Shown here one piece after another: positions 1 through 64,000 of a DNA stretch of 64,000 nucleotides. The notes under the pieces are model-generated. The model ran no database searches. It worked only from the letters and a program-made list of their open reading frames with translations, and was not told the DNA's origin. The position numbers were made by a program, and so were the translations under genes. The stretch comes from Corynebacterium freneyi (GTDB lineage: Bacteria > Actinomycetota > Actinomycetes > Mycobacteriales > Mycobacteriaceae), in contig NZ_CP047357.1 of assembly GCF_030408835.1 (NCBI RefSeq), positions 1,116,001 to 1,180,000 of the forward strand, read 5' to 3'. The stretch's first letter is position 1. Each line of letters starts with the position of its first letter.

Positions 1-1237
1 CATGTCCGGCATGGTCGACCCACGTCACCGACCCATCGGCATGCATCACCGCGCGCCAATGCTTCGAGGTCTTCAAGTTGTGGTGGCGCTGGCACAAACA
101 CTGCAGATTCCACGTCGCCGTCACCCCCAACCCATAACCACTGCCGGAACCACCACCGCCACTGGTGGTGTGGGTGGGGTCGTAGTCGATGACATGGTCG
201 ATCTGACATCGATGCGCCGGCACATCACACCCCGGGAACCGACACTGACCATCACGGCCGCGTACCCGCGCTTTTTGTGCTTCGGTGGGCACATACCCAC
301 CGGTGACCGAGTCCGACGACAACCGAACAGTCGCCGCCCGGGACAGCCACGCCTTGGTCAGGTACTTCGGCAACCAGCCGGCACCGTCGAGCCAGACCTG
401 CACATCAGCCTCATCAGCAGTGCCGGTGGTGTTGGCGGCGCCGGTAGTGCTGGTGCCGGTGGTGTTGGTGCCGTCGACGTAGACGTTCATCGTCACCGAC
501 ACCCCCTCACCGCCACCGCGACACAACGCCACAAGAGCATCGGGCAAAGAACACTCGTTGCCGTCGTTGCCGTCGTTGGCCTTCGCATCCCTAATCGCCC
601 GCACGGTGGCGTCGAACTCGGCGAGACGGTCTTTGCGCAACACCACGATCAACTGCCCGAAATCACCAGCTCCCTCATTGTCGACCGCGTACGACTCACC
701 GACAATCGGCCTCGGTTCATCGTCGGGTGGGGTCGACACCGGTTCGATGGCTTCGACGATGCGGCGCAACTCCCGGGCGAAGACCCTCGGCCCGGGCAGG
801 GCCTGGAAGTCCTTCCTCGGGCACAGGTAGGCGACGAACTTGTCTTCCACCGCAGCGAGATTGTCGTCGGATACCGCGGCAATGGCCGCGGCAATCGTGG
901 CCAGACGTTCATGCGGCCACGCTCCCGACCGGCATACGCCCAAGACTTTGGGCATGCGGCGCAGCATCACCCCGACGTCGCAGTATCGGGCGGCTTTGCC
1001 GCGTGACAGGCCCAGGCGCGTGGCCACGCAGGCGAGGTGGGAGTCGACGTCGTCGTCACCATCGGGGGCGACTGCAAGGCAGATGTCGATGTCGACGATG
1101 TTGCGCCGCCGGGCGAGGTTGCTCACCGGTTCATCGCGTTCGGTGGCCCACCGCTTCCGCGCAGGTGGTGGCTCGGTGTCGTGATGATCGTGATCGTGAT
1201 GGTGGTGGTTGTTGGTTGCGTCATGGTCGAATGCCAT
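1..1237 (-). CDS. DUF222/HNH endonuclease domain protein (13E12 family), C-terminus cut by window edge
   Basis: An open reading frame runs from ATG at 1237 to the left edge (412 codons, no stop in the window). Residues about 332-393 carry the HNH core: a CxxxxC pair, then QIDHVIDY, then WNLQCLCQRHHNLK, typical of the DUF222-HNH (REP13E12) family of actinobacteria. The helical DUF222 part precedes it. The N-terminus is odd, with a His/Asp/Asn-rich stretch at residues 5-19, and a Thr/Gly-rich low-complexity linker lies near residue 255. A GGGGGA Shine-Dalgarno sequence ends about 7 nt before the start. The family is often multicopy; nuclease activity and biological role are not settled. A long plus-strand frame over the same bases (2-1006) is a composition shadow. 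Confidence 0.9.
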   Translation of the reverse strand, partial: MAFDHDATNNHHHHDHDHHDTEPPPARKRWATERDEPVSNLARRRNIVDIDICLAVAPDGDDDVDSHLACVATRLGLSRGKAARYCDVGVMLRRMPKVLGVCRSGAWPHERLATIAAAIAAVSDDNLAAVEDKFVAYLCPRKDFQALPGPRVFARELRRIVEAIEPVSTPPDDEPRPIVGESYAVDNEGAGDFGQLIVVLRKDRLAEFDATVRAIRDAKANDGNDGNECSLPDALVALCRGGGEGVSVTMNVYVDGTNTTGTSTTGAANTTGTADEADVQVWLDGAGWLPKYLTKAWLSRAATVRLSSDSVTGGYVPTEAQKARVRGRDGQCRFPGCDVPAHRCQIDHVIDYDPTHTTSGGGGSGSGYGLGVTATWNLQCLCQRHHNLKTSKHWRAVMHADGSVTWVDHAGH

Positions 1238-1349
1238 GTCGATTCCCCCCGGCGCTGGATGCGCGTGTCGAAAGTGACTGTGTCGCGTGATCGCTGCTGC
1301 TGATCTGCCCCGATGCGGCAGCCTCCCCCGGCCCCGCCGTCACCATTCG

Positions 1350-1365
1350 TGATACAAGTGTTCGA
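1350..1365. promoter_or_regulatory. Degenerate SOS (LexA)-like box upstream of the DUF222/HNH gene
   Basis: Read on the minus strand, the site is TCGAACACTTGTATCA. Against the actinobacterial pattern TCGAACA-NN-TGTTCGA it matches 11 of 14 defined bases by hand count: one half-site is perfect and the other degenerate. It lies about 113 bp upstream of the gene start. Some mycobacterial 13E12 genes are LexA-controlled, which makes the site plausible; binding is inferred. Confidence 0.35.
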
Positions 1366-1490
1366 GTCGATTCCTTCGAACATTGGGTAACGATTCGGGT
1401 TCGTTTCGCCCCACCGTTCACATGTGCATCAGGGCGCATGCGTACCCGCCGCCGTCGTCAAGCAAACAAGTCCCGGCCCCGCACCACCGG

Positions 1491-2519
1491 CTAATCCGGG
1501 GAGCCGCCCGACGAACCGCCGGAGGGAATGCGGAACACGCGCTCATCCGACGTGCCGCCCGAACGCCCCTCGGCGGTGTTGACGGTGCCGCCCCACACCT
1601 CGACGCCTTCTTCCGCCACCACCGGCGCAACCCAGCCGACGTGGCCGAACTCGCCCTCGAGCAACGTCGTCGGCGACCCCGCCACGGTCCAGGCCCCGAA
1701 CGGCCCCGGCTCCGGAGGAGTGATCGGAATGGATACCACGCGCTGCGCCCCCGGCACCGCCACGACCACGTCCGGGCCGATTACCGCGCAGCCGCCCAAC
1801 GAATCATCCAGGTCCACGCCGCCGACCGGCTCGATCAGCCCACCCGACCACTGCGCGAGCATCGGCGTCCCGTCGAGACGCACCGTCATCAGCGGCGGCG
1901 CCCCATGCGGGCCATGGCACATGGAAATCACCTCGATGCCGGGATCGCCGGCCAGCAGCGTGTTCACCTCGCCGTCCTCGTCGAGATACAGGCCCAGGGT
2001 CATCGCGTCTCCATGCTCGGGCAGTTCCCGCAGATCCGTGCCGCCACCCGGCAGCAGGGTCAGGCGCGCCACCGATCCGTCGGCGCGCAGCAGAAAAAGC
2101 TGTCCATCTTCGGCGACCGTCGGGCCAGCCGTGATCTGGGCGACGCGGGAACCGGCATCGGCGATCTCCACCGGCTCCGCCCCGGCGACGACCAGGTGCA
2201 GGCGCCCGTCGGCAGTCGCCACCACCGCCCGCCCCGGCCCCGGCGACGCCATCGCGGTGACCTCCGGCAGGCACGCGGCGAGGACGACGTCATCGATGGC
2301 GCATGGATCATCCGAACCCCGCGGCTCCCGCTGGACGCCCGGGGCGGGCATCGCGTCGCGCATGCCGGAATCGGGCATCGGCAGGCCGGTCGGCTCGGAC
2401 TCCCGCGCCTCGAACGGCGTCTGCGTCGCGGGGGAATCGTCCATGCACGCGGACGTCGTCAGCGCCATCACGGCAGCTGCAGCCACCGCGACCGCGCGTC
2501 CCATCCGGTTGCGTCCCAT
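1491..2519 (-). CDS. LppZ-like secreted lipoprotein, glucose/sorbosone-dehydrogenase-like beta-propeller
   Basis: A 342-residue protein if it starts at ATG 2519. That start puts a signal peptide at the N-terminus (basic n-region, Ala-rich core) with lipobox TSAC at residues 22-25, so the mature protein should be lipid-anchored outside the membrane. The body has repeated Gly/Asp-rich strands (for example TADGRLHLV, RADGSVARL) consistent with a beta-propeller like that of PQQ-type sugar dehydrogenases. I do not see a clear PQQ or catalytic signature, so activity is unknown. It is divergent from the DoxX-family gene (79 bp gap). The pair matches the mycobacterial lppZ-doxX arrangement near ilvBNC, which supports orthology to LppZ (inference). 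Upstream in-frame codons allow a longer product but spoil the signal peptide. Confidence 0.8.
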   Translation of the reverse strand: MGRNRMGRAVAVAAAAVMALTTSACMDDSPATQTPFEARESEPTGLPMPDSGMRDAMPAPGVQREPRGSDDPCAIDDVVLAACLPEVTAMASPGPGRAVVATADGRLHLVVAGAEPVEIADAGSRVAQITAGPTVAEDGQLFLLRADGSVARLTLLPGGGTDLRELPEHGDAMTLGLYLDEDGEVNTLLAGDPGIEVISMCHGPHGAPPLMTVRLDGTPMLAQWSGGLIEPVGGVDLDDSLGGCAVIGPDVVVAVPGAQRVVSIPITPPEPGPFGAWTVAGSPTTLLEGEFGHVGWVAPVVAEEGVEVWGGTVNTAEGRSGGTSDERVFRIPSGGSSGGSPD

Positions 2520-2598
2520 GCCAGCCAGAATAGAAAAAGCGCCGCACCCCCGGCACGGCACCCGCCCGAACCGGTGTCCGGCGCTTACTGTTGACCAT

Positions 2599-3885
2599 GT
2601 GAGCGACAACACCAAGAACCCGAATCCCCGCAACCTGGGCGACTACGAGGAGGGGCTTGACGACGACTTCGACGTCCCGACCTACCGTCGAATTGCCGAC
2701 GACGGCCCCGAAGCCGATGTCGCCCCCGACACCGATGCAGAGTCCGACACCGAGCCGGAGGCGCGGATGGAGCCCGAGCAGGACGCGCCGACCGAGATCC
2801 TCGACGGCACCGGCGCCGGCCCGATCGCCGGCGATGCGGACGGATCCGACGAGGCCATCGCCGCCGCGACGTCTTCTTCGCTTGACGACGCCGACGTCGA
2901 CGCCGCAGAAGCCGACGCGCCGGAAGTGGCCGGGGAGGCCGGGGAGGCTGCGGAAACGCAGGTGATCCCGCGCCGCGACATTTACGACGTGGCCGGGCGC
3001 ACCGCCCCGCAGACGATCGAGCCGTTGGCCAAGACGGAGGATTACCGCGAGGCCGACGCCGACTTCGCCGACGCCGCCGACCAGCCGACGCAGGTGGCCC
3101 CGGCCGTCGCCGACGATGACGCCCCGGAGACCATGGTCGTCGACGATCGCGGCGACCTCGATGGGCGCGACGACTACGCCCGCGATCACGGCCGCGACGA
3201 CTACGACCGCGACGATGCGTTGCTCGACGAGGGCGCTGCGCCGACCGCCGGTGCGGCAGGAGTCGCGGGAGCAACCGTCGCGGACTCGGACGACCCCGAT
3301 TTCCGCGACGATGACCGTGACCGCGATTTCGACCCCCGCCGCGGCACCCTCGACTTCGGGCTCCTGCTGCTGCGCCTCGGCGTCGGCGGCATGGTGCTCA
3401 TGCTCGGCCTGGCCACCTTCTTCCAGTTCGGCGGCGCCCCGGGCATCGGCACGCTGGAGGCGCAGTTCGCCGCCAACGGCTACAACTTCGCCGGGGTCAT
3501 CGCCGTGGCCATCCCCACCGTCCAGGTCATCGCCGGCGGATTGCTGGTCCTCGGCTTGGCGACGCCGCTCGGGGCGGCACTGGCCCTGGCGATTTCCGCG
3601 TTCCTCACCATGTTCGAGGTAGCCGTGGGCGACTCCGGTTGGAACGTGCTCGCCGCCGGCGCCGAACCCGTTCGCCTGCAGCTCGCGCTCACCGCTTCGG
3701 CGCTGGCCCTGCAGTTCACGGGGCCGGGCCGATACGGCATCGATTTCAGCCGCGGATGGGCGCGACGTCCGCTGGCGAGTTCCTGGATCTTCTGCCTCTT
3801 GGCGATCGCCGCGGCCGTCGCCCTCTGGTACTTCTCGGCCGGCCAGCTGCCGTTCGTGAACACCACCACGGGCGTGACCGCCTGA
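2599..3885 (+). CDS. DoxX-family membrane protein with long acidic N-terminal extension
   Basis: A 428-residue protein from GTG 2599. The first 240 or so residues are strongly acidic, low in complexity (Asp/Glu/Ala) and probably disordered, ending in an Arg/Asp-rich stretch. Residues about 250-425 form the membrane domain with hydrophobic segments beginning LLLLRLGVGGMVLML, AGVIAVAIPTVQVIAGG, LGAALALAISAFLTMF and WIFCLLAIAAAVAL, characteristic of DoxX (PF07681) proteins. The family is linked to redox or membrane complexes in mycobacteria, but the role here is unknown. The frame is open well upstream of 2599; GTG 2599 is preferred because it falls in the gap after the divergent lipoprotein start. 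A terminator follows at 3909. Confidence 0.8.
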   Translation: MSDNTKNPNPRNLGDYEEGLDDDFDVPTYRRIADDGPEADVAPDTDAESDTEPEARMEPEQDAPTEILDGTGAGPIAGDADGSDEAIAAATSSSLDDADVDAAEADAPEVAGEAGEAAETQVIPRRDIYDVAGRTAPQTIEPLAKTEDYREADADFADAADQPTQVAPAVADDDAPETMVVDDRGDLDGRDDYARDHGRDDYDRDDALLDEGAAPTAGAAGVAGATVADSDDPDFRDDDRDRDFDPRRGTLDFGLLLLRLGVGGMVLMLGLATFFQFGGAPGIGTLEAQFAANGYNFAGVIAVAIPTVQVIAGGLLVLGLATPLGAALALAISAFLTMFEVAVGDSGWNVLAAGAEPVRLQLALTASALALQFTGPGRYGIDFSRGWARRPLASSWIFCLLAIAAAVALWYFSAGQLPFVNTTTGVTA

Positions 3886-3908
3886 CTTTCTGCAGAGCTT
3901 TTTGACCG

Positions 3909-3939
3909 GCACCCCTCGCGGCGCGCGAGGGGTGCTTTC
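3909..3939 (+). terminator. Rho-independent terminator after the DoxX-family gene
   Basis: A perfect 12-bp stem (GCACCCCTCGCG at 3909-3920 with CGCGAGGGGTGC at 3924-3935) and a 3-nt loop are followed by a short T run. It lies 24 nt after the stop codon. Confidence 0.85.
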
Positions 3940-4461
3940 GCGTATTCGCGGGGTGAAGGTGCGTTGCGCGGCCGGAGTGGCAGGGGTGCCGCACGGGGGG
4001 AGGGGAGGAAATGTCGGCCGGTGAGCATGTCCCGAATTCGGCGGAGACACCCTTGAGTGGGTGTAACGCTGCGTTAACCGTCAAGCCAACTCGATGTCAC
4101 GCGGCCGTGGCCGCTTCGGCGTGGTGTCGAGCCGTTGCGGCGTGCGGTCGCAAAGGGGATCGCCGGCTCCTTGTCCTGGCATAACTGCTGGAGAAGCGAG
4201 GGGTATTGGTGGTTTGGGGTGTTGGCGTGCGGAGCTCGGGCGTGGTGGGTCACGCGGAGTGCTGAGGGAGAGTATCGGCATGACAACAGATGTAACGCTG
4301 TAATGGGGTGCGGTAGGTGCATGTGTAAAGGAAAGATTCTTCTGGTTTTGTCGATGCGCGTCGAGGCATGTGATCTTCGCCTCGCCCACTAGTTATTCGA
4401 ATGCCTTCGGGTGATGATGGTTCCGCCTTGCCCCGGCAATGCAAAAAAAGGGAGAACTCAT
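3940..4461. other. 520-bp gene-free region upstream of the polysaccharide block
   Basis: No convincing gene; short frames on both strands lack recognisable sequence or well-placed ribosome sites. Visible structure: a palindrome TAACGC-T-GCGTTA at 4064-4076, a second copy of its left part (TGTAACGCTG at 4062-4071 and again at 4291-4300), and a GCGGCC-GT-GGCCGC palindrome near 4099-4112. Base composition is unusually G-rich on the plus strand between about 4190 and 4330. It may hold the promoter and an untranslated leader for the gene at 4462. Confidence 0.5.
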
Positions 4462-5456
<995 letters not shown>

Positions 5457-5460
<4 letters not shown>

Positions 5461-7313
5461 CCGCCCATTCCGACGGCTCCGCGCCACTGACCGACACGAT
5501 CACCCCGCAGGTCCCCGATCGCCCCCGGCCCGCAGGCCCCGGCGACTCCGGGGATCTCGCCGGGTTCGCACCCGACGGGCCGCTGTTCGCCCGCACCCGC
5601 CCCGTGGCGGAGCACGTGGCGGCCCCGTCCCTGTTCGTCCCGGCCCTCACTCGACCCCAGCGCTTCGAGATGGCCCTGTACTCGCTGCTGTGGCTGGTGG
5701 CGGTCGTCGTCTTCTGGGTGTGGTGGGCCGATCCCGCGCATATCCTGGGGCCGTGGGCGTACGCGCTCAACACCGCGCTGCTGGCGTACCTGATTCTCCT
5801 GCCGGCGGTCTTCGTCTACCGCATGCAGCGGCTGCGGAAGGTGCGCCCCGACGCTCCCGTCCCGGATCTGCGCGTCGCCTTCGCGGTGACCCGCGCCCCG
5901 AGCGAGGGCTGGGACGTCGTCGGACGCACGCTGCGGGCCATGCTCGACCAGGACATTCCCATCGCCTACGACGTGTGGCTGTGCGACGAAGCGCCCACGC
6001 CGGAGATCAGGGAATGGTGCGCCGACCACGGCGTGCGAATATCCACCCGCAACGGCATCGAGGAGTACCACCGCGCGGAATGGCCCCGCCGCACCCGATG
6101 CAAGGAGGGCAACCTCGCCTACTTCTACGACACGGTGGGGTACCGCGACTACGACGTCGTCACCCAGCTCGACTGCGACCACGTTCCGGAACGCGGCTAC
6201 CTGGCGGAGATGGTCAAGCCCTTCGCCGACCCCGGCGTCGGCTTCGTCGCAGCGCCGAGCGTCTGCGACTCCAATGCGGCCACGTCGTGGGCCGCGCGCG
6301 GCCGCCTGTGGTTCGAGTCCTTCTTCCACGGGGCCTTCCAGCTGGCGCACAACGGCGGCGCCGTGCCCGTGAGCATCGGATCGCACTATGCGGTGCGTAC
6401 CTCCGCACTGCGCGAAGTCGGCGGCATCGGCCCGGAATTGGCGGAGGACTTCTCCACGTCCTACATCCTGCGTCTCGGCGGCTACGACGGCGTGTTCGCC
6501 ATCGACGCCCGCGCTCACGGCCTCGGGCCGGACACCTGCGCGGCGATGCTCACCCAGGAATTCCAGTGGACCCGCAGCCTGACGGCCATCGCCCTGACGC
6601 TCGTGCCGCGCACCCTCCACCGGGTGCCCATGCGCCTGCGCCTGCGGTTCTTCTTCGCGGTCACGCACAACGCCGTGTTCGGCTTGCTCGCCTTCGTCGG
6701 TTTCCTGTTGGCGCCGATGGCGGTTATTTTCGACCACCCGTGGGTGTCGGTGAACTTTCTCGAGTTTCTGCTGTTGACCTGGCTGACGTCGCTGCCGTTG
6801 ATCGGCATCGTCCTGTTGCTCAGGTCCGCCGGCCTGCTGCGTCCCGACGACGCCCCGGTGCTGTCGTGGGAGACCGCCCTGTACAAGATCGCCCGTCTGC
6901 CCTACCTGTGGCGCGGAGCGTTGGCCGGCATCGTCCAGGCGACCACCGGCAAGATCACCCAGTTCCGGGTCACCCCGAAGGACCGCGAGGGCATCGAGCC
7001 GTACACGGTGGGCCAGGTGATGCCCTATGTCGTGCTCACGCTGGCCAATGTCGCCGTCGGCGCCTGGGGGACGTGGGCGGACCGGGCCTTCGGCTACGCC
7101 GGCCTGACGTTGCTCGCCGCGGTGTCCTTCGCGGTCGTCGCCATCGCCGTGCCCGCGTTGCACGCGCGGGAGCTCAGGGCCGTCGAGTCGGCCGCGGGCC
7201 CGCGGTGGAAGGCGGTGGCCCCGGCGCTGACGCTCGCGCTTGCGGTTGCCGCACCGACTTTCGCGGTGGCGATCTGGTACTGCGTGGAACTTGCCGCCCT
7301 CATCGTCGCGTGA
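5457..7313 (+). CDS. Cellulose-synthase-like family 2 glycosyltransferase, multi-pass membrane
   Basis: A 618-residue protein from GTG 5457, overlapping the upstream stop by 4 nt. A Pro-rich cytosolic N-terminus is followed by two membrane segments (about residues 75-125). A GT-A catalytic domain carries TQLDCDHVP (DxD), AEDFS (the catalytic-base ED) and QEFQWTRS (the Q-x-x-RW-like motif of processive enzymes). Several membrane helices follow from about residue 390. This layout is that of BcsA/CslA-type polymerases that build and extrude a beta-linked polysaccharide across the membrane. No PilZ domain is evident. Neighbours provide sugar nucleotides (UXS-like protein, GalE). The exact polymer cannot be read from sequence. 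Confidence 0.85.
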
Positions 7314-7360
7314 CGACGACCCCCGCATCCCTTCACACCGTTTTTCCGAGGAGCAGGAAC

Positions 7361-8380
7361 ATGACCACCACCCCCCGCACCGTCCTGGTGACCGGAGGCG
7401 CCGGTTACATCGGCAGCCACGTCGTCGTCGATTTGATCGCGTCGGGCCACGTGCCCGTGGTCATCGACGACTTCTCCAACTCCGACCCGTCGGTGTTCGA
7501 CCGCATCCGCGAACTCGCCGACGCCGACGTCGAATGGGTGCGCGGAGACATCACCGACGCGGCCGCACTGCACGATGTGTTCGAATCCCACGACATCGAC
7601 GCCGTCCTCCATTTCGCCGGTCGCAAGGCGGTGGGGGAGTCCTGCGAGAAGCCCGAACTCTACTTCGACGTCAACGTCGGCGGGACGGCGGCGCTGCTCG
7701 CCGCGATGAACGACCACGGCGTGCGCGAGATGATCTTCTCGTCGTCATGCTCGGTGTACGGGGAAGCCGGCGGCGGCCCGCTGACCGAAGAATCGCCGAC
7801 CGGCCCCACGAACCCGTACGCCTGGTCCAAGCTGACCTGCGAAACCATGCTGGAGCAGGTCGCGCAGCGACGGGAGGGGTTCGGCGCGGTGTCGCTGCGC
7901 TACTTCAACCCCATCGGCGCCCACCCCAGCGCCCTGCTCGGGGAGGACGGCCGCGAGAACTCGCCCAACATCATGCCGCGTCTGCTGGAGGTGGCGTCGG
8001 GGGACCGCGACCACCTGACCGTGCTCGGCGACGACTACCCCACCCGCGACGGCAGCTGCATCCGCGACTACCTCCACGTCATCGACGTGGCCCGGGCGCA
8101 CGTGCAGGCGCTCGACCTGGTCTCCGAACCGGGCCACCGCGTCATCAACCTCGGCACCGGCGTCGGCACCACCGTCTTCGAGCTGGCCCGGGCGATGTCC
8201 GAGGCCTCGGGCAACGAGGTCGCCACCGTCGTCGGCGATCGCCGTCCGGGCGACGTCAGCGAGCTCGTCGCCGACCCGTCGCTGGCGCGGCGCGTGCTGG
8301 GGTGGTCCGCCGAATACGACGTCGCCGACATGTGCGCCGACGCCTGGCGCCACCACCTGGCCCGCGCGCGGCGGAGCTAG
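7361..8380 (+). CDS. galE: UDP-glucose 4-epimerase
   Basis: A 339-residue extended short-chain dehydrogenase. It has VTGGAGYIGSH at the N-terminus, SSSCSVYG with the catalytic Ser, NPYAWSK (Tyr-x-x-x-Lys), RYFNPIGAHPS, and RDGSCIRDYLHVID, all diagnostic for GalE. It interconverts UDP-glucose and UDP-galactose in the cytosol. ATG 7361 follows a GAGGAGCAGG ribosome site. It sits 47 nt after the glycosyltransferase and is probably co-transcribed with it. Its last four bases (CTAG) also form the stop of the convergent beta-helix gene. A separate housekeeping galE may exist elsewhere, in which case this copy would be dedicated to the polysaccharide. Confidence 0.9.
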   Translation: MTTTPRTVLVTGGAGYIGSHVVVDLIASGHVPVVIDDFSNSDPSVFDRIRELADADVEWVRGDITDAAALHDVFESHDIDAVLHFAGRKAVGESCEKPELYFDVNVGGTAALLAAMNDHGVREMIFSSSCSVYGEAGGGPLTEESPTGPTNPYAWSKLTCETMLEQVAQRREGFGAVSLRYFNPIGAHPSALLGEDGRENSPNIMPRLLEVASGDRDHLTVLGDDYPTRDGSCIRDYLHVIDVARAHVQALDLVSEPGHRVINLGTGVGTTVFELARAMSEASGNEVATVVGDRRPGDVSELVADPSLARRVLGWSAEYDVADMCADAWRHHLARARRS

Positions 8381-9990
8381 GGGCGCACGGCTCCGGCGAA
8401 GATCTTTCCGTCGGTCTTGCGGCCCGCGAGATCCGTGGTGTCGCCGGAGACGGCCGGCTCGCAGCCGCGGCCGAGGGTGACCTGGGAATCCGGGAGGAGG
8501 TCGGCCGCCTCGGCATGGGGATCGTCGATGGTGGCGTCGGTGACGACGGAACCGGGATCGTCGACGAGATTCCACCAGTAGGTGAAGTCGACGTAGGTGA
8601 CGCCGTTGAGCCAGCCGACCGCGCTTCCGGTGCCCGGGGAGTAGGCGTTGCACCGGAACTCGGCACCGTCGGAATCCTTCAACGTCCGTGCGCCGATGAC
8701 GCCGCCGTAGCCGCGGACGTCGAAGAAGTTGGCGATGACCTCCGCGCCGGTGACGTCACCGTCGATGGACAGCGCGGGGGCGGGGGAGTCGGCGCCGATG
8801 ACGACCGTGTTGTGGGCGATGTAGAGGTCCTCGACGGTGGAGCCCTCCGGGCTCTGGGGCAGTCCGCCGTGCACGCTGATGGCGCCGTGGAACGAATCGT
8901 TCGTGGAATCGTCGATGCTGGCGTTGAACATCACGGCGTTGTCCGCGGTCGGGAGGCCCGAGTTGGCGAACACCAGGTAGCCGGGACCCATGTTGTCGCG
9001 GGAGATGTTGCCGATCAGGGCGGAATTGTCGACGTCGACGTCGATGGCGAAGCCGCCGCCGTCGGCGTTCGACGTCTTGTTGTCCTCGGCGAGGTTGTTG
9101 CGGATGGCCACCCGCGACGACGAGTACGCCCAGATGCCGATCGGGCCCTCCACCGCGTCGGACAGCCGGCCGTTGTCCTCGGCGACGTTGTGCTCCACCA
9201 CGCCGCCGTCGACGGCGCCGATGACGATGCCGCTGCCGGTATTGCCCGTGGCGCCGGCGATGCCGGTGGTGCCGGAGACCTTCGAATACGACACGTTGAC
9301 GTCGGTGTGGGCACGTTCGCCCAGCTCATCGGAGTAGAAGAGGATGCCGTTGCGGATGTTGTCCACCGCCGCGACGTGGGAGACCGTGACGCCGTCGAAT
9401 CCGGCGCCCCCGCCGACGGCGCCGACGGCGATGCCGTTGCGCAGGCCCTCCACGGCGACGCGCTCGATGCGGATGCCGGCGCCGCGCGCCCCGGGAGTCG
9501 ACGCCCACACCACGATGCCGTCGGGGATCTTCGCGGCGGATTCCGGCGACTGCCCGGCGTCGCCATCGTCGTTGAGGCCGGAGCCGTCGACGACGTCGAT
9601 GTCGCGCACCGTGACGTACGACGAATCGGAGATGCGGATGCCCGCGCCATCCTCGGCGGCGATGATTCCCCGCTTCTCCGGCGCGGAGGTCACGACGATG
9701 GGGTCGTCGGCGGTGCCGTTGCGGCCGGACAGGTTCAGCGTGCCGGGGACCCGACCGTGGACGACGATGACCGTGCCCGGTTCGATCTCGGCGTCGGAGA
9801 CGCGGTCGAGGGTGCGCCACGCTTCCTCCGCCGAGGAGCCGGATGCGGCGTCGTCGCCGGTGGCCGACACGTGGATCTCGACGGTCCGGTCGCCGATGCG
9901 GCGGTCGGCCACGTAATAGATCGCCGCGGCGAGGAACAGGACCAGGACGATGGCGAGGACTACGCGCGAGGCGGTGCTGTTGCGGGACAA
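8377..9990 (-). CDS. Membrane-anchored right-handed parallel beta-helix protein
   Basis: A 537-residue protein if it starts at TTG 9990, which has GGAGA 7 nt upstream and is followed directly by a single hydrophobic anchor (VVLAIVLVLFLAAAIYYV). An in-frame TTG at 10053 would add 21 Ser/Pro/Gly-rich residues. The body resembles pectate-lyase and alginate-epimerase beta-helix proteins (PF13229): it starts with VSATGDDAASGSSAEEAWRT, the usual entry to such folds, and has repeated short strands with Asn ladders (SYVTVRDIDV, NGILFYSDEL, VEHNVAEDNGRL, NNLAEDNKT, ISRDNMGPG). It would be anchored with the helix outside the membrane. It lies convergent to the UXS-GT2-GalE operon, which suggests that it binds, trims or modifies the exported polysaccharide (inference). 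No catalytic residues can be named. Confidence 0.75.
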   Translation of the reverse strand: MSRNSTASRVVLAIVLVLFLAAAIYYVADRRIGDRTVEIHVSATGDDAASGSSAEEAWRTLDRVSDAEIEPGTVIVVHGRVPGTLNLSGRNGTADDPIVVTSAPEKRGIIAAEDGAGIRISDSSYVTVRDIDVVDGSGLNDDGDAGQSPESAAKIPDGIVVWASTPGARGAGIRIERVAVEGLRNGIAVGAVGGGAGFDGVTVSHVAAVDNIRNGILFYSDELGERAHTDVNVSYSKVSGTTGIAGATGNTGSGIVIGAVDGGVVEHNVAEDNGRLSDAVEGPIGIWAYSSSRVAIRNNLAEDNKTSNADGGGFAIDVDVDNSALIGNISRDNMGPGYLVFANSGLPTADNAVMFNASIDDSTNDSFHGAISVHGGLPQSPEGSTVEDLYIAHNTVVIGADSPAPALSIDGDVTGAEVIANFFDVRGYGGVIGARTLKDSDGAEFRCNAYSPGTGSAVGWLNGVTYVDFTYWWNLVDDPGSVVTDATIDDPHAEAADLLPDSQVTLGRGCEPAVSGDTTDLAGRKTDGKIFAGAVRP

Positions 9991-10089
9991 GACGGGCTCT
10001 CCGGACGATGACGTCGATGGGTCCGGGGCCGGACCCGTGAATCCTCCCAACAATAACGCACCGCGTGTGACCTGGCGCGATTGGCGGGT

Positions 10090-11934
10090 CTAATCGACGA
10101 TGCGGACCGCACCCTTGTCGGCGCTGGACGCCATCTTCGCGTAGGCGCGCAGGGCCTTGGAGACCTTGCGCGGGCGTTCCTTGCGCGGGGTGAAGGGCTT
10201 GTCGCGCTTGAGCTCCTCTTCGCGGCGGCGGGCCAGCTCGGCGTCGTCGACCTGGATTTCCAGGCGACGTTCGGCGACGTCGATGTAGACGGGGTCGCCG
10301 TCGCGGACCAAGGCGATGTCGCCGCCGGCCGCGGCCTCGGGGGAGATGTGGCCGATGGACAGGCCCGAGGAGCCGCCGGAGAAACGGCCGTCGGTGACCA
10401 GGGCGCACACCTTGCCCAGGCCCGCGCCCTTGATGAAGGCGGTCGGGTGCAGCATCTCCTGCATGCCCGGGCCGCCGGCGGGGCCCTCGTAGAGGACGAA
10501 GAGGACCTCGCCCGGTTGGAGGGTGCGGTTGAGGATCACCGATACGGCCTCCTCCTGGCTTTCCACGACGCGGGCGGTGCCCTCGAAGTGGAACTGGTCC
10601 TCGGAGATGCCGGCGGTCTTCAGGATCGCGCCGTCGCGTGCGATGTTGCCGCGCAGCACGCACAGGCCGCCCTCGGCGGTGTAGGCGTGGTCGACGGAGC
10701 GGATGCAGCCGTTTTCGGCGTCGACGTCGAGCGATTCCCAGCGGTTTTCCGTCGAGAACGGCTCGGTGGTGCGCACGCCACCCGGTGCGGCGTGGAAAAG
10801 TTCGATCGCCTCGTCGGTGGCGGAGCCACCGCGGATGTCCCAGTCGTCGAGCTGCTTTTCCAGCGACGGGGCGTGGACGGAGTTGGCGCCCATGTTCAGC
10901 AGGCCGCCGCGACGCAGCTCGCCCATGATGGCGGGGATGCCGCCGGCGCGGTGGACGTGCTCCATGTAGTAATCGGAATTCGGCGCCACCTTGGACAGGC
11001 AGGGCACGCGACGGGAGATTTCGTCGATGTCGGCGAGGTCGAAGTCGATCTCGCCCTCCTGCGCGGCGGCGAGGATGTGCAGCACCGTGTTGGTGGAGCC
11101 GCCCATGGCCACGTCGAGGGTCATGGCGTTGACGAAGGCGTCGCGGTTGGCGACGTTGCGCGGCAGCACCGACTCGTCGCCGTCGTGGTAGTAGCGGTTG
11201 GCCAGGTCGACGATGAGTTCGCCGGCGCGGGTGAACAGGTCGCGGCGGGCGACTTGGGTGGCCAGGGTGGAACCGTTGCCGGGCAGCGACAGGCCCAGGG
11301 CCTCGGTGAGGCAGTTCATGGAGTTGGCGGTGAACATGCCGGAGCAGGAGCCGCAGGTCGGGCAGGCGGAACGTTCGATGTCGAGCAGCTGATCGTCGTT
11401 GACGCCGTCGTTGGCGGAGGCCGAGATCGCCGAAATCAGGTCCGATCCGGGCTTGACGACGCCGTCGATGACGACGGAGGAGCCGGATTCCATGGGGCCG
11501 CCGGAGACGAACACGACGGGGATGTTCAGCCGCAGCGCCGCGTTGAGCATGCCCGGGGTGATCTTGTCGCAGTTGGAGATGCACACCAGGGCGTCGGCGG
11601 TGTGGGCGTTGACCATGTACTCGACGGAGTCGGCGATGATTTCGCGGGACGGCAGCGAGTAGAGCATGCCGTCGTGGCCCATCGCGATGCCGTCGTCGAC
11701 GGCGATGGTGTTGAACTCGCGGGGAACGCCGCCGGCGGCGACGACCGCTTCCGCGACGATGTCGCCGACGTTCTTGAGGTGCACGTGTCCGGGCACGAAC
11801 TGGGTGTAGGAGTTCGCGATGGCGATGATCGGCTTGCCGAAGTCGCTGTCGGTCATGCCGGTGGCGCGCCACAGCGAACGGGCGCCCGCGGCGTTGCGGC
11901 CGGCGGTGGTGACCTTGGAACGAAGGGGGATCAT
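10090..11934 (-). CDS. ilvD: Dihydroxy-acid dehydratase
   Basis: A 614-residue protein, the length usual for corynebacterial IlvD. It dehydrates 2,3-dihydroxy-isovalerate and -methylvalerate to 2-keto acids in valine and isoleucine synthesis and needs an Fe-S cluster. Visible family motifs are CDKITPGML and [19 protein letters not shown] with the cluster-ligand cysteines, GGPMESG, and the C-terminal [17 protein letters not shown] 11934 is chosen because the mature IlvD N-terminus ([10 protein letters not shown]) begins there with GAGAGGAA upstream; the open frame extends further. The gene stands alone, but its upstream region holds the same 15-bp palindrome found in the ilvB promoter. Confidence 0.95.
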
Positions 11935-12021
11935 GGCTGCCCCATTCCTCTCTGGTAGGCGGCGATTTCTTCCGATGATAGACGCCGCACGCGGCGGTTG
12001 TCCCACCGGGCGGACTTATGT

Positions 12022-12036
12022 GTCCACTATGTGGAC
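12022..12036. promoter_or_regulatory. 15-bp palindromic operator candidate upstream of ilvD
   Basis: GTCCACTATGTGGAC is a perfect inverted repeat (GTCCAC / GTGGAC around TAT), 87 bp upstream of the ilvD start. An identical site lies between the -35 and -10 of ilvB at 14652-14666. Shared placement before two genes of one pathway suggests a common regulator; its identity is unknown (an IclR-type regulator such as LtbR is one candidate). Confidence 0.6.
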
Positions 12037-12043
12037 GGAGAAA

Positions 12044-12072
12044 AACCCGCCCGGCACAATGCCGGGCGGGTT
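12044..12072 (-). terminator. Rho-independent terminator after the cfp6-like gene
   Basis: The stem AACCCGCCCGGC (12044-12055) and GCCGGGCGGGTT (12061-12072) with a 5-nt loop reads into a T run on the minus strand, 19 nt beyond the stop of the gene ending at 12092. It separates that gene from ilvD. Confidence 0.85.
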
Positions 12073-12091
12073 CGCATGAGGTCCGTGAGGC

Positions 12092-12667
12092 CTACTCCTT
12101 CGGGGCCTCGTCGGCCTTGTCAGCCTTGCCGGCTTTGTCGGCTCTGGCCCGGGCGGCCGCCTCATAGGTGGCGTACTCCTCGCGGGTCATCTTGACGGAT
12201 TTGCCGTCGCGGTCGAAGACCTCCACCTTCTCGTCGTCGGCCAGTCGGGCCGGGGTGACGGGGTCGGGGATCCGGCCGTCGGTCGCCTCGCTCAGGGCGG
12301 GCAGGGAATTGAAGGTGATGGCCGGCAGCGCGAAGCGGACGTCATCGTCTTCCGCGCCGTCCGTGGAGCGGCCCACCGCGTAGGCCCGGCCCCGCTTGTC
12401 GAACAGCACGCCCCGGAAGCGGTTCCACGGCAGCGAACGGCGGCCGCCGAGGAAATACACGGCGGTGATGCCGCGGGAGCTGACCGTGGTGCGCACCCGC
12501 AGAATCCACAGGGCGTAGACCACCGGCACCAGCAGCAGCGGGGACAGCCACAGGGAGAAGCCCATCGCCACGATCGCCAGGAACACCAGGAAGGTCACGG
12601 CCAAAAAGTGCGTCTTCTGGGGACGGAAGCGGGTCGTGGGCAGCGCGGTCGGCTGATCGTTGCTCAT
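12092..12667 (-). CDS. PH-domain membrane protein, Cfp6-like
   Basis: A 191-residue protein. Two hydrophobic segments at about residues 22-60 (FLAVTFLVFLAIVAMGFSLWL and LLLVPVVYALWIL) are followed by a bacterial PH-like fold containing VRTTVSSRGITAVYFLGGRRSLPWNRF, whose Ser-Leu-Pro-Trp turn is typical of low-molecular-weight antigen 6 (Cfp6, PF10756). The C-terminal 25 residues are a Lys/Ala/Asp tail with KADKADEA repeats. Function is unknown. It lies 50 nt downstream of the mechanosensitive channel gene on the same strand, so the two may share a transcript. Its position near ilvB matches mycobacterial gene order. Confidence 0.8.
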   Translation of the reverse strand: MSNDQPTALPTTRFRPQKTHFLAVTFLVFLAIVAMGFSLWLSPLLLVPVVYALWILRVRTTVSSRGITAVYFLGGRRSLPWNRFRGVLFDKRGRAYAVGRSTDGAEDDDVRFALPAITFNSLPALSEATDGRIPDPVTPARLADDEKVEVFDRDGKSVKMTREEYATYEAAARARADKAGKADKADEAPKE

Positions 12668-12717
12668 GGGGGCTCATTGTAGGGCCACGGTGCGCGCCCG
12701 CGGCACTCGGCCCGCGC

Positions 12718-14532
12718 CTAGTTCGACGCGGTGCCGCCGCCCCCGGTGCCGGAGTTCGCGCCCGCGTCCGCGCCGGTGCCGGTTCCGGTGCCGGTGTCGC
12801 CGGTGCCCGTGTCGCCGGTGTTGCCGGTGTTGCCGGAGTTTCCGGTATTCCCGGAGTCGCCGGTATTTCCGGAGTTGTCGGTATTGCCGGTGTTGCCCCC
12901 GTCGCCGGTGTTGCCGGTGCCGGCGTCGGTGCCCTGCTGGCCGCGGCCGCCGTCCGGTTGGCTCGGCGCGTCGGTCGGAGCGGTGGTGGTGGCGCCGCCC
13001 GTGCCGGTGTTGCCCGATCCCGTGCCGGTGCCGACGTCGGTGCCGTCGTCGTCGGCTTCCTCGTCGCCGCCGGTGAATCGGCTCGGAGCCAGCCAACCGG
13101 CGACGCCCTCTTCGCCCTCGCCGGGCTCGACGGTGGCGAGGTTGAGCATTCCCAGGATCAGGAGGGTCACCAGCAACACGACCGTCGACGGCCGCGCCCG
13201 TCCGCCGGCCGACAGGATCCGGCGCACGCGCTGGCGCTTCGACAACTCGGACCACGCGACCCGGTCGGTCGCCGTGGCCTGCTCGTCGGAGTCATCGGCA
13301 TCGGCGTCGACGGCCGGCGCCACCTTCGTCTCGTCGAGATCGGCGGAGTCGGAACCGTCGGAGTCGTCGGCGTCACGAGCTTTGCGACGCCGCTCGTCGA
13401 GTGCGGCGCCCGCGGACGGAAGATCGCTGCGGCGACGATCGTCGTCGTCAAGCGAACCGGAGGTAGACTGCGCCTGCTTCGCCGAATTCGCCTGCTCGAC
13501 CTCGAGGGAACCGGTGCCGCGATTCGATCCGGGCGTCGAGCCGCCGGCGTCGACGAAGGTCGTCGTCTTCGCATCGTCGCCGGAAGAATCCGGTCGAATG
13601 ACGGGGGAGCGGCGCATGCCCTGATCCGGCGACGCCGACAGTGCGCTCAACTGTGCGGTGAGGGCCTCGGTCTGACGCAGCGGATTCGCCTCCGCGCGCT
13701 CGCCGTAATCGTCCCACCACGTGTCGATGATCTCCGACCGCACCGCACGTTCGATCAGCCACTGGTCGCCCGGGTCGCAGTCGGCGATCAGACGCATGGT
13801 CACCGTCCACGGCAGGCCCATCGCCGTGGGGGCGACCAGCTGCGTCGAGGACTGGATGCGGATCTCCGACAGGACGTGCTCGCGCACGCCTTCCGCCGCG
13901 ACCGCGCGCTTGGCGGCCTCCAACGTACGTTCCTCCAGATCGCGCACCGAACCGCCGGCCGTCATGGGCACCGGAATCTCGATGACCGCGCGCGACCACC
14001 GCGACGAGTAGTTCACGCACATGCGGGCCTCGGAGTTCGGGACCACGATCTCCTCGCCGTTGAGCGTGCGGATCGTCGTCGCGCGGAGCGTCATGTTGAC
14101 GACGTCGCCCTGCACCGTGCCGCTGGGGGAATGGAACTCGACCCAGTCGCCGATGCCGTACTGCTTCTCCGCGATGATGAATACGCCGCCGATCAAGTCG
14201 CCGATGACTCCCTGCGCGCCGAAACCGATCGCAGCCGAGATGACCGTCGCTGGAATCGCCGCCGCCGTCAGCGATACGCCGAACTGATTGAGCAGGGCGA
14301 TGCCGAGGACGAAGTAGGCGACCATCTCGACGAGGTAGACCACCGCGCCGATCAATGCGCGGCGCCCCTTCGTCGACTCCTCGCCGTCGGTCATGTTGGA
14401 TGTGGCCACGGCGATGACGAATCGCCGGATCCGTGGGACGAGGACCAGAAGGATCAGCAGCGCGGCGATGGACAAGCCGTGTGCGGCGATCCATGCCCAC
14501 GAGCGCTGCAATAGATATAGAAGGAAGTCCAT
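12718..14532 (-). CDS. MscS-type mechanosensitive channel with extended C-terminus, MscCG-like
   Basis: A 604-residue protein from ATG 14532 (an in-frame GTG at 14541 adds three residues). Three N-terminal membrane segments end in the MscS pore helix (AAIGFGAQGVIGDLIGGVFIIAEKQ), followed by the MscS beta domain (IGDWVEF, NSEARM) to about residue 280. A disordered Ser/Asp-rich cytosolic linker follows, then a fourth membrane helix (STVVLLVTLLILGMLNLA, about 447-468). This architecture matches MscCG (NCgl1221/YggB) of C. glutamicum, which releases solutes and exports glutamate on membrane tension. Beyond the fourth helix is a 136-residue tail with Gly-X-Thr/Ser triplets, predicted to lie outside the membrane. 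The gene is divergent from ilvBNC. Confidence 0.85.
   Translation of the reverse strand: MDFLLYLLQRSWAWIAAHGLSIAALLILLVLVPRIRRFVIAVATSNMTDGEESTKGRRALIGAVVYLVEMVAYFVLGIALLNQFGVSLTAAAIPATVISAAIGFGAQGVIGDLIGGVFIIAEKQYGIGDWVEFHSPSGTVQGDVVNMTLRATTIRTLNGEEIVVPNSEARMCVNYSSRWSRAVIEIPVPMTAGGSVRDLEERTLEAAKRAVAAEGVREHVLSEIRIQSSTQLVAPTAMGLPWTVTMRLIADCDPGDQWLIERAVRSEIIDTWWDDYGERAEANPLRQTEALTAQLSALSASPDQGMRRSPVIRPDSSGDDAKTTTFVDAGGSTPGSNRGTGSLEVEQANSAKQAQSTSGSLDDDDRRRSDLPSAGAALDERRRKARDADDSDGSDSADLDETKVAPAVDADADDSDEQATATDRVAWSELSKRQRVRRILSAGGRARPSTVVLLVTLLILGMLNLATVEPGEGEEGVAGWLAPSRFTGGDEEADDDGTDVGTGTGSGNTGTGGATTTAPTDAPSQPDGGRGQQGTDAGTGNTGDGGNTGNTDNSGNTGDSGNTGNSGNTGNTGDTGTGDTGTGTGTGADAGANSGTGGGGTASN
12782..12926 (-). 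repeat. Short-period coding repeat, Gly-X-Thr/Ser triplets in the channel tail
   Basis: On the minus strand, units close to GGCAACACC and GGAAACTCC repeat with 9-bp period and encode GNT, GDS and GNS triplets. This explains the low-complexity DNA; it is coding repeat and not a CRISPR array. Tracts of this kind can vary in copy number between strains. Confidence 0.8.
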
Positions 14533-14629
14533 GGGCGCCACGGTAGGGACGCAGACTTAGAGGACGCTGAGGCGCGAGGCATAATGTGCGGGAGATCCGC
14601 GCACGCCGCGGGTGGTCGCGGCGGGTGGT

Positions 14630-14645
14630 GTCCAACTATGTGGGA
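14630..14645. promoter_or_regulatory. Degenerate upstream copy of the ilv palindrome
   Basis: GTCCAACTATGTGGGA contains the core CTATGTGG with imperfect arms. Its core is 21 bp (two helical turns) upstream of the core of the perfect palindrome at 14652-14666, so a regulator could occupy both on one DNA face. Confidence 0.4.
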
Positions 14646-14674
14646 TTGACTGTCCACTATGTGGACGCTAGTCT
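14646..14674 (+). promoter_or_regulatory. ilvB promoter with palindromic operator in the spacer
   Basis: TTGACT (14646-14651) and TAGTCT (14669-14674) fit -35 and -10 elements with a 17-bp spacer. The spacer contains the perfect palindrome GTCCACTATGTGGAC at 14652-14666. A protein bound there would block RNA polymerase, so repression is the simplest reading (inference). The start codon of ilvB is about 100 nt downstream. Confidence 0.6.
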
Positions 14675-14773
14675 CGGAAGGGACATGGGACGCCGGTGAT
14701 GCCCCACCACGGGCGCATTCGGCGGCCCATCGTGCTCGGACCCGCCCGTACCCGACTACAGGAGCGCACCGGA

Positions 14774-16684
14774 ATGAACGCCGCCCCACAGAACAGCCCC
14801 TCGCCCGCCACCGTGGCCGCACAGACGCGCCGCACGACGCCCGAGCGCATCACCGGCGCCAAGGCCATCGTCCGGTCCCTCGAGGAGCTTGGCGCGGACG
14901 TCGTATTCGGCATTCCGGGCGGCGCGATCCTGCCGCTGTACGACCCCCTGTTCGACTCGGAGAAGATTCGCCACGTGCTGGTCCGCCACGAGCAGGGCGC
15001 CGGCCACGCCGCCACCGGCTACGCGCAGGTCTCCGGCAAGGTCGGCGTGTGCATCGCCACCTCCGGCCCCGGCGCCACCAACCTGGTCACCCCGCTGGCC
15101 GACGCCCAGATGGACTCCGTGCCCGTCGTCGCCATCACCGGCCAGGTCGGCATGCCGCTGCTGGGCTCCGACGCCTTCCAGGAAGCCGACATCCGCGGCG
15201 TGACCATGCCCGTGACCAAGCACAACTTCATGGTCACCGACGCCAACGACATCCCGAAGGCCATCGCCGAGGCGTTCCACCTGGCCTCCACCGGCCGCCC
15301 GGGCGCCGTCCTCGTCGACGTGCCGAAGGACCTGCAGAACACCGAGATCGACTTCGTCTGGCCGCCGGAGGTGGACCTGCCGGGCTACCGCCCGGTGACC
15401 ACCCCGCACTCCCGCCAGATCGAGGAGGCCGTGCGCATGATCGCCGCGGCCGAGCGCCCGGTGCTCTACGTCGGCGGCGGCGTCATCAAGGCCGATGCCT
15501 CGGCCGAGCTGCTGGCGTTCGCCGAGCTCACCGGCGTGCCGGTCGTCACCACCCTCATGGCCCGCGGCGCGTTCCCGGACTCCCACGAGCTGCACATGGG
15601 CATGCCGGGCATGCACGGCAAGGTGTCCGCCGTCGCCGCCCTGCAGAAGTCGGACCTGCTCATCACCATCGGCGCGCGTTTCGACGACCGCGTCACCGGT
15701 CAGCTGTCCACCTTCGCGCCGCACGCCAAGGTCATCCACGCCGACATCGACCCGGCCGAGATCGGCAAGATCCGCGAGGCCCACGTGCCCATCGTCGGCG
15801 ACGCCCGCGAGGTTCTGGCCGCGCTTGCCGACGCCTACCGCGACCTGGACCTCCCGGCCCCGTCGATCGCCCCGTGGCTGCGCGAGCTCAACGAGCTGCG
15901 CGACGACTTCCCGCTCGGCTGGGAGGAGCACGCCGACGGGTCGCTGTCCCCGCAGTTCGTGCTGAAGACCCTGTCGGAGGTCGTCGGCCCGGACGCCATC
16001 TACTGCGCCGGCGTCGGCCAGCACCAGATGTGGGCCGCCCAGTTCATCCAGTACGAGAACCCGCGCACCTGGCTCAACTCCGGTGGCCTGGGCACCATGG
16101 GCTACGCCGTGCCGGCCGCGATGGGCGCCAAGGCCGCCGCTCCGGACAGGGAAGTCTGGGCCGTCGACGGCGACGGTTGCTTCCAGATGACCAACCAGGA
16201 GCTGACCACCTCCGCCATCGAGCACTTCCCGATCAAGGTCGCCCTGATCAACAACGGCAACCTGGGCATGGTGCGCCAGTGGCAGACGCTGTTCTACGAG
16301 GAGCGTTACTCCAACACGAAGCTGCGTCCGGAGGACAACTCCTACGTGCCGGACTTCGTGCGCCTGTCCGAGGGCCTGGGTTGCGTGGCCATCCGCGTGA
16401 CCAAGGAAGAGGAGGTCATCCCGGCCATCCAGAAGGCGCGGGAGATCAACGACCGCCCGGTGGTCATCGACTTCATCGTCGGCGAGGACGCCCAGGTGTG
16501 GCCGATGGTCGCCGCCGGCAAGTCCAACGACGAGATCGAGTCGGCCCGCGGCCTGCGTCCGCTTTTCGACGAAGACATGTCGGCGGGGGAGTCCCCGGCG
16601 GACATTCACGAAACGATGGCGGACAACGTCGAGGACGCCGCGAAGGCGCCCGAGGCCAACCACCCGACCATGCAGACCCGGTAA
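14774..16684 (+). CDS. ilvB: Acetolactate synthase large (catalytic) subunit
   Basis: A 636-residue ThDP enzyme that condenses pyruvate to acetolactate (or with 2-ketobutyrate to acetohydroxybutyrate), first common step of branched-chain amino acid synthesis. Visible: [13 protein letters not shown] and the catalytic Glu in [15 protein letters not shown] at the N-terminus, and the ThDP/Mg motif [12 protein letters not shown] ending in NN near the C-terminus. ATG 14774 is preceded by AGGAG; an in-frame ATG at 14696 would give a longer N-terminus unlike the family. It heads ilvBNC, with ilvN 37 nt downstream. The 5' leader is short and shows no run of branched-chain codons, so attenuation of the C. 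glutamicum type is not evident; control by the palindromic operator is more likely. Confidence 0.95.
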
Positions 16685-16721
16685 TCCCGGCAACCAGACG
16701 AAGAGGAAAGGGAAGCTCATC

Positions 16722-17231
16722 ATGGCCGAACTGCACACCCTGTCCGTGCTGACCCTCGACGAGCCGGGCATCCTGGTCCGCATCGCGGGCATGTTCACCC
16801 GCCGCGGGTTCAGCATCCAGTCCATCACCTCGGGCACCACCGAGGTGGAGGGAGTCAACCGCATCACCCTGGTGGTTGAGACGGAAAATCTGCCCATCGA
16901 GCAGATCACCAAGCAGCTGAACAAGCTGGTGCCGGTGCTCAAGGTCGTCCGCCAGCCGGACGATCAGCTGGTGTCGCGCGCGCTGCTGCTGGTCAAGGTC
17001 ACGGCGGACAACAACAACCGTCCGCAGGTGGTCGACGCGGCGAAGCTGTTCCGCGCCCGCGTCGTCGACGTGGCGCAGGAGTCCGTGGTCATCGAGGCCA
17101 CGGGCGAGCGTTCGAAGCTGCGCGCCCTGCTGGAGGTTCTCGAGCCGTTCGGCATCCGCGAGCTGGTGCAGTCCGGCGTCGTCGCGGTGGCCCGCGGCCC
17201 GAAGCCGATGCTGGCGTCCCGGGCGCTGTAA
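16722..17231 (+). CDS. ilvN: Acetolactate synthase small (regulatory) subunit
   Basis: A 169-residue protein. It starts with an ACT domain (HTLSVLTLDEPGILVRIAGM, then RRGFSIQSIT) that binds valine and transmits feedback inhibition to IlvB. The C-terminal half (RALLLVKV, VIEATGERSKLRALLEVL) is the activating domain. Length and sequence are standard for IlvN. It lies 37 nt after ilvB and about 100 nt before ilvC in the same orientation, with GAGGAAAGGGAAG upstream of ATG 16722. Confidence 0.95.
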   Translation: MAELHTLSVLTLDEPGILVRIAGMFTRRGFSIQSITSGTTEVEGVNRITLVVETENLPIEQITKQLNKLVPVLKVVRQPDDQLVSRALLLVKVTADNNNRPQVVDAAKLFRARVVDVAQESVVIEATGERSKLRALLEVLEPFGIRELVQSGVVAVARGPKPMLASRAL

Positions 17232-17255
17232 CCTCCGACACAATCTCCCGGCTAG

Positions 17256-18347
<1,092 letters not shown>

Positions 18348-18372
18348 GGCCTTTTCCCGCTTTACGACGGTC

Positions 18373-18409
18373 GACCTCCCCCGCACCACGGTGTGCGGGG
18401 GAGGTTTTT
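18373..18409 (+). terminator. Rho-independent terminator of ilvBNC
   Basis: The stem CCTCCCCCGCAC (18375-18386) pairs with GTGCGGGGGAGG (18393-18404) around a 6-nt loop, followed by TTTTT. Confidence 0.9.
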
Positions 18410-18498
18410 CGTCGTCAAGCGAGGGAAACGGCGACTAGTCGACGCACGTCGGGGACGATGTCCGTTAGTCTGATCGGGTACCCGTTTACCGTGCCCCC

Positions 18499-20139
18499 GT
18501 GAAAGGCAGGCCCGCCTTGGTTTGGTCAGCTGCTCGCCCCACCCCCGCCCGCCGGGCCCTGGCCCTCGTGGCCGGGGCCGCGACCGTGTTCGGTCTCGTC
18601 GCCTGCTCCGGCGACGACGGCGCCTCGAAGGCCGCGAAGGCCCCGTCGGAGTCGATCACCGTCGACACCGAGCTCGCCGCGTCGCAGAAGCTCCTGGATT
18701 CCGCCGACGCGGTCGTCGTGTCCGCCGATGACGACGATTCGCAGCGCCGGGCCGCAGGCATCGCCGTGTCTTCCGGCGTGCCCATGCTGGTGCAGCAGGG
18801 CGGCGACGCGTCCTCCGTGGAAGAGGAGATCGATCGTCTGGGCGCGGAGACCGTCGTCACCGTCGGCGACGCCGACGTCGCCGCCGAAGGGGAGCGCACC
18901 GTCGTCGCCGCCCCGGAGGGCCTGGACGGCCTGAAGAAGCTGACCGGCGTCGAGTTCGAAGCCGCAGAGGACGAGGACGAGCCGGCCCGCGCCGTCACCG
19001 AGATGGACGCCGCGAAGCCGACCGTGCCCGAGGTCGAGGCAGATGACGCCGAGGAGGAGTCCGCCGACGGGTCCGACGCCCTGGCCTCCGCCAAGCCGGC
19101 GTCGCCGAAGACCGGCGACGGCGACCCCCTGGCGTTCGCCGCCCCGGGCACCCCGCTCGGCGCCATCGCCACCGCCCGCGCCGCGGGCCTCGAGGTCGCC
19201 TGGCTGCCCATCGGCGACGCCCGCGCCACCTCGGAGTCCATCGAAGCCGCACGCGACGGCCGGACCCTCATCGGCCTGGGTGATGCGTTCGGCGGCGACG
19301 ACAAGTTCGCCGCGTCCGCCGAGCTCGCCGCCGACGAGGACATCGAGGAGCTGCCCGGCGGCGGCCAGCTCGTCTTCCCCGGCCGCCACATGATCGCCAC
19401 CTACGGCCACCCGGGCGCCCCCGTCCTGGGCGTCATGGGCGAGGAAACCCCCGAAGAGGCCGTCACCCACGCCAAGCAGCTCGTCGAGGAGTACCAGGGC
19501 CTGACCGGCGACAAGGTCATCCCGGCCTTCGAGATCATCGCCTCCGTCGCCCAGGCCTCGCCCGGCCCGCGCAACGACTACACCGAGCCGGCTCCCATCG
19601 AGGTGCTCAAGCCGTACGTCGACGCCATGACCGAGGCCGGCGGCTACGTCATCATCGACCTCCAGCCCGGCCGCGCCGACTTCGTCGACCAGGCCAAGTT
19701 CTACGAGGAATTGCTCAAGCTGCCCAACGTCGGACTCGCCCTCGACCCCGAGTGGAAGCTGACCCCGGACGGGTTGCCCAACGTCGCCGTCGGCCACGTG
19801 CAGGCCGAGGAAGTCAACCGCGTCATCGACTACCTCGCCGACCTGACCGCCGAGAACACCCTGCCGCAGAAGGTGCTCATGCTGCACCAGTTCCAGCTGC
19901 AGATGCTCCGCGACCGCGAAACCATCGACCTGTCCCGCCCGGAGCTGGCCGTCGTGCTGCACGCCGACGGACACGGCACCCCGGAGCAGAAGTTCGAGAC
20001 GTGGAACGTGATGCGCCAGGACCTCCAGCCGGAGATCTTCATGGCCTGGAAGAACTTCATCGACGAAGACCAGCCGATGTTCACCCCGGAGCAGACCATG
20101 GACATCGAGCCGCGTCCGTGGATCGTCACCTACCAGTAG
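18499..20139 (+). CDS. Secreted lipoprotein, cell-wall-binding-repeat-2-like region plus C-terminal barrel-like domain, unknown function
   Basis: A 546-residue protein from GTG 18499. The signal peptide ends in lipobox LVAC (Cys36). Residues about 50-150 (ADAVVVSADDDD, RRAAGIAVSSGVPML, LGAETVVTVGDADV) look like the alternating 'claims a name, checks a flag' pattern of cell-wall-binding repeat 2 (PF04122). An acidic Glu/Asp-rich linker follows. The C-terminal 300 residues contain HMIATYGHPGAPVLGVMGE, VIPAFEIIASVA, YVIIDLQPGRADF and VGLALDPEWKL, which resemble successive strands of a TIM-like barrel with conserved Asp/Glu, suggesting a hydrolase fold. I cannot name a substrate. It sits between ilvC and serA as a separate unit. 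Confidence 0.7.
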   Translation: MKGRPALVWSAARPTPARRALALVAGAATVFGLVACSGDDGASKAAKAPSESITVDTELAASQKLLDSADAVVVSADDDDSQRRAAGIAVSSGVPMLVQQGGDASSVEEEIDRLGAETVVTVGDADVAAEGERTVVAAPEGLDGLKKLTGVEFEAAEDEDEPARAVTEMDAAKPTVPEVEADDAEEESADGSDALASAKPASPKTGDGDPLAFAAPGTPLGAIATARAAGLEVAWLPIGDARATSESIEAARDGRTLIGLGDAFGGDDKFAASAELAADEDIEELPGGGQLVFPGRHMIATYGHPGAPVLGVMGEETPEEAVTHAKQLVEEYQGLTGDKVIPAFEIIASVAQASPGPRNDYTEPAPIEVLKPYVDAMTEAGGYVIIDLQPGRADFVDQAKFYEELLKLPNVGLALDPEWKLTPDGLPNVAVGHVQAEEVNRVIDYLADLTAENTLPQKVLMLHQFQLQMLRDRETIDLSRPELAVVLHADGHGTPEQKFETWNVMRQDLQPEIFMAWKNFIDEDQPMFTPEQTMDIEPRPWIVTYQ

Positions 20140-20230
20140 CCGCCCGGCCCCGACGACCGGCCGGGGCGACGCCCTCCCACGTTCCGGGGACTGACGCCCC
20201 CGTGGGCCACACCCGGGGGATATGATGGGT

Positions 20231-20260
20231 GGGTCCACGCCAACGAGCCGGCGTGGGCCC
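20231..20260. other. Stem-loop in the gap between the lipoprotein gene and serA
   Basis: GGGTCCACGCC (20231-20241) pairs with GGCGTGGGCCC (20250-20260) with one G-T wobble and an 8-nt loop. It lies 92 nt after the lipoprotein stop and about 65 nt before serA. It is followed by ATCCTTTCGG, with only a short T run, so it could be a weak terminator or a serA leader structure. Confidence 0.5.
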
Positions 20261-20324
20261 ATCCTTTCGGGCGCGGTCGTGCCGGATCGGATCGGACGCA
20301 TACGCACATAATCAGGAGTTGCTC

Positions 20325-21920
20325 GTGAGCCAGAACGCTCGCCCGGTCGTCCTCATCGCCGACAAGCTCGCGCAGTCCACCGTGGACGCGCTCGGAGATT
20401 CCGTGGAGGTGCGCTGGGTCGATGGCCCGAACCGCCCGGAGCTCCTCGCCGCCGTCGTCGACGCCGACGCCCTGCTGGTCCGTTCCGCGACCACCGTGGA
20501 CAAGGAAGTCCTCGAGGCCGCCCCCAACCTGAAGATCGTCGGCCGCGCCGGCGTGGGCCTGGACAACGTCGACATCGACACCGCCACCGAGCGCGGCGTC
20601 ATGGTCGTCAACGCCCCGACCTCGAACATCCACTCCGCGTGCGAGCAGGCCATCGCGCTCCTGCTGGCCACCGCCCGCCAGGTCCCCGCCGCCGACGCCA
20701 CGCTGCGCGACGGCGAGTGGAAGCGCTCGTCCTTCAAGGGCGTCGAGATCTTCGGCAAGACCATCGGCATCGTCGGCTTCGGCCACATCGGCCAGCTGTT
20801 CGCCCAGCGCCTCGCGGCCTTCGAGACCACCATCATCGCCTACGACCCGTACGCCAACCCGGCGCGCGCGGCCCAGATGAACGTCGAGCTGGTCGAGCTC
20901 GAGGAGCTGGTCTCCCGCGCCGACTTCGTCACCATCCACCTGCCCAAGACCAAGGAGACGGCCGGCATGTTCGACGCCGACCTCCTGGCGAAGTCGAAGA
21001 AGGGCCAGATCATCATCAACGCGGCCCGCGGTGGCCTCGTCGACGAGCAGGCCCTGGCCGACGCGATCAAGTCGGGCCACATCCGCGGCGCCGGCTTCGA
21101 CGTCTACGAAACCGAGCCCTGCACCGACTCCCCGCTGTTCGAGCTGCCGCAGACCGTCGTGTCGCCGCACCTGGGCGCCTCCACCGTCGAGGCGCAGGAC
21201 CGCGCCGGCATCGACGTGGCCAAGTCCGTGCTGCTGGCCCTGGCCGGCGAGTTCGTGCCGGATGCCGTCAACGTCTCCGGCGGTGCCGTGGGCGAGGAGG
21301 TTGCCCTGTGGCTGGAGCTCGCCCGCGAGCTCGGCCTCGTCGCCGGCGGCCTGCTGGAGGGCGCCCCGACCGCGGTGGAGGTCACCGCCCGCGGTGAGCT
21401 GTCCACCGAGGACGTCGACGTCCTGGGCCTGGCGGCCGCCCGCGGCCTGTTCTCCACGATGATCGAGGAGCCGGTCACCTTCGTCAACGCCCCGCGCATC
21501 GCCGAGGAGCGCGGCGTGGACATCTCCGTGGGTACTGCCCCGGAGTCCGTGTCGCACCGCTCCGTGCTGGAGGTCAAGGTCATCGCCGCCGACGGCACGT
21601 CCTCGACCGTCACCGGCGCCCTGACCGGCCTGGAGCGCGTGGAGAAGATCGTGCGCATCAACGGCCGCGGCGTGGACATGCGTTCCGAGGGCCGCAACCT
21701 GTTCCTCACCTACAAGGATCAGCCGGGCGCCCTGGGCAAGGTCGGCGTCGCGCTGGGCCAGGCGGGCATCAACATCGAGGCCGCCGCCCTGTCCCCGGAG
21801 GCCGACGGCGACAACGCCATCCTCATCCTGCGCGTCTCGCAGGAGGTGCCGGAGGATCTGGTCGAGTCGATCGTGGACGAGATCGACGCCAACCGCGCGC
21901 TGCAGCTGGTGCTCAACTAG
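20325..21920 (+). CDS. serA: D-3-phosphoglycerate dehydrogenase
   Basis: A 531-residue long (type I) enzyme of actinobacteria that oxidises 3-phosphoglycerate to 3-phosphohydroxypyruvate, the first step of serine synthesis. Visible: VGRAGVGLDNVDI, NAD motif IVGFGHIGQLF, NAARGGLVDEQAL, catalytic HLGAS, then the intervening domain and a C-terminal ACT domain (TYKDQPGALGKVGVALGQAG) that senses serine. GTG 20325 is chosen for the AGGAG 8 nt upstream and the family N-terminus (MSQNARPVVLIADKL). Proximity of serA to ilvBNC is as in mycobacteria. A terminator follows. Confidence 0.95.
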   Translation: MSQNARPVVLIADKLAQSTVDALGDSVEVRWVDGPNRPELLAAVVDADALLVRSATTVDKEVLEAAPNLKIVGRAGVGLDNVDIDTATERGVMVVNAPTSNIHSACEQAIALLLATARQVPAADATLRDGEWKRSSFKGVEIFGKTIGIVGFGHIGQLFAQRLAAFETTIIAYDPYANPARAAQMNVELVELEELVSRADFVTIHLPKTKETAGMFDADLLAKSKKGQIIINAARGGLVDEQALADAIKSGHIRGAGFDVYETEPCTDSPLFELPQTVVSPHLGASTVEAQDRAGIDVAKSVLLALAGEFVPDAVNVSGGAVGEEVALWLELARELGLVAGGLLEGAPTAVEVTARGELSTEDVDVLGLAAARGLFSTMIEEPVTFVNAPRIAEERGVDISVGTAPESVSHRSVLEVKVIAADGTSSTVTGALTGLERVEKIVRINGRGVDMRSEGRNLFLTYKDQPGALGKVGVALGQAGINIEAAALSPEADGDNAILILRVSQEVPEDLVESIVDEIDANRALQLVLN

Positions 21921-21966
21921 CTCCACCGGCCGTTTGCGTCGCGTGATGTGAACGGTGAGCGCAACA

Positions 21967-22004
21967 AATCCCCGGGGCCCTTTGGGCCCCGGGGATTCTT
22001 TCTT
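21967..22004 (+). terminator. Rho-independent terminator of serA
   Basis: A perfect 14-bp stem, AATCCCCGGGGCCC (21967-21980) with GGGCCCCGGGGATT (21984-21997), and a 3-nt loop are followed by CTTTCTT. Confidence 0.9.
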
Positions 22005-22051
22005 CCCGCCGTCCCACCGGAATTCGCGGTACCCGCCCCTACCAGCACGAG

Positions 22052-22070
22052 CAAGGGTAGCCTTGTCAAA
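22052..22070 (+). promoter_or_regulatory. DtxR-like iron box upstream of the first siderophore importer
   Basis: The 19-mer containing AAGGGTAGCCTTG matches the DtxR consensus TTAGGTTAGCCTAACCTAA at 12 of 19 positions by hand count, with the central TAGCCT intact. It lies 73 bp before the binding-protein start. Confidence 0.5.
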
Positions 22071-22142
22071 TGGGTGACGGGTCACCTATGGTGCTCCCGT
22101 GCGGCGGTGCGCCGCGTCAACGACGAACGGGAGTTCAGAATC

Positions 22143-23105
22143 GTGAACAACAACCATGGCCGGAAGATGATCGCCAAGGCGGTGGCGCTCGTGGCAGCGA
22201 CCGCGCTGGCCGTGACCGGCTGCTCGCGCGGCGACGGTGGAGCCGAAACGGCCGCCGCCGGCGCGAACGGGGAAGGCGTCGAGCGAGTTGCGGCCGTCGG
22301 CCTCGGCGACGCCGACACGCTGCTGGCACTGGGCATCGACCCCGTGCTGATCGCTCCGTGGGGCGCCGAGGGCGACGTCGACGAATCCGGGGTGGGCCCG
22401 TGGTCGATGGAGCTGCTCGGCGACGCCAGGCCCGACGTCGTCTACGGCACGGGCACCGGATTCACGGCCGAGACCGTGGAGAAGATCGCCGCGTCCGACC
22501 CGACGCAGATCATCGCGGTCAACAACGCCGTCGACGAGCAGGCCAAGAAGGACCTCGAGGCCATTGCGCCGGTGACCCTCCACGACGACGAGTACGCCGA
22601 TTGGCAGGTGCCGTGGGATTCCCAGGTGCGAACCATTTCGGAGGCCGTCGGCAAGCCCGAGGAGGGCGCGAAGCTGATCGCCGACACCGAGGCGAAGTTC
22701 ACGGAGTTCAAGAAGGAGCATCCGGAGACCGCCGACCAGACCGCGGCGATCGTCATGCCCTACGACGGAAGGATCGGCCTGTACACCGACGGCGACGGCC
22801 GTGGCCAGTTCGTCGAGAACCTGGGCTACACCATCCCCGATGATCTGCAGAAGACCGACGACGGCATCTTCTACAAGGATTTCGCGCCGGAGAATTACGC
22901 GGATCTCAACGACGTCGACGTGTTGTTCGTGCTCGACTACATGGGCGCCGTCGATGCATTGAAGAAGGACCCGACGTTCATGAATCTCGACGTGGTCAAG
23001 GATGGTCGCGTGCGTTTCCTCGGTTCCGACACGGGCAACGCCATGAGCATGCCGAACCCGGTCACCATTCCGTGGGCGATCGACAAGTTCGCCGACCAGC
23101 TGTGA
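22143..23105 (+). CDS. Iron-siderophore ABC transporter substrate-binding lipoprotein
   Basis: A 320-residue FecB/FepB-type (PF01497) protein from GTG 22143. Signal peptide with lipobox VTGC (Cys27) anchors it outside the membrane. The fold is shown by VAAVGLGDADTLLALGIDPVLIAPWG near the N-terminus, the long backbone helix region, and DVDVLFVLDYMGA and DGRVRFLG in the C-lobe. It is the first gene of a four-gene importer operon; its TGA overlaps the GTG of the first permease. Ligand is inferred to be an Fe-siderophore from the family, the iron box and the neighbouring siderophore-interacting protein. Confidence 0.9.
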   Translation: MNNNHGRKMIAKAVALVAATALAVTGCSRGDGGAETAAAGANGEGVERVAAVGLGDADTLLALGIDPVLIAPWGAEGDVDESGVGPWSMELLGDARPDVVYGTGTGFTAETVEKIAASDPTQIIAVNNAVDEQAKKDLEAIAPVTLHDDEYADWQVPWDSQVRTISEAVGKPEEGAKLIADTEAKFTEFKKEHPETADQTAAIVMPYDGRIGLYTDGDGRGQFVENLGYTIPDDLQKTDDGIFYKDFAPENYADLNDVDVLFVLDYMGAVDALKKDPTFMNLDVVKDGRVRFLGSDTGNAMSMPNPVTIPWAIDKFADQL

Positions 23106-24106
23106 CCGGAGCCCGCCGCGTCTGGCCCGTCGCCCTCGCGGCGACGCTGATCGCCTGTGCGGCGGCGTCCGTGTTCATCGGCGCCAGGCCGACGTCTCCG
23201 ACCGAGGTGCTCGCAGTACTCCGCGACGGGCCCTCCGCGGCGACCAGCGTTTTCGGTGACCTGGTCCACGTGGTCTGGGAGCTGAGGGTGCCCAGGACGA
23301 TCCTCGGATTGGGGGTCGGGGCTTCGCTGGCCATGGCCGGGGCGATCGCGCAGACGTGGACGCGCAATCCGTTGGCGGACCCCGGGATCATCGGCATCAC
23401 CTCCGGCGCCGCCTTCGCGGTTGCGGTGGGCCTGACCGCCGGGGCGGCGGGATCGTTCGCCCGGGCCCCGCTGGCCATGGCCGGCGCCGCCGCGGCCGCG
23501 CTATTCGTGTTCGGGGCGTCGCGCGCATCGGCGGATCCGTTGACCCTGATCCTCGTCGGCGTCGGCGCGTCGGCGGCCTTCACCGCGGCCACGACGCTGC
23601 TGGCGCTGCAATCCCATGCGGTGCTCGACGGCATGCGGCAATGGACCGTCGGTTCCATGTCGGGAAAGGCGGCCGAGGACGCGGCGCTGGCGGCAGGCGG
23701 GCTGGTCGTCGGCGGAGTCATCGCCGCCACCTTCGCACGGTCGATGGACCTGCTGACCATGGGCGATGACGTCGCGGCGGGGCTCGGTGCATCGCCGGGG
23801 GCGGTCAGGGCCGCGATGCTCGCCGCCGTCGTCGTGCTCGCCGGCTCCGCGACGGCGGCGGTGGGGCCGGTGGCCTTCGTGGGATTCGCCGCTCCGCACC
23901 TGATCCGGCCGTTGACGGGGCCGTCGCTGGTCCGGTTGCTGCCGGCTGCTGCGGTCGCGGGAGCCGCGCTCACGGTCTTCGCCGACGTCGTCGGACGGAT
24001 GGTGGTGCGGCCGGGCGAGGTCGAGGTGTCCATCGTGCTGGCCCTCGTCGGCGCCCCGTTGTTCGTGTACGCGGTCCGAAAGGGGGAGCGTCGTGCCCGC
24101 AGCTGA
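23102..24106 (+). CDS. FecCD-family siderophore permease, first subunit
   Basis: A 334-residue multi-pass protein from GTG 23102, overlapping the preceding stop as GTGA. Family motifs include LRVPRTILGLGVGASLAMAG, TRNPLADPGIIGITSGA, GDDVAAGLG and GPVAFVGFAAPHLIRPLTG, which together identify FecCD (PF01032). It forms the membrane channel with the next gene product, driven by the ATPase at 25109. Confidence 0.9.
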   Translation: MTGARRVWPVALAATLIACAAASVFIGARPTSPTEVLAVLRDGPSAATSVFGDLVHVVWELRVPRTILGLGVGASLAMAGAIAQTWTRNPLADPGIIGITSGAAFAVAVGLTAGAAGSFARAPLAMAGAAAAALFVFGASRASADPLTLILVGVGASAAFTAATTLLALQSHAVLDGMRQWTVGSMSGKAAEDAALAAGGLVVGGVIAATFARSMDLLTMGDDVAAGLGASPGAVRAAMLAAVVVLAGSATAAVGPVAFVGFAAPHLIRPLTGPSLVRLLPAAAVAGAALTVFADVVGRMVVRPGEVEVSIVLALVGAPLFVYAVRKGERRARS

Positions 24107-25112
24107 TCGCAGGATCGTCGCCGCCGGGCTCACCGCCGCAGGATTCGGGGCGGTCGCGGCAGTCGCGTACGTGCTCATGCTCGGCCTCGGTCCGGTGTCG
24201 ATCCCGCCGTCGACGGTCCTGTCCGTGCTCATGGGCGGCGGCACCGGTCGCGAGATCGCCGTCGTATGGGACCTGAGGATGCCGGTGGCCATCGCCACAC
24301 CACTCGTCGGCGCGGCGCTCGGTCTGGCCGGGGCGTGGACGCAGACGTCGTCGCGCAACCCGATCGCGTCGCCGGACGTGCTGGGCGTGTCCGGGGGAGC
24401 GGCGGTGGCCGTGGTACTGGGCACGCTGGTGGCGCGGCCGGAGTTCGCCGATGGAATCCCGACGTTCTGGTGGCGCTGTCTGCTCGCGATGACGGGCGCC
24501 GCGGCGATCGTCGCCCTGTTGTTCGCATTCGGCGGACTCGGCACGTCGAGCCGGGTCATCCTCGTCGGCGTCGCCCTGTCGCTGATGTGTCATGCGGCGG
24601 TGTCCTACCTCATGGTCCGCGCGGACCTGTCGCGGGCGGCCGAGGCGCAGACCTGGCTGGCCGGGTCGACCGGCCTGGTCCGCTGGGAGGCGATTCCGCC
24701 GCTGCTCGCCGCCACGGTGCCGTTTGCGGCGCTCGGTGCCTGGTGCACGCGGGACCTTCCGTTGCTGGCGCATGACGACGATTCGGCGCGCGCGCTCGGC
24801 GTCGACGTCGAGCGAGTGCGGGCCACGCTGCTCATCGCGTCGACGGGCCTCGTCGCGGTGACCGTGTCGGTGGTGGGGCCCATCGGGTTCGTCGCGCTCG
24901 TCGCCCCGCAGCTGGCGCGGCTGGCGTCCCGAGCCCCCACCGCGCCGCCGGTGGCATCCGCCGCCGCGGGCGCGGCGCTCATCTCCGGGTGTGCGGTCAT
25001 CGCGTCGCTGCTCCCGGTGACCGTGCCGGTGGGCCTGATCACCGCCATCATCGGCGGACCCGTTCTGGTCGCGCTGGTCGTGCGCGGATCGATTTCGAGG
25101 AGCATCCCATGA
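24093..25112 (+). CDS. FecCD-family siderophore permease, second subunit
   Basis: A 339-residue FecCD protein that overlaps the first permease by 14 nt (GTG 24093). It has LRMPVAIATPLVGAALGLAGA, SRNPIASPDVLGVSGGA, DDDSARALGVDVERVR and GPIGFVALVAPQLARLASRAP. The stop overlaps the ATG of the ATPase gene by 4 nt (ATGA). It is the heterodimer partner of the preceding permease. Confidence 0.9.
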   Translation: MPAADRRIVAAGLTAAGFGAVAAVAYVLMLGLGPVSIPPSTVLSVLMGGGTGREIAVVWDLRMPVAIATPLVGAALGLAGAWTQTSSRNPIASPDVLGVSGGAAVAVVLGTLVARPEFADGIPTFWWRCLLAMTGAAAIVALLFAFGGLGTSSRVILVGVALSLMCHAAVSYLMVRADLSRAAEAQTWLAGSTGLVRWEAIPPLLAATVPFAALGAWCTRDLPLLAHDDDSARALGVDVERVRATLLIASTGLVAVTVSVVGPIGFVALVAPQLARLASRAPTAPPVASAAAGAALISGCAVIASLLPVTVPVGLITAIIGGPVLVALVVRGSISRSIP

Positions 25113-25891
25113 ACATCACCGTCGAGGCGGTCGTCGCCGGATATGGCGAGGGCCCGGACATCGTCCGCGGGACGTCGTTGACCGCGTCACCGGGAGACGT
25201 GACCACGCTGCTCGGGCCCAACGGCTGCGGCAAATCGACTCTTCTGCGGACCATGTCCCGTCTGCTCGTGCCGCGTTCGGGTCGGGTGCGCATCGGCGAC
25301 GTCGACGTCCACTCGCTCTCGGCCCGCGATTGCGCCCGCCGCGTGGCCGTGCTCCCTCAGCATCCGGTGGCGCCGGAGGGGCTGACCGTCGGTGAACTCG
25401 TCGCCCGCGGCCGACACCCTCACCGTCCTCGGTGGCGGGGGATCTCGGCCCGCGACCGCGCGGTCGTCGCCGAGGCGCTGGAACGCACCGGCACCGCCGA
25501 GCTCGCCGACGTCGACCTGGCCACCTTGTCGGGCGGGCAGAGGCAGCGCGCGTGGTTGGCCATGGCGGTGGCGCAGGAGACCCCGGTGCTGCTTCTCGAC
25601 GAGCCGACCACCTATCTCGACCCCGCGCACGCCATCGAGATGCTCGACCTGGTGCGCGGGCTCGCCGACGAGGGCCGCACCGTCGTGATGGTGCTGCATG
25701 ACCTGTCGATGGCGGCGATGTATTCCGACCGCGTGGTGGTGATGAAGGACGGTGCGATCCTCGCCGACGGCGGCCCCCGCGACGCCATCACCCCGGAGCT
25801 GCTCGCCGAGGCCTACGGCCTGCGCGCCGACGTCCTCGACGACCCGACCGGGGGGAAGGCGCCGCTGATCGTGGCCCGCGGCACCGTCTGA
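25109..25891 (+). CDS. Siderophore ABC transporter ATPase (FecE/FepC type)
   Basis: A 260-residue complete NBD. Walker A GPNGCGKS at residues 36-43, Q-loop VLPQHP, signature LSGGQRQRAW, Walker B VLLLDEPTTYLD and the H-loop VLHDLS are all intact. The short C-terminus is as in the FecE/FhuC group. It powers the importer encoded by the three overlapping upstream genes. It ends only 4 bp from the convergent SIP gene, with no terminator visible between them. Confidence 0.92.
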   Translation: MNITVEAVVAGYGEGPDIVRGTSLTASPGDVTTLLGPNGCGKSTLLRTMSRLLVPRSGRVRIGDVDVHSLSARDCARRVAVLPQHPVAPEGLTVGELVARGRHPHRPRWRGISARDRAVVAEALERTGTAELADVDLATLSGGQRQRAWLAMAVAQETPVLLLDEPTTYLDPAHAIEMLDLVRGLADEGRTVVMVLHDLSMAAMYSDRVVVMKDGAILADGGPRDAITPELLAEAYGLRADVLDDPTGGKAPLIVARGTV

Positions 25892-25895
25892 ACCT

Positions 25896-26882
25896 TCAGG
25901 CGCCTTCGCGGCCGGCGCGCCAGTATCCCATGAACGAAACCCGCGACTTGTCGACGCCGAGGTCCCGCACCAGATGGCGGCGCAGCCCGGTCACCGCAGA
26001 GGCTTCTCCCGCCAACCACGCGTAACCGCCGCCGTCGGGATGATCCGCGGCGAGGTCCCAGACGACTTCTCCGGCGTCCGCCTCGACATCGTCGGGTCCG
26101 TCGTGCCCGGCGGTTCGTCCGCGGAGGAATCCCGGTTCGTCGGCGAGGAAGGCGCGCACGGCGTCGGAAAGCAATTCGCCGGGGGCGATGTCGTCCGGGC
26201 GGGCCAGCCTGACGACGTTCCATTCGGCGGGGGTGCGGAGATCGTCGAGATCGCGCAGATCAGGCGCTTCGACGACGATGCGCACCCGTGCGTCGGCGGG
26301 AACTCCGCCCTGTTCGACGATCCCGGCGATGGCGGGCAGGGCGGTCTCGTCGCCGGCGATGAGGATGGACGACGCCGCGCCGGGCCGCCACTCGATGCCG
26401 CCGAGACGCCCCGCGGACAACTCGTCGGGGCCCAGGATGGTGAGCGGATCGCCCGGCCGGACCTGCGCCAGCCAGCGCGCGGACGGGCTCGTGGTGCCGT
26501 GGGCGACCAGATCGACGTCGAGGGCCGTGCCGTCGGGGTCGATCCGGCGCACCGTATATGTGCGCACGTGCGGGGCGTCGGGCGCGGACTTGATCGACCG
26601 CAGCCGAGCGAAAGCGGTGTCGTCGCCGGCACCGTCCGCGTCGAAGAGATCCGGGCCGAGGTCGGGCAGGGGCAGTGCGCGATCGGTGACGTCGTCGATG
26701 CGGGGGAAGAAGAGCTTGATGCGCTGGTCGAGTCCGCCTCGACCGAAACGGCGGAGGCAGTCGCCGCCGAAGGTCACGCGGACTATGTTCGGGCGCGACC
26801 GATCGATCGTCGTGACGGTGGTCCGGAAAAGCCGGAAGGGCGCCAGACCGGGGGAGGAAGCGCTGATGACTTCTTGACTCAT
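25896..26882 (-). CDS. Siderophore-interacting protein (SIP-type FAD ferric-siderophore reductase)
   Basis: A 328-residue cytosolic flavoprotein of the ViuB/SIP family. Visible: RVTFGGDCLRRF at the N-terminus, the FAD-binding HVRTYTVRRID near residue 106, GDPLTILGPDE, ILIAGDETALPAI (NAD(P)H-binding start), and the C-terminal AGEASAVTGLRRHLV followed by MGYWR. The family reduces Fe(III)-siderophore after import to release iron. It is encoded convergent to the importer and divergent from the ABC exporter-fold pair at 27011. The DtxR-like box touches its start codon, so the transcript may be leaderless. Confidence 0.9.
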   Translation of the reverse strand: MSQEVISASSPGLAPFRLFRTTVTTIDRSRPNIVRVTFGGDCLRRFGRGGLDQRIKLFFPRIDDVTDRALPLPDLGPDLFDADGAGDDTAFARLRSIKSAPDAPHVRTYTVRRIDPDGTALDVDLVAHGTTSPSARWLAQVRPGDPLTILGPDELSAGRLGGIEWRPGAASSILIAGDETALPAIAGIVEQGGVPADARVRIVVEAPDLRDLDDLRTPAEWNVVRLARPDDIAPGELLSDAVRAFLADEPGFLRGRTAGHDGPDDVEADAGEVVWDLAADHPDGGGYAWLAGEASAVTGLRRHLVRDLGVDKSRVSFMGYWRAGREGA

Positions 26883-26900
26883 GAGGGTAGGCTACCCAAA
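26882..26900 (-). promoter_or_regulatory. DtxR-like iron box at the SIP start
   Basis: Read on the minus strand, TTTGGGTAGCCTACCCTCA matches the DtxR consensus at 15 of 19 positions by hand count, the best match in the window. It reaches the A of the start codon. Confidence 0.7.
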
Positions 26901-26963
26901 ACATCGATGCGCCTCCAGTGTGCGAGCGGCCCCACCGCATGGGATCCGGGGGTGGCTGCTGGC

Positions 26964-26982
26964 TAAGGTAAGACTTCCTTGC
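26964..26982 (+). promoter_or_regulatory. Weak DtxR-like box upstream of the ABC pair
   Basis: TAAGGTAAGACTTCCTTGC matches the consensus at 11 of 19 positions by hand count and is itself partly palindromic (AAGG / CCTT). It is 28 bp upstream of the TTG at 27011. Confidence 0.35.
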
Positions 26983-27010
26983 CGCCAGCATCGACCCGGG
27001 AGGTTCCCCT

Positions 27011-28651
27011 TTGCCGCTCATCACCGCGCTGGCCACGCCGCCGTCGATTGCGCCGCCCGCCTTCGACGCGACGACGTCGCCCGCGAAGTATCAGCTGCGG
27101 GTGATGTTCTCGCGCAAGCCGGTGACGATCCCGGCGATGCTGCTGATGATCGTGCACCAGGTGTGCGAGGCCCTGGTGCCCGTCGTCGCCGGGCGCACGG
27201 TCGACACCGCCATCGCCGACGGCAATTCCACGGCGCTGTGGTCGTGGATGCTCGTGCTGGCGGCGGTCTTCCTGGCGCTCGACCTCGCGGCACGCTTCGG
27301 CGGCCGTTTGGGCACCATCGCGATGCTCACCGTCGAGCACGCCCTGCGCATGCAGCTCACCGACCGCATCATCGACCGGCGCGGCTTCGCCAACGGCACC
27401 CGTCCGCCGGGCGCGTTGCTGGCCGTGGCCACGACGGACGCGCAGAACACCGCCCGCGCGGTCATGGTGGGTCTGCGCCCCGTGGCGGAGGTCGCGGCGC
27501 TGATCTTCGCGTCGATCATCCTGCTCACCGTCTCCGTGCCCGTCGGCCTCGTCGTCCTCGTCGGCGGCGCCCTGCTCACCTGGGGGTCGATGGCGGCGGG
27601 GGCGCCGCTGCGCCGTCGGGTGGGCCGTCGTCAAGCCGCGGCCGCCCGGGCGTCGGCCACCGCAGCTGACCTGGTGGCGGGTTTCCGCACGTTGGCGGGT
27701 CTCGGCGCCCGCCGCACCGCCGCCTCCCGGTACCGGGCACGTTCCCGCGAGGCGCTGGACGCCACGGTCCACGCCGTCGACGCCGAGGCCCGGCTCATCG
27801 GCTCCGTGGAGGTCCTCGGCGGCGTGTTCGTCACCCTCGTCGCAGTAGGCTCCGGCGTCGCGGCGATTCAGGGACACCTCACCGTCGGCGAACTCATCAC
27901 GGTCGTGGGGCTGGCGCAGTTCATCATCGATCCGATGACGGCCCTGGGCAAGAACGCCTCGGCGGTGTGGGCGACGTCGGTGGCCTCGGCCGAGCGTGTC
28001 CTCGGCCTGCTCCGCGAGCCCTACGCGGTGGAGGAGGACGGCACTCCGGTGGGCCGGGATCTGCGTGACGACGACCCCGCCCGCATCGTCATCGACGGCG
28101 AGGCCGTGTCGCCGGGGGCGCATCGCGTCATCGCCGTCGGCGCGGAGGAGATGCAGACGATCGTCGACGCGCTGACGATCACCCGTCGCCCGCAGGCGGG
28201 CACGTACTTCGTCGACGGCGTGGACCTGGCGGAGGCCGACCTCGGCGACGTCCTGGACCGCGTGGTCACCGCCCCGCATTCGGCGGACCTGTTCGACGGC
28301 ACCGTCACGGAGAACCTGCTGGCCGTGCGCCCCGACGCCACGGGGCCGGAGATCGACGCCGCGCTCGCCGCCGCAGGCTGCATCGACGTCATCGAGGTAC
28401 TGCCCGACGGCACGGACACCCGCATCGGCGACGCGGGGGTCATGCTCTCCGGCGGCCAGCGACAGCGCATCGCATTGGCCCGGGCCCTGCTGGCGGATCC
28501 GCCGGCATTGGTGCTGGTGGATCCGACCACGGCCGTGGACTCGGTGACGGAGCAGGCCGTCGCCCGCGGCGTCGCCCGGCACCGAGCCGGCCGCACCACG
28601 ATCGTGCTGACCTCCGCCCCGGCGTGGGCGGCCGAAATGGAGGTGGCGTGA
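27011..28651 (+). CDS. ABC exporter-fold half-transporter with degenerate NBD (lacks Walker A)
   Basis: A 546-residue protein from TTG 27011, which has GGGAGG 8 nt upstream. Six membrane segments (about residues 35-320) form the type IV exporter fold. The C-terminal NBD is degenerate: where Walker A should be, the sequence reads HRVIAVGAEEMQTIV with no GxxGxGKS, and Walker B reads ALVLVDPTTAVD, replacing the catalytic Glu with Pro. In contrast the signature LSGGQRQRIALARALL is perfect. It should work only as a heterodimer with the next gene, which starts 2 nt after its stop. Position beside the SIP gene recalls IrtAB of mycobacteria, where a SIP domain is fused to a siderophore importer of exporter fold. 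Direction of transport is unknown. Confidence 0.85.
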   Translation: MPLITALATPPSIAPPAFDATTSPAKYQLRVMFSRKPVTIPAMLLMIVHQVCEALVPVVAGRTVDTAIADGNSTALWSWMLVLAAVFLALDLAARFGGRLGTIAMLTVEHALRMQLTDRIIDRRGFANGTRPPGALLAVATTDAQNTARAVMVGLRPVAEVAALIFASIILLTVSVPVGLVVLVGGALLTWGSMAAGAPLRRRVGRRQAAAARASATAADLVAGFRTLAGLGARRTAASRYRARSREALDATVHAVDAEARLIGSVEVLGGVFVTLVAVGSGVAAIQGHLTVGELITVVGLAQFIIDPMTALGKNASAVWATSVASAERVLGLLREPYAVEEDGTPVGRDLRDDDPARIVIDGEAVSPGAHRVIAVGAEEMQTIVDALTITRRPQAGTYFVDGVDLAEADLGDVLDRVVTAPHSADLFDGTVTENLLAVRPDATGPEIDAALAAAGCIDVIEVLPDGTDTRIGDAGVMLSGGQRQRIALARALLADPPALVLVDPTTAVDSVTEQAVARGVARHRAGRTTIVLTSAPAWAAEMEVA

Positions 28652-28652
28652 C

Positions 28653-30473
28653 ATGCGCGCCATGAATCGCCTGGCCCGGGCACTGCGGCCGACGTTCGCC
28701 GCCGACAGCCGCGACGCCTCCGTCACCGCCGACCGGTTCCCGGTGGCGAGTGCGGGGGAGACCCTCCGGCACCTGCGCACCCTCGTGCGCGGGCGCGGAC
28801 TCCGGTTGGGCGTCGCGGTCACCGTGCTCATCGGCGCCGCGTGGTGCGGCGTGCTCGTGCCCAAGCTGATGGGCGGCATCGTCGACGTCGTCGCCGGGGG
28901 CGGCACCACCGGCGACATCGGGGAACTCGCCCTGCGGATGGTGGCCGCGGCGATCGGCTCCGGCGTGCTGTCGGCGGTCGGCTTCACCCTCGTCGCCCGG
29001 CTCGCCGAGACCGCCATCGCCGACCTGCGCGAGGACATGGTCGCCACCGCGCTGGGCCTGCCCGTCGAGCGCGTCGAACGGGCCGGCGCCGGCGACGTGG
29101 TCTCCCGCGCCACCGACGACGTCGCCCAAGTGTCCGCGTCGGTCACCCAGACCCTGCCCATCGTCGCCGGCGCCGCGTTCACCGTCCTGGTGTCCATCGC
29201 CGGCGTCGGTTCGGTGGATTGGCGGTTCATGGTGGCGTTCCTCATCGTCGCGCCGGTCCACGTCATCGCGGTGCGCGGTTACCTGCGCACCGCCCCCGCC
29301 GTGTTCGCCGCCGAGCGCGGCGCGATGGGCGAACGCGCCCGCACGGTGCTGTCGACCATCCACGGCCTGCCCGCGGTGCGCGCGTTCGGCCTCGCCGCTT
29401 CACGACGACACGGCATCGCCGACTGGTCCTGGAAGGTCGTCCGCCACGGCGTCGACGCCCGCATCACCAACAACATCATCATGGCGCGCATGCACCTGGC
29501 TGAGTACCTGGGCATGGCGTCGACGCTGGTGCTGGGCTTTTATCTGGTGCGCGCCGGGCACACCACCATCGGCGGCGCCACCGCCGCGATGCTGCTCTTC
29601 ATGCGCCTGTTCGCACCCCTGACGCGCATGGTCATGGTCCTCGACGTCGCCCAGTCCGGCGCGACGTCGCTGACCCGCATCGTCGGCGTGTTCGCCGAAC
29701 GTCGCCCCGAACACGCCGACGCCGACCCCGATCCCTCCGCCGGCGTGGAACTGCGCGGCGTGAACTTCTCCTACGGTCGCGGCATCGCCGTCACCGACGT
29801 CGACCTGATCATCGCACCGGGGGAGACGGTCGCACTCGTCGGATCCTCCGGCGCCGGCAAGTCCACCCTCGCCGCCATCGTCGCCGGTCTGCGCATCGCC
29901 GACTCCGGCACCGTCTCCGTCGGCGGCCAGGATCTCACAGTCGACGCGGAAGCCGCCCGCGGGCGCACCGTCGCCCTGGTCACCCAGGAAGTCCACGTCT
30001 TCGAAGGGGCCCTGCGCGACGACCTGACGCTGGCCGCCCCCGACGCAGACGACGCCGCCGTCGTCGACGCCCTCGAGCGGGTCGGGGCCGACTGGTTCCA
30101 CCGCCTGCCCGACGGCCTGGACACCATCGTCGGGCTCGGCGGCCACCGTCTCGACCCCGTCGCCGCCCAGCAGGTGGCGCTGGCCCGGGTGCTGCTGTCC
30201 GACCCGCCGGTCATCGTCCTCGACGAAGCCACCGCCGAAGCCGGATCCGTCGGCGCGGACTCCCTGGCCGACGCCGCCGACGAAGTCACCCGCGACCGCA
30301 CCGCCCTCATCGTCGCCCACCGCCTCGACCAGGCCGCCGCGGCCGACCGCATCGTCGTCATGGAAGGCGGCCGCATCGTCGAATCCGGCCCCCACGCCGA
30401 CCTCGTCGCCGCCGGCGGCCGCTACGCCACCCTGTGGGCCGCCTGGTCCGAAGGCCGCAGGAAACAAGCCTGA
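28653..30473 (+). CDS. ABC exporter-fold half-transporter with intact Walker A/B but degenerate signature
   Basis: A 606-residue partner of the preceding protein. Six membrane segments occupy about residues 50-345. The NBD has Walker A GSSGAGKST and Walker B VIVLDEATA with the catalytic Glu, plus the H-loop IVAHRLD. The LSGGQ signature is replaced by HRLDPVAAQQVALARV. The partner supplies the good signature, so the pair should form one competent and one dead ATP site. Iron-regulated context suggests siderophore traffic, either carboxylate/hydroxamate import as in IrtAB or export of new siderophore. A strong hairpin follows. Confidence 0.88.
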   Translation: MRAMNRLARALRPTFAADSRDASVTADRFPVASAGETLRHLRTLVRGRGLRLGVAVTVLIGAAWCGVLVPKLMGGIVDVVAGGGTTGDIGELALRMVAAAIGSGVLSAVGFTLVARLAETAIADLREDMVATALGLPVERVERAGAGDVVSRATDDVAQVSASVTQTLPIVAGAAFTVLVSIAGVGSVDWRFMVAFLIVAPVHVIAVRGYLRTAPAVFAAERGAMGERARTVLSTIHGLPAVRAFGLAASRRHGIADWSWKVVRHGVDARITNNIIMARMHLAEYLGMASTLVLGFYLVRAGHTTIGGATAAMLLFMRLFAPLTRMVMVLDVAQSGATSLTRIVGVFAERRPEHADADPDPSAGVELRGVNFSYGRGIAVTDVDLIIAPGETVALVGSSGAGKSTLAAIVAGLRIADSGTVSVGGQDLTVDAEAARGRTVALVTQEVHVFEGALRDDLTLAAPDADDAAVVDALERVGADWFHRLPDGLDTIVGLGGHRLDPVAAQQVALARVLLSDPPVIVLDEATAEAGSVGADSLADAADEVTRDRTALIVAHRLDQAAAADRIVVMEGGRIVESGPHADLVAAGGRYATLWAAWSEGRRKQA

Positions 30474-30495
30474 TCCGCCCCCGAACAACGGACAA

Positions 30496-30539
30496 ACGCC
30501 CGGCCCGCACACTCCGAAGGGAATGTGCGGGCCGGGCGT
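30496..30539. terminator. Bidirectional hairpin between the ABC pair and the CoA transferase
   Basis: ACGCCCGGCCCGCACA (30496-30511) pairs perfectly with TGTGCGGGCCGGGCGT (30524-30539). It lies between convergent stops at 30473 and 30574. No clear T run is present on either strand. Confidence 0.7.
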
Positions 30540-30573
30540 CGCAAAGCGGGGGAGAGGCCGTCGGCCCCGGACC

Positions 30574-32088
30574 CTACTTCTGCTTCATGGAACCGGTCTC
30601 GACGAAGCGCTGGTGCCAGCCCAGGGCCTCCTTGAGGTCGTGCGGGGTGTGCAGCGCCGACTGGCCGCCCTTCTCGGCGCGCTCCACGTACTCGTACAGC
30701 GCCTCCTTGTAGTCGGGGTGCGCGCACTTGTCGATGACGACCTTCGCGCGCTGGCGCGGGCCCAGGCCACGCAGGTCGGCCAAACCCTGCTCGGTGATGA
30801 TGACCATGGTGTCGTGCTCGGTGTGGTCGTGGTGCGACACCATCGGCACGATGGCGGAGATGTCGCCGCCCTTCGCCGTCGACGGGGAGACGAAGGTGGA
30901 GATGTAGGCGTTGCGGGTGAAGTCGCCGGAACCGCCGATGCCGTTCATCATCTTCGTGCCCATGATGTGGGTCGAGTTCACGTTGCCGTAGATGTCGGCC
31001 TCGATCAGACCGTTGCAGGAGATGACGCCGAGACGACGGATGACCTCGGGGTTGTTGGAGACGTCCTGCGGGCGCAGCACGATCTTCTTGGCGTACTCCT
31101 CGGCCTGGTCGTTCATGCGCTCGGCCGCCTCCGGGGACAGGGCGAACGAGGTGGCCGACGCCACCGACATGGTGCCCTTGTCCAGCAGCTCGACCATGCC
31201 GTCCTGGATGACCTCGGTGTAGGAGGTCAGGTTCTCGAAGTCGGAGTCCAGCAGGCCGGCGAGCACGGCGTTGGCGATGTTGCCGACGCCCGACTGCAGC
31301 GGCAGCAGGTTCTCCGGCAGGCGACCCTGGGCGACCTCGTTTTCGAAGAAATCGATGAGGTGGCCGGCGATGGCCTTCGAGTCGTCGTCAAGCGGCTTGA
31401 ACGGCGAGTTGCGGTCCGGGGCGTCGGTCTCGATGACCGCGACGACCTTCGACGGGTCGATCTGGATGGCGGTCTCGCCGATGCGCTGGCCGGAGCCGAC
31501 GATCGGGATGATCTGGCGGTTCGGCGGCAGGCCCGGGTTCCAGATGTCGTGCATGCCCTCCAGGCCGAGCGACTGCCAGGAGTTGACCTCGACGATGATG
31601 CGGTCCGCGGCGTTGAGGTAGGAGACGCTGTTGCCCACCGAGGAGGTGGGGACCAGGCCACCGGACTCGGTGATGCGGGTGGCCTCGACGACGGCGACGT
31701 TGAGCTCGCCGAAGAAACCCTCCTCGGTCTGCGGACCCGAGTGCGACAGGTGCATGTCGGAGTACAGCGACGTGCCGTCGTTGATGGCCTTGCGCATGCT
31801 CGGATCGGACTGGTACGGCATGCGCCAGGCGACGCCGCCGGTCTCGGCCAGCACGGCGTCGAGTTCCGGAGCGGTGGAGGCGCCGGTGAGGACCTTGACG
31901 CGGAACTCCTCGCCGCGCTCGGTGGCCTCGGTGATGCGCTTGGCCAGCGCGCCGGGCAGCTCCTTCGGGTAACCGGCGCCGGTGAAGCCGGAGAAACCGA
32001 TCATGTCGCCGGGGTTGATGAAGTTCGCGGCCTCATCGGCGGTCATCACCTTGCCGCGGAGACCCGCGTGTGCGATGCGGTCGGTCAT
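30574..32088 (-). CDS. Acetyl-CoA hydrolase/CoA-transferase family protein (Cat1/ActA-like), copy 1
   Basis: A 504-residue protein of the acetyl-CoA hydrolase/transferase family. Visible: the N-terminal FSGFTGAGYPKELP, LTGASTAPELD, QSGVGNIANAVLAGL, NGIGGSGDFTRNAYIS and VIITEQGLADLRGL. The closest functional group is succinyl-CoA:acetate (or propionate) CoA-transferase, called ActA/Cat1 in C. glutamicum, used in acetate or propionate metabolism; substrate choice cannot be read directly. A paralogue of nearly equal length lies divergently at 32510, with a 421-bp gap between the starts. Confidence 0.9.
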   Translation of the reverse strand: MTDRIAHAGLRGKVMTADEAANFINPGDMIGFSGFTGAGYPKELPGALAKRITEATERGEEFRVKVLTGASTAPELDAVLAETGGVAWRMPYQSDPSMRKAINDGTSLYSDMHLSHSGPQTEEGFFGELNVAVVEATRITESGGLVPTSSVGNSVSYLNAADRIIVEVNSWQSLGLEGMHDIWNPGLPPNRQIIPIVGSGQRIGETAIQIDPSKVVAVIETDAPDRNSPFKPLDDDSKAIAGHLIDFFENEVAQGRLPENLLPLQSGVGNIANAVLAGLLDSDFENLTSYTEVIQDGMVELLDKGTMSVASATSFALSPEAAERMNDQAEEYAKKIVLRPQDVSNNPEVIRRLGVISCNGLIEADIYGNVNSTHIMGTKMMNGIGGSGDFTRNAYISTFVSPSTAKGGDISAIVPMVSHHDHTEHDTMVIITEQGLADLRGLGPRQRAKVVIDKCAHPDYKEALYEYVERAEKGGQSALHTPHDLKEALGWHQRFVETGSMKQK

Positions 32089-32509
32089 GTCGTTGATTCC
32101 TCCTGGATCGTTTGGGCCAATGTGCGTGCGGCCTCATGCGTTCGCCGGTGCGTGACTCCGGCATTGGTCCACCGTCGAGTGTGGGCGATCACACCTTCGG
32201 TTTGGCCCTGAATCTACCAGATCGCTAACGGTGGTTCTCGGACCGATTTCGGGGTGGTTGGCGGCGATGCTTCCCGGATGGAAAATATTCATGAAGGGCC
32301 ATTGGCGGGCGCACGTTTCGGTGCGGAATTCCCCTGTGGCGCACGTCGTGGGCTATCACTGTTGTGCTGCATGTCACGTCGTCGTTGGCGGGTGTCGACG
32401 ATCGGGGGAGGGTGTCCGTGGCGCCGATAAAACTATGCATGACGACGGATAGGATTGGGGCAGCGGCCCACCGTCGCTTCAGCCCGTTTTTTTCAAGGAA
32501 GGATTCACG
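32089..32509. promoter_or_regulatory. Divergent promoter region between the two CoA-transferase genes
   Basis: The region has no gene. It contains a perfect inverted repeat GTGTG-N6-CACAC at 32179-32194 that resembles, without matching, the CRP/GlxR consensus TGTGA-N6-TCACA. AAGGAAGGA before 32510 is the ribosome site of copy 2. Nothing else is confidently assigned. Confidence 0.4.
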
Positions 32510-34021
32510 ATGTCCGATCGCATCGCCCACGCGGGTCTCCGCGGGAAGATCATGTCCGCCGAGGAGGCGGCCGCATTCATCAACCACGGCGACCTGGTGG
32601 GTTTCGCCGGTTTCACCGGCGCGGGCTACCCCAAGGTCGTTCCCCCGGCCCTGGCCGAGCGCATCAGGGCCGCCCATGCCCGAGGCGACGAATTCAAGAT
32701 CAAGATGATGACGGGCGCGTCGACGGCCCCCGAGCTCGATGGTGCGCTGGCGGACGTGAACGGCGTCGAGTGGCGCATGCCGTACCAGTCGGATCCGCAC
32801 ATGCGCAATCGCATCAACGCCGGTGACGCGGGATACTCGGACATTCACCTGTCGCACTCGGGTCCGCAGGTCGAGCAGGGCTTCTTCGGTCCCGTCGCCG
32901 CGGCCGTGGTCGAGGTGTCGCGCATTCGCGAGGATGGTTCGCTGGTGTTCGCCTCCTCCGTCGGCAACAACCTGTCCTACCTCAACGCCGCCGAAAAGAT
33001 CATCATCGAGGTCAACTCCTGGCAGTCAGAGGATCTGGAGGGGATGCACGACATCTACGACGTGGGCCTGCCTCCGCTGCGCAAGGAGATCCCGATCACC
33101 AACCCGGGCGATCGCATCGGCTCCCCGTACATGACCGTCGACCTGGACAAGGTCGTCGCCGTCGTGGAAACCCACGCGGAGGATCGCAACTCCGCGTTCA
33201 AGCCGCTCGACGACGATTCGAAGGCCATCGCCGGCTACCTGCTCGATTTCCTCGACGGCGAAGTCAAGGCCGGCCGTCTGCCGGAGAATCTCCTGCCGAT
33301 GCAGTCGGGCGTGGGCAACATCCCCAACGCCGTGCTCGCCGGCCTGTTGGACTCGAAGTACGAGAATCTGACCTCCTTCACCGAGGTCATCCAGGACGGC
33401 ATGATCGACCTGATGGACGCCGGCAAGCTGACGGTCGCCTCCGCCACCGCGTTTTCGCTGTCGCCGGAGTACGCCGCGCGCATGAACGAAAAGGCGGCCG
33501 ACTACCGCGAGAAGATCGTGCTGCGCCCCCAGGACATCTCCAACAACCCGGGGCTGGTGCGCCGCATGGGGCTGATCACCACCAACGGCATGATCGAGGC
33601 CGACATCTACGGCAACGTCAACTCCACGCACGTCGCCGGCTCGCGCATGATGAACGGCATCGGCGGTTCGGGCGACTTCACCCGCAACGCCTACATCTCC
33701 ACCTTCGTGTCCCCGTCCATCGCGAAGGGCGGCGACATTTCCGCCATCGTGCCGATGGTGTCCCACGTGGACCATACCGAGCATGACGTGATGGTCATCA
33801 TCACCGAGCAGGGTCTGGCCGACCTGCGCGGACTGGCCCCGCGCCAGCGTGCCCGGAAGGTCATCGAGAACTGCGCGCACCCGATGTACAAGGAGGCGCT
33901 CCTCGAATACGTCGAGCGCGCCGAGAAGGCCACCCCGTTCATGCACACGCCGCATGACCTGGACACCGCCGCCGACTTCCACCGCCGTTTCCTCGCTAAC
34001 GGCTCCATGAAGCCGGAGTAG
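32510..34021 (+). CDS. Acetyl-CoA hydrolase/CoA-transferase family protein (Cat1/ActA-like), copy 2
   Basis: A 503-residue close paralogue of the product encoded at 30574-32088; the two share long identical stretches such as MNGIGGSGDFTRNAYIS and the N-terminal RIAHAGLRGK. Family motifs and expected CoA-transfer chemistry are the same. Differences cluster in surface regions (for example FFGPVAAAVVEVSRIRED against FFGELNVAVVEATRIT). The pair looks like an old local duplication, with divergent orientation allowing separate control. ATG 32510 follows AAGGAAGGATTCACG. Confidence 0.9.
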   Translation: MSDRIAHAGLRGKIMSAEEAAAFINHGDLVGFAGFTGAGYPKVVPPALAERIRAAHARGDEFKIKMMTGASTAPELDGALADVNGVEWRMPYQSDPHMRNRINAGDAGYSDIHLSHSGPQVEQGFFGPVAAAVVEVSRIREDGSLVFASSVGNNLSYLNAAEKIIIEVNSWQSEDLEGMHDIYDVGLPPLRKEIPITNPGDRIGSPYMTVDLDKVVAVVETHAEDRNSAFKPLDDDSKAIAGYLLDFLDGEVKAGRLPENLLPMQSGVGNIPNAVLAGLLDSKYENLTSFTEVIQDGMIDLMDAGKLTVASATAFSLSPEYAARMNEKAADYREKIVLRPQDISNNPGLVRRMGLITTNGMIEADIYGNVNSTHVAGSRMMNGIGGSGDFTRNAYISTFVSPSIAKGGDISAIVPMVSHVDHTEHDVMVIITEQGLADLRGLAPRQRARKVIENCAHPMYKEALLEYVERAEKATPFMHTPHDLDTAADFHRRFLANGSMKPE

Positions 34022-34036
34022 GCCGGAGCCCGTCGG

Positions 34037-35146
34037 TTACCCGCGTTCGGCCAGCAGCGCCATGGTCTCATCGTCGGTGAGCATGGCGGCGTCGAACGCG
34101 GCCACTGCGGCATCGGCGTCGAAGTTCACGCCGATGAGCACGACCTCGTTGGACGGCGCCACATCGGTGCGTGCCCACTCCACGGCCGGCTGGATGGACA
34201 GGTTCGGGCCGGCCTGGCTCCACACCTGCGCGATCTCCAGCCGGTCGGCGATCCAGCAGTGGCCCTTCGACCGCACCAGCCCGCGGGTGCCGCGCAGTGC
34301 GGCGATGAGGCGATCCCGGTCGAAGGGTCGGTCACCGCGGAACGTGACGGAGGAGATCCCGTACTCCTCGGTCTCCGGGGTGTGGGGAGCGGCGAGTTCT
34401 TCGGCGTAACCGTGGTAGGTCGCGGCGGTGGCTTCGTCGTAAAGCCCCGCATCGAGGATGACGCCCGCGCCTACCTCGCCATCGGTGACGCGCAGGATGC
34501 GCGCCCGGGGATTCATCGCGCGCACCGCATCCTCCGTGGCTCGGGCGACGCGCTCGTCGACGAGATCCGTCTTGGTGACGAGGATGAGATCCGCGAACTC
34601 GACCTGATCGACGAGAAGATCGGACACCGTGCGCTCGTCATCCGGCGTGGCCTGGCGATCGGCGTCGGCCAGCGCCGTGCCCGAGCGCAGCATGGTGAGG
34701 AACTGGGAGGCGTCGACCAGCGTCACCATCGTGTCGATGGGGGCGATGTCCGCCAAACGCGTGCCGTCGTCGAATTCCCACTCGAACGTCGCGGCGACCG
34801 GCATCGGCTCCGAAATGCCCGTCGACTCGATGACGATCTGGTCGTACTTGCCCGAACGGGCCAACGCTCCGACGCCCTCGACGAGGTCCTCCCGCAGCGT
34901 GCAGCAGATGCAGCCGTTGGACAGCTCGACCAAACGATCCTCGCCGCGGGTGAGATGCGATCCGGCGGCGATGAGCTCGGCGTCGACGTTGACCTCCGAG
35001 AAATCGTTGACGATGACGGCGAGTTTGCGGCCGCCGCGATTGGCGAGCAAGTGGTTGAGCAGCGTGGTCTTTCCCGAGCCGAGGAATCCGGAGAGGACGG
35101 TGACGGGGGTTCCGGCGGAGACGGGGGCGGGGTTCGTGTTCGGCAT
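34037..35146 (-). CDS. CobW/COG0523 P-loop GTPase, putative metal (zinc) chaperone
   Basis: A 369-residue protein if it starts at ATG 35146 (in-frame ATGs at 35155 and 35158 are equally possible). Walker A GFLGSGKTTLLNH, metal-binding CICCTLREDL (CxCC), LIDTMVTL-type switch region and guanine motif TKTD define the G3E family; the CobW C-terminal domain follows with FRGDRPFDRDRL. Such proteins deliver metal to client enzymes. A sequence resembling the corynebacterial Zur box lies directly upstream, favouring zinc. It is convergent with the CoA transferase (15 bp apart) and divergent from the peptide transporter. Confidence 0.85.
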   Translation of the reverse strand: MPNTNPAPVSAGTPVTVLSGFLGSGKTTLLNHLLANRGGRKLAVIVNDFSEVNVDAELIAAGSHLTRGEDRLVELSNGCICCTLREDLVEGVGALARSGKYDQIVIESTGISEPMPVAATFEWEFDDGTRLADIAPIDTMVTLVDASQFLTMLRSGTALADADRQATPDDERTVSDLLVDQVEFADLILVTKTDLVDERVARATEDAVRAMNPRARILRVTDGEVGAGVILDAGLYDEATAATYHGYAEELAAPHTPETEEYGISSVTFRGDRPFDRDRLIAALRGTRGLVRSKGHCWIADRLEIAQVWSQAGPNLSIQPAVEWARTDVAPSNEVVLIGVNFDADAAVAAFDAAMLTDDETMALLAERG

Positions 35147-35166
35147 GGGGGACATCATCACGCAAG

Positions 35167-35181
35167 TGAAAACCGATTGCA
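35167..35181 (-). promoter_or_regulatory. Zur-like box upstream of the CobW-family gene
   Basis: On the minus strand, TGCAATCGGTTTTCA matches TGAAAATGATTTTCA at 11 of 15 positions by hand count. It starts 9-21 nt upstream of the candidate start codons. Confidence 0.4.
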
Positions 35182-35220
35182 ACAAGGTGGAAAAGTCCCG
35201 CTGGATGACCGTGGCCTGAA

Positions 35221-35265
35221 TGTGACCTGAACGCAGGCTTGACATTGATGGTGGATTAGGTCACA
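35221..35265. promoter_or_regulatory. Inverted repeat flanking a -35-like element upstream of the peptide transporter
   Basis: TGTGACCT (35221-35228) and AGGTCACA (35258-35265) are exact inverted copies. TTGACA at 35239-35244 lies between them. The arms are centred 37 bp apart, suggesting a looped or paired regulator site. No good -10 at 17 bp was found. Confidence 0.4.
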
Positions 35266-35405
35266 AAAGTAGGTAACCGTCAACGGTGCAATTCACGGTT
35301 TACGAGGGTGAATGACGCAAATTCGCCCGTTCCACCAGGCAACCGACGGGCGGAACCCTCCCACAGCCCCGGGCCACCACCCCGGGACCGACGAAAGGCA
35401 GGACC

Positions 35406-37031
35406 ATGAAGTCACAGAAGAAGGCGATCCTCGCCGGACTCACCGCCATCGCGGCGAGCGCCGCGATGGTCGCGTGCAGCTCCGACGACGGAACCGGAGG
35501 AGGCGGCGACGGATCCGCCGTCATCAACGCCTACGGCTGCGAACCGCAGTCGCCGCTGCTGTCCACCGACACCAACGAAGCGTGCGGCGGCAACATCATC
35601 GACGTCCTGTACACCGGCCTGGTCACCTACGACGTCAACGGCGAAACCGACATGGCCGTCGCCGAGTCCATCGAGGCCAACGACGACGCCACCGAGTTCA
35701 CCATCAAGCTCCGGGACGACTGGACCTTCACCAACGGCGAGGCCGTCACCGCCGATTCCTTCATCGACGCCTGGAACTACGCCGCCGCCTCGAAGAACGC
35801 CCAGAAGCAGCAGTACTTCTTCGAAAACATCCAGGGCTACGACGAGGTCGCCGAAGAGGGCGCCACCGCCGACGAGATGTCCGGCCTGGAGAAGGTCTCC
35901 GACACCGAATTCATCGTCAAGCTGACCAACCCGGAGGCCTCGTTCCCGATGCGCCTGGGCTACGCCGCGTACTACCCGTGGCCGTCCGTCGCCTTCGACG
36001 ACGTCGAGGCCTACGGCCAGGCCCCCATCGGCAACGGCCCCTACAAGCTCGAATCCGACTCCGCCTGGCAGCACAACGTCGGCCTGAACACCGTCGTCAA
36101 CGAGGACTACGCAGGCGACGCCCCGGCCAACGGCGGCGTGAACTTCGTGTTCTACCAGAACCTCGACACCGCCTACGCCGACCTCCAGTCCGGCCGCCTC
36201 GACGTCATGGACACCATCCCGACCTCCGCCCTGTCGAACTACGAAAACGACTTCCCGGACTCGCACGACTCCAAGGCGAAGATGGTCTCCCAGACCTTCG
36301 TCATCCCCGAAAACCTGGAGCACTTCGGCGATGACGAGGAAGGCAAGCTCCGTCGTCAAGCAATCTCCCTCGCCTTCGACCGCCAGCTGATCGTCGACAC
36401 CATCTACGCCGGCGCCGCCGACCCGGCCGTCGACTTCGGCGTGCCGACCCTGCCCGGCCTGCAGTCCCCGGACAGCTCCGACACCATCGGCTACGACCCC
36501 GAACGCGCCAAGGAGCTGTGGGCGAAGGCCGACGACATCAACCCGTGGTCCGGCAAGTTCGAAATCGCCTACAACGCCGACGGCGACCACCAGGCATGGG
36601 TCGAAGCCATCACCAACGGCATCGCCGACACCCTCGACATCGAAGCCACCGGCAAGGCCTACCCCCTGTTCAAGGGCCTGCGCGACGACGTGACCAACAA
36701 GACCATCGGCTCCGCCTTCCGCGCCGGCTGGCAGGCCGACTACCCGTCGCTGGCCAACTTCCTGGAGCCCCAGTACATGACCACCGGCTCCGCCAACGAC
36801 GGCGGCTACTCCAACGAGGAATTCGACCGCCTGCTGGCCGAAGCCGCCGCCGAAACCGACGAGACCAAGGCCAACGAGCTGTACAAGCAGGCCCAGGAAA
36901 TCCTCGTCGACGAGCTGCCCGCCATCCCGATGTGGGTGCCCAGGGCCTCCTACGCCTGGAACCCGGACGTCTCCGGCGTCGACATGCTGTGGAACGGCAC
37001 GTTTGACTACGCACCCATGAAGAAGGGCTGA
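35406..37031 (+). CDS. Peptide ABC transporter substrate-binding lipoprotein (DppA/OppA type)
   Basis: A 541-residue SBP_bac_5 protein. Lipobox MVAC (Cys24) ends the signal peptide. Family features: NIIDVLYTGLVTYDVNG, KLRDDWTFTNGEAVTADSFIDAWNYAA (the family signature region), GNGPYKLES, RRQAISLAFDRQLIV, and the C-terminal DELPAIPMWVPRASYAW. It captures di- or oligopeptides outside the membrane. ATG 35406 follows GAAAGGCAGGACC. It heads a four-gene operon with two permeases and a fused ATPase. Confidence 0.93.
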   Translation: MKSQKKAILAGLTAIAASAAMVACSSDDGTGGGGDGSAVINAYGCEPQSPLLSTDTNEACGGNIIDVLYTGLVTYDVNGETDMAVAESIEANDDATEFTIKLRDDWTFTNGEAVTADSFIDAWNYAAASKNAQKQQYFFENIQGYDEVAEEGATADEMSGLEKVSDTEFIVKLTNPEASFPMRLGYAAYYPWPSVAFDDVEAYGQAPIGNGPYKLESDSAWQHNVGLNTVVNEDYAGDAPANGGVNFVFYQNLDTAYADLQSGRLDVMDTIPTSALSNYENDFPDSHDSKAKMVSQTFVIPENLEHFGDDEEGKLRRQAISLAFDRQLIVDTIYAGAADPAVDFGVPTLPGLQSPDSSDTIGYDPERAKELWAKADDINPWSGKFEIAYNADGDHQAWVEAITNGIADTLDIEATGKAYPLFKGLRDDVTNKTIGSAFRAGWQADYPSLANFLEPQYMTTGSANDGGYSNEEFDRLLAEAAAETDETKANELYKQAQEILVDELPAIPMWVPRASYAWNPDVSGVDMLWNGTFDYAPMKKG

Positions 37032-37036
37032 TCGCG

Positions 37037-37963
37037 GTGCCGTGGTACATCGGCAAGCGGCTGCTCCAAATGATCCCGGTGTTCTTCGGGGCCACCTTCC
37101 TCATCTACGCGATGGTGTTCCTCACCCCGGGCGACCCGATCCAGGCGTTGGCGGGCGACAAGCCCCTGACGCCGGCGGTCGAAAACGAGCTCCGCGAGCG
37201 ATACAACCTGGATAAGCCGTTCCTCGTGCAGTACCTCATGTACGTCGGCGGCATCTTCCAGTTCGATTTCGGGCAGACCTTCTCCGGTCGGCCCGTCACG
37301 GCCGTTTTGGCGGAGGCGTTCCCCGTCACCATCAAGCTGGCCCTGATGGCGCTGGTGATCGAGACGGTGTTCGGCATCGGCTTCGGCGTCATCGCCGGCC
37401 TGCGCAAGGGCGGCTGGTTCGACTCGACCGTCCTGGTCGCGTCGCTGTTCATCATCGCCGTGCCGATCTTCGTCATCGGCTTCGTCGCCCAGTACCTCTT
37501 CGGCATCAAATGGGCGGTGGTGCCGCCCACGGTGGGCGGAAACGCCGGCTTCATCGACCTGATCATGCCCGCCACCGTGCTGGGGCTGGTGTCCTTCGCC
37601 TACGTGCTGCGACTGACCAGATCCTCGGTCGCCGAAGCCGTCGGCTCGGACTTCGTCCGCACCGCCTACGCCCGCGGCATGTCCCGCAGGGAAGTCGTCG
37701 CCTCGCACGTTCTGCGCAATTCGCTGATCCCCGTCGTGACGTTCATCGGCGCGGACCTGGCGGCCCTGATGGGAGGGGCGATCGTCACCGAGGGAATCTT
37801 CAACATCCCCGGCGTCGGCGGCCTGATCTTCCGGTCCGTCACCATCGGCGAAACGCCGACCGTCGTCAGCGTGGTCACCGTCCTGGTGATCATCTACATG
37901 GTGGCCAACCTGCTCATCGACCTGCTGTACGCGGCACTCGACCCGAGGATCCGATATGCCTGA
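37037..37963 (+). CDS. Peptide ABC transporter permease (DppB/OppB type)
   Basis: A 308-residue multi-pass permease from GTG 37037, 5 nt after the binding-protein stop. It begins with the OppB hallmark YIGKRLLQMIPVFFGATFLIY, then GDPIQALAG and LRERYNLDKPFLVQYL. The EAA loop reads DFVRTAYARGMSRREVVASHVLRNSLIPV. Its stop overlaps the start of the next permease by 8 nt. Confidence 0.93.
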   Translation: MPWYIGKRLLQMIPVFFGATFLIYAMVFLTPGDPIQALAGDKPLTPAVENELRERYNLDKPFLVQYLMYVGGIFQFDFGQTFSGRPVTAVLAEAFPVTIKLALMALVIETVFGIGFGVIAGLRKGGWFDSTVLVASLFIIAVPIFVIGFVAQYLFGIKWAVVPPTVGGNAGFIDLIMPATVLGLVSFAYVLRLTRSSVAEAVGSDFVRTAYARGMSRREVVASHVLRNSLIPVVTFIGADLAALMGGAIVTEGIFNIPGVGGLIFRSVTIGETPTVVSVVTVLVIIYMVANLLIDLLYAALDPRIRYA

Positions 37964-38933
37964 CCCAAGAAACGTCCCCGCGGGCACCGGCCTCGCCGCC
38001 GGCGACCCCAGGCTGGTGCGCGGCCATGCGCCCGTGTCCACCGAGGACGTGCTCACCCGCGACCAGAAGCTGCCCGACACCGTGCCGCTGGGCATGTGGG
38101 GGGAGGCGTGGCGACGCATGCGCCGGCGACCCCTGTTCTGGGTGTCGATGGCGATCATCGCCCTCGTGGCCGTCGTCGCGATGTTCCCCGGCCTGTTCAC
38201 GTCGGTGGATCCGCGCGCCGCGGACCTGCGCAACTCGCTCGGCGACCCCGTCGACGGGCACCCGTTCGGGTTCACGCAGCAGGGCTATGACGTCTATGCG
38301 CGCGTCATCTACGGCGCCCGCCCGTCGGTGATCGTCGGCGTGTGCGTGACGTTGCTGGTGACGCTGCTGGGCATCCTCATCGGCGCCACCGCCGGCTGGG
38401 TCGGCGGCATCCTCGACTCCTTCCTGTCGCGCATCACCGACATCTTCTTCGCCATTCCGCTGCTGCTGGCCGGCATCGTCCTGATGCAGGTCTTCCCGCA
38501 GCGCGACGTGTGGACGGTGACGCTGGTGCTGTCGCTGTTCGGCTGGCCGTCGATGGCCCGCGTGGTGCGGTCGGCGGTGTTGTCGGTGAAGAACAACGAG
38601 TACGTCATGGCGTCGCGCGCGTTGGGTCTGTCCGGCGGGCGCATTCTGCTGCGGCACGTTCTGCCGAACTGCCTGGCGCCGATCATCGTCATGGCGACGA
38701 CGTCGCTGGGCATCTACATCGTCGCCGAGGCCACGCTGTCCTACCTGGGCATCGGCCTGCCGCCGACCGAGGTGAGCTGGGGCAACGACATTTCCGTCGC
38801 CCAGAACACGCTGCGTCAATCGCCGGCGACGCTGTTTTACCCGGCCGGCGCCCTGGCCATCACCGTGCTCGGCTTCATCCTGCTGGGCGACGTGGTCAAG
38901 GACGCCCTCGATCCGAAGGAGAGGAAGAAGTGA
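37956..38933 (+). CDS. Peptide ABC transporter permease (DppC/OppC type)
   Basis: A 325-residue permease. A cytosolic N-terminus of about 60 residues precedes WRRMRRRPLFWVSMAIIALV; then HPFGFTQQGYDVYARVIYGARPS (the OppC signature), DSFLSRITDIFFAIPLLLA, and the EAA loop EYVMASRALGLSGGRILLRHVLPNCLAPI. It pairs with the preceding DppB-type protein. The stop overlaps the GTG of the ATPase gene (GTGA). Confidence 0.93.
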   Translation: MPDPRNVPAGTGLAAGDPRLVRGHAPVSTEDVLTRDQKLPDTVPLGMWGEAWRRMRRRPLFWVSMAIIALVAVVAMFPGLFTSVDPRAADLRNSLGDPVDGHPFGFTQQGYDVYARVIYGARPSVIVGVCVTLLVTLLGILIGATAGWVGGILDSFLSRITDIFFAIPLLLAGIVLMQVFPQRDVWTVTLVLSLFGWPSMARVVRSAVLSVKNNEYVMASRALGLSGGRILLRHVLPNCLAPIIVMATTSLGIYIVAEATLSYLGIGLPPTEVSWGNDISVAQNTLRQSPATLFYPAGALAITVLGFILLGDVVKDALDPKERKK

Positions 38934-40660
38934 GCGAAGCCCGCGAACCCGCTCACGCGGACGAGCCGCTGCTGTCGATGCGCGGCGTGGACATCGCCTT
39001 CGGCGGCAAGAAGGACCCGGCGCCGACGGTCTTCGACGTCGACCTGGACATCTATCCGGGCGAGACGGTGGCCATCGTCGGAGAGTCCGGTTCCGGCAAG
39101 TCGACGCTGGCGCATTCGATCATCGGCCTGCTGCCGGGCGGCGGTCACGTCACCGGCGGCACGATCACCTTCGACGGCGAGGACATCACCCATGCGTCGC
39201 AGCGCCGCATGACGGAGATCCGCGGCGCGGAGATCGGTCTGGTTCCGCAGGACCCGATGTCGAACCTGAACCCGGTATGGAAGGTCGTCCACCAGATCAA
39301 GGAGTCGTTGCGCGCCAACGGCATCGCCACCGGGTCAAAGGCGCACGCCCGCGCCATCGAGCTGTTGGAGGAGGCGGGGCTTCCCGACGCCGCCCGCCGC
39401 ATCGACCAGTACCCGCACGAGTATTCCGGGGGCATGCGCCAGCGCGCGCTCATCGCCATCGGGTTGTCGGCGCGGCCGAAGCTGCTCATCGCCGACGAGC
39501 CGACGTCGGCGCTGGACGTGACGGTGCAGCAGCAGATCCTCGACCACCTCGACGGCCTGACCAAGGAGCTGGGCACGTCGGTGCTGTTGATCACCCATGA
39601 TCTGGGCCTGGCGGCCGAGCGTGCGTCGCGGATCATCGTGATGAGCCAGGGCCACGTCGTCGAGTGGGGTCCGGCGTTGGAGATCCTGCAGGATCCCCGG
39701 CACGAGTACACCAAGCGTCTGGTGGCGGCGGCACCGTCGTTGCGGGCCCGGCGCGATGACGTCCTCGACGCGCGTGCGGAGGTCCGCGAGGAGGCCATGG
39801 TCCAGGCGACGGAGGCCGTCGAGGAGCAGGATCTTGCGCCGGAGGTGCCGATCCTCGAGGTCCGCGAGCTGACGAAGGTGTTCAAGGTCCCGGGCGGTCG
39901 CCCGTGGAAGAAGGACACGTTCACCGCCGTCGACGACGTGTCGTTTTCCATGCCGCGCGGCACGACGACGGCCATCGTCGGCGAGTCCGGTTCGGGCAAG
40001 TCGACGGTCGCCCAGATGGTGCTGGGCCTGTTGGAGCCGACGTCGGGCACTGCGGTGTTCGACGGCATCGACGTCGCGAAGCGGTGCGCGCACCGGCGGG
40101 GCGAGTCCGGCGAGTTGGATTTCCGGCGCCGGGTGCAGCCGATTTTCCAGAATCCGTACGGTTCCCTCGACCCGATGTATTCGGTGTACAACACCATCGC
40201 GGAGCCGTTGCGCATTCACGGCATCGGCGACGAGAAGTCGCGGCAGGAGCGGATCAACGAGCTGCTCGATCGCGTGTCCATTCCGCGGCAGATGGCGCAC
40301 CGGTACCCGGGTGAGCTGTCCGGCGGTCAGCGTCAGCGCGTGGCCATCGCCCGTGCCCTGGCGTTGAATCCGGAGCTGGTGGTGTGCGATGAGGCGGTCA
40401 GCGCGCTGGATGTGCTGGTGCAGTCGCAGATCCTCGATCTGCTCAATTCGCTGCAGGCCGAGCTCGGTTTGTCGTACCTGTTCATCACGCATGACCTGGC
40501 GGTGGTCAAGCAGATCGCCGATCAGGTGCTGGTGATGGAGAAGGGCCGCATCGTCGAAACCGGCGGCACCGACGAGCTCTTCGAGAATCCGACGGAGCCC
40601 TACACCCGTCGCCTCATCGATTCGATTCCCGGTGGCAGCATCGAGCTCCACGCGGGATAG
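38930..40660 (+). CDS. Fused peptide ABC transporter ATPase (DppD-DppF in one chain)
   Basis: A 576-residue protein from GTG 38930 containing two complete NBDs. NBD1: Walker A GESGSGKST at about 51-59, signature YSGGMRQRALIA, Walker B LLIADEPTSALD. NBD2: Walker A GESGSGKST at about 351-359, signature LSGGQRQRVAIARAL, Walker B LVVCDEAVSALD. Each half has the oligopeptide-type C-terminal region (HEYTKRLVAAAP; EPYTRRLIDSIPGG). This fusion replaces the separate DppD and DppF subunits and energises the peptide importer. A terminator follows at 40686. Confidence 0.93.
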   Translation: MSEAREPAHADEPLLSMRGVDIAFGGKKDPAPTVFDVDLDIYPGETVAIVGESGSGKSTLAHSIIGLLPGGGHVTGGTITFDGEDITHASQRRMTEIRGAEIGLVPQDPMSNLNPVWKVVHQIKESLRANGIATGSKAHARAIELLEEAGLPDAARRIDQYPHEYSGGMRQRALIAIGLSARPKLLIADEPTSALDVTVQQQILDHLDGLTKELGTSVLLITHDLGLAAERASRIIVMSQGHVVEWGPALEILQDPRHEYTKRLVAAAPSLRARRDDVLDARAEVREEAMVQATEAVEEQDLAPEVPILEVRELTKVFKVPGGRPWKKDTFTAVDDVSFSMPRGTTTAIVGESGSGKSTVAQMVLGLLEPTSGTAVFDGIDVAKRCAHRRGESGELDFRRRVQPIFQNPYGSLDPMYSVYNTIAEPLRIHGIGDEKSRQERINELLDRVSIPRQMAHRYPGELSGGQRQRVAIARALALNPELVVCDEAVSALDVLVQSQILDLLNSLQAELGLSYLFITHDLAVVKQIADQVLVMEKGRIVETGGTDELFENPTEPYTRRLIDSIPGGSIELHAG

Positions 40661-40685
40661 GGTCACCGCTTTTTCACTTGACGAC

Positions 40686-40723
40686 GCCCCGTCCCCGACC
40701 TTCGTGGTCGGGGGCGGGGTTTC
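40686..40723 (+). terminator. Rho-independent terminator of the peptide transporter operon
   Basis: GCCCCGTCCCCGACC (40686-40700) pairs with GGTCGGGGGCGGGGT (40706-40720), 5-nt loop, then TTTCG. It lies between convergent stops and may serve both strands. Confidence 0.85.
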
Positions 40724-40738
40724 GCCGTGGTGCGGTGG

Positions 40739-41493
40739 TCAGCGAAGGTCGTCGTCCTCGAGTTCGTCCTCGAGTTCCAGGATGGCGTCGCGGAACGCGC
40801 CGTCAGACAGTCGGACTTCGCCGGTGATGGGGTGCGTCGCGAACGTCACGGCCTCGATCTCCATGTCGCCGCCGTTCCAGTGCATGAACCACGGGCCGGG
40901 CATGCCGGTCTGGTCGCGTCCGGCACGAACGGCAGCTTCGAGGCGACCAGATTCGATTCGCCCTTGAAGGACCACAACATGGAGCCCTTCTCGGGGTGCG
41001 TCATCAGATCGATGTCGCAGTGCAATTTCTCGGTGTTCTTGCGGGCGGCGTCGTAAAGCAAATCCACGTCCCGACCCTCGACCTGGAGATCCGACAGGTA
41101 CGCCAGGTGTGGTCCCATCTTCATCTGCAGGACCTCGTGGAACGGGCCGAACTTCCGCGCGTAGGTGTAGGCGTCGGGTCCGAACTCGGCCGGCAACTCC
41201 CACAACAGGCGCGAATAGGTGTTCCGCAACAGTTCGACTTCGCCGATCCCCGGCACGTCCGGAGGGCCGTCCACCGCCGGCTTGATGAAGTCTTCGATGA
41301 TGCGCCGCCACTTCGTGCGCGGGGCGTTGCCGAGCATGTGCTCGAGATTGTGCGTGTTGAAGATGGTCCCGTTGTCCAGCTCAAGGCGTGCGCCGACGCC
41401 GTCGTCGACGATCCCCTCCACCGTGATGCCGGACCACTTGAGCGTGCGGATGATCATTGCCAGGGACGGCCGTGCCGTCGTCGTTTCCCCCAT
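40739..41493 (-). pseudogene. Frameshifted conserved hypothetical protein
   Basis: A protein of about 250 residues is split over two frames. From ATG 41493 the sequence reads well (TARPSLAMIIRTLKWSGITV to ESNLVASKLPFVPDA), then turns to shadow sequence and stops at 40846. The second frame takes over with DQTGMPGPWFMHWNGGDMEIEAVTFATHP and ends at 40739 in an acidic tail. The junction is near 40912-40920, where one base appears lost in a GC-rich run (GCGACC where GCNGACC would restore frame). It could be a true lesion or a sequencing error. I do not recognise the family; there are no membrane segments and no known motif. It has no operon partner. Confidence 0.6.
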
Positions 41494-41652
41494 GGCACGA
41501 AAAACTAGCGGGACCGAGGCGGGTCCGCAGAAGTGCAGTCACGGGGGTACGGCGACGGGGGAGACTGGACGTCGTTGGCCGCTGGTGGCGCCGGGTACTA
41601 TCGTGGGCGATATCAATCGGCGCTGGCGCCACGGAAAGAAGGGCGGCACGCG

Positions 41653-42645
41653 ATGATCCGCAGCGAGAAGGACGAGAAGGAACCGCTTTTCGACGACAAC
41701 CCGTGGGACGACGGAAAGCCCGGAAATTTCGGTCCTGCCGACAACCGCCTGTCAGCGGGGATGAAGGCGGCGATAATCATCGCCGCGTTGGTGGCGGTCA
41801 TCGCCGTCGCCGTGGCGGTGGCCGTTGTGGCGTTGACGGGGAACGACGGGGAGCCGGCGGCGGCTGCATCGTCCGAAACGGCGGGTCCTGCCATGGGCTC
41901 CACTTCTTCGTCGGAGACCGATGCCGAGACCGAACCCGAAGAACCGGCCATGGATTCGGCGGCGATGCTCGAGGGGGCCGGTTTCGACGTGGTGATTTCC
42001 GGGCCCGCCCCGAAGGCCGTCGAGAGCTGGGGCGACTACCGGCTGGAACGTTCGGAGAGCGGTCGCGTGCGCGTGGGCCAAAACTCGGGGCCGACGCAGG
42101 CAACGCTTGACGGGGGCCAATGGCCGATGTCGATGAATTCCTGCGGCATCGTGACGTATCTGGTCGTGTTCCGGAGCGCGAACGAAAACGTCATGCTCAA
42201 CGCGAGTCTGGCCAATTCGGTGGGTGACGTCGTCGCCTCTCAGCAGGGCGACCGGGGCTGGATGCTGCTGACCAACTGTGCGACCCCGCAATGGGAGTTC
42301 ATGTCGTCGACGGATGAGGGCAATCTCGGTGACGTCGTCTACGACGTCCACGAGTACCGGCAGTCGGCGACGGCGGCGGGTGCGGGGCAGGGTGCTGATG
42401 ACGGTTCCGGGGTCAGCGCGGATGGTGGCGGCGAGGCGAAGTACTTTTACTATTGCGTCGAGGATTCTCCTGGTCAGGCGATCATGACCGACGGCTCCGT
42501 CGGCTACGAGGAATACTGCGTGCAGAATCCCCAGGCGACCCGCGCTTCGTTGGGGGAGCGGTGCTGCGGCGGCTTGAACGGGTCCCAAACTTGTGGTCAG
42601 GATCTGTGGTACGACGTGTGCCAGTCGCGCCCGCCGGGCTGGTGA
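41653..42645 (+). CDS. Membrane-anchored protein with cysteine-rich extracellular domain, unknown function
   Basis: A 330-residue protein from ATG 41653. A short charged cytosolic N-terminus (DEKEPLFDDNPWDD) precedes one membrane helix (KAAIIIAALVAVIAVAVAVAVVAL). An extracellular Ser/Glu-rich linker and a globular domain follow (FDVVISGPAPKAVESWGDYRLERS, SMNSCGIVTYLVVFRSA). The C-terminus has seven cysteines within about 60 residues (YYCVEDSP, EEYCVQNP, GERCCGGLNGSQTCG, YDVCQ), suggesting disulphides. The topology resembles actinobacterial exported sensor or cell-wall proteins, but I do not recognise the family. Confidence 0.7.
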   Translation: MIRSEKDEKEPLFDDNPWDDGKPGNFGPADNRLSAGMKAAIIIAALVAVIAVAVAVAVVALTGNDGEPAAAASSETAGPAMGSTSSSETDAETEPEEPAMDSAAMLEGAGFDVVISGPAPKAVESWGDYRLERSESGRVRVGQNSGPTQATLDGGQWPMSMNSCGIVTYLVVFRSANENVMLNASLANSVGDVVASQQGDRGWMLLTNCATPQWEFMSSTDEGNLGDVVYDVHEYRQSATAAGAGQGADDGSGVSADGGGEAKYFYYCVEDSPGQAIMTDGSVGYEEYCVQNPQATRASLGERCCGGLNGSQTCGQDLWYDVCQSRPPGW

Positions 42646-42674
42646 CGCCACCACCGTGACCCCGCCAATCTCAT

Positions 42675-42701
42675 TTGGTAGGATTGCCGCGTCCATATAG
42701 T
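42675..42701 (+). promoter_or_regulatory. Probable leuB promoter
   Basis: TTGGTA (42675-42680) and TATAGT (42696-42701) fit -35 and -10 elements with a 15-bp spacer, slightly short. GTCCATATAGTG at 42691-42702 partly resembles the ilv palindrome and covers the -10. GAGAAGGGA before ATG 42722 is the ribosome site. Confidence 0.4.
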
Positions 42702-42721
42702 GAGAAGGGATCCCCGCGACA

Positions 42722-43774
42722 ATGAGCGACACCACCGCCACCACCGGCCCGCTGAAGATCGCCGTCATCGACGGCGACGGCATCGGCACCGAGGTCACCG
42801 CCGAGGCCCTCAAGGTCCTCCGCGCGACCATCGGCGACTTCGAGACCACCGAGTACGACCTGGGCGCCCGCCGCTACGAGCGCAACGGCGAGCTGCTCAC
42901 CGACGCCGACCTCGACAGCCTGCGCGAACATGACGCGATCCTCCTGGGCGCCATCGGCGACCCGCGCAAGGTGCCGCCGGGGGTCCTCGAGCGCGGGCTG
43001 CTGCTCAAGATGCGCTTCGCCCTCGACCACCACGTCAACCTGCGCCCGTCGAAGCTGTACCCGGGCGTCGAATCCCCGCTGAAGAACCCGGGCGACATCG
43101 ACTTCGTCGTCGTCCGCGAGGGCACCGAGGGCGCCTACACCGGCAACGGTGGCGCCATCCGCGTCGGCACGCCCCAGGAGGTGGCCAACGAAACCTCGGT
43201 CAACACCCGCTTCGGCGCCGAGCGCGTGGTCCGCTACGCCTTCGACCTGGCCATGACCCGCCGCAAGAAGCTCACCCTGGTGCACAAGAGCAACGTGCTC
43301 GTCTACGGTGGTGGCCTGTGGCAGCGCACCGTCGACGAGGTCGCGCGGGAGTACCCCGAGGTCACCGTCGACTACAGCCACATCGACGCCGCGACCATCT
43401 ACATGGTCACCCAGCCGTCGCGCTTCGACGTCATCGTCACCGACAACCTCTTCGGCGACATCATCACCGACGAGGCCGGGGCGATCTCCGGCGGAATCGG
43501 CCTCGCCGCGTCCGCCAACATCGACGCTTCCCGCACGAACCCCTCCATGTTCGAGCCGGTCCACGGTTCCGCCCCGGACATCGCGGGCCAGGGCATCGCC
43601 GACCCGACCGCGGCGATCCTCTCCGGCGCGATGATGCTGCGCCACCTCGGCCGCGAGGACGACGCCGCCCGCATCGAGCGTGCCGTGGAGGCCGACGTCG
43701 CCGCCCGCGGTGACGCTCCCATCGTCACCTCCGAAGTCGGAGACCGCATCGCGGTCGCCGTCGCGCAGGGGTAG
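42722..43774 (+). CDS. leuB: 3-isopropylmalate dehydrogenase
   Basis: A 350-residue isocitrate/isopropylmalate dehydrogenase family enzyme that oxidises and decarboxylates 3-isopropylmalate in leucine synthesis. Visible: [38 protein letters not shown] (substrate-binding arginines), [44 protein letters not shown] (Mg-binding Asp), and [19 protein letters not shown] (NAD site). It stands alone; other leu genes are not in the window. Confidence 0.95.
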
Positions 43775-43791
43775 GTCCACTCCGCAAGCGT

Positions 43792-43821
43792 CCATGGGGC
43801 GGCGGTGGCGCCGCCCCATGG
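43792..43821. terminator. Hairpin after leuB
   Basis: CCATGGGGCGGC (43792-43803) pairs perfectly with GCCGCCCCATGG (43810-43821) around a 6-nt loop, 17 nt after the leuB stop. There is no T run, so termination is likely but not certain. Confidence 0.6.
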
Positions 43822-43850
43822 AACGGCGCCGGGGACTGCCCTACGGTGGG

Positions 43851-43869
43851 TCAGGTTAGGCTAAGATTG
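43851..43869 (+). promoter_or_regulatory. DtxR-like iron box upstream of the PchB-like gene
   Basis: TCAGGTTAGGCTAAGATTG matches the DtxR consensus at 13 of 19 positions by hand count, with AGGTTAG intact. It lies 48 bp before the start codon. Confidence 0.6.
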
Positions 43870-43917
43870 GTCCATTCATGAAGTAGGTCCCAACCTTTTC
43901 CACCGTCAGGATTCAGC

Positions 43918-44316
43918 ATGTCCCACGCAGACCACACCCGGCACGGCTTCGACCTCGAGCGCGCAATGGCCTCGGCGAAGGCGGACTGGGAAGCGGGTGC
44001 CACCCTGGGCACCCTCCGCCGCAACATTGACGAACTCGACGAGGAGATCGTCGCCCTGCTCGCACGCCGCCAGCACTGGGTCACCCTCGCCGCATTCGTG
44101 AAACGGGAATCCGGGGAAGAAGCGGTGCGGGCGCCCGAACGCGTCGACGAGGTCCTGGGCAAGGTGAAGGCCCTCGCGGATGAAAACGGGCTGTCCCGCG
44201 ACATCGCCGAACCCACCTACCGCGCTCTGATCGCCGCATCCATCGACCATCAGCTGGGGGCGCACCGCCTGTTGCGGGCCCGGGACACCGCCCCGCGGGT
44301 CACCGCGGGACGATGA
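43918..44316 (+). CDS. Chorismate mutase II-fold protein, PchB-like isochorismate pyruvate lyase candidate
   Basis: A 132-residue all-helical AroQ-fold protein. The core LRRNIDELDEEIVALLARRQHWVTLAAFVKR and the following APERVDEVLGKVKALADENGL align better by eye with PchB of Pseudomonas (isochorismate to salicylate plus pyruvate) than with housekeeping chorismate mutases. The iron box upstream and the NRPS operon nearby, which has an aryl carrier domain, fit production of salicylate as a siderophore starter. No isochorismate synthase or MbtI-type salicylate synthase is in the window. A plain chorismate mutase is the alternative. Its 3' end overlaps the convergent ATPase gene by 17 bp. Confidence 0.7.
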   Translation: MSHADHTRHGFDLERAMASAKADWEAGATLGTLRRNIDELDEEIVALLARRQHWVTLAAFVKRESGEEAVRAPERVDEVLGKVKALADENGLSRDIAEPTYRALIAASIDHQLGAHRLLRARDTAPRVTAGR

Positions 44317-45085
44317 GGGGACCGCCCGCAACCGGATCCTCCACGATGAGGGCATCCAGGCCGAAGACGTCGGCAAGCAAACCCTCCGTGAGCACCTGCC
44401 CCGGCGACCCGGTCGCCGCGATCGCCCCCTCGTGCATGACCACCAGATGATCCGAGTGACGCACGGCCAGGTTGAGGTCGTGGAGGACCATCACGACCGT
44501 GCGCCCCAGGCGGTCCCGCAGAGTGCCGACCAGCTTGAGCACGTCGATGGCGTGGGCCAGATCGAGGTACGTGGTCGGCTCATCGAGCAACAGGGTCGGC
44601 GTCTGCTGGGCCAGCACCATCGAAATCCAGACCCGCTGGCGTTGCCCTCCCGACAACGACGACAACGGGCGCTCCGCCAGATCCGAGATGCCCGTCAAGG
44701 ACAGGGCCTCCGCGACCTCCATCTCGTCCGACCCCGACCACTGGCGCAGCCAACTCTGATGCGGATGGCGCCCCCTGGACACGAGATCCGCCACCACGAT
44801 TCCATCCGGGGCCAACGGCGACTGCGGGAGCATCCCCACCATCCGGGCCAGCTCCCGCCTCGCCACCGACGTCACGTCGCGCCCATCGACGTGCAGGGAG
44901 CCCTCCGCCGGGTGCGTGCGCGCCAATGACTTCAGCAGCGTCGACTTCCCGCAGCCGTTGGGGCCGATCACCGTGGTGACGGCCCCCTTGGGGATGTCGA
45001 CGTCGACGCCATCGAGAATGACGCCTCCGCCGTAACCGGCCCGCAGCCCGCGTGCCCTGATTCCGATTTCGGTCGTTGTGGTCAT
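44300..45085 (-). CDS. Siderophore ABC transporter ATPase (FepC type), second system
   Basis: A 261-residue NBD from ATG 45085. Walker A GPNGCGKST near residue 41, signature LSGGQRQRVWISMVL, Walker B TLLLDEPTTYLDLAH and H-loop VLHDLNLAV are intact. It is distal in a minus-strand operon after two permeases, overlapping the second by 4 nt. Sequence resembles the ATPase at 25109 closely, so the two importers are paralogous. Confidence 0.92.
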   Translation of the reverse strand: MTTTTEIGIRARGLRAGYGGGVILDGVDVDIPKGAVTTVIGPNGCGKSTLLKSLARTHPAEGSLHVDGRDVTSVARRELARMVGMLPQSPLAPDGIVVADLVSRGRHPHQSWLRQWSGSDEMEVAEALSLTGISDLAERPLSSLSGGQRQRVWISMVLAQQTPTLLLDEPTTYLDLAHAIDVLKLVGTLRDRLGRTVVMVLHDLNLAVRHSDHLVVMHEGAIAATGSPGQVLTEGLLADVFGLDALIVEDPVAGGPLIVPR

Positions 45086-46182
45086 GCGCTGGTCCTCCGA
45101 TTCGAGCGGATGAGCAGATGGATGAGGAACGGGGCGCCGATGGCGGAGGTGACGATGCCCACCGGCAATTCCCACGGCGCGATGCCGCGGGCGATGACGT
45201 CGGCCACCGTCACCAGCGCGGCACCCGCCGCGGCGGACGTGGCCAGGGGAGGGGACGGTACGCCGGCCAGCCGCAGCGCCAACTGGGGCGCGACGAAGGC
45301 CACGAATCCGATCGGGCCCGCCGCGGCCACCGACGACGCGGCCAATGCGACGGCCACGAGCAACAGGGCGACCAGGCTGAGCTGGACCCGGCCGCCCAGG
45401 GCCGACGCCGTCGCCGGCCCGAGCTGCAGGACGGACAGGCGAAACGCCATCCACCCGAACAGGCCCATGGCGACGGCGACGCACAGCGCCACCGCCGCCA
45501 GCCCCGACCACGACGCCCCCGACAGGCTGCCGGACAGCCAGGTCCGCGCCGCGGCCGCATCCCGCAAATCGGACGCCGCCATCAAGTAGATGATGTACGC
45601 CTGCAGCAGCGCCGACACGGCGATGCCGATCAGCACCAGCCGGAAGGGATCCACGCCGCGGCGCCACGCCAGCAGCCAGATCGCCGCCGTCACCGTCAAC
45701 GCGCCGGCGAACGCGGCGAGCGGGATGCCGACGCCCGACAGCGTCGGCGCCGCCGCCCCGTAACCGCCGCCGCCGAGAACCGTGCCCGCGACGATGATCG
45801 TCACCGCCATCGCCGAGGCGCCTTCGGTGATGCCCAGGACATCGGGGCTGGCCAGCGCATTGCGCGCGATCGACTGCGTCAACGCCCCGGCAATGCCCAG
45901 GGCAGCGCCCACGATCACGCCGCCCACCACCCGGGGCAGGCGCGAACCCAGCACCACCGTCCGGTCCAGCGAGGAGCCGCCGCCGAAGAGGACCTCGATG
46001 ACGCGGGCCGGCGAAATCGCGTAGTCGCCCATGCCCAGGCCGACGACGACCGTCGCCAAGCACAGGACCGCGAGGCCACCGGCGGCGAGGGCCGCACGCG
46101 GCCGCCACACCGCCGACATGCCCGCGAACCGCAGGGGCGGACGCCCCGGCACCACCGGTGGGCCGATCAATGTGGGGGTCAT
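45082..46182 (-). CDS. FecCD-family siderophore permease, second system
   Basis: A 366-residue FecCD protein from ATG 46182. It has LPRVVGGVIVGAALGIAGAL, ARNALASPDVLGITEGAS, DPFRLVLIGIAVSALLQA and GPIGFVAFVAPQLALRLAG. It overlaps the upstream permease by 4 nt and the ATPase by 4 nt. The frame stays open further upstream across the other permease gene; that extension is shadow sequence. Confidence 0.9.
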   Translation of the reverse strand: MTPTLIGPPVVPGRPPLRFAGMSAVWRPRAALAAGGLAVLCLATVVVGLGMGDYAISPARVIEVLFGGGSSLDRTVVLGSRLPRVVGGVIVGAALGIAGALTQSIARNALASPDVLGITEGASAMAVTIIVAGTVLGGGGYGAAAPTLSGVGIPLAAFAGALTVTAAIWLLAWRRGVDPFRLVLIGIAVSALLQAYIIYLMAASDLRDAAAARTWLSGSLSGASWSGLAAVALCVAVAMGLFGWMAFRLSVLQLGPATASALGGRVQLSLVALLLVAVALAASSVAAAGPIGFVAFVAPQLALRLAGVPSPPLATSAAAGAALVTVADVIARGIAPWELPVGIVTSAIGAPFLIHLLIRSNRRTSA

Positions 46183-47246
46183 GCCGTCACCAACTTCCTG
46201 CGGCGCACGACCGCGATGAAGAACGGGGCGCCGACGAACGCGAGCACGACGCCGACCTCGAGTTCGCCCGAAGGGATGATCACGCGCCCGACCACGTCGG
46301 CGAAGGTGAGCAGCGCGGCACCGGCCGCCGCCGAGGCCGGCAGCAGCCAACGATGGTCCGGCCCCGTGAAACTGCGGACCAGGTGGGGGACCATCAGCCC
46401 GACGAAGCCGATCGGCCCCGCCGCGGCCGTCGAGGCCCCGGCCAAAACCGCGACGATGACCATCGCCGCGATCCGGGCCATCGGGACGTTGACGCCGAGC
46501 CCCGCCGAGACGTCGTCGCCCAGGGCCAGGAGATTGAGCGTCGGGGCCGTGGCGAATCCCGCGAGGATCCCGATCGCCAGAATTGGGGCGATGGTCAGCG
46601 CCACCCCCAGATCGCCGGCGGCCACCGACCCCACCGTCCAGAACCGCACCCGGTCGAGGGCCCGCGCATCCGACAGGACCAGCGCGGACGTCAGCGAAGC
46701 GAGCAGGGCGGTGATGGCTGCGCCCGCGAGGATGAGCGTCAGCGGGTTGAGCCCGCCCCCGAAGGAGGTCACGCCGAACACCGCGAATGCCGCGATCGCC
46801 GCGCCGACGAAGGCCAGGGCGGCCGTCGCCGGAGTGGACAGCGACCCGGCGAGCAGCGTCCCCGCGACCACCGCGAAGGCGGCGCCGGCGGAAATCCCGA
46901 GAATCCCGGGCTCCGCGAGGGGATTGCGGGTGTAGCCCTGGATGATCGCCCCCGCCACGCCGAGCGCGGCGCCCACGGACAACGCCAGGATGGTGCGGGG
47001 CACCCGGAGGTTGGCGATGATCTCGCCGTCCGACCCGCCGCGCGACCCGGTGCGCAGGGACTCCAGGGCCGGCCCGATGGCATCGGCCAGTTGATCGGCC
47101 GACATCGGCCTCGAGCCGATGGCCAGGCTCATTGCCGAGGCCGCGATGATGAGCACGGGCAGCGCGATCATCCAGCCGGATCTGCGCCGGCGACATGGTG
47201 CGCCCGCGACTCCGGCGCTCGGGGCCCGGACGGTTGTGTGTGACAT
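46179..47246 (-). CDS. FecCD-family siderophore permease, second system, first subunit
   Basis: A 355-residue FecCD protein from ATG 47246, which has GGAGA upstream. Motifs: LRVPRTILALSVGAALGVAGA, TRNPLAEPGILGISAGAA, GDDVSAGLGVNVPMARIAA and GPIGFVGLMVPHLVRSFTG. It is the first gene of the minus-strand permease-permease-ATPase unit. That unit is divergent from its probable binding protein at 47400, and a DtxR-like box lies between them. Confidence 0.9.
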   Translation of the reverse strand: MSHTTVRAPSAGVAGAPCRRRRSGWMIALPVLIIAASAMSLAIGSRPMSADQLADAIGPALESLRTGSRGGSDGEIIANLRVPRTILALSVGAALGVAGAIIQGYTRNPLAEPGILGISAGAAFAVVAGTLLAGSLSTPATAALAFVGAAIAAFAVFGVTSFGGGLNPLTLILAGAAITALLASLTSALVLSDARALDRVRFWTVGSVAAGDLGVALTIAPILAIGILAGFATAPTLNLLALGDDVSAGLGVNVPMARIAAMVIVAVLAGASTAAAGPIGFVGLMVPHLVRSFTGPDHRWLLPASAAAGAALLTFADVVGRVIIPSGELEVGVVLAFVGAPFFIAVVRRRKLVTA

Positions 47247-47300
47247 GTGATTCTCCGCAATAGGGGTTCCATTGATGCTGGCTAGGACATAGGCTAGCAT

Positions 47301-47319
47301 TCAGGTTAGGCAAGCCTGC
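47301..47319. promoter_or_regulatory. DtxR-like iron box in the divergent importer promoter
   Basis: TCAGGTTAGGCAAGCCTGC matches the DtxR consensus at 13 of 19 positions by hand count. It is placed to control both the permease unit (start 47246) and the binding protein (start 47400). Confidence 0.6.
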
Positions 47320-47399
47320 ATTGCCTGTGAATGGTGGGCCTAAATCCCGTGCGTGGCGCGGGTGGCGCACCCCGGAACGAGTTAAGGAAACCAGATTCA

Positions 47400-48371
47400 G
47401 TGAAGCGAACCATTGGGAAAGCCGCGGCGATCGTCGCGGCGGCCGGCCTCCTCCTGACCGGCTGCTCGAAAGCCGATGAACCCGCGGATGGCGACCGGAA
47501 GGACGCCGGAACGGTCAGCATCGCCCATGCGTGGGGGACCGACGAATACCCCGTGAAGCCCGCCAAGGTGGTGGCCTCCGGCGTCGCCGTCGACAATCTC
47601 CTCGCCCTGGGCGTGACCCCCGACGTGGTCATCGAAACCCCCGAGGACAAGGGCGCCCCGTGGCGCGCCGAGGCGCTGAAGGGGGTCGAGCGCATCGACG
47701 TCCCCGATTTCCGCACGGTTCCCGTCGAGAAGATCGCCGCCGCGAAGCCCGACTTCATCGTCGGCGACTTCTGGCGGATCACGCAGGAGACCTACACGAA
47801 CCTCAAGGAGATCGCCCCGACCCTCGGCGGCATCGGCGCGGAGGGCGAATCCCTCGGCTGGAAGCCGCAGCTGGAGGCCCTGGGCAAGATCTACGGCAAG
47901 GAGGGTGATGCGAAGAAGGTCATCGACGAAGACGCCGGGCGCTTCGACTCCGTGAAGTCGGACCTGCCGAAGCTCGAGGGCAAGACGGGCGTCATCGCCC
48001 AGTACGCGCCGCAGCGGGGCATGGGAGTGGTCGCGGATCCGGAGGAGCCGGGCAACTCCGCGCTCTACGACCTGGGCATGAAGGTGCCCGATTCCTTCGC
48101 GTCCCTCCCGCAGCGATCGGGCCGCGCCATGGTGTCCCCCGAGAACATCTCCGTGATCGACGCCGACTTCATGGCCGTGTACGCCGTCTCCGGCGGTCCC
48201 GACGAGATTCGCGCGATCCCCGGCTTCTCGGACCTGCGCCAGGTCAAGAACGACACGACCATCTTCGGCGATGCCGTGCTGGTGCAGGCGCTGAACAACC
48301 CGAGTTCCCTCAGCCGCGCCTGGGTGCTCGAGCAGCTCCGCCCGACCCTCGAAAAGGTCGCGAAGCAGTAG
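47400..48371 (+). CDS. Iron-siderophore substrate-binding lipoprotein, second system
   Basis: A 323-residue FecB-type protein from GTG 47400 (TTAAGGAAA upstream). Lipobox LTGC (Cys22). The N-lobe starts with VSIAHAWGTDEYPVKPAKVVASGVAVDNLLALGVTP, typical of Fe-siderophore binding proteins; the C-lobe has VIDADFMAVYAVSGG. It serves the divergent permease and ATPase genes. A GC-rich hairpin lies between it and the lipase-like gene downstream. Confidence 0.9.
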   Translation: MKRTIGKAAAIVAAAGLLLTGCSKADEPADGDRKDAGTVSIAHAWGTDEYPVKPAKVVASGVAVDNLLALGVTPDVVIETPEDKGAPWRAEALKGVERIDVPDFRTVPVEKIAAAKPDFIVGDFWRITQETYTNLKEIAPTLGGIGAEGESLGWKPQLEALGKIYGKEGDAKKVIDEDAGRFDSVKSDLPKLEGKTGVIAQYAPQRGMGVVADPEEPGNSALYDLGMKVPDSFASLPQRSGRAMVSPENISVIDADFMAVYAVSGGPDEIRAIPGFSDLRQVKNDTTIFGDAVLVQALNNPSSLSRAWVLEQLRPTLEKVAKQ

Positions 48372-48379
48372 TCCCCGAC

Positions 48380-48400
48380 GGGCCCCGCCCGGCGGGGCCC
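48380..48400 (+). other. GC-rich intercistronic hairpin
   Basis: GGGCCCCG (48380-48387) pairs with CGGGGCCC (48393-48400). There is no T run, so it looks like a stabilising or partial-termination hairpin at the 3' end of the binding-protein message. Confidence 0.5.
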
Positions 48401-48426
48401 GAAGAAAGGTGCAGAAGAAAGGTGCA
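48401..48426 (+). repeat. Perfect 13-bp tandem duplication containing the ribosome site
   Basis: GAAGAAAGGTGCA occurs at 48401-48413 and again at 48414-48426, duplicating the AAAGG ribosome-binding sequence just before the lipase-like gene. Confidence 0.9.
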
Positions 48427-48430
48427 AACG

Positions 48431-49351
48431 ATGAGTTCGAAACTGCTGCGGCGCTGCTCCGTGGCGTGCGCGCTGAGCATGTCGCTGGCTTTCGCGGCGG
48501 CTCCGGTCGCCGAAGCCGGCGTCGTGCGGGGCCCCGGTCCCGCCGCGTCGATCGATGAGTCCGAGAAGCTGCCGGTCATCTACGTCTCTGGCTCGAACGA
48601 GCCGAAACAAATGGCGGATGCCTTCGCCGCCTCGATGCGGCGCTTCGACGTGGACGTCCACCCGTTCATGGTGTGGGAGCCGTCCGATCCCGCCACCAGC
48701 CCCTATGTCACGGTGAAGGGAAATTCGGCCCGGATTCCAGCTTTCATCGAGAAGCTCAAGGCCGAGACCGGCCACGACAAGTTCGACGTGGTCACGTATT
48801 CGCAGGGTGGCCTGGTGACGAGGTACTGGCTGAAGGACTTCGACGGAGCGCGCCACGTCCGAAAGGTCGTGAGCCTCTCGGGGCTGATCAAGGGGTCGCC
48901 GTTCCAGGCCGATGCGGTGCGCAACGGCCAGTGCCCGCCGCCCGGGCTGGAGCTACTCGTGCCCCCGGAACTGGCGAAGAACCCCTCCGACGCCTGCCTG
49001 GAAATGTCCTCGGAGGGTGATGAGGTGCGCCGGTTGAACACCCCGTCCGAGGCGTTGCCCGGCATCCGGTACTACAACATCACGACGACCCTGGAATACG
49101 ATGCCTCGCCCTACCGCATCAATCTGATGGACGGTCCGGGCGACTACTACAACATCGTCACACAGGACCTGTGCCCGAATGATCCGGTCGTCCATCTGAC
49201 GATGACGATGACCCCGTCGGTGCAGTCCCTCGTCGCCTCCGCACTGAAGGGGGGTCCGCTGGAAATGAAGTGCATGACCCCCGATTCTCCGCCGGGGGCG
49301 CCGTCCCTGAAGGACGTCCCGCCGGTCGAAAACGGCCCCAAGGTCATCTGA
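48431..49351 (+). CDS. Secreted lipase-like alpha/beta hydrolase
   Basis: A 306-residue protein from ATG 48431 (GTG 48422 is in frame). The signal peptide ends near AEAG (about residue 30). LPVIYVSGSNEPKQMADAF is the strand-loop after which class-2 lipases place the oxyanion site; the nucleophile elbow is TYSQGG (G replaced by Y-S-Q-G-G form, Ser central). The C-terminal Asp and His are likely in the DLCPNDPVVHLTM stretch. Four cysteines suggest disulphides. It follows an iron-binding lipoprotein gene and ends in a terminator, so it may share the iron-regulated transcript. Esters of lipids, or esters within a siderophore, are possible substrates (speculative). Confidence 0.75.
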   Translation: MSSKLLRRCSVACALSMSLAFAAAPVAEAGVVRGPGPAASIDESEKLPVIYVSGSNEPKQMADAFAASMRRFDVDVHPFMVWEPSDPATSPYVTVKGNSARIPAFIEKLKAETGHDKFDVVTYSQGGLVTRYWLKDFDGARHVRKVVSLSGLIKGSPFQADAVRNGQCPPPGLELLVPPELAKNPSDACLEMSSEGDEVRRLNTPSEALPGIRYYNITTTLEYDASPYRINLMDGPGDYYNIVTQDLCPNDPVVHLTMTMTPSVQSLVASALKGGPLEMKCMTPDSPPGAPSLKDVPPVENGPKVI

Positions 49352-49384
49352 TCCGGTGGCCGGGCCGATGGGCCCGGCGGAAAT

Positions 49385-49420
49385 GAAGCGGTGCCCTCCT
49401 CCTCGGCGGGCACCGCTTTC
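49385..49420 (+). terminator. Rho-independent terminator after the lipase-like gene
   Basis: AAGCGGTGCCC (49386-49396) pairs with GGGCACCGCTT (49408-49418), loop 11 nt, then TTC. Confidence 0.8.
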
Positions 49421-49475
49421 GCGTGCGCGGGGGCTTTCCTTCCGGGGCCGTTCAGGGCGGATGCCGCAGTGAAAA

Positions 49476-49532
49476 TATGATTATTGCCACAGAGTGAGGA
49501 AAGCCTGGCCATAGCAAGCGAGGGCAACCTAA
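49476..49532 (+). promoter_or_regulatory. Siderophore operon promoter with two abutting DtxR-like boxes
   Basis: TATGAT (49476-49481) fits a -10 element. Immediately downstream two 19-bp DtxR-like sites abut: 49495-49513 (TGAGGAAAGCCTGGCCATA, 12 of 19 by hand count) and 49514-49532 (minus-strand TTAGGTTGCCCTCGCTTGC, 12 of 19). They would cover the transcription start. Confidence 0.5.
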
Positions 49533-49628
49533 TATCTTGCTTTGGCCCGGCCCCGGTTTCCCCGGAGGCCGGGAACCGACACCCCGGGGCCGCCGTACGC
49601 GGCGCACCCCCAGAAAGGAACCAATCAG

Positions 49629-50933
49629 ATGACGAACCTCATGATCGTGGGCGCCGGGCCCAAGGCCGTCGCCGTCGCGGCCAAGGCGCACGCAATGCGG
49701 GAAGTCGGCCTGGATGCGCCGGAGGTCACCGTGGTCGAGCCGCACGGGATCGGCGCGAACTGGCGGGCGGTCGGCGGCTGGACCGACGGCAAGCACCTGC
49801 TGGGCACCCCGCCGGCCAAGGACATCGGCTTCCCGTACCGGTCCGAGATCGCGGGAACGCTGGGTCCCGCGGTCGATCAGCGCCTGCTGGCCAATGGATG
49901 GGTCCAGTACCTCATCGAGTCGGGCCGCTACTCCGAATGGATCGACCGCGGCAACCCCTGCCCCCGCCATGACCTGTGGGCCGACTACCTCGAATGGGTC
50001 GCCGGCCGGGTCGGCATGGACGTCATCGCCGGAACGGTCACCCGGGCGTCGCGGCACCCCGGCGATCCTGCGGCGTGGAGCGTCTCCATCGACGAAGTCG
50101 GCGGGGGCACGCGCACCATGTCGGCCGACGCCCTGATGATCACCGGACCGGGCCGCAGCGACCGGCGATTCGCGGAGATCCCGGGGGTGCTCTCCGTGGC
50201 CGCCTTCTGGGAGACGGTGGTGGCGGGTTCGCTTCCCGACGCCGCCCGTGTCTCGGTGATCGGCGGTGGGGAAACCGCGGCCAGCGTCATCGACGAGCTC
50301 GTGCGCCACGACCTCGAGATCATCGACGTCATTTCGCCCCTGGCCGCCATCTTCTCCCGCGGTGAAAGCCAGTTCGAGAACGCCCTGTACACCGATCCCC
50401 GGAAGTGGGCGATGTTGGACGACGACGAGAGGCGGGACGTCATCCGCCGCACCGACCGCGGTGTCTTCTCCGGGCGCGTGCAGGGATCCCTCCATGCCGA
50501 GGATCGGGTGCATCACGTCCACGGCCGCGTCGAAAAAGTGAACGCGGCGGGCGACGGCGGGCCCGCGCTCGCGGTCACCGTCGTCGACAGCCGGCATTCG
50601 GCGCAGGTGCTGAGCACGGACCTCGTCATCGACGCCCGCGGCAACTCCCCGATGTGGTTCGCGGGCTTGCTCGGCGACGACATCGTCGCCGAGCTCCGCG
50701 TCGCCGCAGGGGGCGACTTGGCGGTCGAATCCGTGGAGGCGGTGATCGGCCGCGACCTTTCGGTCGAGGGGATGACGCCGAAGCTCTTCCTGCCCGGCCT
50801 CGCGGGCATGGCGCAGGGCCCCGGGTTCGCCAACCTGAGTTGCCTGGGCGAGCTGTCGGACCGCGTCCTCGGCGGTTTTCCGCCCGCCTCCGCGCAGCGC
50901 GCACTCGAAGCCCGGGCGGAGGTGAAGGCATGA
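49629..50933 (+). CDS. L-lysine N6-monooxygenase, MbtG-like
   Basis: A 434-residue flavin-dependent N-hydroxylase. VGAGPKAVAVAAKAHA (FAD site), ANWRAVGGWTDGKHLLGTPPAKDIGFPYRS, VSVIGGGETAASVIDELVRHD (NADPH site), DDERRDVIRRTDRGVFS and the C-terminal TPKLFLPGLAGMAQGPGFANLSCLGELSDRVLGG match mycobacterial MbtG closely by eye. MbtG hydroxylates the lysine side chain that becomes the hydroxamate of mycobactin. It is the first gene of the NRPS operon; ATG 49629 follows AAAGGAACC, and its stop overlaps the next start as ATGA. The close MbtG resemblance is the best evidence that the product is mycobactin-like. Confidence 0.9.
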   Translation: MTNLMIVGAGPKAVAVAAKAHAMREVGLDAPEVTVVEPHGIGANWRAVGGWTDGKHLLGTPPAKDIGFPYRSEIAGTLGPAVDQRLLANGWVQYLIESGRYSEWIDRGNPCPRHDLWADYLEWVAGRVGMDVIAGTVTRASRHPGDPAAWSVSIDEVGGGTRTMSADALMITGPGRSDRRFAEIPGVLSVAAFWETVVAGSLPDAARVSVIGGGETAASVIDELVRHDLEIIDVISPLAAIFSRGESQFENALYTDPRKWAMLDDDERRDVIRRTDRGVFSGRVQGSLHAEDRVHHVHGRVEKVNAAGDGGPALAVTVVDSRHSAQVLSTDLVIDARGNSPMWFAGLLGDDIVAELRVAAGGDLAVESVEAVIGRDLSVEGMTPKLFLPGLAGMAQGPGFANLSCLGELSDRVLGGFPPASAQRALEARAEVKA

Positions 50934-52300
50934 GCCGGGCCCTGGCTCGCTTCGCCGCCCGCGTCATCGGCCCGGACCGGCCGCATGACCGGGTCGCGGC
51001 GGACGCGGCGGCCGTCGTGGGCCCCGAATCCGTGCGCGTCGCGGATGACCCGTCCACCCCGGTGCCGGCGATTCTCTGCGCCGACGCCGACGCCGATGCC
51101 GGCGAGGACCTCGGGGAGCCCCGCGTCGCCGTTCATCCCCGGCCCTCGGGAACGCTGGTGACCGTATGCGGGAACGATGCGCCGTCCGTGGCACATCGCA
51201 TCTGCGCGGGGTCGGGCGACGGCGTAACCGCCGCCCCGACTCCGTCCGGCGACGCGGCGGAGAACGCCGCCCGGTTCTGGACCGATGAACTGGAGGGGAC
51301 CGTCGGCGTGCCCGCCATCGCCGAAGTGCCCGGCATCGAGGAGGACCGGGCGATCGGCGTGGCGAAGGGGAGGGTGCCGCGCGAGGCGTTGGGCGCGAAC
51401 CCCGTCGCGGCGTTGGTCGCGGCAGTCGCGGCCTGCACCGGGGCACCCCGCGATTCGGTCGTGGGGGTCGTCCCCGAGACCGGCCCGGACACGTGGTCCG
51501 GGCAACCCCTGCCCGTTCGCGTGCGGCCGCGGCCGGGGCAGTCCCGCGAAGACGCCGCCGCCGAAGCTCTCGCGCGGATCGCAGCGGCCGACGATGGCGT
51601 CCGCCGTGTGGGTTTGCCCGGCATCGTGGCGGCGCTGGGCAGGCCGCCGTTTCCCGTGGCCGTCGTCATTCGGTCGCCCCACGATTGCGGAGGGGCGCGG
51701 ATCGTCGACGATCGCGCCCCCGTGCCGGAATTTTGCCTGGCCGGAATCGACGCGGTCATCGGCGACGCCTCCGCGGTGTCCCTGAGCGTGCGTGCCCGCG
51801 GCGGGCAGGCCGGCGCCCGCTCACTCCTCGCCGCGGTCACCGCCGCGATCGAGGGGACCGGGCAGAAGGCCGCCCCGTCCGGCGCATCGGAACTGGGCGC
51901 ATCGGAACCCGGCGCGGAAGCCGGCTCCGGGGCGCCCGGAGGCGCCGCCGGCGCGAACCTCGGCGTCCTGTGCGCCGCGGTGGCCGAAGTCCTCGACCTT
52001 CCGGAGGAAAAGGCGCCGGGCCCCGGCGACGACTTCTTCCGGCTCGGCGGCGACAGCATGGCCGCGTTGAGGCTCAGCGCCGCGTTGTCCGCGCGCGGGA
52101 TGTCCCTCGAGGTCCGCGGCATTTTCGAGCATCCGGTGCTCGGCGAGCTCGCCGGCCTGATGCGCCCCGGCGCCGCGGATGGGTCCGGAACGGATGCCGC
52201 CGGCGGGGCGGCGGAGACGGCCGCGTCCGCCGAACCCATGTCCGCGTCCGGGCTCAGCGCCGAGCAGCTCTCGGCGCTGCTCGGGGAGGAGAACCGATGA
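50930..52300 (+). CDS. NRPS fragment protein: condensation-like region plus peptidyl carrier domain
   Basis: A 456-residue protein. The first 340 residues contain stretches resembling the C-terminal half of a condensation or epimerisation domain (AARFWTDELEGTVGVPAI, VAALVAAVAACTGAPRDSVVGVV, PVRVRPRPGQSREDAAAEAL), but no HHxxxDG motif is visible, so it is probably catalytically dead. A carrier domain follows at about 350-410 with the phosphopantetheine site LGGDSMAALR (Ser near 372). The C-terminus is Ala/Gly/Ser-rich and disordered. It overlaps MbtG-like and the next NRPS gene by 4 nt each, so it is an assembly-line part. A stand-alone partial C-PCP protein is unusual; a scaffold or a carrier for hydroxylysine are possibilities. 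Confidence 0.75.
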   Translation: MSRALARFAARVIGPDRPHDRVAADAAAVVGPESVRVADDPSTPVPAILCADADADAGEDLGEPRVAVHPRPSGTLVTVCGNDAPSVAHRICAGSGDGVTAAPTPSGDAAENAARFWTDELEGTVGVPAIAEVPGIEEDRAIGVAKGRVPREALGANPVAALVAAVAACTGAPRDSVVGVVPETGPDTWSGQPLPVRVRPRPGQSREDAAAEALARIAAADDGVRRVGLPGIVAALGRPPFPVAVVIRSPHDCGGARIVDDRAPVPEFCLAGIDAVIGDASAVSLSVRARGGQAGARSLLAAVTAAIEGTGQKAAPSGASELGASEPGAEAGSGAPGGAAGANLGVLCAAVAEVLDLPEEKAPGPGDDFFRLGGDSMAALRLSAALSARGMSLEVRGIFEHPVLGELAGLMRPGAADGSGTDAAGGAAETAASAEPMSASGLSAEQLSALLGEENR

Positions 52301-55300
52301 CGGGTGCCATCGCCGACGTCGTCGCGCTGACCCCGCAGCAGTCGGGCCTGTGGGCGACCGGCGCCGCAACGGAAGAGTATGACCCTTACCTGGTCGTCCT
52401 CCGGCTGCGGCTGACCGGTCCCGGAGCGCTCGATCGCTTTCGGGAGGCCCTTGGCACCGTCGTCGGGCGCCATCCGCACCTCGGGGGCCGGGTGCTGTCC
52501 GCCGGCGTGCCCCACCCCGTGCTCGTCGTGCCCGGGGCGCCCCGGTTCGACTGGTCCGAGATCGACGCCCGTGGGGCCGCGGATCCCGGCGCCGAATTGC
52601 AACGGCATGCGGAGCGGGAGCAGGCCCGGCCCCTGGACACGATCGCGGGCCCGTTGACCAGGGTCAAAGCCGTCCGGCTCGGTGAATCTGAGTGGGGGAT
52701 CCTGATCACCGTCCATCACATCGTCATTGACGGATGGTCGATCCCGATCTTCCTGGGCGAGATCGTCGCGGCCATGGCAAACGAGGCCGACGAGCTGCCG
52801 CCGGCGCCGCCGATCCGCGATCACGCCGCTTGGGTGGCCGCGGCGGATCCCGGGGAAGCCCGCGACGCCTGGCGCCGCGCCTTCTCCGGATTCGCCGAAA
52901 TGCCGATGGTGGGGCCCGCGGGAAGGCCGGCGGGCGCCCCCGAAGTGGGCGAAGTCGTGCTCGGCGAGGCCGATACCGCCGGGCTGCTGGCCTTCGCCCG
53001 GGAATCCGGTTTGACCGCGAACACACTCATGCAGTTGGCGTGGGCGCGGATCCTGTCGGGGCTCGTGGGCCGCGACGACGTGTGCTTCGGGCAGACCGTC
53101 GCCGGCCGGCACCCGTCGATCCCCGGTGCGGACCGCATGATCGGGGGCCTGGTTTCCACGGTCCCGGTCCGCGTGGACGTCGGCGATGCGTCGCCCGCGG
53201 AGGCGGGTGCCCGTCTCCAGTCGGTCACCGGAGCCCTGCGGGACGCGGATCACATCGGCATGTCCGACATCATCAAGTCGATCGGCGCGGGCGACCTTTT
53301 CGACACCCTCCTCGTCTTCGAGAACACGCCGCGCGGGGACGCCCCCGCCCACGGCGACGATTTCGATTGCGGCGGCGGTGCGCGCCTGGGCCTGGACCGC
53401 ATCGACTCTCCCAGCCACTATCCGCTGACGGTCGTGCCGGTCATCGAGGGCGGGCGCCTGGTGGTGCGGGTCGAATCGGCTCCCGGGTCGGGATTCGACC
53501 CGGACATCATGGCGCGCCGCTTCGTGGCGGTTCTCGGCCGTTTGGCGGGGGCGGGCTCGCTCGCTTCCGTGGACGTACTGCTCGATTCCGAGACGCCGAT
53601 CATCCGGGGCGCCCGGCCGGATCCCGGGCCGGGGCCGGAAACGGCGGATGAAGCGCTGCGCGCCATCGCGGACGAGTGCCCCGGTGCGGACGCGATCGTC
53701 GACGTGCACGGGACCGTCGATTTCCGGGGCGTGGCCGAGCTCGCCGAGGCGATGGCGTCGGGGCTGCGCGCCGCCGGGGTCTCCGCCGGCGACGCCGTGG
53801 CCGTGATGCTGCCGCGGGATCGCCGCGTGCTCGCGGCCCCCTTCGCGGTGGCGGCCCTCGGGGCGCACACCATCCACATCGATCCGGATTCGCCGCCGCA
53901 GCGCGCCGCGGCGATCATCGAGGATTCCGGGGCGCGCCACCTGTTGGCCGCCGACGGCGTCGCCGGCCGGGTGCGCGCTTGCCTGGGGGAGGACGACCCC
54001 GGGAACGCGCCGTCGTCGGAAGAGGACGCCAACTGGCGCTTGACGACGGCCATGCCGGACCTCTCCGGCGAACTGCGCTGGTGGGGGCCGCTGCGTGCTT
54101 CGGCCGGGACGAAAGCCCCGGCACCGGAGGACCCCATGTACGCGGTGTTCACCTCGGGCACGACGGGCCGGCCGAAGGGCGTCCTGGTTCCGCACCGGGC
54201 GCTGCTCAATCTGTGGCGGCACCACGGCCGGAACATCCTGGCGCCGCTCGCCGCCGAACTGGGGCGGCAAGTGCGCGTCGGGCATGGCTGGTCGACCGGG
54301 TTCGACGCCGCGTGGCAGCCGGGGATCGCCCTGCTCAGCGGGGCGACCGTCGTCATGCTGGACGGCCCCGACCGCTCGGATCCGGCGCGGCTGGTCGCGG
54401 CCCTGCGCGACAACGCCATCGATGTCTTCGACACCACCCCGTCGATGCTGGCGGAACTGGAACGCGCCGGGTTCTTCGCGGAGGGCGCGCCCCTGTCCGT
54501 CCTCGCATTGGGCGGGGAGGCCATCTCCCGCGACGTCTGGCGGAGGCTGCGCGGCATGGCCGGCCTCGAGGCGATCAACTGCTACGGCCCGACGGAAACC
54601 ACGGTCGAGGCCCTCATGGCCCCCTTGTCCGAGTACCCGGAGCCGACGATCGGGCGACCGTTGGACGGGATGGCCGTCGCCGTCGTCGACCACCGTTTGC
54701 GCCCGGTGCCGCCCGATGGGTCGGGCGAACTGATCATCTCGGGCCCGCAGTTGGCGATCGGCTACATCGGCCGGCCCGAACTGACGCGGCGTTCCTTCGT
54801 AGAAAGTGAGGGCCGCCGCTGGTACCGCACCGGGGACATCGTCCGCCGCCGCAGCGGCGACGGGCTGCTGGTGTTCGGGGGGCGCGCAGACGAGCAGATC
54901 AAGATCAACGGTTACCGCGTCGAACCGGCCGAAGCCGGAGTGGTGCTCCGCTCCATCGACGGAGTCGAGGCCGCCGAAGTGATCGCGCACCGGGTCGGCA
55001 ACCGGATGCGGCTGGCGGCCCTGGTCGTCGCATCGTCGCCGGTGGCGGACATCCGGGCTGAGGCGGCGAAGCTGCTGCCGTCGTACCTGCTGCCCTCGCC
55101 CGTGGTCGAATGCGCGTCGATCCCGCTCAACCGCAACGGCAAACTGGACTCCGCCGCGGCGGCGGCGATGGTCCGCGAAGAGATGGCGCGCACCGACGGG
55201 GCGCCCTCCACTCCCGAGGAGAAGGCGGTGGCCCGGTGCGTCCGCGCCATGACGGGCATGGACGTCGCATTGTCCTCCGGTCTCGCCGACGCCGGCATCG

Positions 55301-56652
55301 ACAGCCTCGGCGTCATGGATCTCATCGTGCGCCTGCGCGCCGAGGGACTCGACGTCGGCGCGGCCCCGGCATTGGGCGCCGCGGACCTCAGGTCGCTGGC
55401 GGCGATCGTCCGGCCGATCGCGGCCGAGCCCCCGGCTCCCGCTGCCGGCGCCGACCCCGGCCGGCCGATCGAACTGGCCCCGCTGGCGGCCCGGTTCGCG
55501 GTGCTCGGCGGAGCAGTTGAATCGACCCATTCACAGGGCCTGCGCCTGCGCCCGGGCATCTCGGCCGATGCCGCCGAGTCCGCGTTGCGGCGCGTGATCG
55601 GCGCGCACCCCGCACTCGGCGCCCGGTACGACGATTCCGGCCCCCGGGCACGGCTGATCCCGCGGGAGGACCCGGAATTCGTCTTCCGCATCGCCGGATC
55701 CGGCGAACGGGACGAGGGCGGCGTCCTCGATGCCCACCACGGCGCACTCGATCCGGCCGCCGGCCGGATGGTGGCCGCCACCTATGGCGGCGGAACCGAA
55801 CCCTGGCTGGTGGTCACCATCGCCCATCTCGCGGTTGACATGATGTCGTGGCGCTTCATCCTGGAGGATCTCGCGCTGGCCCTGGGCGGGCAGCCGCCCC
55901 TCGGCGAAGAAGCGCGCGGCGATGCCCCGCACGGCCCGTCCGAGACGGAAGCCCCCGGCAGCCCGTTCCGGCGGGTGCCCGTCCCCCCGGTGGGGCTGCG
56001 GCACGCGGACCCGCGGGTCGACCGGCCCGCCGACGTCCGCGCCCGGCACGAGGTTCTCGACGCCGCGACCACCGCCGCGGTGGAACGCGCGGCGCTCGAG
56101 CGCGGCGCATCCCTGCGGGACGTCCTGGAATCGGCCGTCGCCGTCGCCGCGACCCCAGATGAATCGGGGATGACGGCAATCACCCGCACCACGCTGGGCC
56201 GCCCCGACGGTGGCGCCGATCGGCGGGTCGGCTGGTTGACCGCCGAAGAAGCCGTCCTCATTCCCGCGGCCGACGCGAGGGGCTTCATCGCGGGCGGCGG
56301 GCCCCCGCCGTCGCCGACGACGGATCCGTCGGCGGTGGGCGCCGTGAACGTCAACTACCTCGGGCGCATGGACATGGCGATGCCCGAGACCCGCGAATGC
56401 CGGCTGATCGGCCAGGGGGAGTTCTTCCGGCGATTCGGCGCACCGGGCCATTCCGCCGTCCCCCCGTGCCACGGAGCGCAGATCACGGCGGCCATGGACC
56501 GGGGCCCCGGGGGACCCGTGCTCGGCCTGCGGTTCGAAATCGACGTCCCCGCCGTCGGCGAGGACGCGGCCGCACGATTCCGCACCGGCGTCGTTCGGGC
56601 GCTGGAAACCTTCGCCGGATCGGCGATGAACGAGAAAGACGAAAACGACTAA
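52297..56652 (+). CDS. NRPS, C-A-PCP-E module (MbtF-like)
   Basis: A 1451-residue protein, near the length of mycobacterial MbtF. Condensation domain with HHIVIDGWS at about 139; adenylation domain with FTSGTTGRPKG at about 617, NCYGPTETT and KINGYRVEP (catalytic Lys region NRNGKLD); carrier site GIDSLGV near 1000; epimerisation-type C-terminal domain with HLAVDMMSW at about 1176 (first His of HH replaced by Ala) and VNYLGRMD at about 1353. Hand-aligned pocket residues include Asp at 278 and Glu at 331 (GrsA numbering), which suits a basic substrate such as lysine or hydroxylysine (inference). The altered E-domain motif may mean it cyclises or releases instead of epimerising, as discussed for mycobactin. 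Confidence 0.88.
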   Translation: MTGAIADVVALTPQQSGLWATGAATEEYDPYLVVLRLRLTGPGALDRFREALGTVVGRHPHLGGRVLSAGVPHPVLVVPGAPRFDWSEIDARGAADPGAELQRHAEREQARPLDTIAGPLTRVKAVRLGESEWGILITVHHIVIDGWSIPIFLGEIVAAMANEADELPPAPPIRDHAAWVAAADPGEARDAWRRAFSGFAEMPMVGPAGRPAGAPEVGEVVLGEADTAGLLAFARESGLTANTLMQLAWARILSGLVGRDDVCFGQTVAGRHPSIPGADRMIGGLVSTVPVRVDVGDASPAEAGARLQSVTGALRDADHIGMSDIIKSIGAGDLFDTLLVFENTPRGDAPAHGDDFDCGGGARLGLDRIDSPSHYPLTVVPVIEGGRLVVRVESAPGSGFDPDIMARRFVAVLGRLAGAGSLASVDVLLDSETPIIRGARPDPGPGPETADEALRAIADECPGADAIVDVHGTVDFRGVAELAEAMASGLRAAGVSAGDAVAVMLPRDRRVLAAPFAVAALGAHTIHIDPDSPPQRAAAIIEDSGARHLLAADGVAGRVRACLGEDDPGNAPSSEEDANWRLTTAMPDLSGELRWWGPLRASAGTKAPAPEDPMYAVFTSGTTGRPKGVLVPHRALLNLWRHHGRNILAPLAAELGRQVRVGHGWSTGFDAAWQPGIALLSGATVVMLDGPDRSDPARLVAALRDNAIDVFDTTPSMLAELERAGFFAEGAPLSVLALGGEAISRDVWRRLRGMAGLEAINCYGPTETTVEALMAPLSEYPEPTIGRPLDGMAVAVVDHRLRPVPPDGSGELIISGPQLAIGYIGRPELTRRSFVESEGRRWYRTGDIVRRRSGDGLLVFGGRADEQIKINGYRVEPAEAGVVLRSIDGVEAAEVIAHRVGNRMRLAALVVASSPVADIRAEAAKLLPSYLLPSPVVECASIPLNRNGKLDSAAAAAMVREEMARTDGAPSTPEEKAVARCVRAMTGMDVALSSGLADAGIDSLGVMDLIVRLRAEGLDVGAAPALGAADLRSLAAIVRPIAAEPPAPAAGADPGRPIELAPLAARFAVLGGAVESTHSQGLRLRPGISADAAESALRRVIGAHPALGARYDDSGPRARLIPREDPEFVFRIAGSGERDEGGVLDAHHGALDPAAGRMVAATYGGGTEPWLVVTIAHLAVDMMSWRFILEDLALALGGQPPLGEEARGDAPHGPSETEAPGSPFRRVPVPPVGLRHADPRVDRPADVRARHEVLDAATTAAVERAALERGASLRDVLESAVAVAATPDESGMTAITRTTLGRPDGGADRRVGWLTAEEAVLIPAADARGFIAGGGPPPSPTTDPSAVGAVNVNYLGRMDMAMPETRECRLIGQGEFFRRFGAPGHSAVPPCHGAQITAAMDRGPGGPVLGLRFEIDVPAVGEDAAARFRTGVVRALETFAGSAMNEKDEND

Positions 56653-59600
56653 TGATTGACCTGGAAACCCTCCGCGGCATCCTCGCCGAAGAACTCGGCG
56701 TGAGCCCGGCCGACATCGGCGCCGGCGATGATCTGGTGAACCTCGGCCTCGATTCCCTCGGCGTGATCGGGATCAGCGAGGAACTCCGCCGCAGAGGTTG
56801 CGGCGTCCACTATTCGGCCCTGGTGCTGGAGCCGACGCCCGAAGCGTGGTTGCGGATCATCGGCGAATCCGCCGCCGCCGAAGGTGGGGCGGACCCCTCG
56901 GGCGGGATGACCGTCCCCGGTGGCGCGGACGAGGATGATGGCGAGCCTTTCCCCATGGCTCCCATGCAGCACGCCTACTGGGTGGGCCGGCGCGACGACC
57001 TCGGCCTCGGTGGAGTCGCGGCGCACCTCTACGTCGAGTTCGATGGCGGGGGAATCGACGCCGCGGCGCTGGAGCGCGCCGCCCGCGCCCTCATCGACCT
57101 GCACCCGATGCTCCGCACCCGGGCGCTCGGCGACGGGCGGCAGCGGGTGCTGCCCGCCTCGCCCGGGCCGGCCCTGACCATCGACGACGCGACCTGCCTG
57201 CCGGAAGAGGAGATCGAGCGGCGGCTGCGGGAAAAGCGGGAGGCGAAGAGCCACCAGAAACTCGACGTGGATGCCGGCGAGGTCATCGACCTCACCCTCA
57301 CGCTGCTGCCGGGGGACCGCCATCGCCTGCACGTCGACGTCGACATGTTCGCCTGCGACGCGATGAGCTACCGCACGCTCCTGGACGACCTCATGCGCAT
57401 CTACCGGAGCGAGCTGGCGCACGGGACGGAGCCCGCCGACGGCGACGACGACCGCACCGTCCCCGAGCGACCCGGCGTGACGTACCGGGAGTACCGCCTG
57501 GCCATGGCGGATTCCGGCGGACCGGACCCGGAGGACGCGCGGTACTGGGAAACGCGGGTGCCCGAACTGCCGCCGCCCCCCGCCCTGCCCTTCGTCGAGG
57601 AGGCCCGGCGCGCCGACCCCCGGCGCAGCATCCGGCTCGAGCACAGAGTCGGGGCACTCGACGTGGCCCGGTTCGGCGATGCGGCCCACGCCGCGGGCGT
57701 GACGCCGGCGATGGTGCTGGCCACGTTGTTCACCGAGGTCATCGCCCGCTGGTCGACGCAGCGGAGGTTCCTGCTCAACGTGCCGTTGTTCGCCCGCGAG
57801 CAGGTGCACCCGGACATCGGCGGCGTCGTCGGCGACTTCACGAACTCCGTGATCGTCGGGGTGGACGCGGGTCCGGGAGCATCGTTCCTCGACCGCGTCC
57901 GGGCGCTGTCCCGCGAAGTCCATCTCGCGGCCTCGCACTCGACGGTGACGGGGCTCGACGTGCTCCGGTCGCTCGGCGCCCACCGGGGCGAGCCGGTCAT
58001 GGCCTCGGTGGTGTTCACGTCCGGCCTCGATCTCGGCGAGGTCTTCTCGAGCCGGGTCCGGGACATCGCCGGCGATCCCGTGCACATCCTTTCGCAGGGC
58101 CCGCAGGTCGACATCGACGCCCAGGTCGTGGAATTGGACGGGGGACTGTTGGTCAACTGGGACGTCCGGCGCGATTGCCTGCCCGAGGGCGTCATCGGCG
58201 ACATGTTCGGCGCGTTCACGCGCCTGCTCGACGCGGTCGCCCGCGATGTCCCGGACTGGAACCGCCCGCTGTCGGTGCCGCTGCCCCCGGCGCAGGCCTC
58301 GCGCCGGGCGGCCATCGCCCGCGACTCGGCCGATGGCGGCGCCGCGATCGGGCGGCGGACGCTGCACCGGGAGTTCCTGCGCCGCGCGGAGGAGGCCCCG
58401 GAGCGGGTCGCGGCCGTGTCCGCGGACGGCGCCGTCTCCTACGGCGAATTGGCGGACGGAGCCGCGGCGCTGGCGGCCGAACTGCGCCGTCGCGGGGTCC
58501 GATCGGGAGACGTCGTCGCAGTGTCCCTGCCCCGGGGAGTCGGCCAGATCACCGCGATCCTGGCCGTCCTCATGGCGGGCGCCGCCTACCTGCCCATCGG
58601 CGTCGGGCAGCCGGGTCCGCGCCGGGATGCGATTCTGCGGAGCGGCGGTGCCCGGCACGTCATCGCCGCTCCGGCCCGCATCGGCGAACTGCCCCCGGAG
58701 GTCGCCGTCGTCGATCCCGCGGCCGTCCCGGACGGGGCGGCGGATGGCGTGGACGCCGGCGCGGGGCCGGAGGACCTGGCCTACGTGCTGTTCACCTCGG
58801 GTTCCACCGGCGAGCCCAAGGGGGTGGAGGTCGCTCATGGCGCGGCGGCCCACACCATCGACGCGATCGCGTCGAGGTTCGGGTGCGGGCCGGAGGACCG
58901 GACCATCGCCCTGTCGGCGTTCGACTTCGACCTCTCCGTCCTGGATCTGATGCTCCCGCTGTCCGTCGGCGGCGCCGTGGTGCTCGTCGGCGAGGAGTCG
59001 ACCCGCGACGCGGCGGAATGGGCGCGTCTGATCCGCGAGCACTCCGTCACCGTCGTCAATGCCGCGCCCGGGCTGGTGGGGATGCTCCACGACATCGCGT
59101 CGGACGACGAGCTGGCGGGCGTCCGGCTGATCCTCACCGGAGGTGATCGGGTGCCGCCGTCGTTGGGCCGCGCCCTGTCGAGGCGCGTCCCGGGGCTCCG
59201 GTTCATCGCCATGGGCGGCGCCACCGAAGCGGCGATCCACTCCACCCGCGAGGAGGTGGGGCCCGATTACCCGGACGACTTCGCGTCGGTCCCGTACGGG
59301 CTGCCTCTGGACGGGGTCCAGCTGAAGGTGGTGAACGAACGCGGCGAGGAATGCCCCGATCACGTAATCGGCGAAGTGTGGATCGGCGGCGCCGCCGTCG
59401 CGCGGGGCTACCGCGGCATGCCGGAATTGACCGCGTTGAAGTTCATCCGGTCCGGTTCCGTGGATTGGTATCGCACGGGCGATCTGGGCCGCGTGCTGCC
59501 CGACGGGCGCGTGGAGTTCATCGGCCGCGCCGACGGTCAGCTGAAGATCCGCGGCTACCGCGTCGAGCTGGGCGAGGTGGAGGCGGCGCTCGAATCTCTG

Positions 59601-60155
59601 CCCGGGGTTTCCGGTGCCGCGGCGACCGGGGCCGATGGCGCGATCGTCGCGGCGATCGTGCCGGCGCCGGATGCCGGGCGTGTGCCCACCGGCGCCGAGG
59701 CGCGCGCGGCGCTGGCGGGGATCGTGCCGGAGTACATGATCCCGGATGCGATCGCCGTCATCGAGGAGCTGCCCGTGACCGCCAACGGCAAGAAGGACCG
59801 GTCCGCCGTGTCCGCGCTGGTCGACCGTGGGCCGCGCGGCGTCGCCGAGCCCCCGGACGGTCCGGTCGAGTCGGCGGTGGCCTACCTGTTCGGGGCCCTG
59901 ACCGGGGCCGGCGGCTGTTCCGCCGCGGACGATTTCTTCGACGTCGGCGGCAACTCGATCCTGGCCACGACCCTGACCGCCCGGATCCGCGAGCTTCTCG
60001 ACGCCGCGGCGTTCTCGGTCGCGGACGTTTTCGAGGCGCGGACGGTGCGCGGCATCGCCGCGCGGGTGAGCGAGTCCGGCCGATCGCCGGGGGACGTCGC
60101 CGCGATGGCGGCGATGCTGATGGAGTTCGCCGATGGCGGGGAGGACGCGCGATGA
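56652..60155 (+). CDS. NRPS, ArCP-Cy-A-PCP (MbtB-like loading and heterocyclisation module)
   Basis: A 1167-residue protein; ATG overlaps the upstream TAA by one base. Domains: N-terminal aryl carrier (GLDSLGVIG, Ser near 34); heterocyclisation domain, shown by DVDMFACDAMSY at about 229, which is the DxxxxDxxS Cy motif in place of HHxxxDG; adenylation domain with FTSGSTGEPKG at about 714 and KIRGYRVELGE; carrier site GGNSILATT near 1099. MbtB has this order plus a thioesterase, which is absent here. Pocket residues by hand alignment begin D-L-L-N, similar to the D-L-Y-N of cysteine modules; Ser or Thr are also possible. It should load the aryl acid and form the aryl-oxazoline or -thiazoline cap. 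Confidence 0.9.
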   Translation: MIDLETLRGILAEELGVSPADIGAGDDLVNLGLDSLGVIGISEELRRRGCGVHYSALVLEPTPEAWLRIIGESAAAEGGADPSGGMTVPGGADEDDGEPFPMAPMQHAYWVGRRDDLGLGGVAAHLYVEFDGGGIDAAALERAARALIDLHPMLRTRALGDGRQRVLPASPGPALTIDDATCLPEEEIERRLREKREAKSHQKLDVDAGEVIDLTLTLLPGDRHRLHVDVDMFACDAMSYRTLLDDLMRIYRSELAHGTEPADGDDDRTVPERPGVTYREYRLAMADSGGPDPEDARYWETRVPELPPPPALPFVEEARRADPRRSIRLEHRVGALDVARFGDAAHAAGVTPAMVLATLFTEVIARWSTQRRFLLNVPLFAREQVHPDIGGVVGDFTNSVIVGVDAGPGASFLDRVRALSREVHLAASHSTVTGLDVLRSLGAHRGEPVMASVVFTSGLDLGEVFSSRVRDIAGDPVHILSQGPQVDIDAQVVELDGGLLVNWDVRRDCLPEGVIGDMFGAFTRLLDAVARDVPDWNRPLSVPLPPAQASRRAAIARDSADGGAAIGRRTLHREFLRRAEEAPERVAAVSADGAVSYGELADGAAALAAELRRRGVRSGDVVAVSLPRGVGQITAILAVLMAGAAYLPIGVGQPGPRRDAILRSGGARHVIAAPARIGELPPEVAVVDPAAVPDGAADGVDAGAGPEDLAYVLFTSGSTGEPKGVEVAHGAAAHTIDAIASRFGCGPEDRTIALSAFDFDLSVLDLMLPLSVGGAVVLVGEESTRDAAEWARLIREHSVTVVNAAPGLVGMLHDIASDDELAGVRLILTGGDRVPPSLGRALSRRVPGLRFIAMGGATEAAIHSTREEVGPDYPDDFASVPYGLPLDGVQLKVVNERGEECPDHVIGEVWIGGAAVARGYRGMPELTALKFIRSGSVDWYRTGDLGRVLPDGRVEFIGRADGQLKIRGYRVELGEVEAALESLPGVSGAAATGADGAIVAAIVPAPDAGRVPTGAEARAALAGIVPEYMIPDAIAVIEELPVTANGKKDRSAVSALVDRGPRGVAEPPDGPVESAVAYLFGALTGAGGCSAADDFFDVGGNSILATTLTARIRELLDAAAFSVADVFEARTVRGIAARVSESGRSPGDVAAMAAMLMEFADGGEDAR

Positions 60156-63100
60156 GGGACCTGGAAGAGGTGCGGCGGCTGATGGCCCGGCACCGCGGCG
60201 AATCCGGCACGGTGGCCGACCGCCCGGCCCGGTCGCTGCCGGATCGGGCGCCCGCGTCGGCGGCGCAGAAATCCGTGTGGCTGGCCTCGGCGCTCGACCC
60301 GGACGACGTGTCGTACAACCTCTGCCTGAAGTTCACCTTCGAGGGCCGCATCGACGCCGAAGCGCTCGCGGGGGCCTTCGGGGATCTCGTCGACAGGCAC
60401 GAAGTGCTGCGCACGACGTATCACGCAGACGACGAAGGAGCCCTGCAACAGCGCATCCACGCCGACCTCGAACCGGAGATCACCCGGCACGCGATGCCGC
60501 CGGGCGACGCGGGCGACGCCGCCGTCGATGCGCTGGCCGCCGAGCAGGTCCGCCGGCCCTTCGACCTGGCGGCGCAGTCGCCGCTGCGCTTGGCCATCTG
60601 CGAACGGGGCCCCGGGCGGGTGGATGCGGTGATGGTGATCCAGCACATCGCCTGGGACGGGATGACCATGCCCGTGCTGGCCCGGGACGTCGCCCGCGCG
60701 TATCGGCTGCGCACCGGCCGGCCCACCGAGGGGGACGGCTCCGTCCCGCCGTTGGCCGTCCAGGTCGCCGACTTCGCGGAATGGGAGGCGACCCATCCGG
60801 ACGCTTCCGGAGAGGACCATTGGCGTTCCGTGTTCCCGGACGGTGTGCCGCAGATGAGGCCGATGCTCGGCGGGGCCGCGGATGCTCCCCCGAACGCCGG
60901 TGGACGGGTCGACGCAGTGCTTCCCGACGACGCCGCGCGGGCGCTGACGGCCATCGCGGAGGAGTCGTCGGTGACCCCGTTCGCCGTGTTCCTCGCGGCG
61001 CATCATCTGGTGCTGCGCGCGGTGACCGGGGCGCGGGACACGGTGACCGGCACGACGGTGGCCAACCGGGAGGCCGTCGGCGCGGATGAGCTGATCGGCA
61101 ACTTCAGCAACCAGGTGCCCATCCGGATCTCGGACGGGGGAGCGGAGACGTTCGGCGATCTGGTGCTGCGGGCCGCGCGGTCCATCACCGGCGCGATGTC
61201 GGCGAAATCCATCCCGTTCGATCGGATCGCCGCCATCGCGGGGGTCGACCGGGCGGCGGGGGAGACCCTGTTCCCGGTGCTCGTCCTCTTCCTCCACGAG
61301 GGCATCGCCGGGCCGCGGCTGCCGGGCGCGGAGACCTCGTGGGAGCTGGTCCACGCCGATGCCGCGCTCCACGCGGTGGCCACGGAGGCGTTCATGCACC
61401 CGGGCCGGGTGGAGGTCCAGATGACCCACCGCCTGGACTCCGTGTCGGCCGAGGGGGCGCGGGCCCTGCAACGGGCGTTGGCCGCGGTGCTGTCGAACGC
61501 GGGCGCCGACGTGCCGACGGAGGAATTGGCGCAGGTGGCGCGGGCCGAGATCGAGTCGGCCGCCGCGCCCGCCTCCGCGATGGGCCGGGGCCGCCGGGTG
61601 CCGGTCGAGCCCGGCGACGTCGACGCGATGATCCGCGCGGCGTCGGCCGCGTCGCCGGATGCGGTGGCGGTGGTCGCGGAGGACCGCACTCTCACCTACG
61701 CCGAGTTCGATGCGCGGGTCTCGGCCTTGGCCGCGCGGCTCGCGGAGGCGGGGGCGCGCGCCGGCGAGATCGTCGCCGTCGTCGCCGAACGCGGTTCGTG
61801 GCTGCCCTGCGCGATCACCGCCGTGATCCGCACGGGCGCGGCGGTGGTCCCGGTGGATCCCCGGTACCCCGCCGAGCGGATCCGGATGATGCTCGACGAC
61901 GCCGCACCCGCGGCCATCGTCCGCGCCGGCGATGTCCCGCTGCCGGACACGGCGGCCGCGATCATCGACGTGGAGCGTATCGATGAGGAGGGGCCGGAAG
62001 CCGGAACGCCCGAATTCGTTCCGGCGCGGCCCATCCGCGGCGACGACCCGGTCTACCTCATTTACACGTCGGGGACGACGGGCCGGCCCAAGGGAGTGGT
62101 CAACCACCACCGGGGCGTCGCGTCCCATCTGCAGTGGATGGCCCGCACCTTCGGCGACGGCCCGATCCGGATGCTGCACAAGGCGCCGATCTCGTTCGAC
62201 GTGGGCATGGGCGAAGTGCTGCTGGCCCTGACTTCCGGGGGCACGGCCGTGATTCCCCCGGCCGATTGGTGGGCGGGGGACGCCGAGGGCCTTGCCTCGA
62301 TGATCGAGGAACACCGGGTCACGGTGCTGTCGCTGGTGCCCGGCCTGCTGCGCGAGCTGCTCGCGGCGGGCGCGGCCGGGCGGCTGAGGACGCTGCGCCA
62401 CCTGCTGCTCGGCGGCGAAGCGGTGCCCACCGATCTCGCGCGCCGGGCGAGGGCGGAGATCGGCTGCCGCGTGCACGGCCTCTACGGCCCGAGCGAAACT
62501 GCGATGGACGTCGCCTGGGTGGAATACGGCGATGATTTCCCGGAGGACGGCTTCCTGCTCGGCGCCGCCGAGGACAACAACGACCTCCACGTCCTGGACG
62601 AAAACCTGCGGGAGCTGCCCGTCGGCGAGGCCGGCGAGCTGTGCATCGGCGGGGTGCAGGTCGGCCACGGGTATCACGGGGCCCCGGACGCCACCGCGGA
62701 TGCCTTCGTGGACGACCCCTTCGAACCCGGCGGAACCCTGTACCGCACCGGCGACGTGGCGAAATGGGGAGCCGACGGCATGCTGCGCTTCCTCGGCCGC
62801 ATCGGCGACCAGGTGAAGATCCGGGGCAACAGGGTGGAACTGCTCGACATCGACGCGGCGCTGTGCAGGGTGCACGGGGTCGCGGCCGGCGCGTGCCGGC
62901 TCTTCGGGGTAACCGGCGCACCGGCGCGGCTCGTGGGCTACGTGGTCGCGGCCGACGGCGGAAAGCCGGACGAGCGCGCCATTCTCGCGGAGCTGGACCG
63001 GGCCCTGCCCGCGTACATGGTGCCCAGGACGATCGTCGCAGTGGATTCCCTCCCCACGACCGCGACCGGGAAACTCGACCGCGCGGCCCTGCCGGAACCC

Positions 63101-64000
63101 CCGGGCGCACATGCCGCCGGAGGCGACGCCGACGAACCGCGCGGGGCGGCCGAGCTGGCCGTCGCCGATGCGTTCGCGCGCGCCATCGGGAAGGATGTCC
63201 GGCCGACCGCGCAGTCCGGGCTGATCGAGCTCGGGGGCGATTCCATCACGGCGATCCGCGCGATCTCGCTGTTGCGCCGCAGCGGCTGGGAGGCCGAGGT
63301 GCGCGACATCCTCGGCGGCGGGACCGTCCGCACCGTGGCCGCCGCCGCGCGGCCGGTGTCCGCGACCGATCCCGCCGACGGGGCGGACGGCGGGGGATTC
63401 GCCGCGCCGGCTCCCGTCCATCCGTTGGCCGCGGCGCTGCTGGAGTCGGCCCCCGGCGGCGGTGGCCTGTGCCAGGCGCGGCTGCTGACCGCGCCGGCGG
63501 ATTTCGGCGCGGAACGGCTGTCGGAGGTTCTGGAACGCCTGGCCGGGCTCCACCCCATCCTCTCCCGCGCGGTGGCCGGCGACGGCGGATGGCCGATGTT
63601 CGCGGAGCCGCCCGCCGGCGCCGAACCATTCACGATGGCGGAGGCGGAGGCGGAGGTCGCCGCCGCGGACGGGGCCGGGGAACTGATCGGGGAGCTCGCC
63701 TCCCGGCTCGATCCCGCCCGCGGGACGATGCTCGCCGGCGCGGTGGCCGAACTCCCCGCCGGGCGCCGCATCGTGCTGGTCGCCCATCACCTCGTCGTCG
63801 ACGCGGTGTCCTGGGAGACCCTCATCGACGACTTCCGCGATCTCCGCGGCGTCGCAAAGCACACCGCCGCCGCCCGCCGGCCGGAAGCGGCCGTCGCGGA
63901 CCATGCGCGCCGCCTGCGCGCCGCCACCCTGTCGGGCGAACTCGACGAAGATCTCGCCGCCTGGGAGAAGATCGCCGCGGACGCATCGGGGACGCTGGCC
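60152..64000 (+). CDS. NRPS, C-A-PCP-E... (MbtE-like), cut by window edge
   Basis: An open frame from ATG 60152 to the right edge (1283 codons, no stop). Condensation motif QHIAWDGMT at about 163 (first His replaced by Gln); adenylation domain with YTSGTTGRPKG at about 636, GLYGPSETAMD and KIRGNRVELLD; carrier site LGGDSITAIR near 1028; an epimerisation-type domain begins with HHLVVDAVSW at about 1211. Hand-aligned pocket residues start D-V-G and end D-K, like ornithine/lysine-activating domains with Asp331 (inference). It overlaps the preceding gene by 4 nt (ATGA), continuing one translationally coupled operon. Further siderophore genes probably lie beyond the window. Confidence 0.9.
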   Translation, partial: MRDLEEVRRLMARHRGESGTVADRPARSLPDRAPASAAQKSVWLASALDPDDVSYNLCLKFTFEGRIDAEALAGAFGDLVDRHEVLRTTYHADDEGALQQRIHADLEPEITRHAMPPGDAGDAAVDALAAEQVRRPFDLAAQSPLRLAICERGPGRVDAVMVIQHIAWDGMTMPVLARDVARAYRLRTGRPTEGDGSVPPLAVQVADFAEWEATHPDASGEDHWRSVFPDGVPQMRPMLGGAADAPPNAGGRVDAVLPDDAARALTAIAEESSVTPFAVFLAAHHLVLRAVTGARDTVTGTTVANREAVGADELIGNFSNQVPIRISDGGAETFGDLVLRAARSITGAMSAKSIPFDRIAAIAGVDRAAGETLFPVLVLFLHEGIAGPRLPGAETSWELVHADAALHAVATEAFMHPGRVEVQMTHRLDSVSAEGARALQRALAAVLSNAGADVPTEELAQVARAEIESAAAPASAMGRGRRVPVEPGDVDAMIRAASAASPDAVAVVAEDRTLTYAEFDARVSALAARLAEAGARAGEIVAVVAERGSWLPCAITAVIRTGAAVVPVDPRYPAERIRMMLDDAAPAAIVRAGDVPLPDTAAAIIDVERIDEEGPEAGTPEFVPARPIRGDDPVYLIYTSGTTGRPKGVVNHHRGVASHLQWMARTFGDGPIRMLHKAPISFDVGMGEVLLALTSGGTAVIPPADWWAGDAEGLASMIEEHRVTVLSLVPGLLRELLAAGAAGRLRTLRHLLLGGEAVPTDLARRARAEIGCRVHGLYGPSETAMDVAWVEYGDDFPEDGFLLGAAEDNNDLHVLDENLRELPVGEAGELCIGGVQVGHGYHGAPDATADAFVDDPFEPGGTLYRTGDVAKWGADGMLRFLGRIGDQVKIRGNRVELLDIDAALCRVHGVAAGACRLFGVTGAPARLVGYVVAADGGKPDERAILAELDRALPAYMVPRTIVAVDSLPTTATGKLDRAALPEPPGAHAAGGDADEPRGAAELAVADAFARAIGKDVRPTAQSGLIELGGDSITAIRAISLLRRSGWEAEVRDILGGGTVRTVAAAARPVSATDPADGADGGGFAAPAPVHPLAAALLESAPGGGGLCQARLLTAPADFGAERLSEVLERLAGLHPILSRAVAGDGGWPMFAEPPAGAEPFTMAEAEAEVAAADGAGELIGELASRLDPARGTMLAGAVAELPAGRRIVLVAHHLVVDAVSWETLIDDFRDLRGVAKHTAAARRPEAAVADHARRLRAATLSGELDEDLAAWEKIAADASGTLA

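Follow-up and report, generated by a model that had tools for sequence, protein, structure and literature searches.

Results

Paired sites at the ilvB, ilvD, and leuB promoters

The window, that is, the whole stretch of 64,000 nucleotides of Corynebacterium freneyi DNA analysed here, contains ilvD, ilvBNC, and leuB, whose upstream regions carry the predicted operators listed in Table 1. As the initial annotation had claimed, exact copies of one 15-base sequence, GTCCACTATGTGGAC, were present before ilvD and before ilvB; the sequence, described there as a perfect 15-bp palindrome, is actually composed of two perfect 6-bp arms about an asymmetric TAT. The ilvB copy was also correctly placed in the 17-bp spacer between TTGACT and TAGTCT, of which it occupies 15 bases, and the degenerate copy reported upstream corresponds to TCCAACTATGTGGGA, with its centre 21 bp upstream. 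TTGACT occupies exactly the 6-bp gap separating the two predicted ilvB operators. At ilvD, a second and weaker copy, which was absent from the annotation, overlaps the likely −35, with a matrix score of only 3.7 when taken alone. The leuB site GTCCATATAGTGAGA, which had been regarded as a weaker relative overlapping the −10, was instead the strongest site of the window by the LtbR matrix (see below) and is located a short distance downstream of the likely −10 (TAGGAT at 42679-42684, identified visually); the overlap holds for another site 22 bp apart from it, TCTCATTTGGTAGGA, which had not been recorded.

Table 1. Positions of the genes, promoter elements, and predicted operators in the window.
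Feature	Position	Strand	Remarks
ilvD, dihydroxy-acid dehydratase	10090..11934	-	NF009103, 1050 bits
Likely ilvD promoter, GGGACA-18-TATCAT	11975..12004	-	Consensus scan only
ilvD operator 2 (predicted), TCCCACCGGGCGGAC	12001..12015	.	21 bp from operator 1; pair score 16.5
ilvD operator 1 (predicted), GTCCACTATGTGGAC (GTCCACATAGTGGAC on ilvD strand)	12022..12036	.	LtbR and NdgR matrices
ilvB operator 1 (predicted), TCCAACTATGTGGGA	14631..14645	.	LtbR matrix 13.2, window rank 4
ilvB -35 hexamer, TTGACT	14646..14651	+	Identical in 7/7 clade genomes
ilvB operator 2 (predicted), GTCCACTATGTGGAC	14652..14666	.	Within -35/-10 spacer
ilvB -10 hexamer, TAGTCT	14669..14674	+	TANNNT in 7/7 clade genomes
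ilvB, acetolactate synthase large subunit	14774..16684	+	NF005860, 1108 bits
ilvN, acetolactate synthase small subunit	16722..17231	+	TIGR00119
ilvC, ketol-acid reductoisomerase	17265..18347	+	TIGR00465
leuB operator 1 (predicted), TCTCATTTGGTAGGA	42669..42683	.	LtbR matrix 15.2, rank 2
leuB operator 2 (predicted), GTCCATATAGTGAGA	42691..42705	.	LtbR matrix 18.6, rank 1
leuB, 3-isopropylmalate dehydrogenase	42722..43774	+	NF002898

Three tandem pairs were thus found in the window (leuB, ilvB, and ilvD), and one more was found between ltbR and leuC (L052:5163 and 5184), with a spacing of 21 bp at ilvB, ilvD, and ltbR-leuC and of 22 bp at leuB. No tandem pair was detected in 400 kb of background from the same genome, at thresholds that were fixed after the own-genome scores had already been seen. 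A spacing of 21-22 bp was enriched at leuC, leuB, and ilvB, and that of 21 bp at ilvD. These spacings fall inside the 18-22 nt at which, according to the available text of PMC8222616, tandem sites are spaced in many groups of the IclR family; the same text gives KTYCRSMWYSYGRRM as the motif of NdgR/LtbR.

Resemblance of the sites to LtbR and NdgR operators

The LtbR matrix represents a 15-bp motif obtained de novo from a promoter set of other species, comprising 57 sequences of ltbR-leuC and 61 of leuB; neither the ilv genes nor the clade of the window entered the training. The learned motif, TYYCAYnnnRTGRRA, has the same frame as the ilv site. Within the window, the matrix ranked the leuB sites first and second, the ilvB sites fourth and tied fifth, and the ilvD site tied fifth, GTCCACTATGTGGAC scoring 12.8 at each of the two ilv promoters. 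At the outermost positions, T/A is favoured by the genus matrix but G/C is present in the ilv sites, which therefore score below leuB. Both kinds of half-site are joined in mixed sites, which are TCTCACTATGTGGAC at ilvB of four relatives and GTCCATATAGTGAGA at leuB. The 12-bp motif of Corynebacterium glutamicum LtbR is reportedly CA(T/C)ATAGTGAGA, which is presumably fitted by the CATATAGTGAGA contained in GTCCATATAGTGAGA. The third-ranked hit (48664) is inside an open reading frame, as are all three background singleton hits with surroundings listed, and these hits look like chance matches. With the NdgR matrix, built from published S. coelicolor ChIP motifs with the centre three positions unscored, GTCCACTATGTGGAC at both ilv promoters reached 17.9, the maximum possible score, and was tied for first rank. 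By manual count, the ilv site also agrees with KTYCRSMWYSYGRRM at all but one of the 15 positions, whichever strand is read.

The gene for LtbR is located about 38 kb beyond the window (L052:4446-5168, minus strand), divergent from leuC at 5277, and encodes an IclR-family protein with PF09339 (IclR HTH) and PF01614 (C-terminal) domains, a relative of which was present in all of the 81 sampled genomes of the genus. The divergent arrangement with leuC is shared with LtbR of C. glutamicum, an IclR-family regulator of leuB, leuCD, and trp that represses leuB and leuCD (PMC6515235; PMID 17259312, in its available part). The sites at ilvB and ilvD are a difference, as the available part of that literature does not list these genes as targets in C. 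glutamicum. Unlike in C. glutamicum, where trp is a target, the surroundings of the best TrpE-like hit, which scores below the cut-off of that family, gave no tandem site; the stretches around leuA and ilvE were also without a tandem pair, so that none of the three is a predicted target here. Deletion of ltbR from a production strain of C. glutamicum left acetohydroxyacid synthase activity unchanged (143 to 139 mU/mg; PMC6515235 Table 1), and control of ilvB by LtbR thus cannot be assumed from that species. In S. coelicolor, by the accessible portion of PMC4340878, the ChIP-seq targets of NdgR include ilvB, ilvD, leuB, and ndgR-leuC, and its 15-bp imperfect palindrome, [GT]T[CT]CAC[CA][CTA][TC][GC][TC]GGAC, resembles the sites described here. 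NdgR differs, as far as the available sources go, in having many sulphur-metabolism targets besides, in having weaker sites at ilvB and ilvD (TCCCACCCACTTGAC and TTCCACCTTGATCAC, matched to the genes through the row order of the tables), and in being an activator of these genes according to PMC10331944 (partial text).

Taken together, the repeated 15-base sequence at ilvD and ilvB is very probably an LtbR/NdgR operator, as predicted from sequence, and there is good support for naming LtbR/NdgR as the regulator that would bind to and repress from the ilv sites. The annotation had proposed a dedicated repressor of branched-chain amino acid genes; a shared site of the repressor type is borne out, whereas "dedicated" needs to be qualified because sites are also present at leuB and ltbR-leuC.

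Occurrence in the genome and conservation in the clade

A genome-wide scan, which had been suggested as a check, revealed two exact matches to GTCCAYNTRGTGRAC in the whole 2.88-Mb genome, namely the ilvB and ilvD sites. GTCCACTATGTGGAC was also the only 6-3-6 repeat whose 15-mer occurred twice in the window, and 464 kb of the same genome contained 282 inverted repeats of the perfect 6-3-6 form, of which only the two ilv sites reached an LtbR score of 12.7, the next being 12.38. Among looser forms, GTCCACNNNGTGGAC with two mismatches was matched 515 times per strand and its reversed control 353 times, and GTCCAYNTRGTGRAC with one mismatch gave 6 and 9 matches, compared with 13 and 12 in the control, so that only the exact form is informative. 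A literature search with the motif letters gave only unrelated titles among the matches listed.

Comparison with related species, also suggested at the outset, indicated that the ilvB block, site-TTGACT-site-N2-TANNNT, is conserved in all seven genomes of the clade, each with a site at the place of ilvB operator 1. The mean identity was 0.81-1.0 over the sites and the −35 compared with 0.54-0.56 in the flanks, in rows anchored on the pair, which favours the sites. Tandem pairs were present at both ilvB and ilvD in 7/7 clade genomes; in the genus, the ilvB pair was present in only 24 and the ilvD pair in 7 of the 61 genomes covered (20 of the 81 were not fetched). The corresponding coverage was 68/81 for leuB, 65/81 for ltbR, and 64/81 for leuC, and the pairs counted at leuB and leuC outside the clade come from promoters on which the matrix was trained, unlike those counted at the ilv genes and in the clade. 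A scan of genome contigs gave at least 80 ilvB loci, two of those listed being from Corynebacterium, and 78 of them were scored, with 2 left out.

Search for an attenuator at ilvB

The ilvB-II attenuator known in the same genus is an RNA mechanism of leader peptide and terminator that adjusts the ilvB operon to the supply of branched-chain amino acids (PMC10272879, available part), and it has no strong match in the clade of the window. The annotation had seen no attenuator leader at ilvB, in agreement with our results: a branched-chain-rich leader peptide scored 21 at best, whereas the 99% level of shuffled sequences was 30, and the genus leader-terminator covariance model gave no match up to E 10 with default filters. 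Nine of the 33 candidate leaders had been omitted from this model (odd ends or near-duplicates), and three more genomes (leader score > 30, with terminator or short span) were outside it, two skipped by length. An Rfam scan of the window at gathering scores gave no match, and the ilvB leader region folded no better than shuffles (z 0.22). A strong ilvB attenuator was found in 0/7 clade genomes compared with 37/54 other sampled genomes, and one clade member, G039, retains a decayed attenuator behind the same ilvB promoter. The ilvB operators were present in 7/37 genomes with a strong attenuator and in 17/24 without it (Fisher p 1.1e-4; p 0.005 without the clade). As a general rule, the inverse link was rejected, because on the tree it amounted to 2 independent pairs with a median p of 1; an earlier tree test with leader scores gave 5 pairs, also with a median p of 1. 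The clade itself seems to use LtbR sites in place of the ilvB attenuator that many relatives keep.

Discussion

From the sites, their spacing, their conservation, and the presence of the regulator gene, we infer that the palindromes are LtbR operators for the binding of an effector-responsive LtbR that represses ilvBNC, ilvD, leuB, and leuCD together, which we consider highly likely. Each of the two 15-bp sites would be occupied by an LtbR dimer, with both dimers on the same DNA face and separated by two helical turns. The ilvB sites flank the −35 and fill the −35/−10 spacer, so that bound LtbR would exclude RNA polymerase; at leuB, the −10 and the region of the start would be covered, and at ilvD, one site would overlap the −35. 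A drop in the pathway product or its signal would release LtbR, and ilvBNC, ilvD, leuB, and leuCD would be turned on together; in the clade, this control would stand at ilvB without an attenuator.

It is unlikely that LtbR, acting at the same operators, activates ilvB and ilvD as reported for Streptomyces NdgR: the ilvD pair, at and upstream of the likely −35, would suit such a role, as would the description of NdgR in S. coelicolor, but the ilvB pair occupies the core promoter spacer and directly adjoins the −35, a placement in favour of polymerase exclusion, and LtbR of C. glutamicum is a repressor at leuB and leuCD. A different regulator at the ilvB and ilvD palindromes is very unlikely. 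It could account for the G/C outer bases of the ilv sites, as G at position 1 of the learned motif makes up 0% of the ltbR-leuC and 18% of the leuB weights; it was nevertheless rejected, because all four loci share the 15-bp frame and the 21-22-bp tandem spacing and both kinds of half-site are mixed inside single sites of relatives, and the maximum NdgR ChIP matrix score at the ilv sites also speaks against it. Although short inverted repeats are common and the frequency of loose forms of the motif equals or is close to that of the controls, a chance repeat, or a DNA or RNA structure without a regulator, was rejected as extremely improbable on the basis of the genome-wide exact-match count, the comparison of 6-3-6 repeats, and the clade conservation.

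The site type and the tandem spacing are already known, whereas the ilv targets and the apparent attenuator loss in the clade look new. With repression by LtbR as the preferred reading, it is fairly probable that, in one Corynebacterium clade, the control of ilvBNC has passed from ribosome-mediated attenuation to a repressor at the same promoter, with ilvBNC, ilvD, leuB, and leuCD under LtbR, the attenuator decayed, and G039 as an intermediate. In the available parts of PMC8709942 and PMC11857589, Corynebacterium ilvBNC is treated as attenuation-controlled and as a target in strains made to produce valine and leucine. The operators, if they function as proposed, would also bear on why a leader codon substitution at S. 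coelicolor ilvB had no effect, as stated in the accessible text of PMC1262725. If true of the whole clade, the change would represent a natural experiment in which a protein repressor has taken the place of an RNA switch and an intermediate can be seen.

Results

Two exact copies of a palindrome, GTCCACTATGTGGAC, which the initial annotation had reported before ilvD and ilvB and had read as sites of a repressor of branched-chain amino acid genes, were confirmed at the positions shown in the table, each consisting of arms of 6 bp, GTCCAC and GTGGAC, flanking TAT. The host genome is a single contig of 2.88 Mb (the window being 1116001–1180000), and the whole-genome scan suggested with that reading returned two perfect matches to GTCCAYNTRGTGRAC, both of them the ilv sites. 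Relaxed versions of the motif occurred at or near the control frequencies, and hence the case for the sites rests on their exact form and pairing.

Positions of sites, promoter elements, and genes, with rank and score by the learned matrix in the window
Feature	Sequence	Position	Strand	Rank (score)	Remark
ilvD pair, first site		12001
ilvD pair, second site	GTCCACTATGTGGAC	12022–12036		5, tied (12.8)
ilvB upstream site	TCCAACTATGTGGGA	14631–14645		4 (13.2)
ilvB −35	TTGACT	14646–14651
ilvB spacer site	GTCCACTATGTGGAC	14652–14666		5, tied (12.8)	then GC
ilvB −10	TAGTCT	14669–14674
ilvB start		14774
leuB pair, first site		42669		2 (15.2)
leuB pair, second site		42691		1 (18.6)
Other match		48664		3	within a reading frame
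LtbR-type regulator gene		L052:4446–5168	minus		divergent from leuC (5277)
ltbR-leuC pair		L052:5163/5184

Expectation maximisation on ltbR-leuC regions (57 of 64 sequences used) and leuB promoters (61 of 68) served to learn a palindromic motif of 15 bp. Neither the ilv genes nor any of the seven clade genomes (the window's genome and six sampled relatives) entered the training, and TYYCAYnnnRTGRRA was the frame common to both training sets. On the 64-kb window, the learned matrix ranked the leuB and ilv sites among its top matches (see table). Since palindromes in general might score well with a matrix of this kind, every perfect 6-3-6 inverted repeat in 464 kb (282 in total) was scored; only the two ilv copies reached at least 12.7, the next score being 12.38. 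A second matrix was derived from 18 motifs under ChIP peaks of S. coelicolor NdgR, the Streptomyces counterpart of LtbR (PMC4340878), and was symmetrised with the three centre positions unscored. Both ilv sites attained its maximum of 17.9, which was reached nowhere in 400 kb of background from the same genome. By this second matrix, the weaker ilvB copy ranked 523rd and leuB only 62nd, indicating agreement between the two matrices on the ilv palindromes but not on every site.

The best IclR-type HTH match of the genome, and the probable binder of the ilv sites, is a protein of 241 residues with IclR HTH and C-terminal domains, encoded ~38 kb outside the window at the ltbR-leuC locus (L052), where the frame after leuC was judged by eye to be leuD. 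A relative of this regulator was present in all 81 genus genomes sampled; among 30 named actinobacteria that were reached by way of other loci, it was divergent from leuC in 28, with intergenic tandem sites in 27 of these as a raw count with no shuffled control. The gene order in the window, ilvD, a PH-domain protein, an MscS-like channel, and ilvBNC, matches the one in C. glutamicum and points to Corynebacterium. For the MscS-like protein, the neighbour of ilvB, the sequence coding for the C-terminal part is repeat-like and of low complexity as judged by eye (12720–13020).

Genus-wide, spacings of 21 or 22 bp between the best site and a second one were strongly enriched at leuC, leuB, and ilvB, as was a spacing of 21 bp at ilvD. 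By a strict rule (pair score at least 14, each site at least 2, spacing 20–23), chosen after the scores in the window's own genome had been seen, the window contained three pairs, at leuB, ilvB, and ilvD, and the ltbR-leuC locus one, and none was found in a background of twenty 20-kb stretches spread over the genome. A tandem spacing of 18–22 nt is presented as a trait of IclR-family sites over 94 orthologous groups in PMC8222616. By a looser rule, pairs were present upstream of ilvB in 24 of 61 genomes and of ilvD in 7 of 61, compared with 0–1 each in five shuffles; in other actinobacteria, they were present at 8 ilvB loci versus 0.6 expected from shuffles (78 of 80 scored, among the matches listed). 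Upstream of Streptomyces ilvB (loci L071, L074, L080, L083, L084, L088, and L092), a single site, TCCCACC(C/A)(A/G/C)CTTGAC, was observed ~236–296 bp ahead of the gene, identical to the one from NdgR ChIP; TTGAC closes its right half, and the site may therefore overlap a −35 box.

In a quick tree of IlvD proteins, the seven clade genomes were split from the others by a fully supported branch (SH-aLRT 100). All seven carried pairs at both ilvB and ilvD, and the ilvD pair occurred in 0 of 54 other genomes. The expected conservation in related species was also found, as the ilvB block of site, TTGACT, site, two bases, and TANNNT was present throughout the clade, with a mean identity, in rows anchored on the pair, of 0.81–1.0 in the sites and −35 versus 0.54–0.56 in the flanks. 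In the 17 non-clade genomes with an ilvB pair, the first site begins 133–338 bases upstream of ilvB. In 10 of 11 non-clade genomes compared by hand, the second site is centred ~48–87 bases before the leader start; in the remaining one (G068) it is centred ~2 bases before it, and in G039, a clade member, 23 bases ahead of a leader remnant. Judged from these sequences, the clade sites seem to lie nearer the predicted start than those of most other genomes.

Upstream of ilvD in G001, G056, G034, and G069 (loci L194, L196, L197, and L198), the tandem operators were seen by eye to be embedded in a longer inverted repeat with a T-run after it (in G056, for example, CCCCCAAA...TTTGGGGGCTTTTT), and hence the operators and the upstream gene's terminator seem to share a stretch of DNA. 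In the window, an inverted repeat, CCCGCCCGGC-ACAAT-GCCGGGCGGG (12046–12070, within 12041–12070), with a T run on the ilvD strand (by eye), separates the PH-domain gene from the ilvD operators; it was absent from the list of the consensus scan and is likely the terminator of the PH-domain gene.

A covariance model of the ilvB attenuator (leader-peptide/terminator RNA), built on 24 of 33 candidate leaders, scored at least 50 bits in 37 of the 61 genomes (training members accounting for 24 of these) and in none of the seven clade genomes, in agreement with the earlier view that ilvB has no attenuator leader here. Leader peptides from the genus sample (for example, MNILRLVVITERRLP in G007), set beside MNIIRLVVITTRRLP, reported for C. 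diphtheriae (PMC5784534), likewise point to Corynebacterium. At the ilvB promoter of the six clade genomes besides G039, the covariance model matched nothing with an E of 10 or less. G039 matched weakly (31.7 bits, E 1e-4) behind a promoter of the same type, with a leader, MQRNRLSVAAGAGR, that has lost most branched-chain codons (by eye). This decayed attenuator, behind an LtbR-type promoter and with a terminator-like stem retained (L193:5720–6020), is possibly an evolutionary intermediate. The window's ilvB transcript is predicted to begin near 14681; by eye, the single separate short ATG frame there encodes MGRR, and the ATG at 14699 shares the ilvB frame.

A cruder test for terminator-like stems with T-runs was also positive in four of the seven clade genomes. 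The stem of G039 is the attenuator remnant, those of G001 and G056 are the tandem operator itself, and that of G034 lies upstream of the promoter. Genus-wide, ilvB operators and strong attenuators tended to exclude each other (Fisher p 1.1e-4; 0.005 without the clade), with both present in 7 of the 37 strong-attenuator genomes; on the tree, no more than 2 independent pairs remain, and this avoidance is therefore no evidence of a general rule.

Discussion

NdgR in Streptomyces and the IclR family at large already provide precedents for this type of operator, for the tandem spacing, and for ilvB and ilvD as targets. In the literature searched, mostly open-access main texts, we found no report of LtbR sites at Corynebacterium ilvB or ilvD or of a clade in this genus that lacks the ilvB attenuator. 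With respect to the sign of control, C. glutamicum LtbR represses leuB and leuCD according to PMC6515235, whereas PMC10331944 describes S. coelicolor NdgR as an activator. The effector could, at a guess, be a metabolite of the leucine pathway. We propose that LtbR dimers would bind the tandem sites cooperatively and that bound LtbR would obstruct RNA polymerase at ilvB, with the spacer occupied by one site and the −35 bordered by both.
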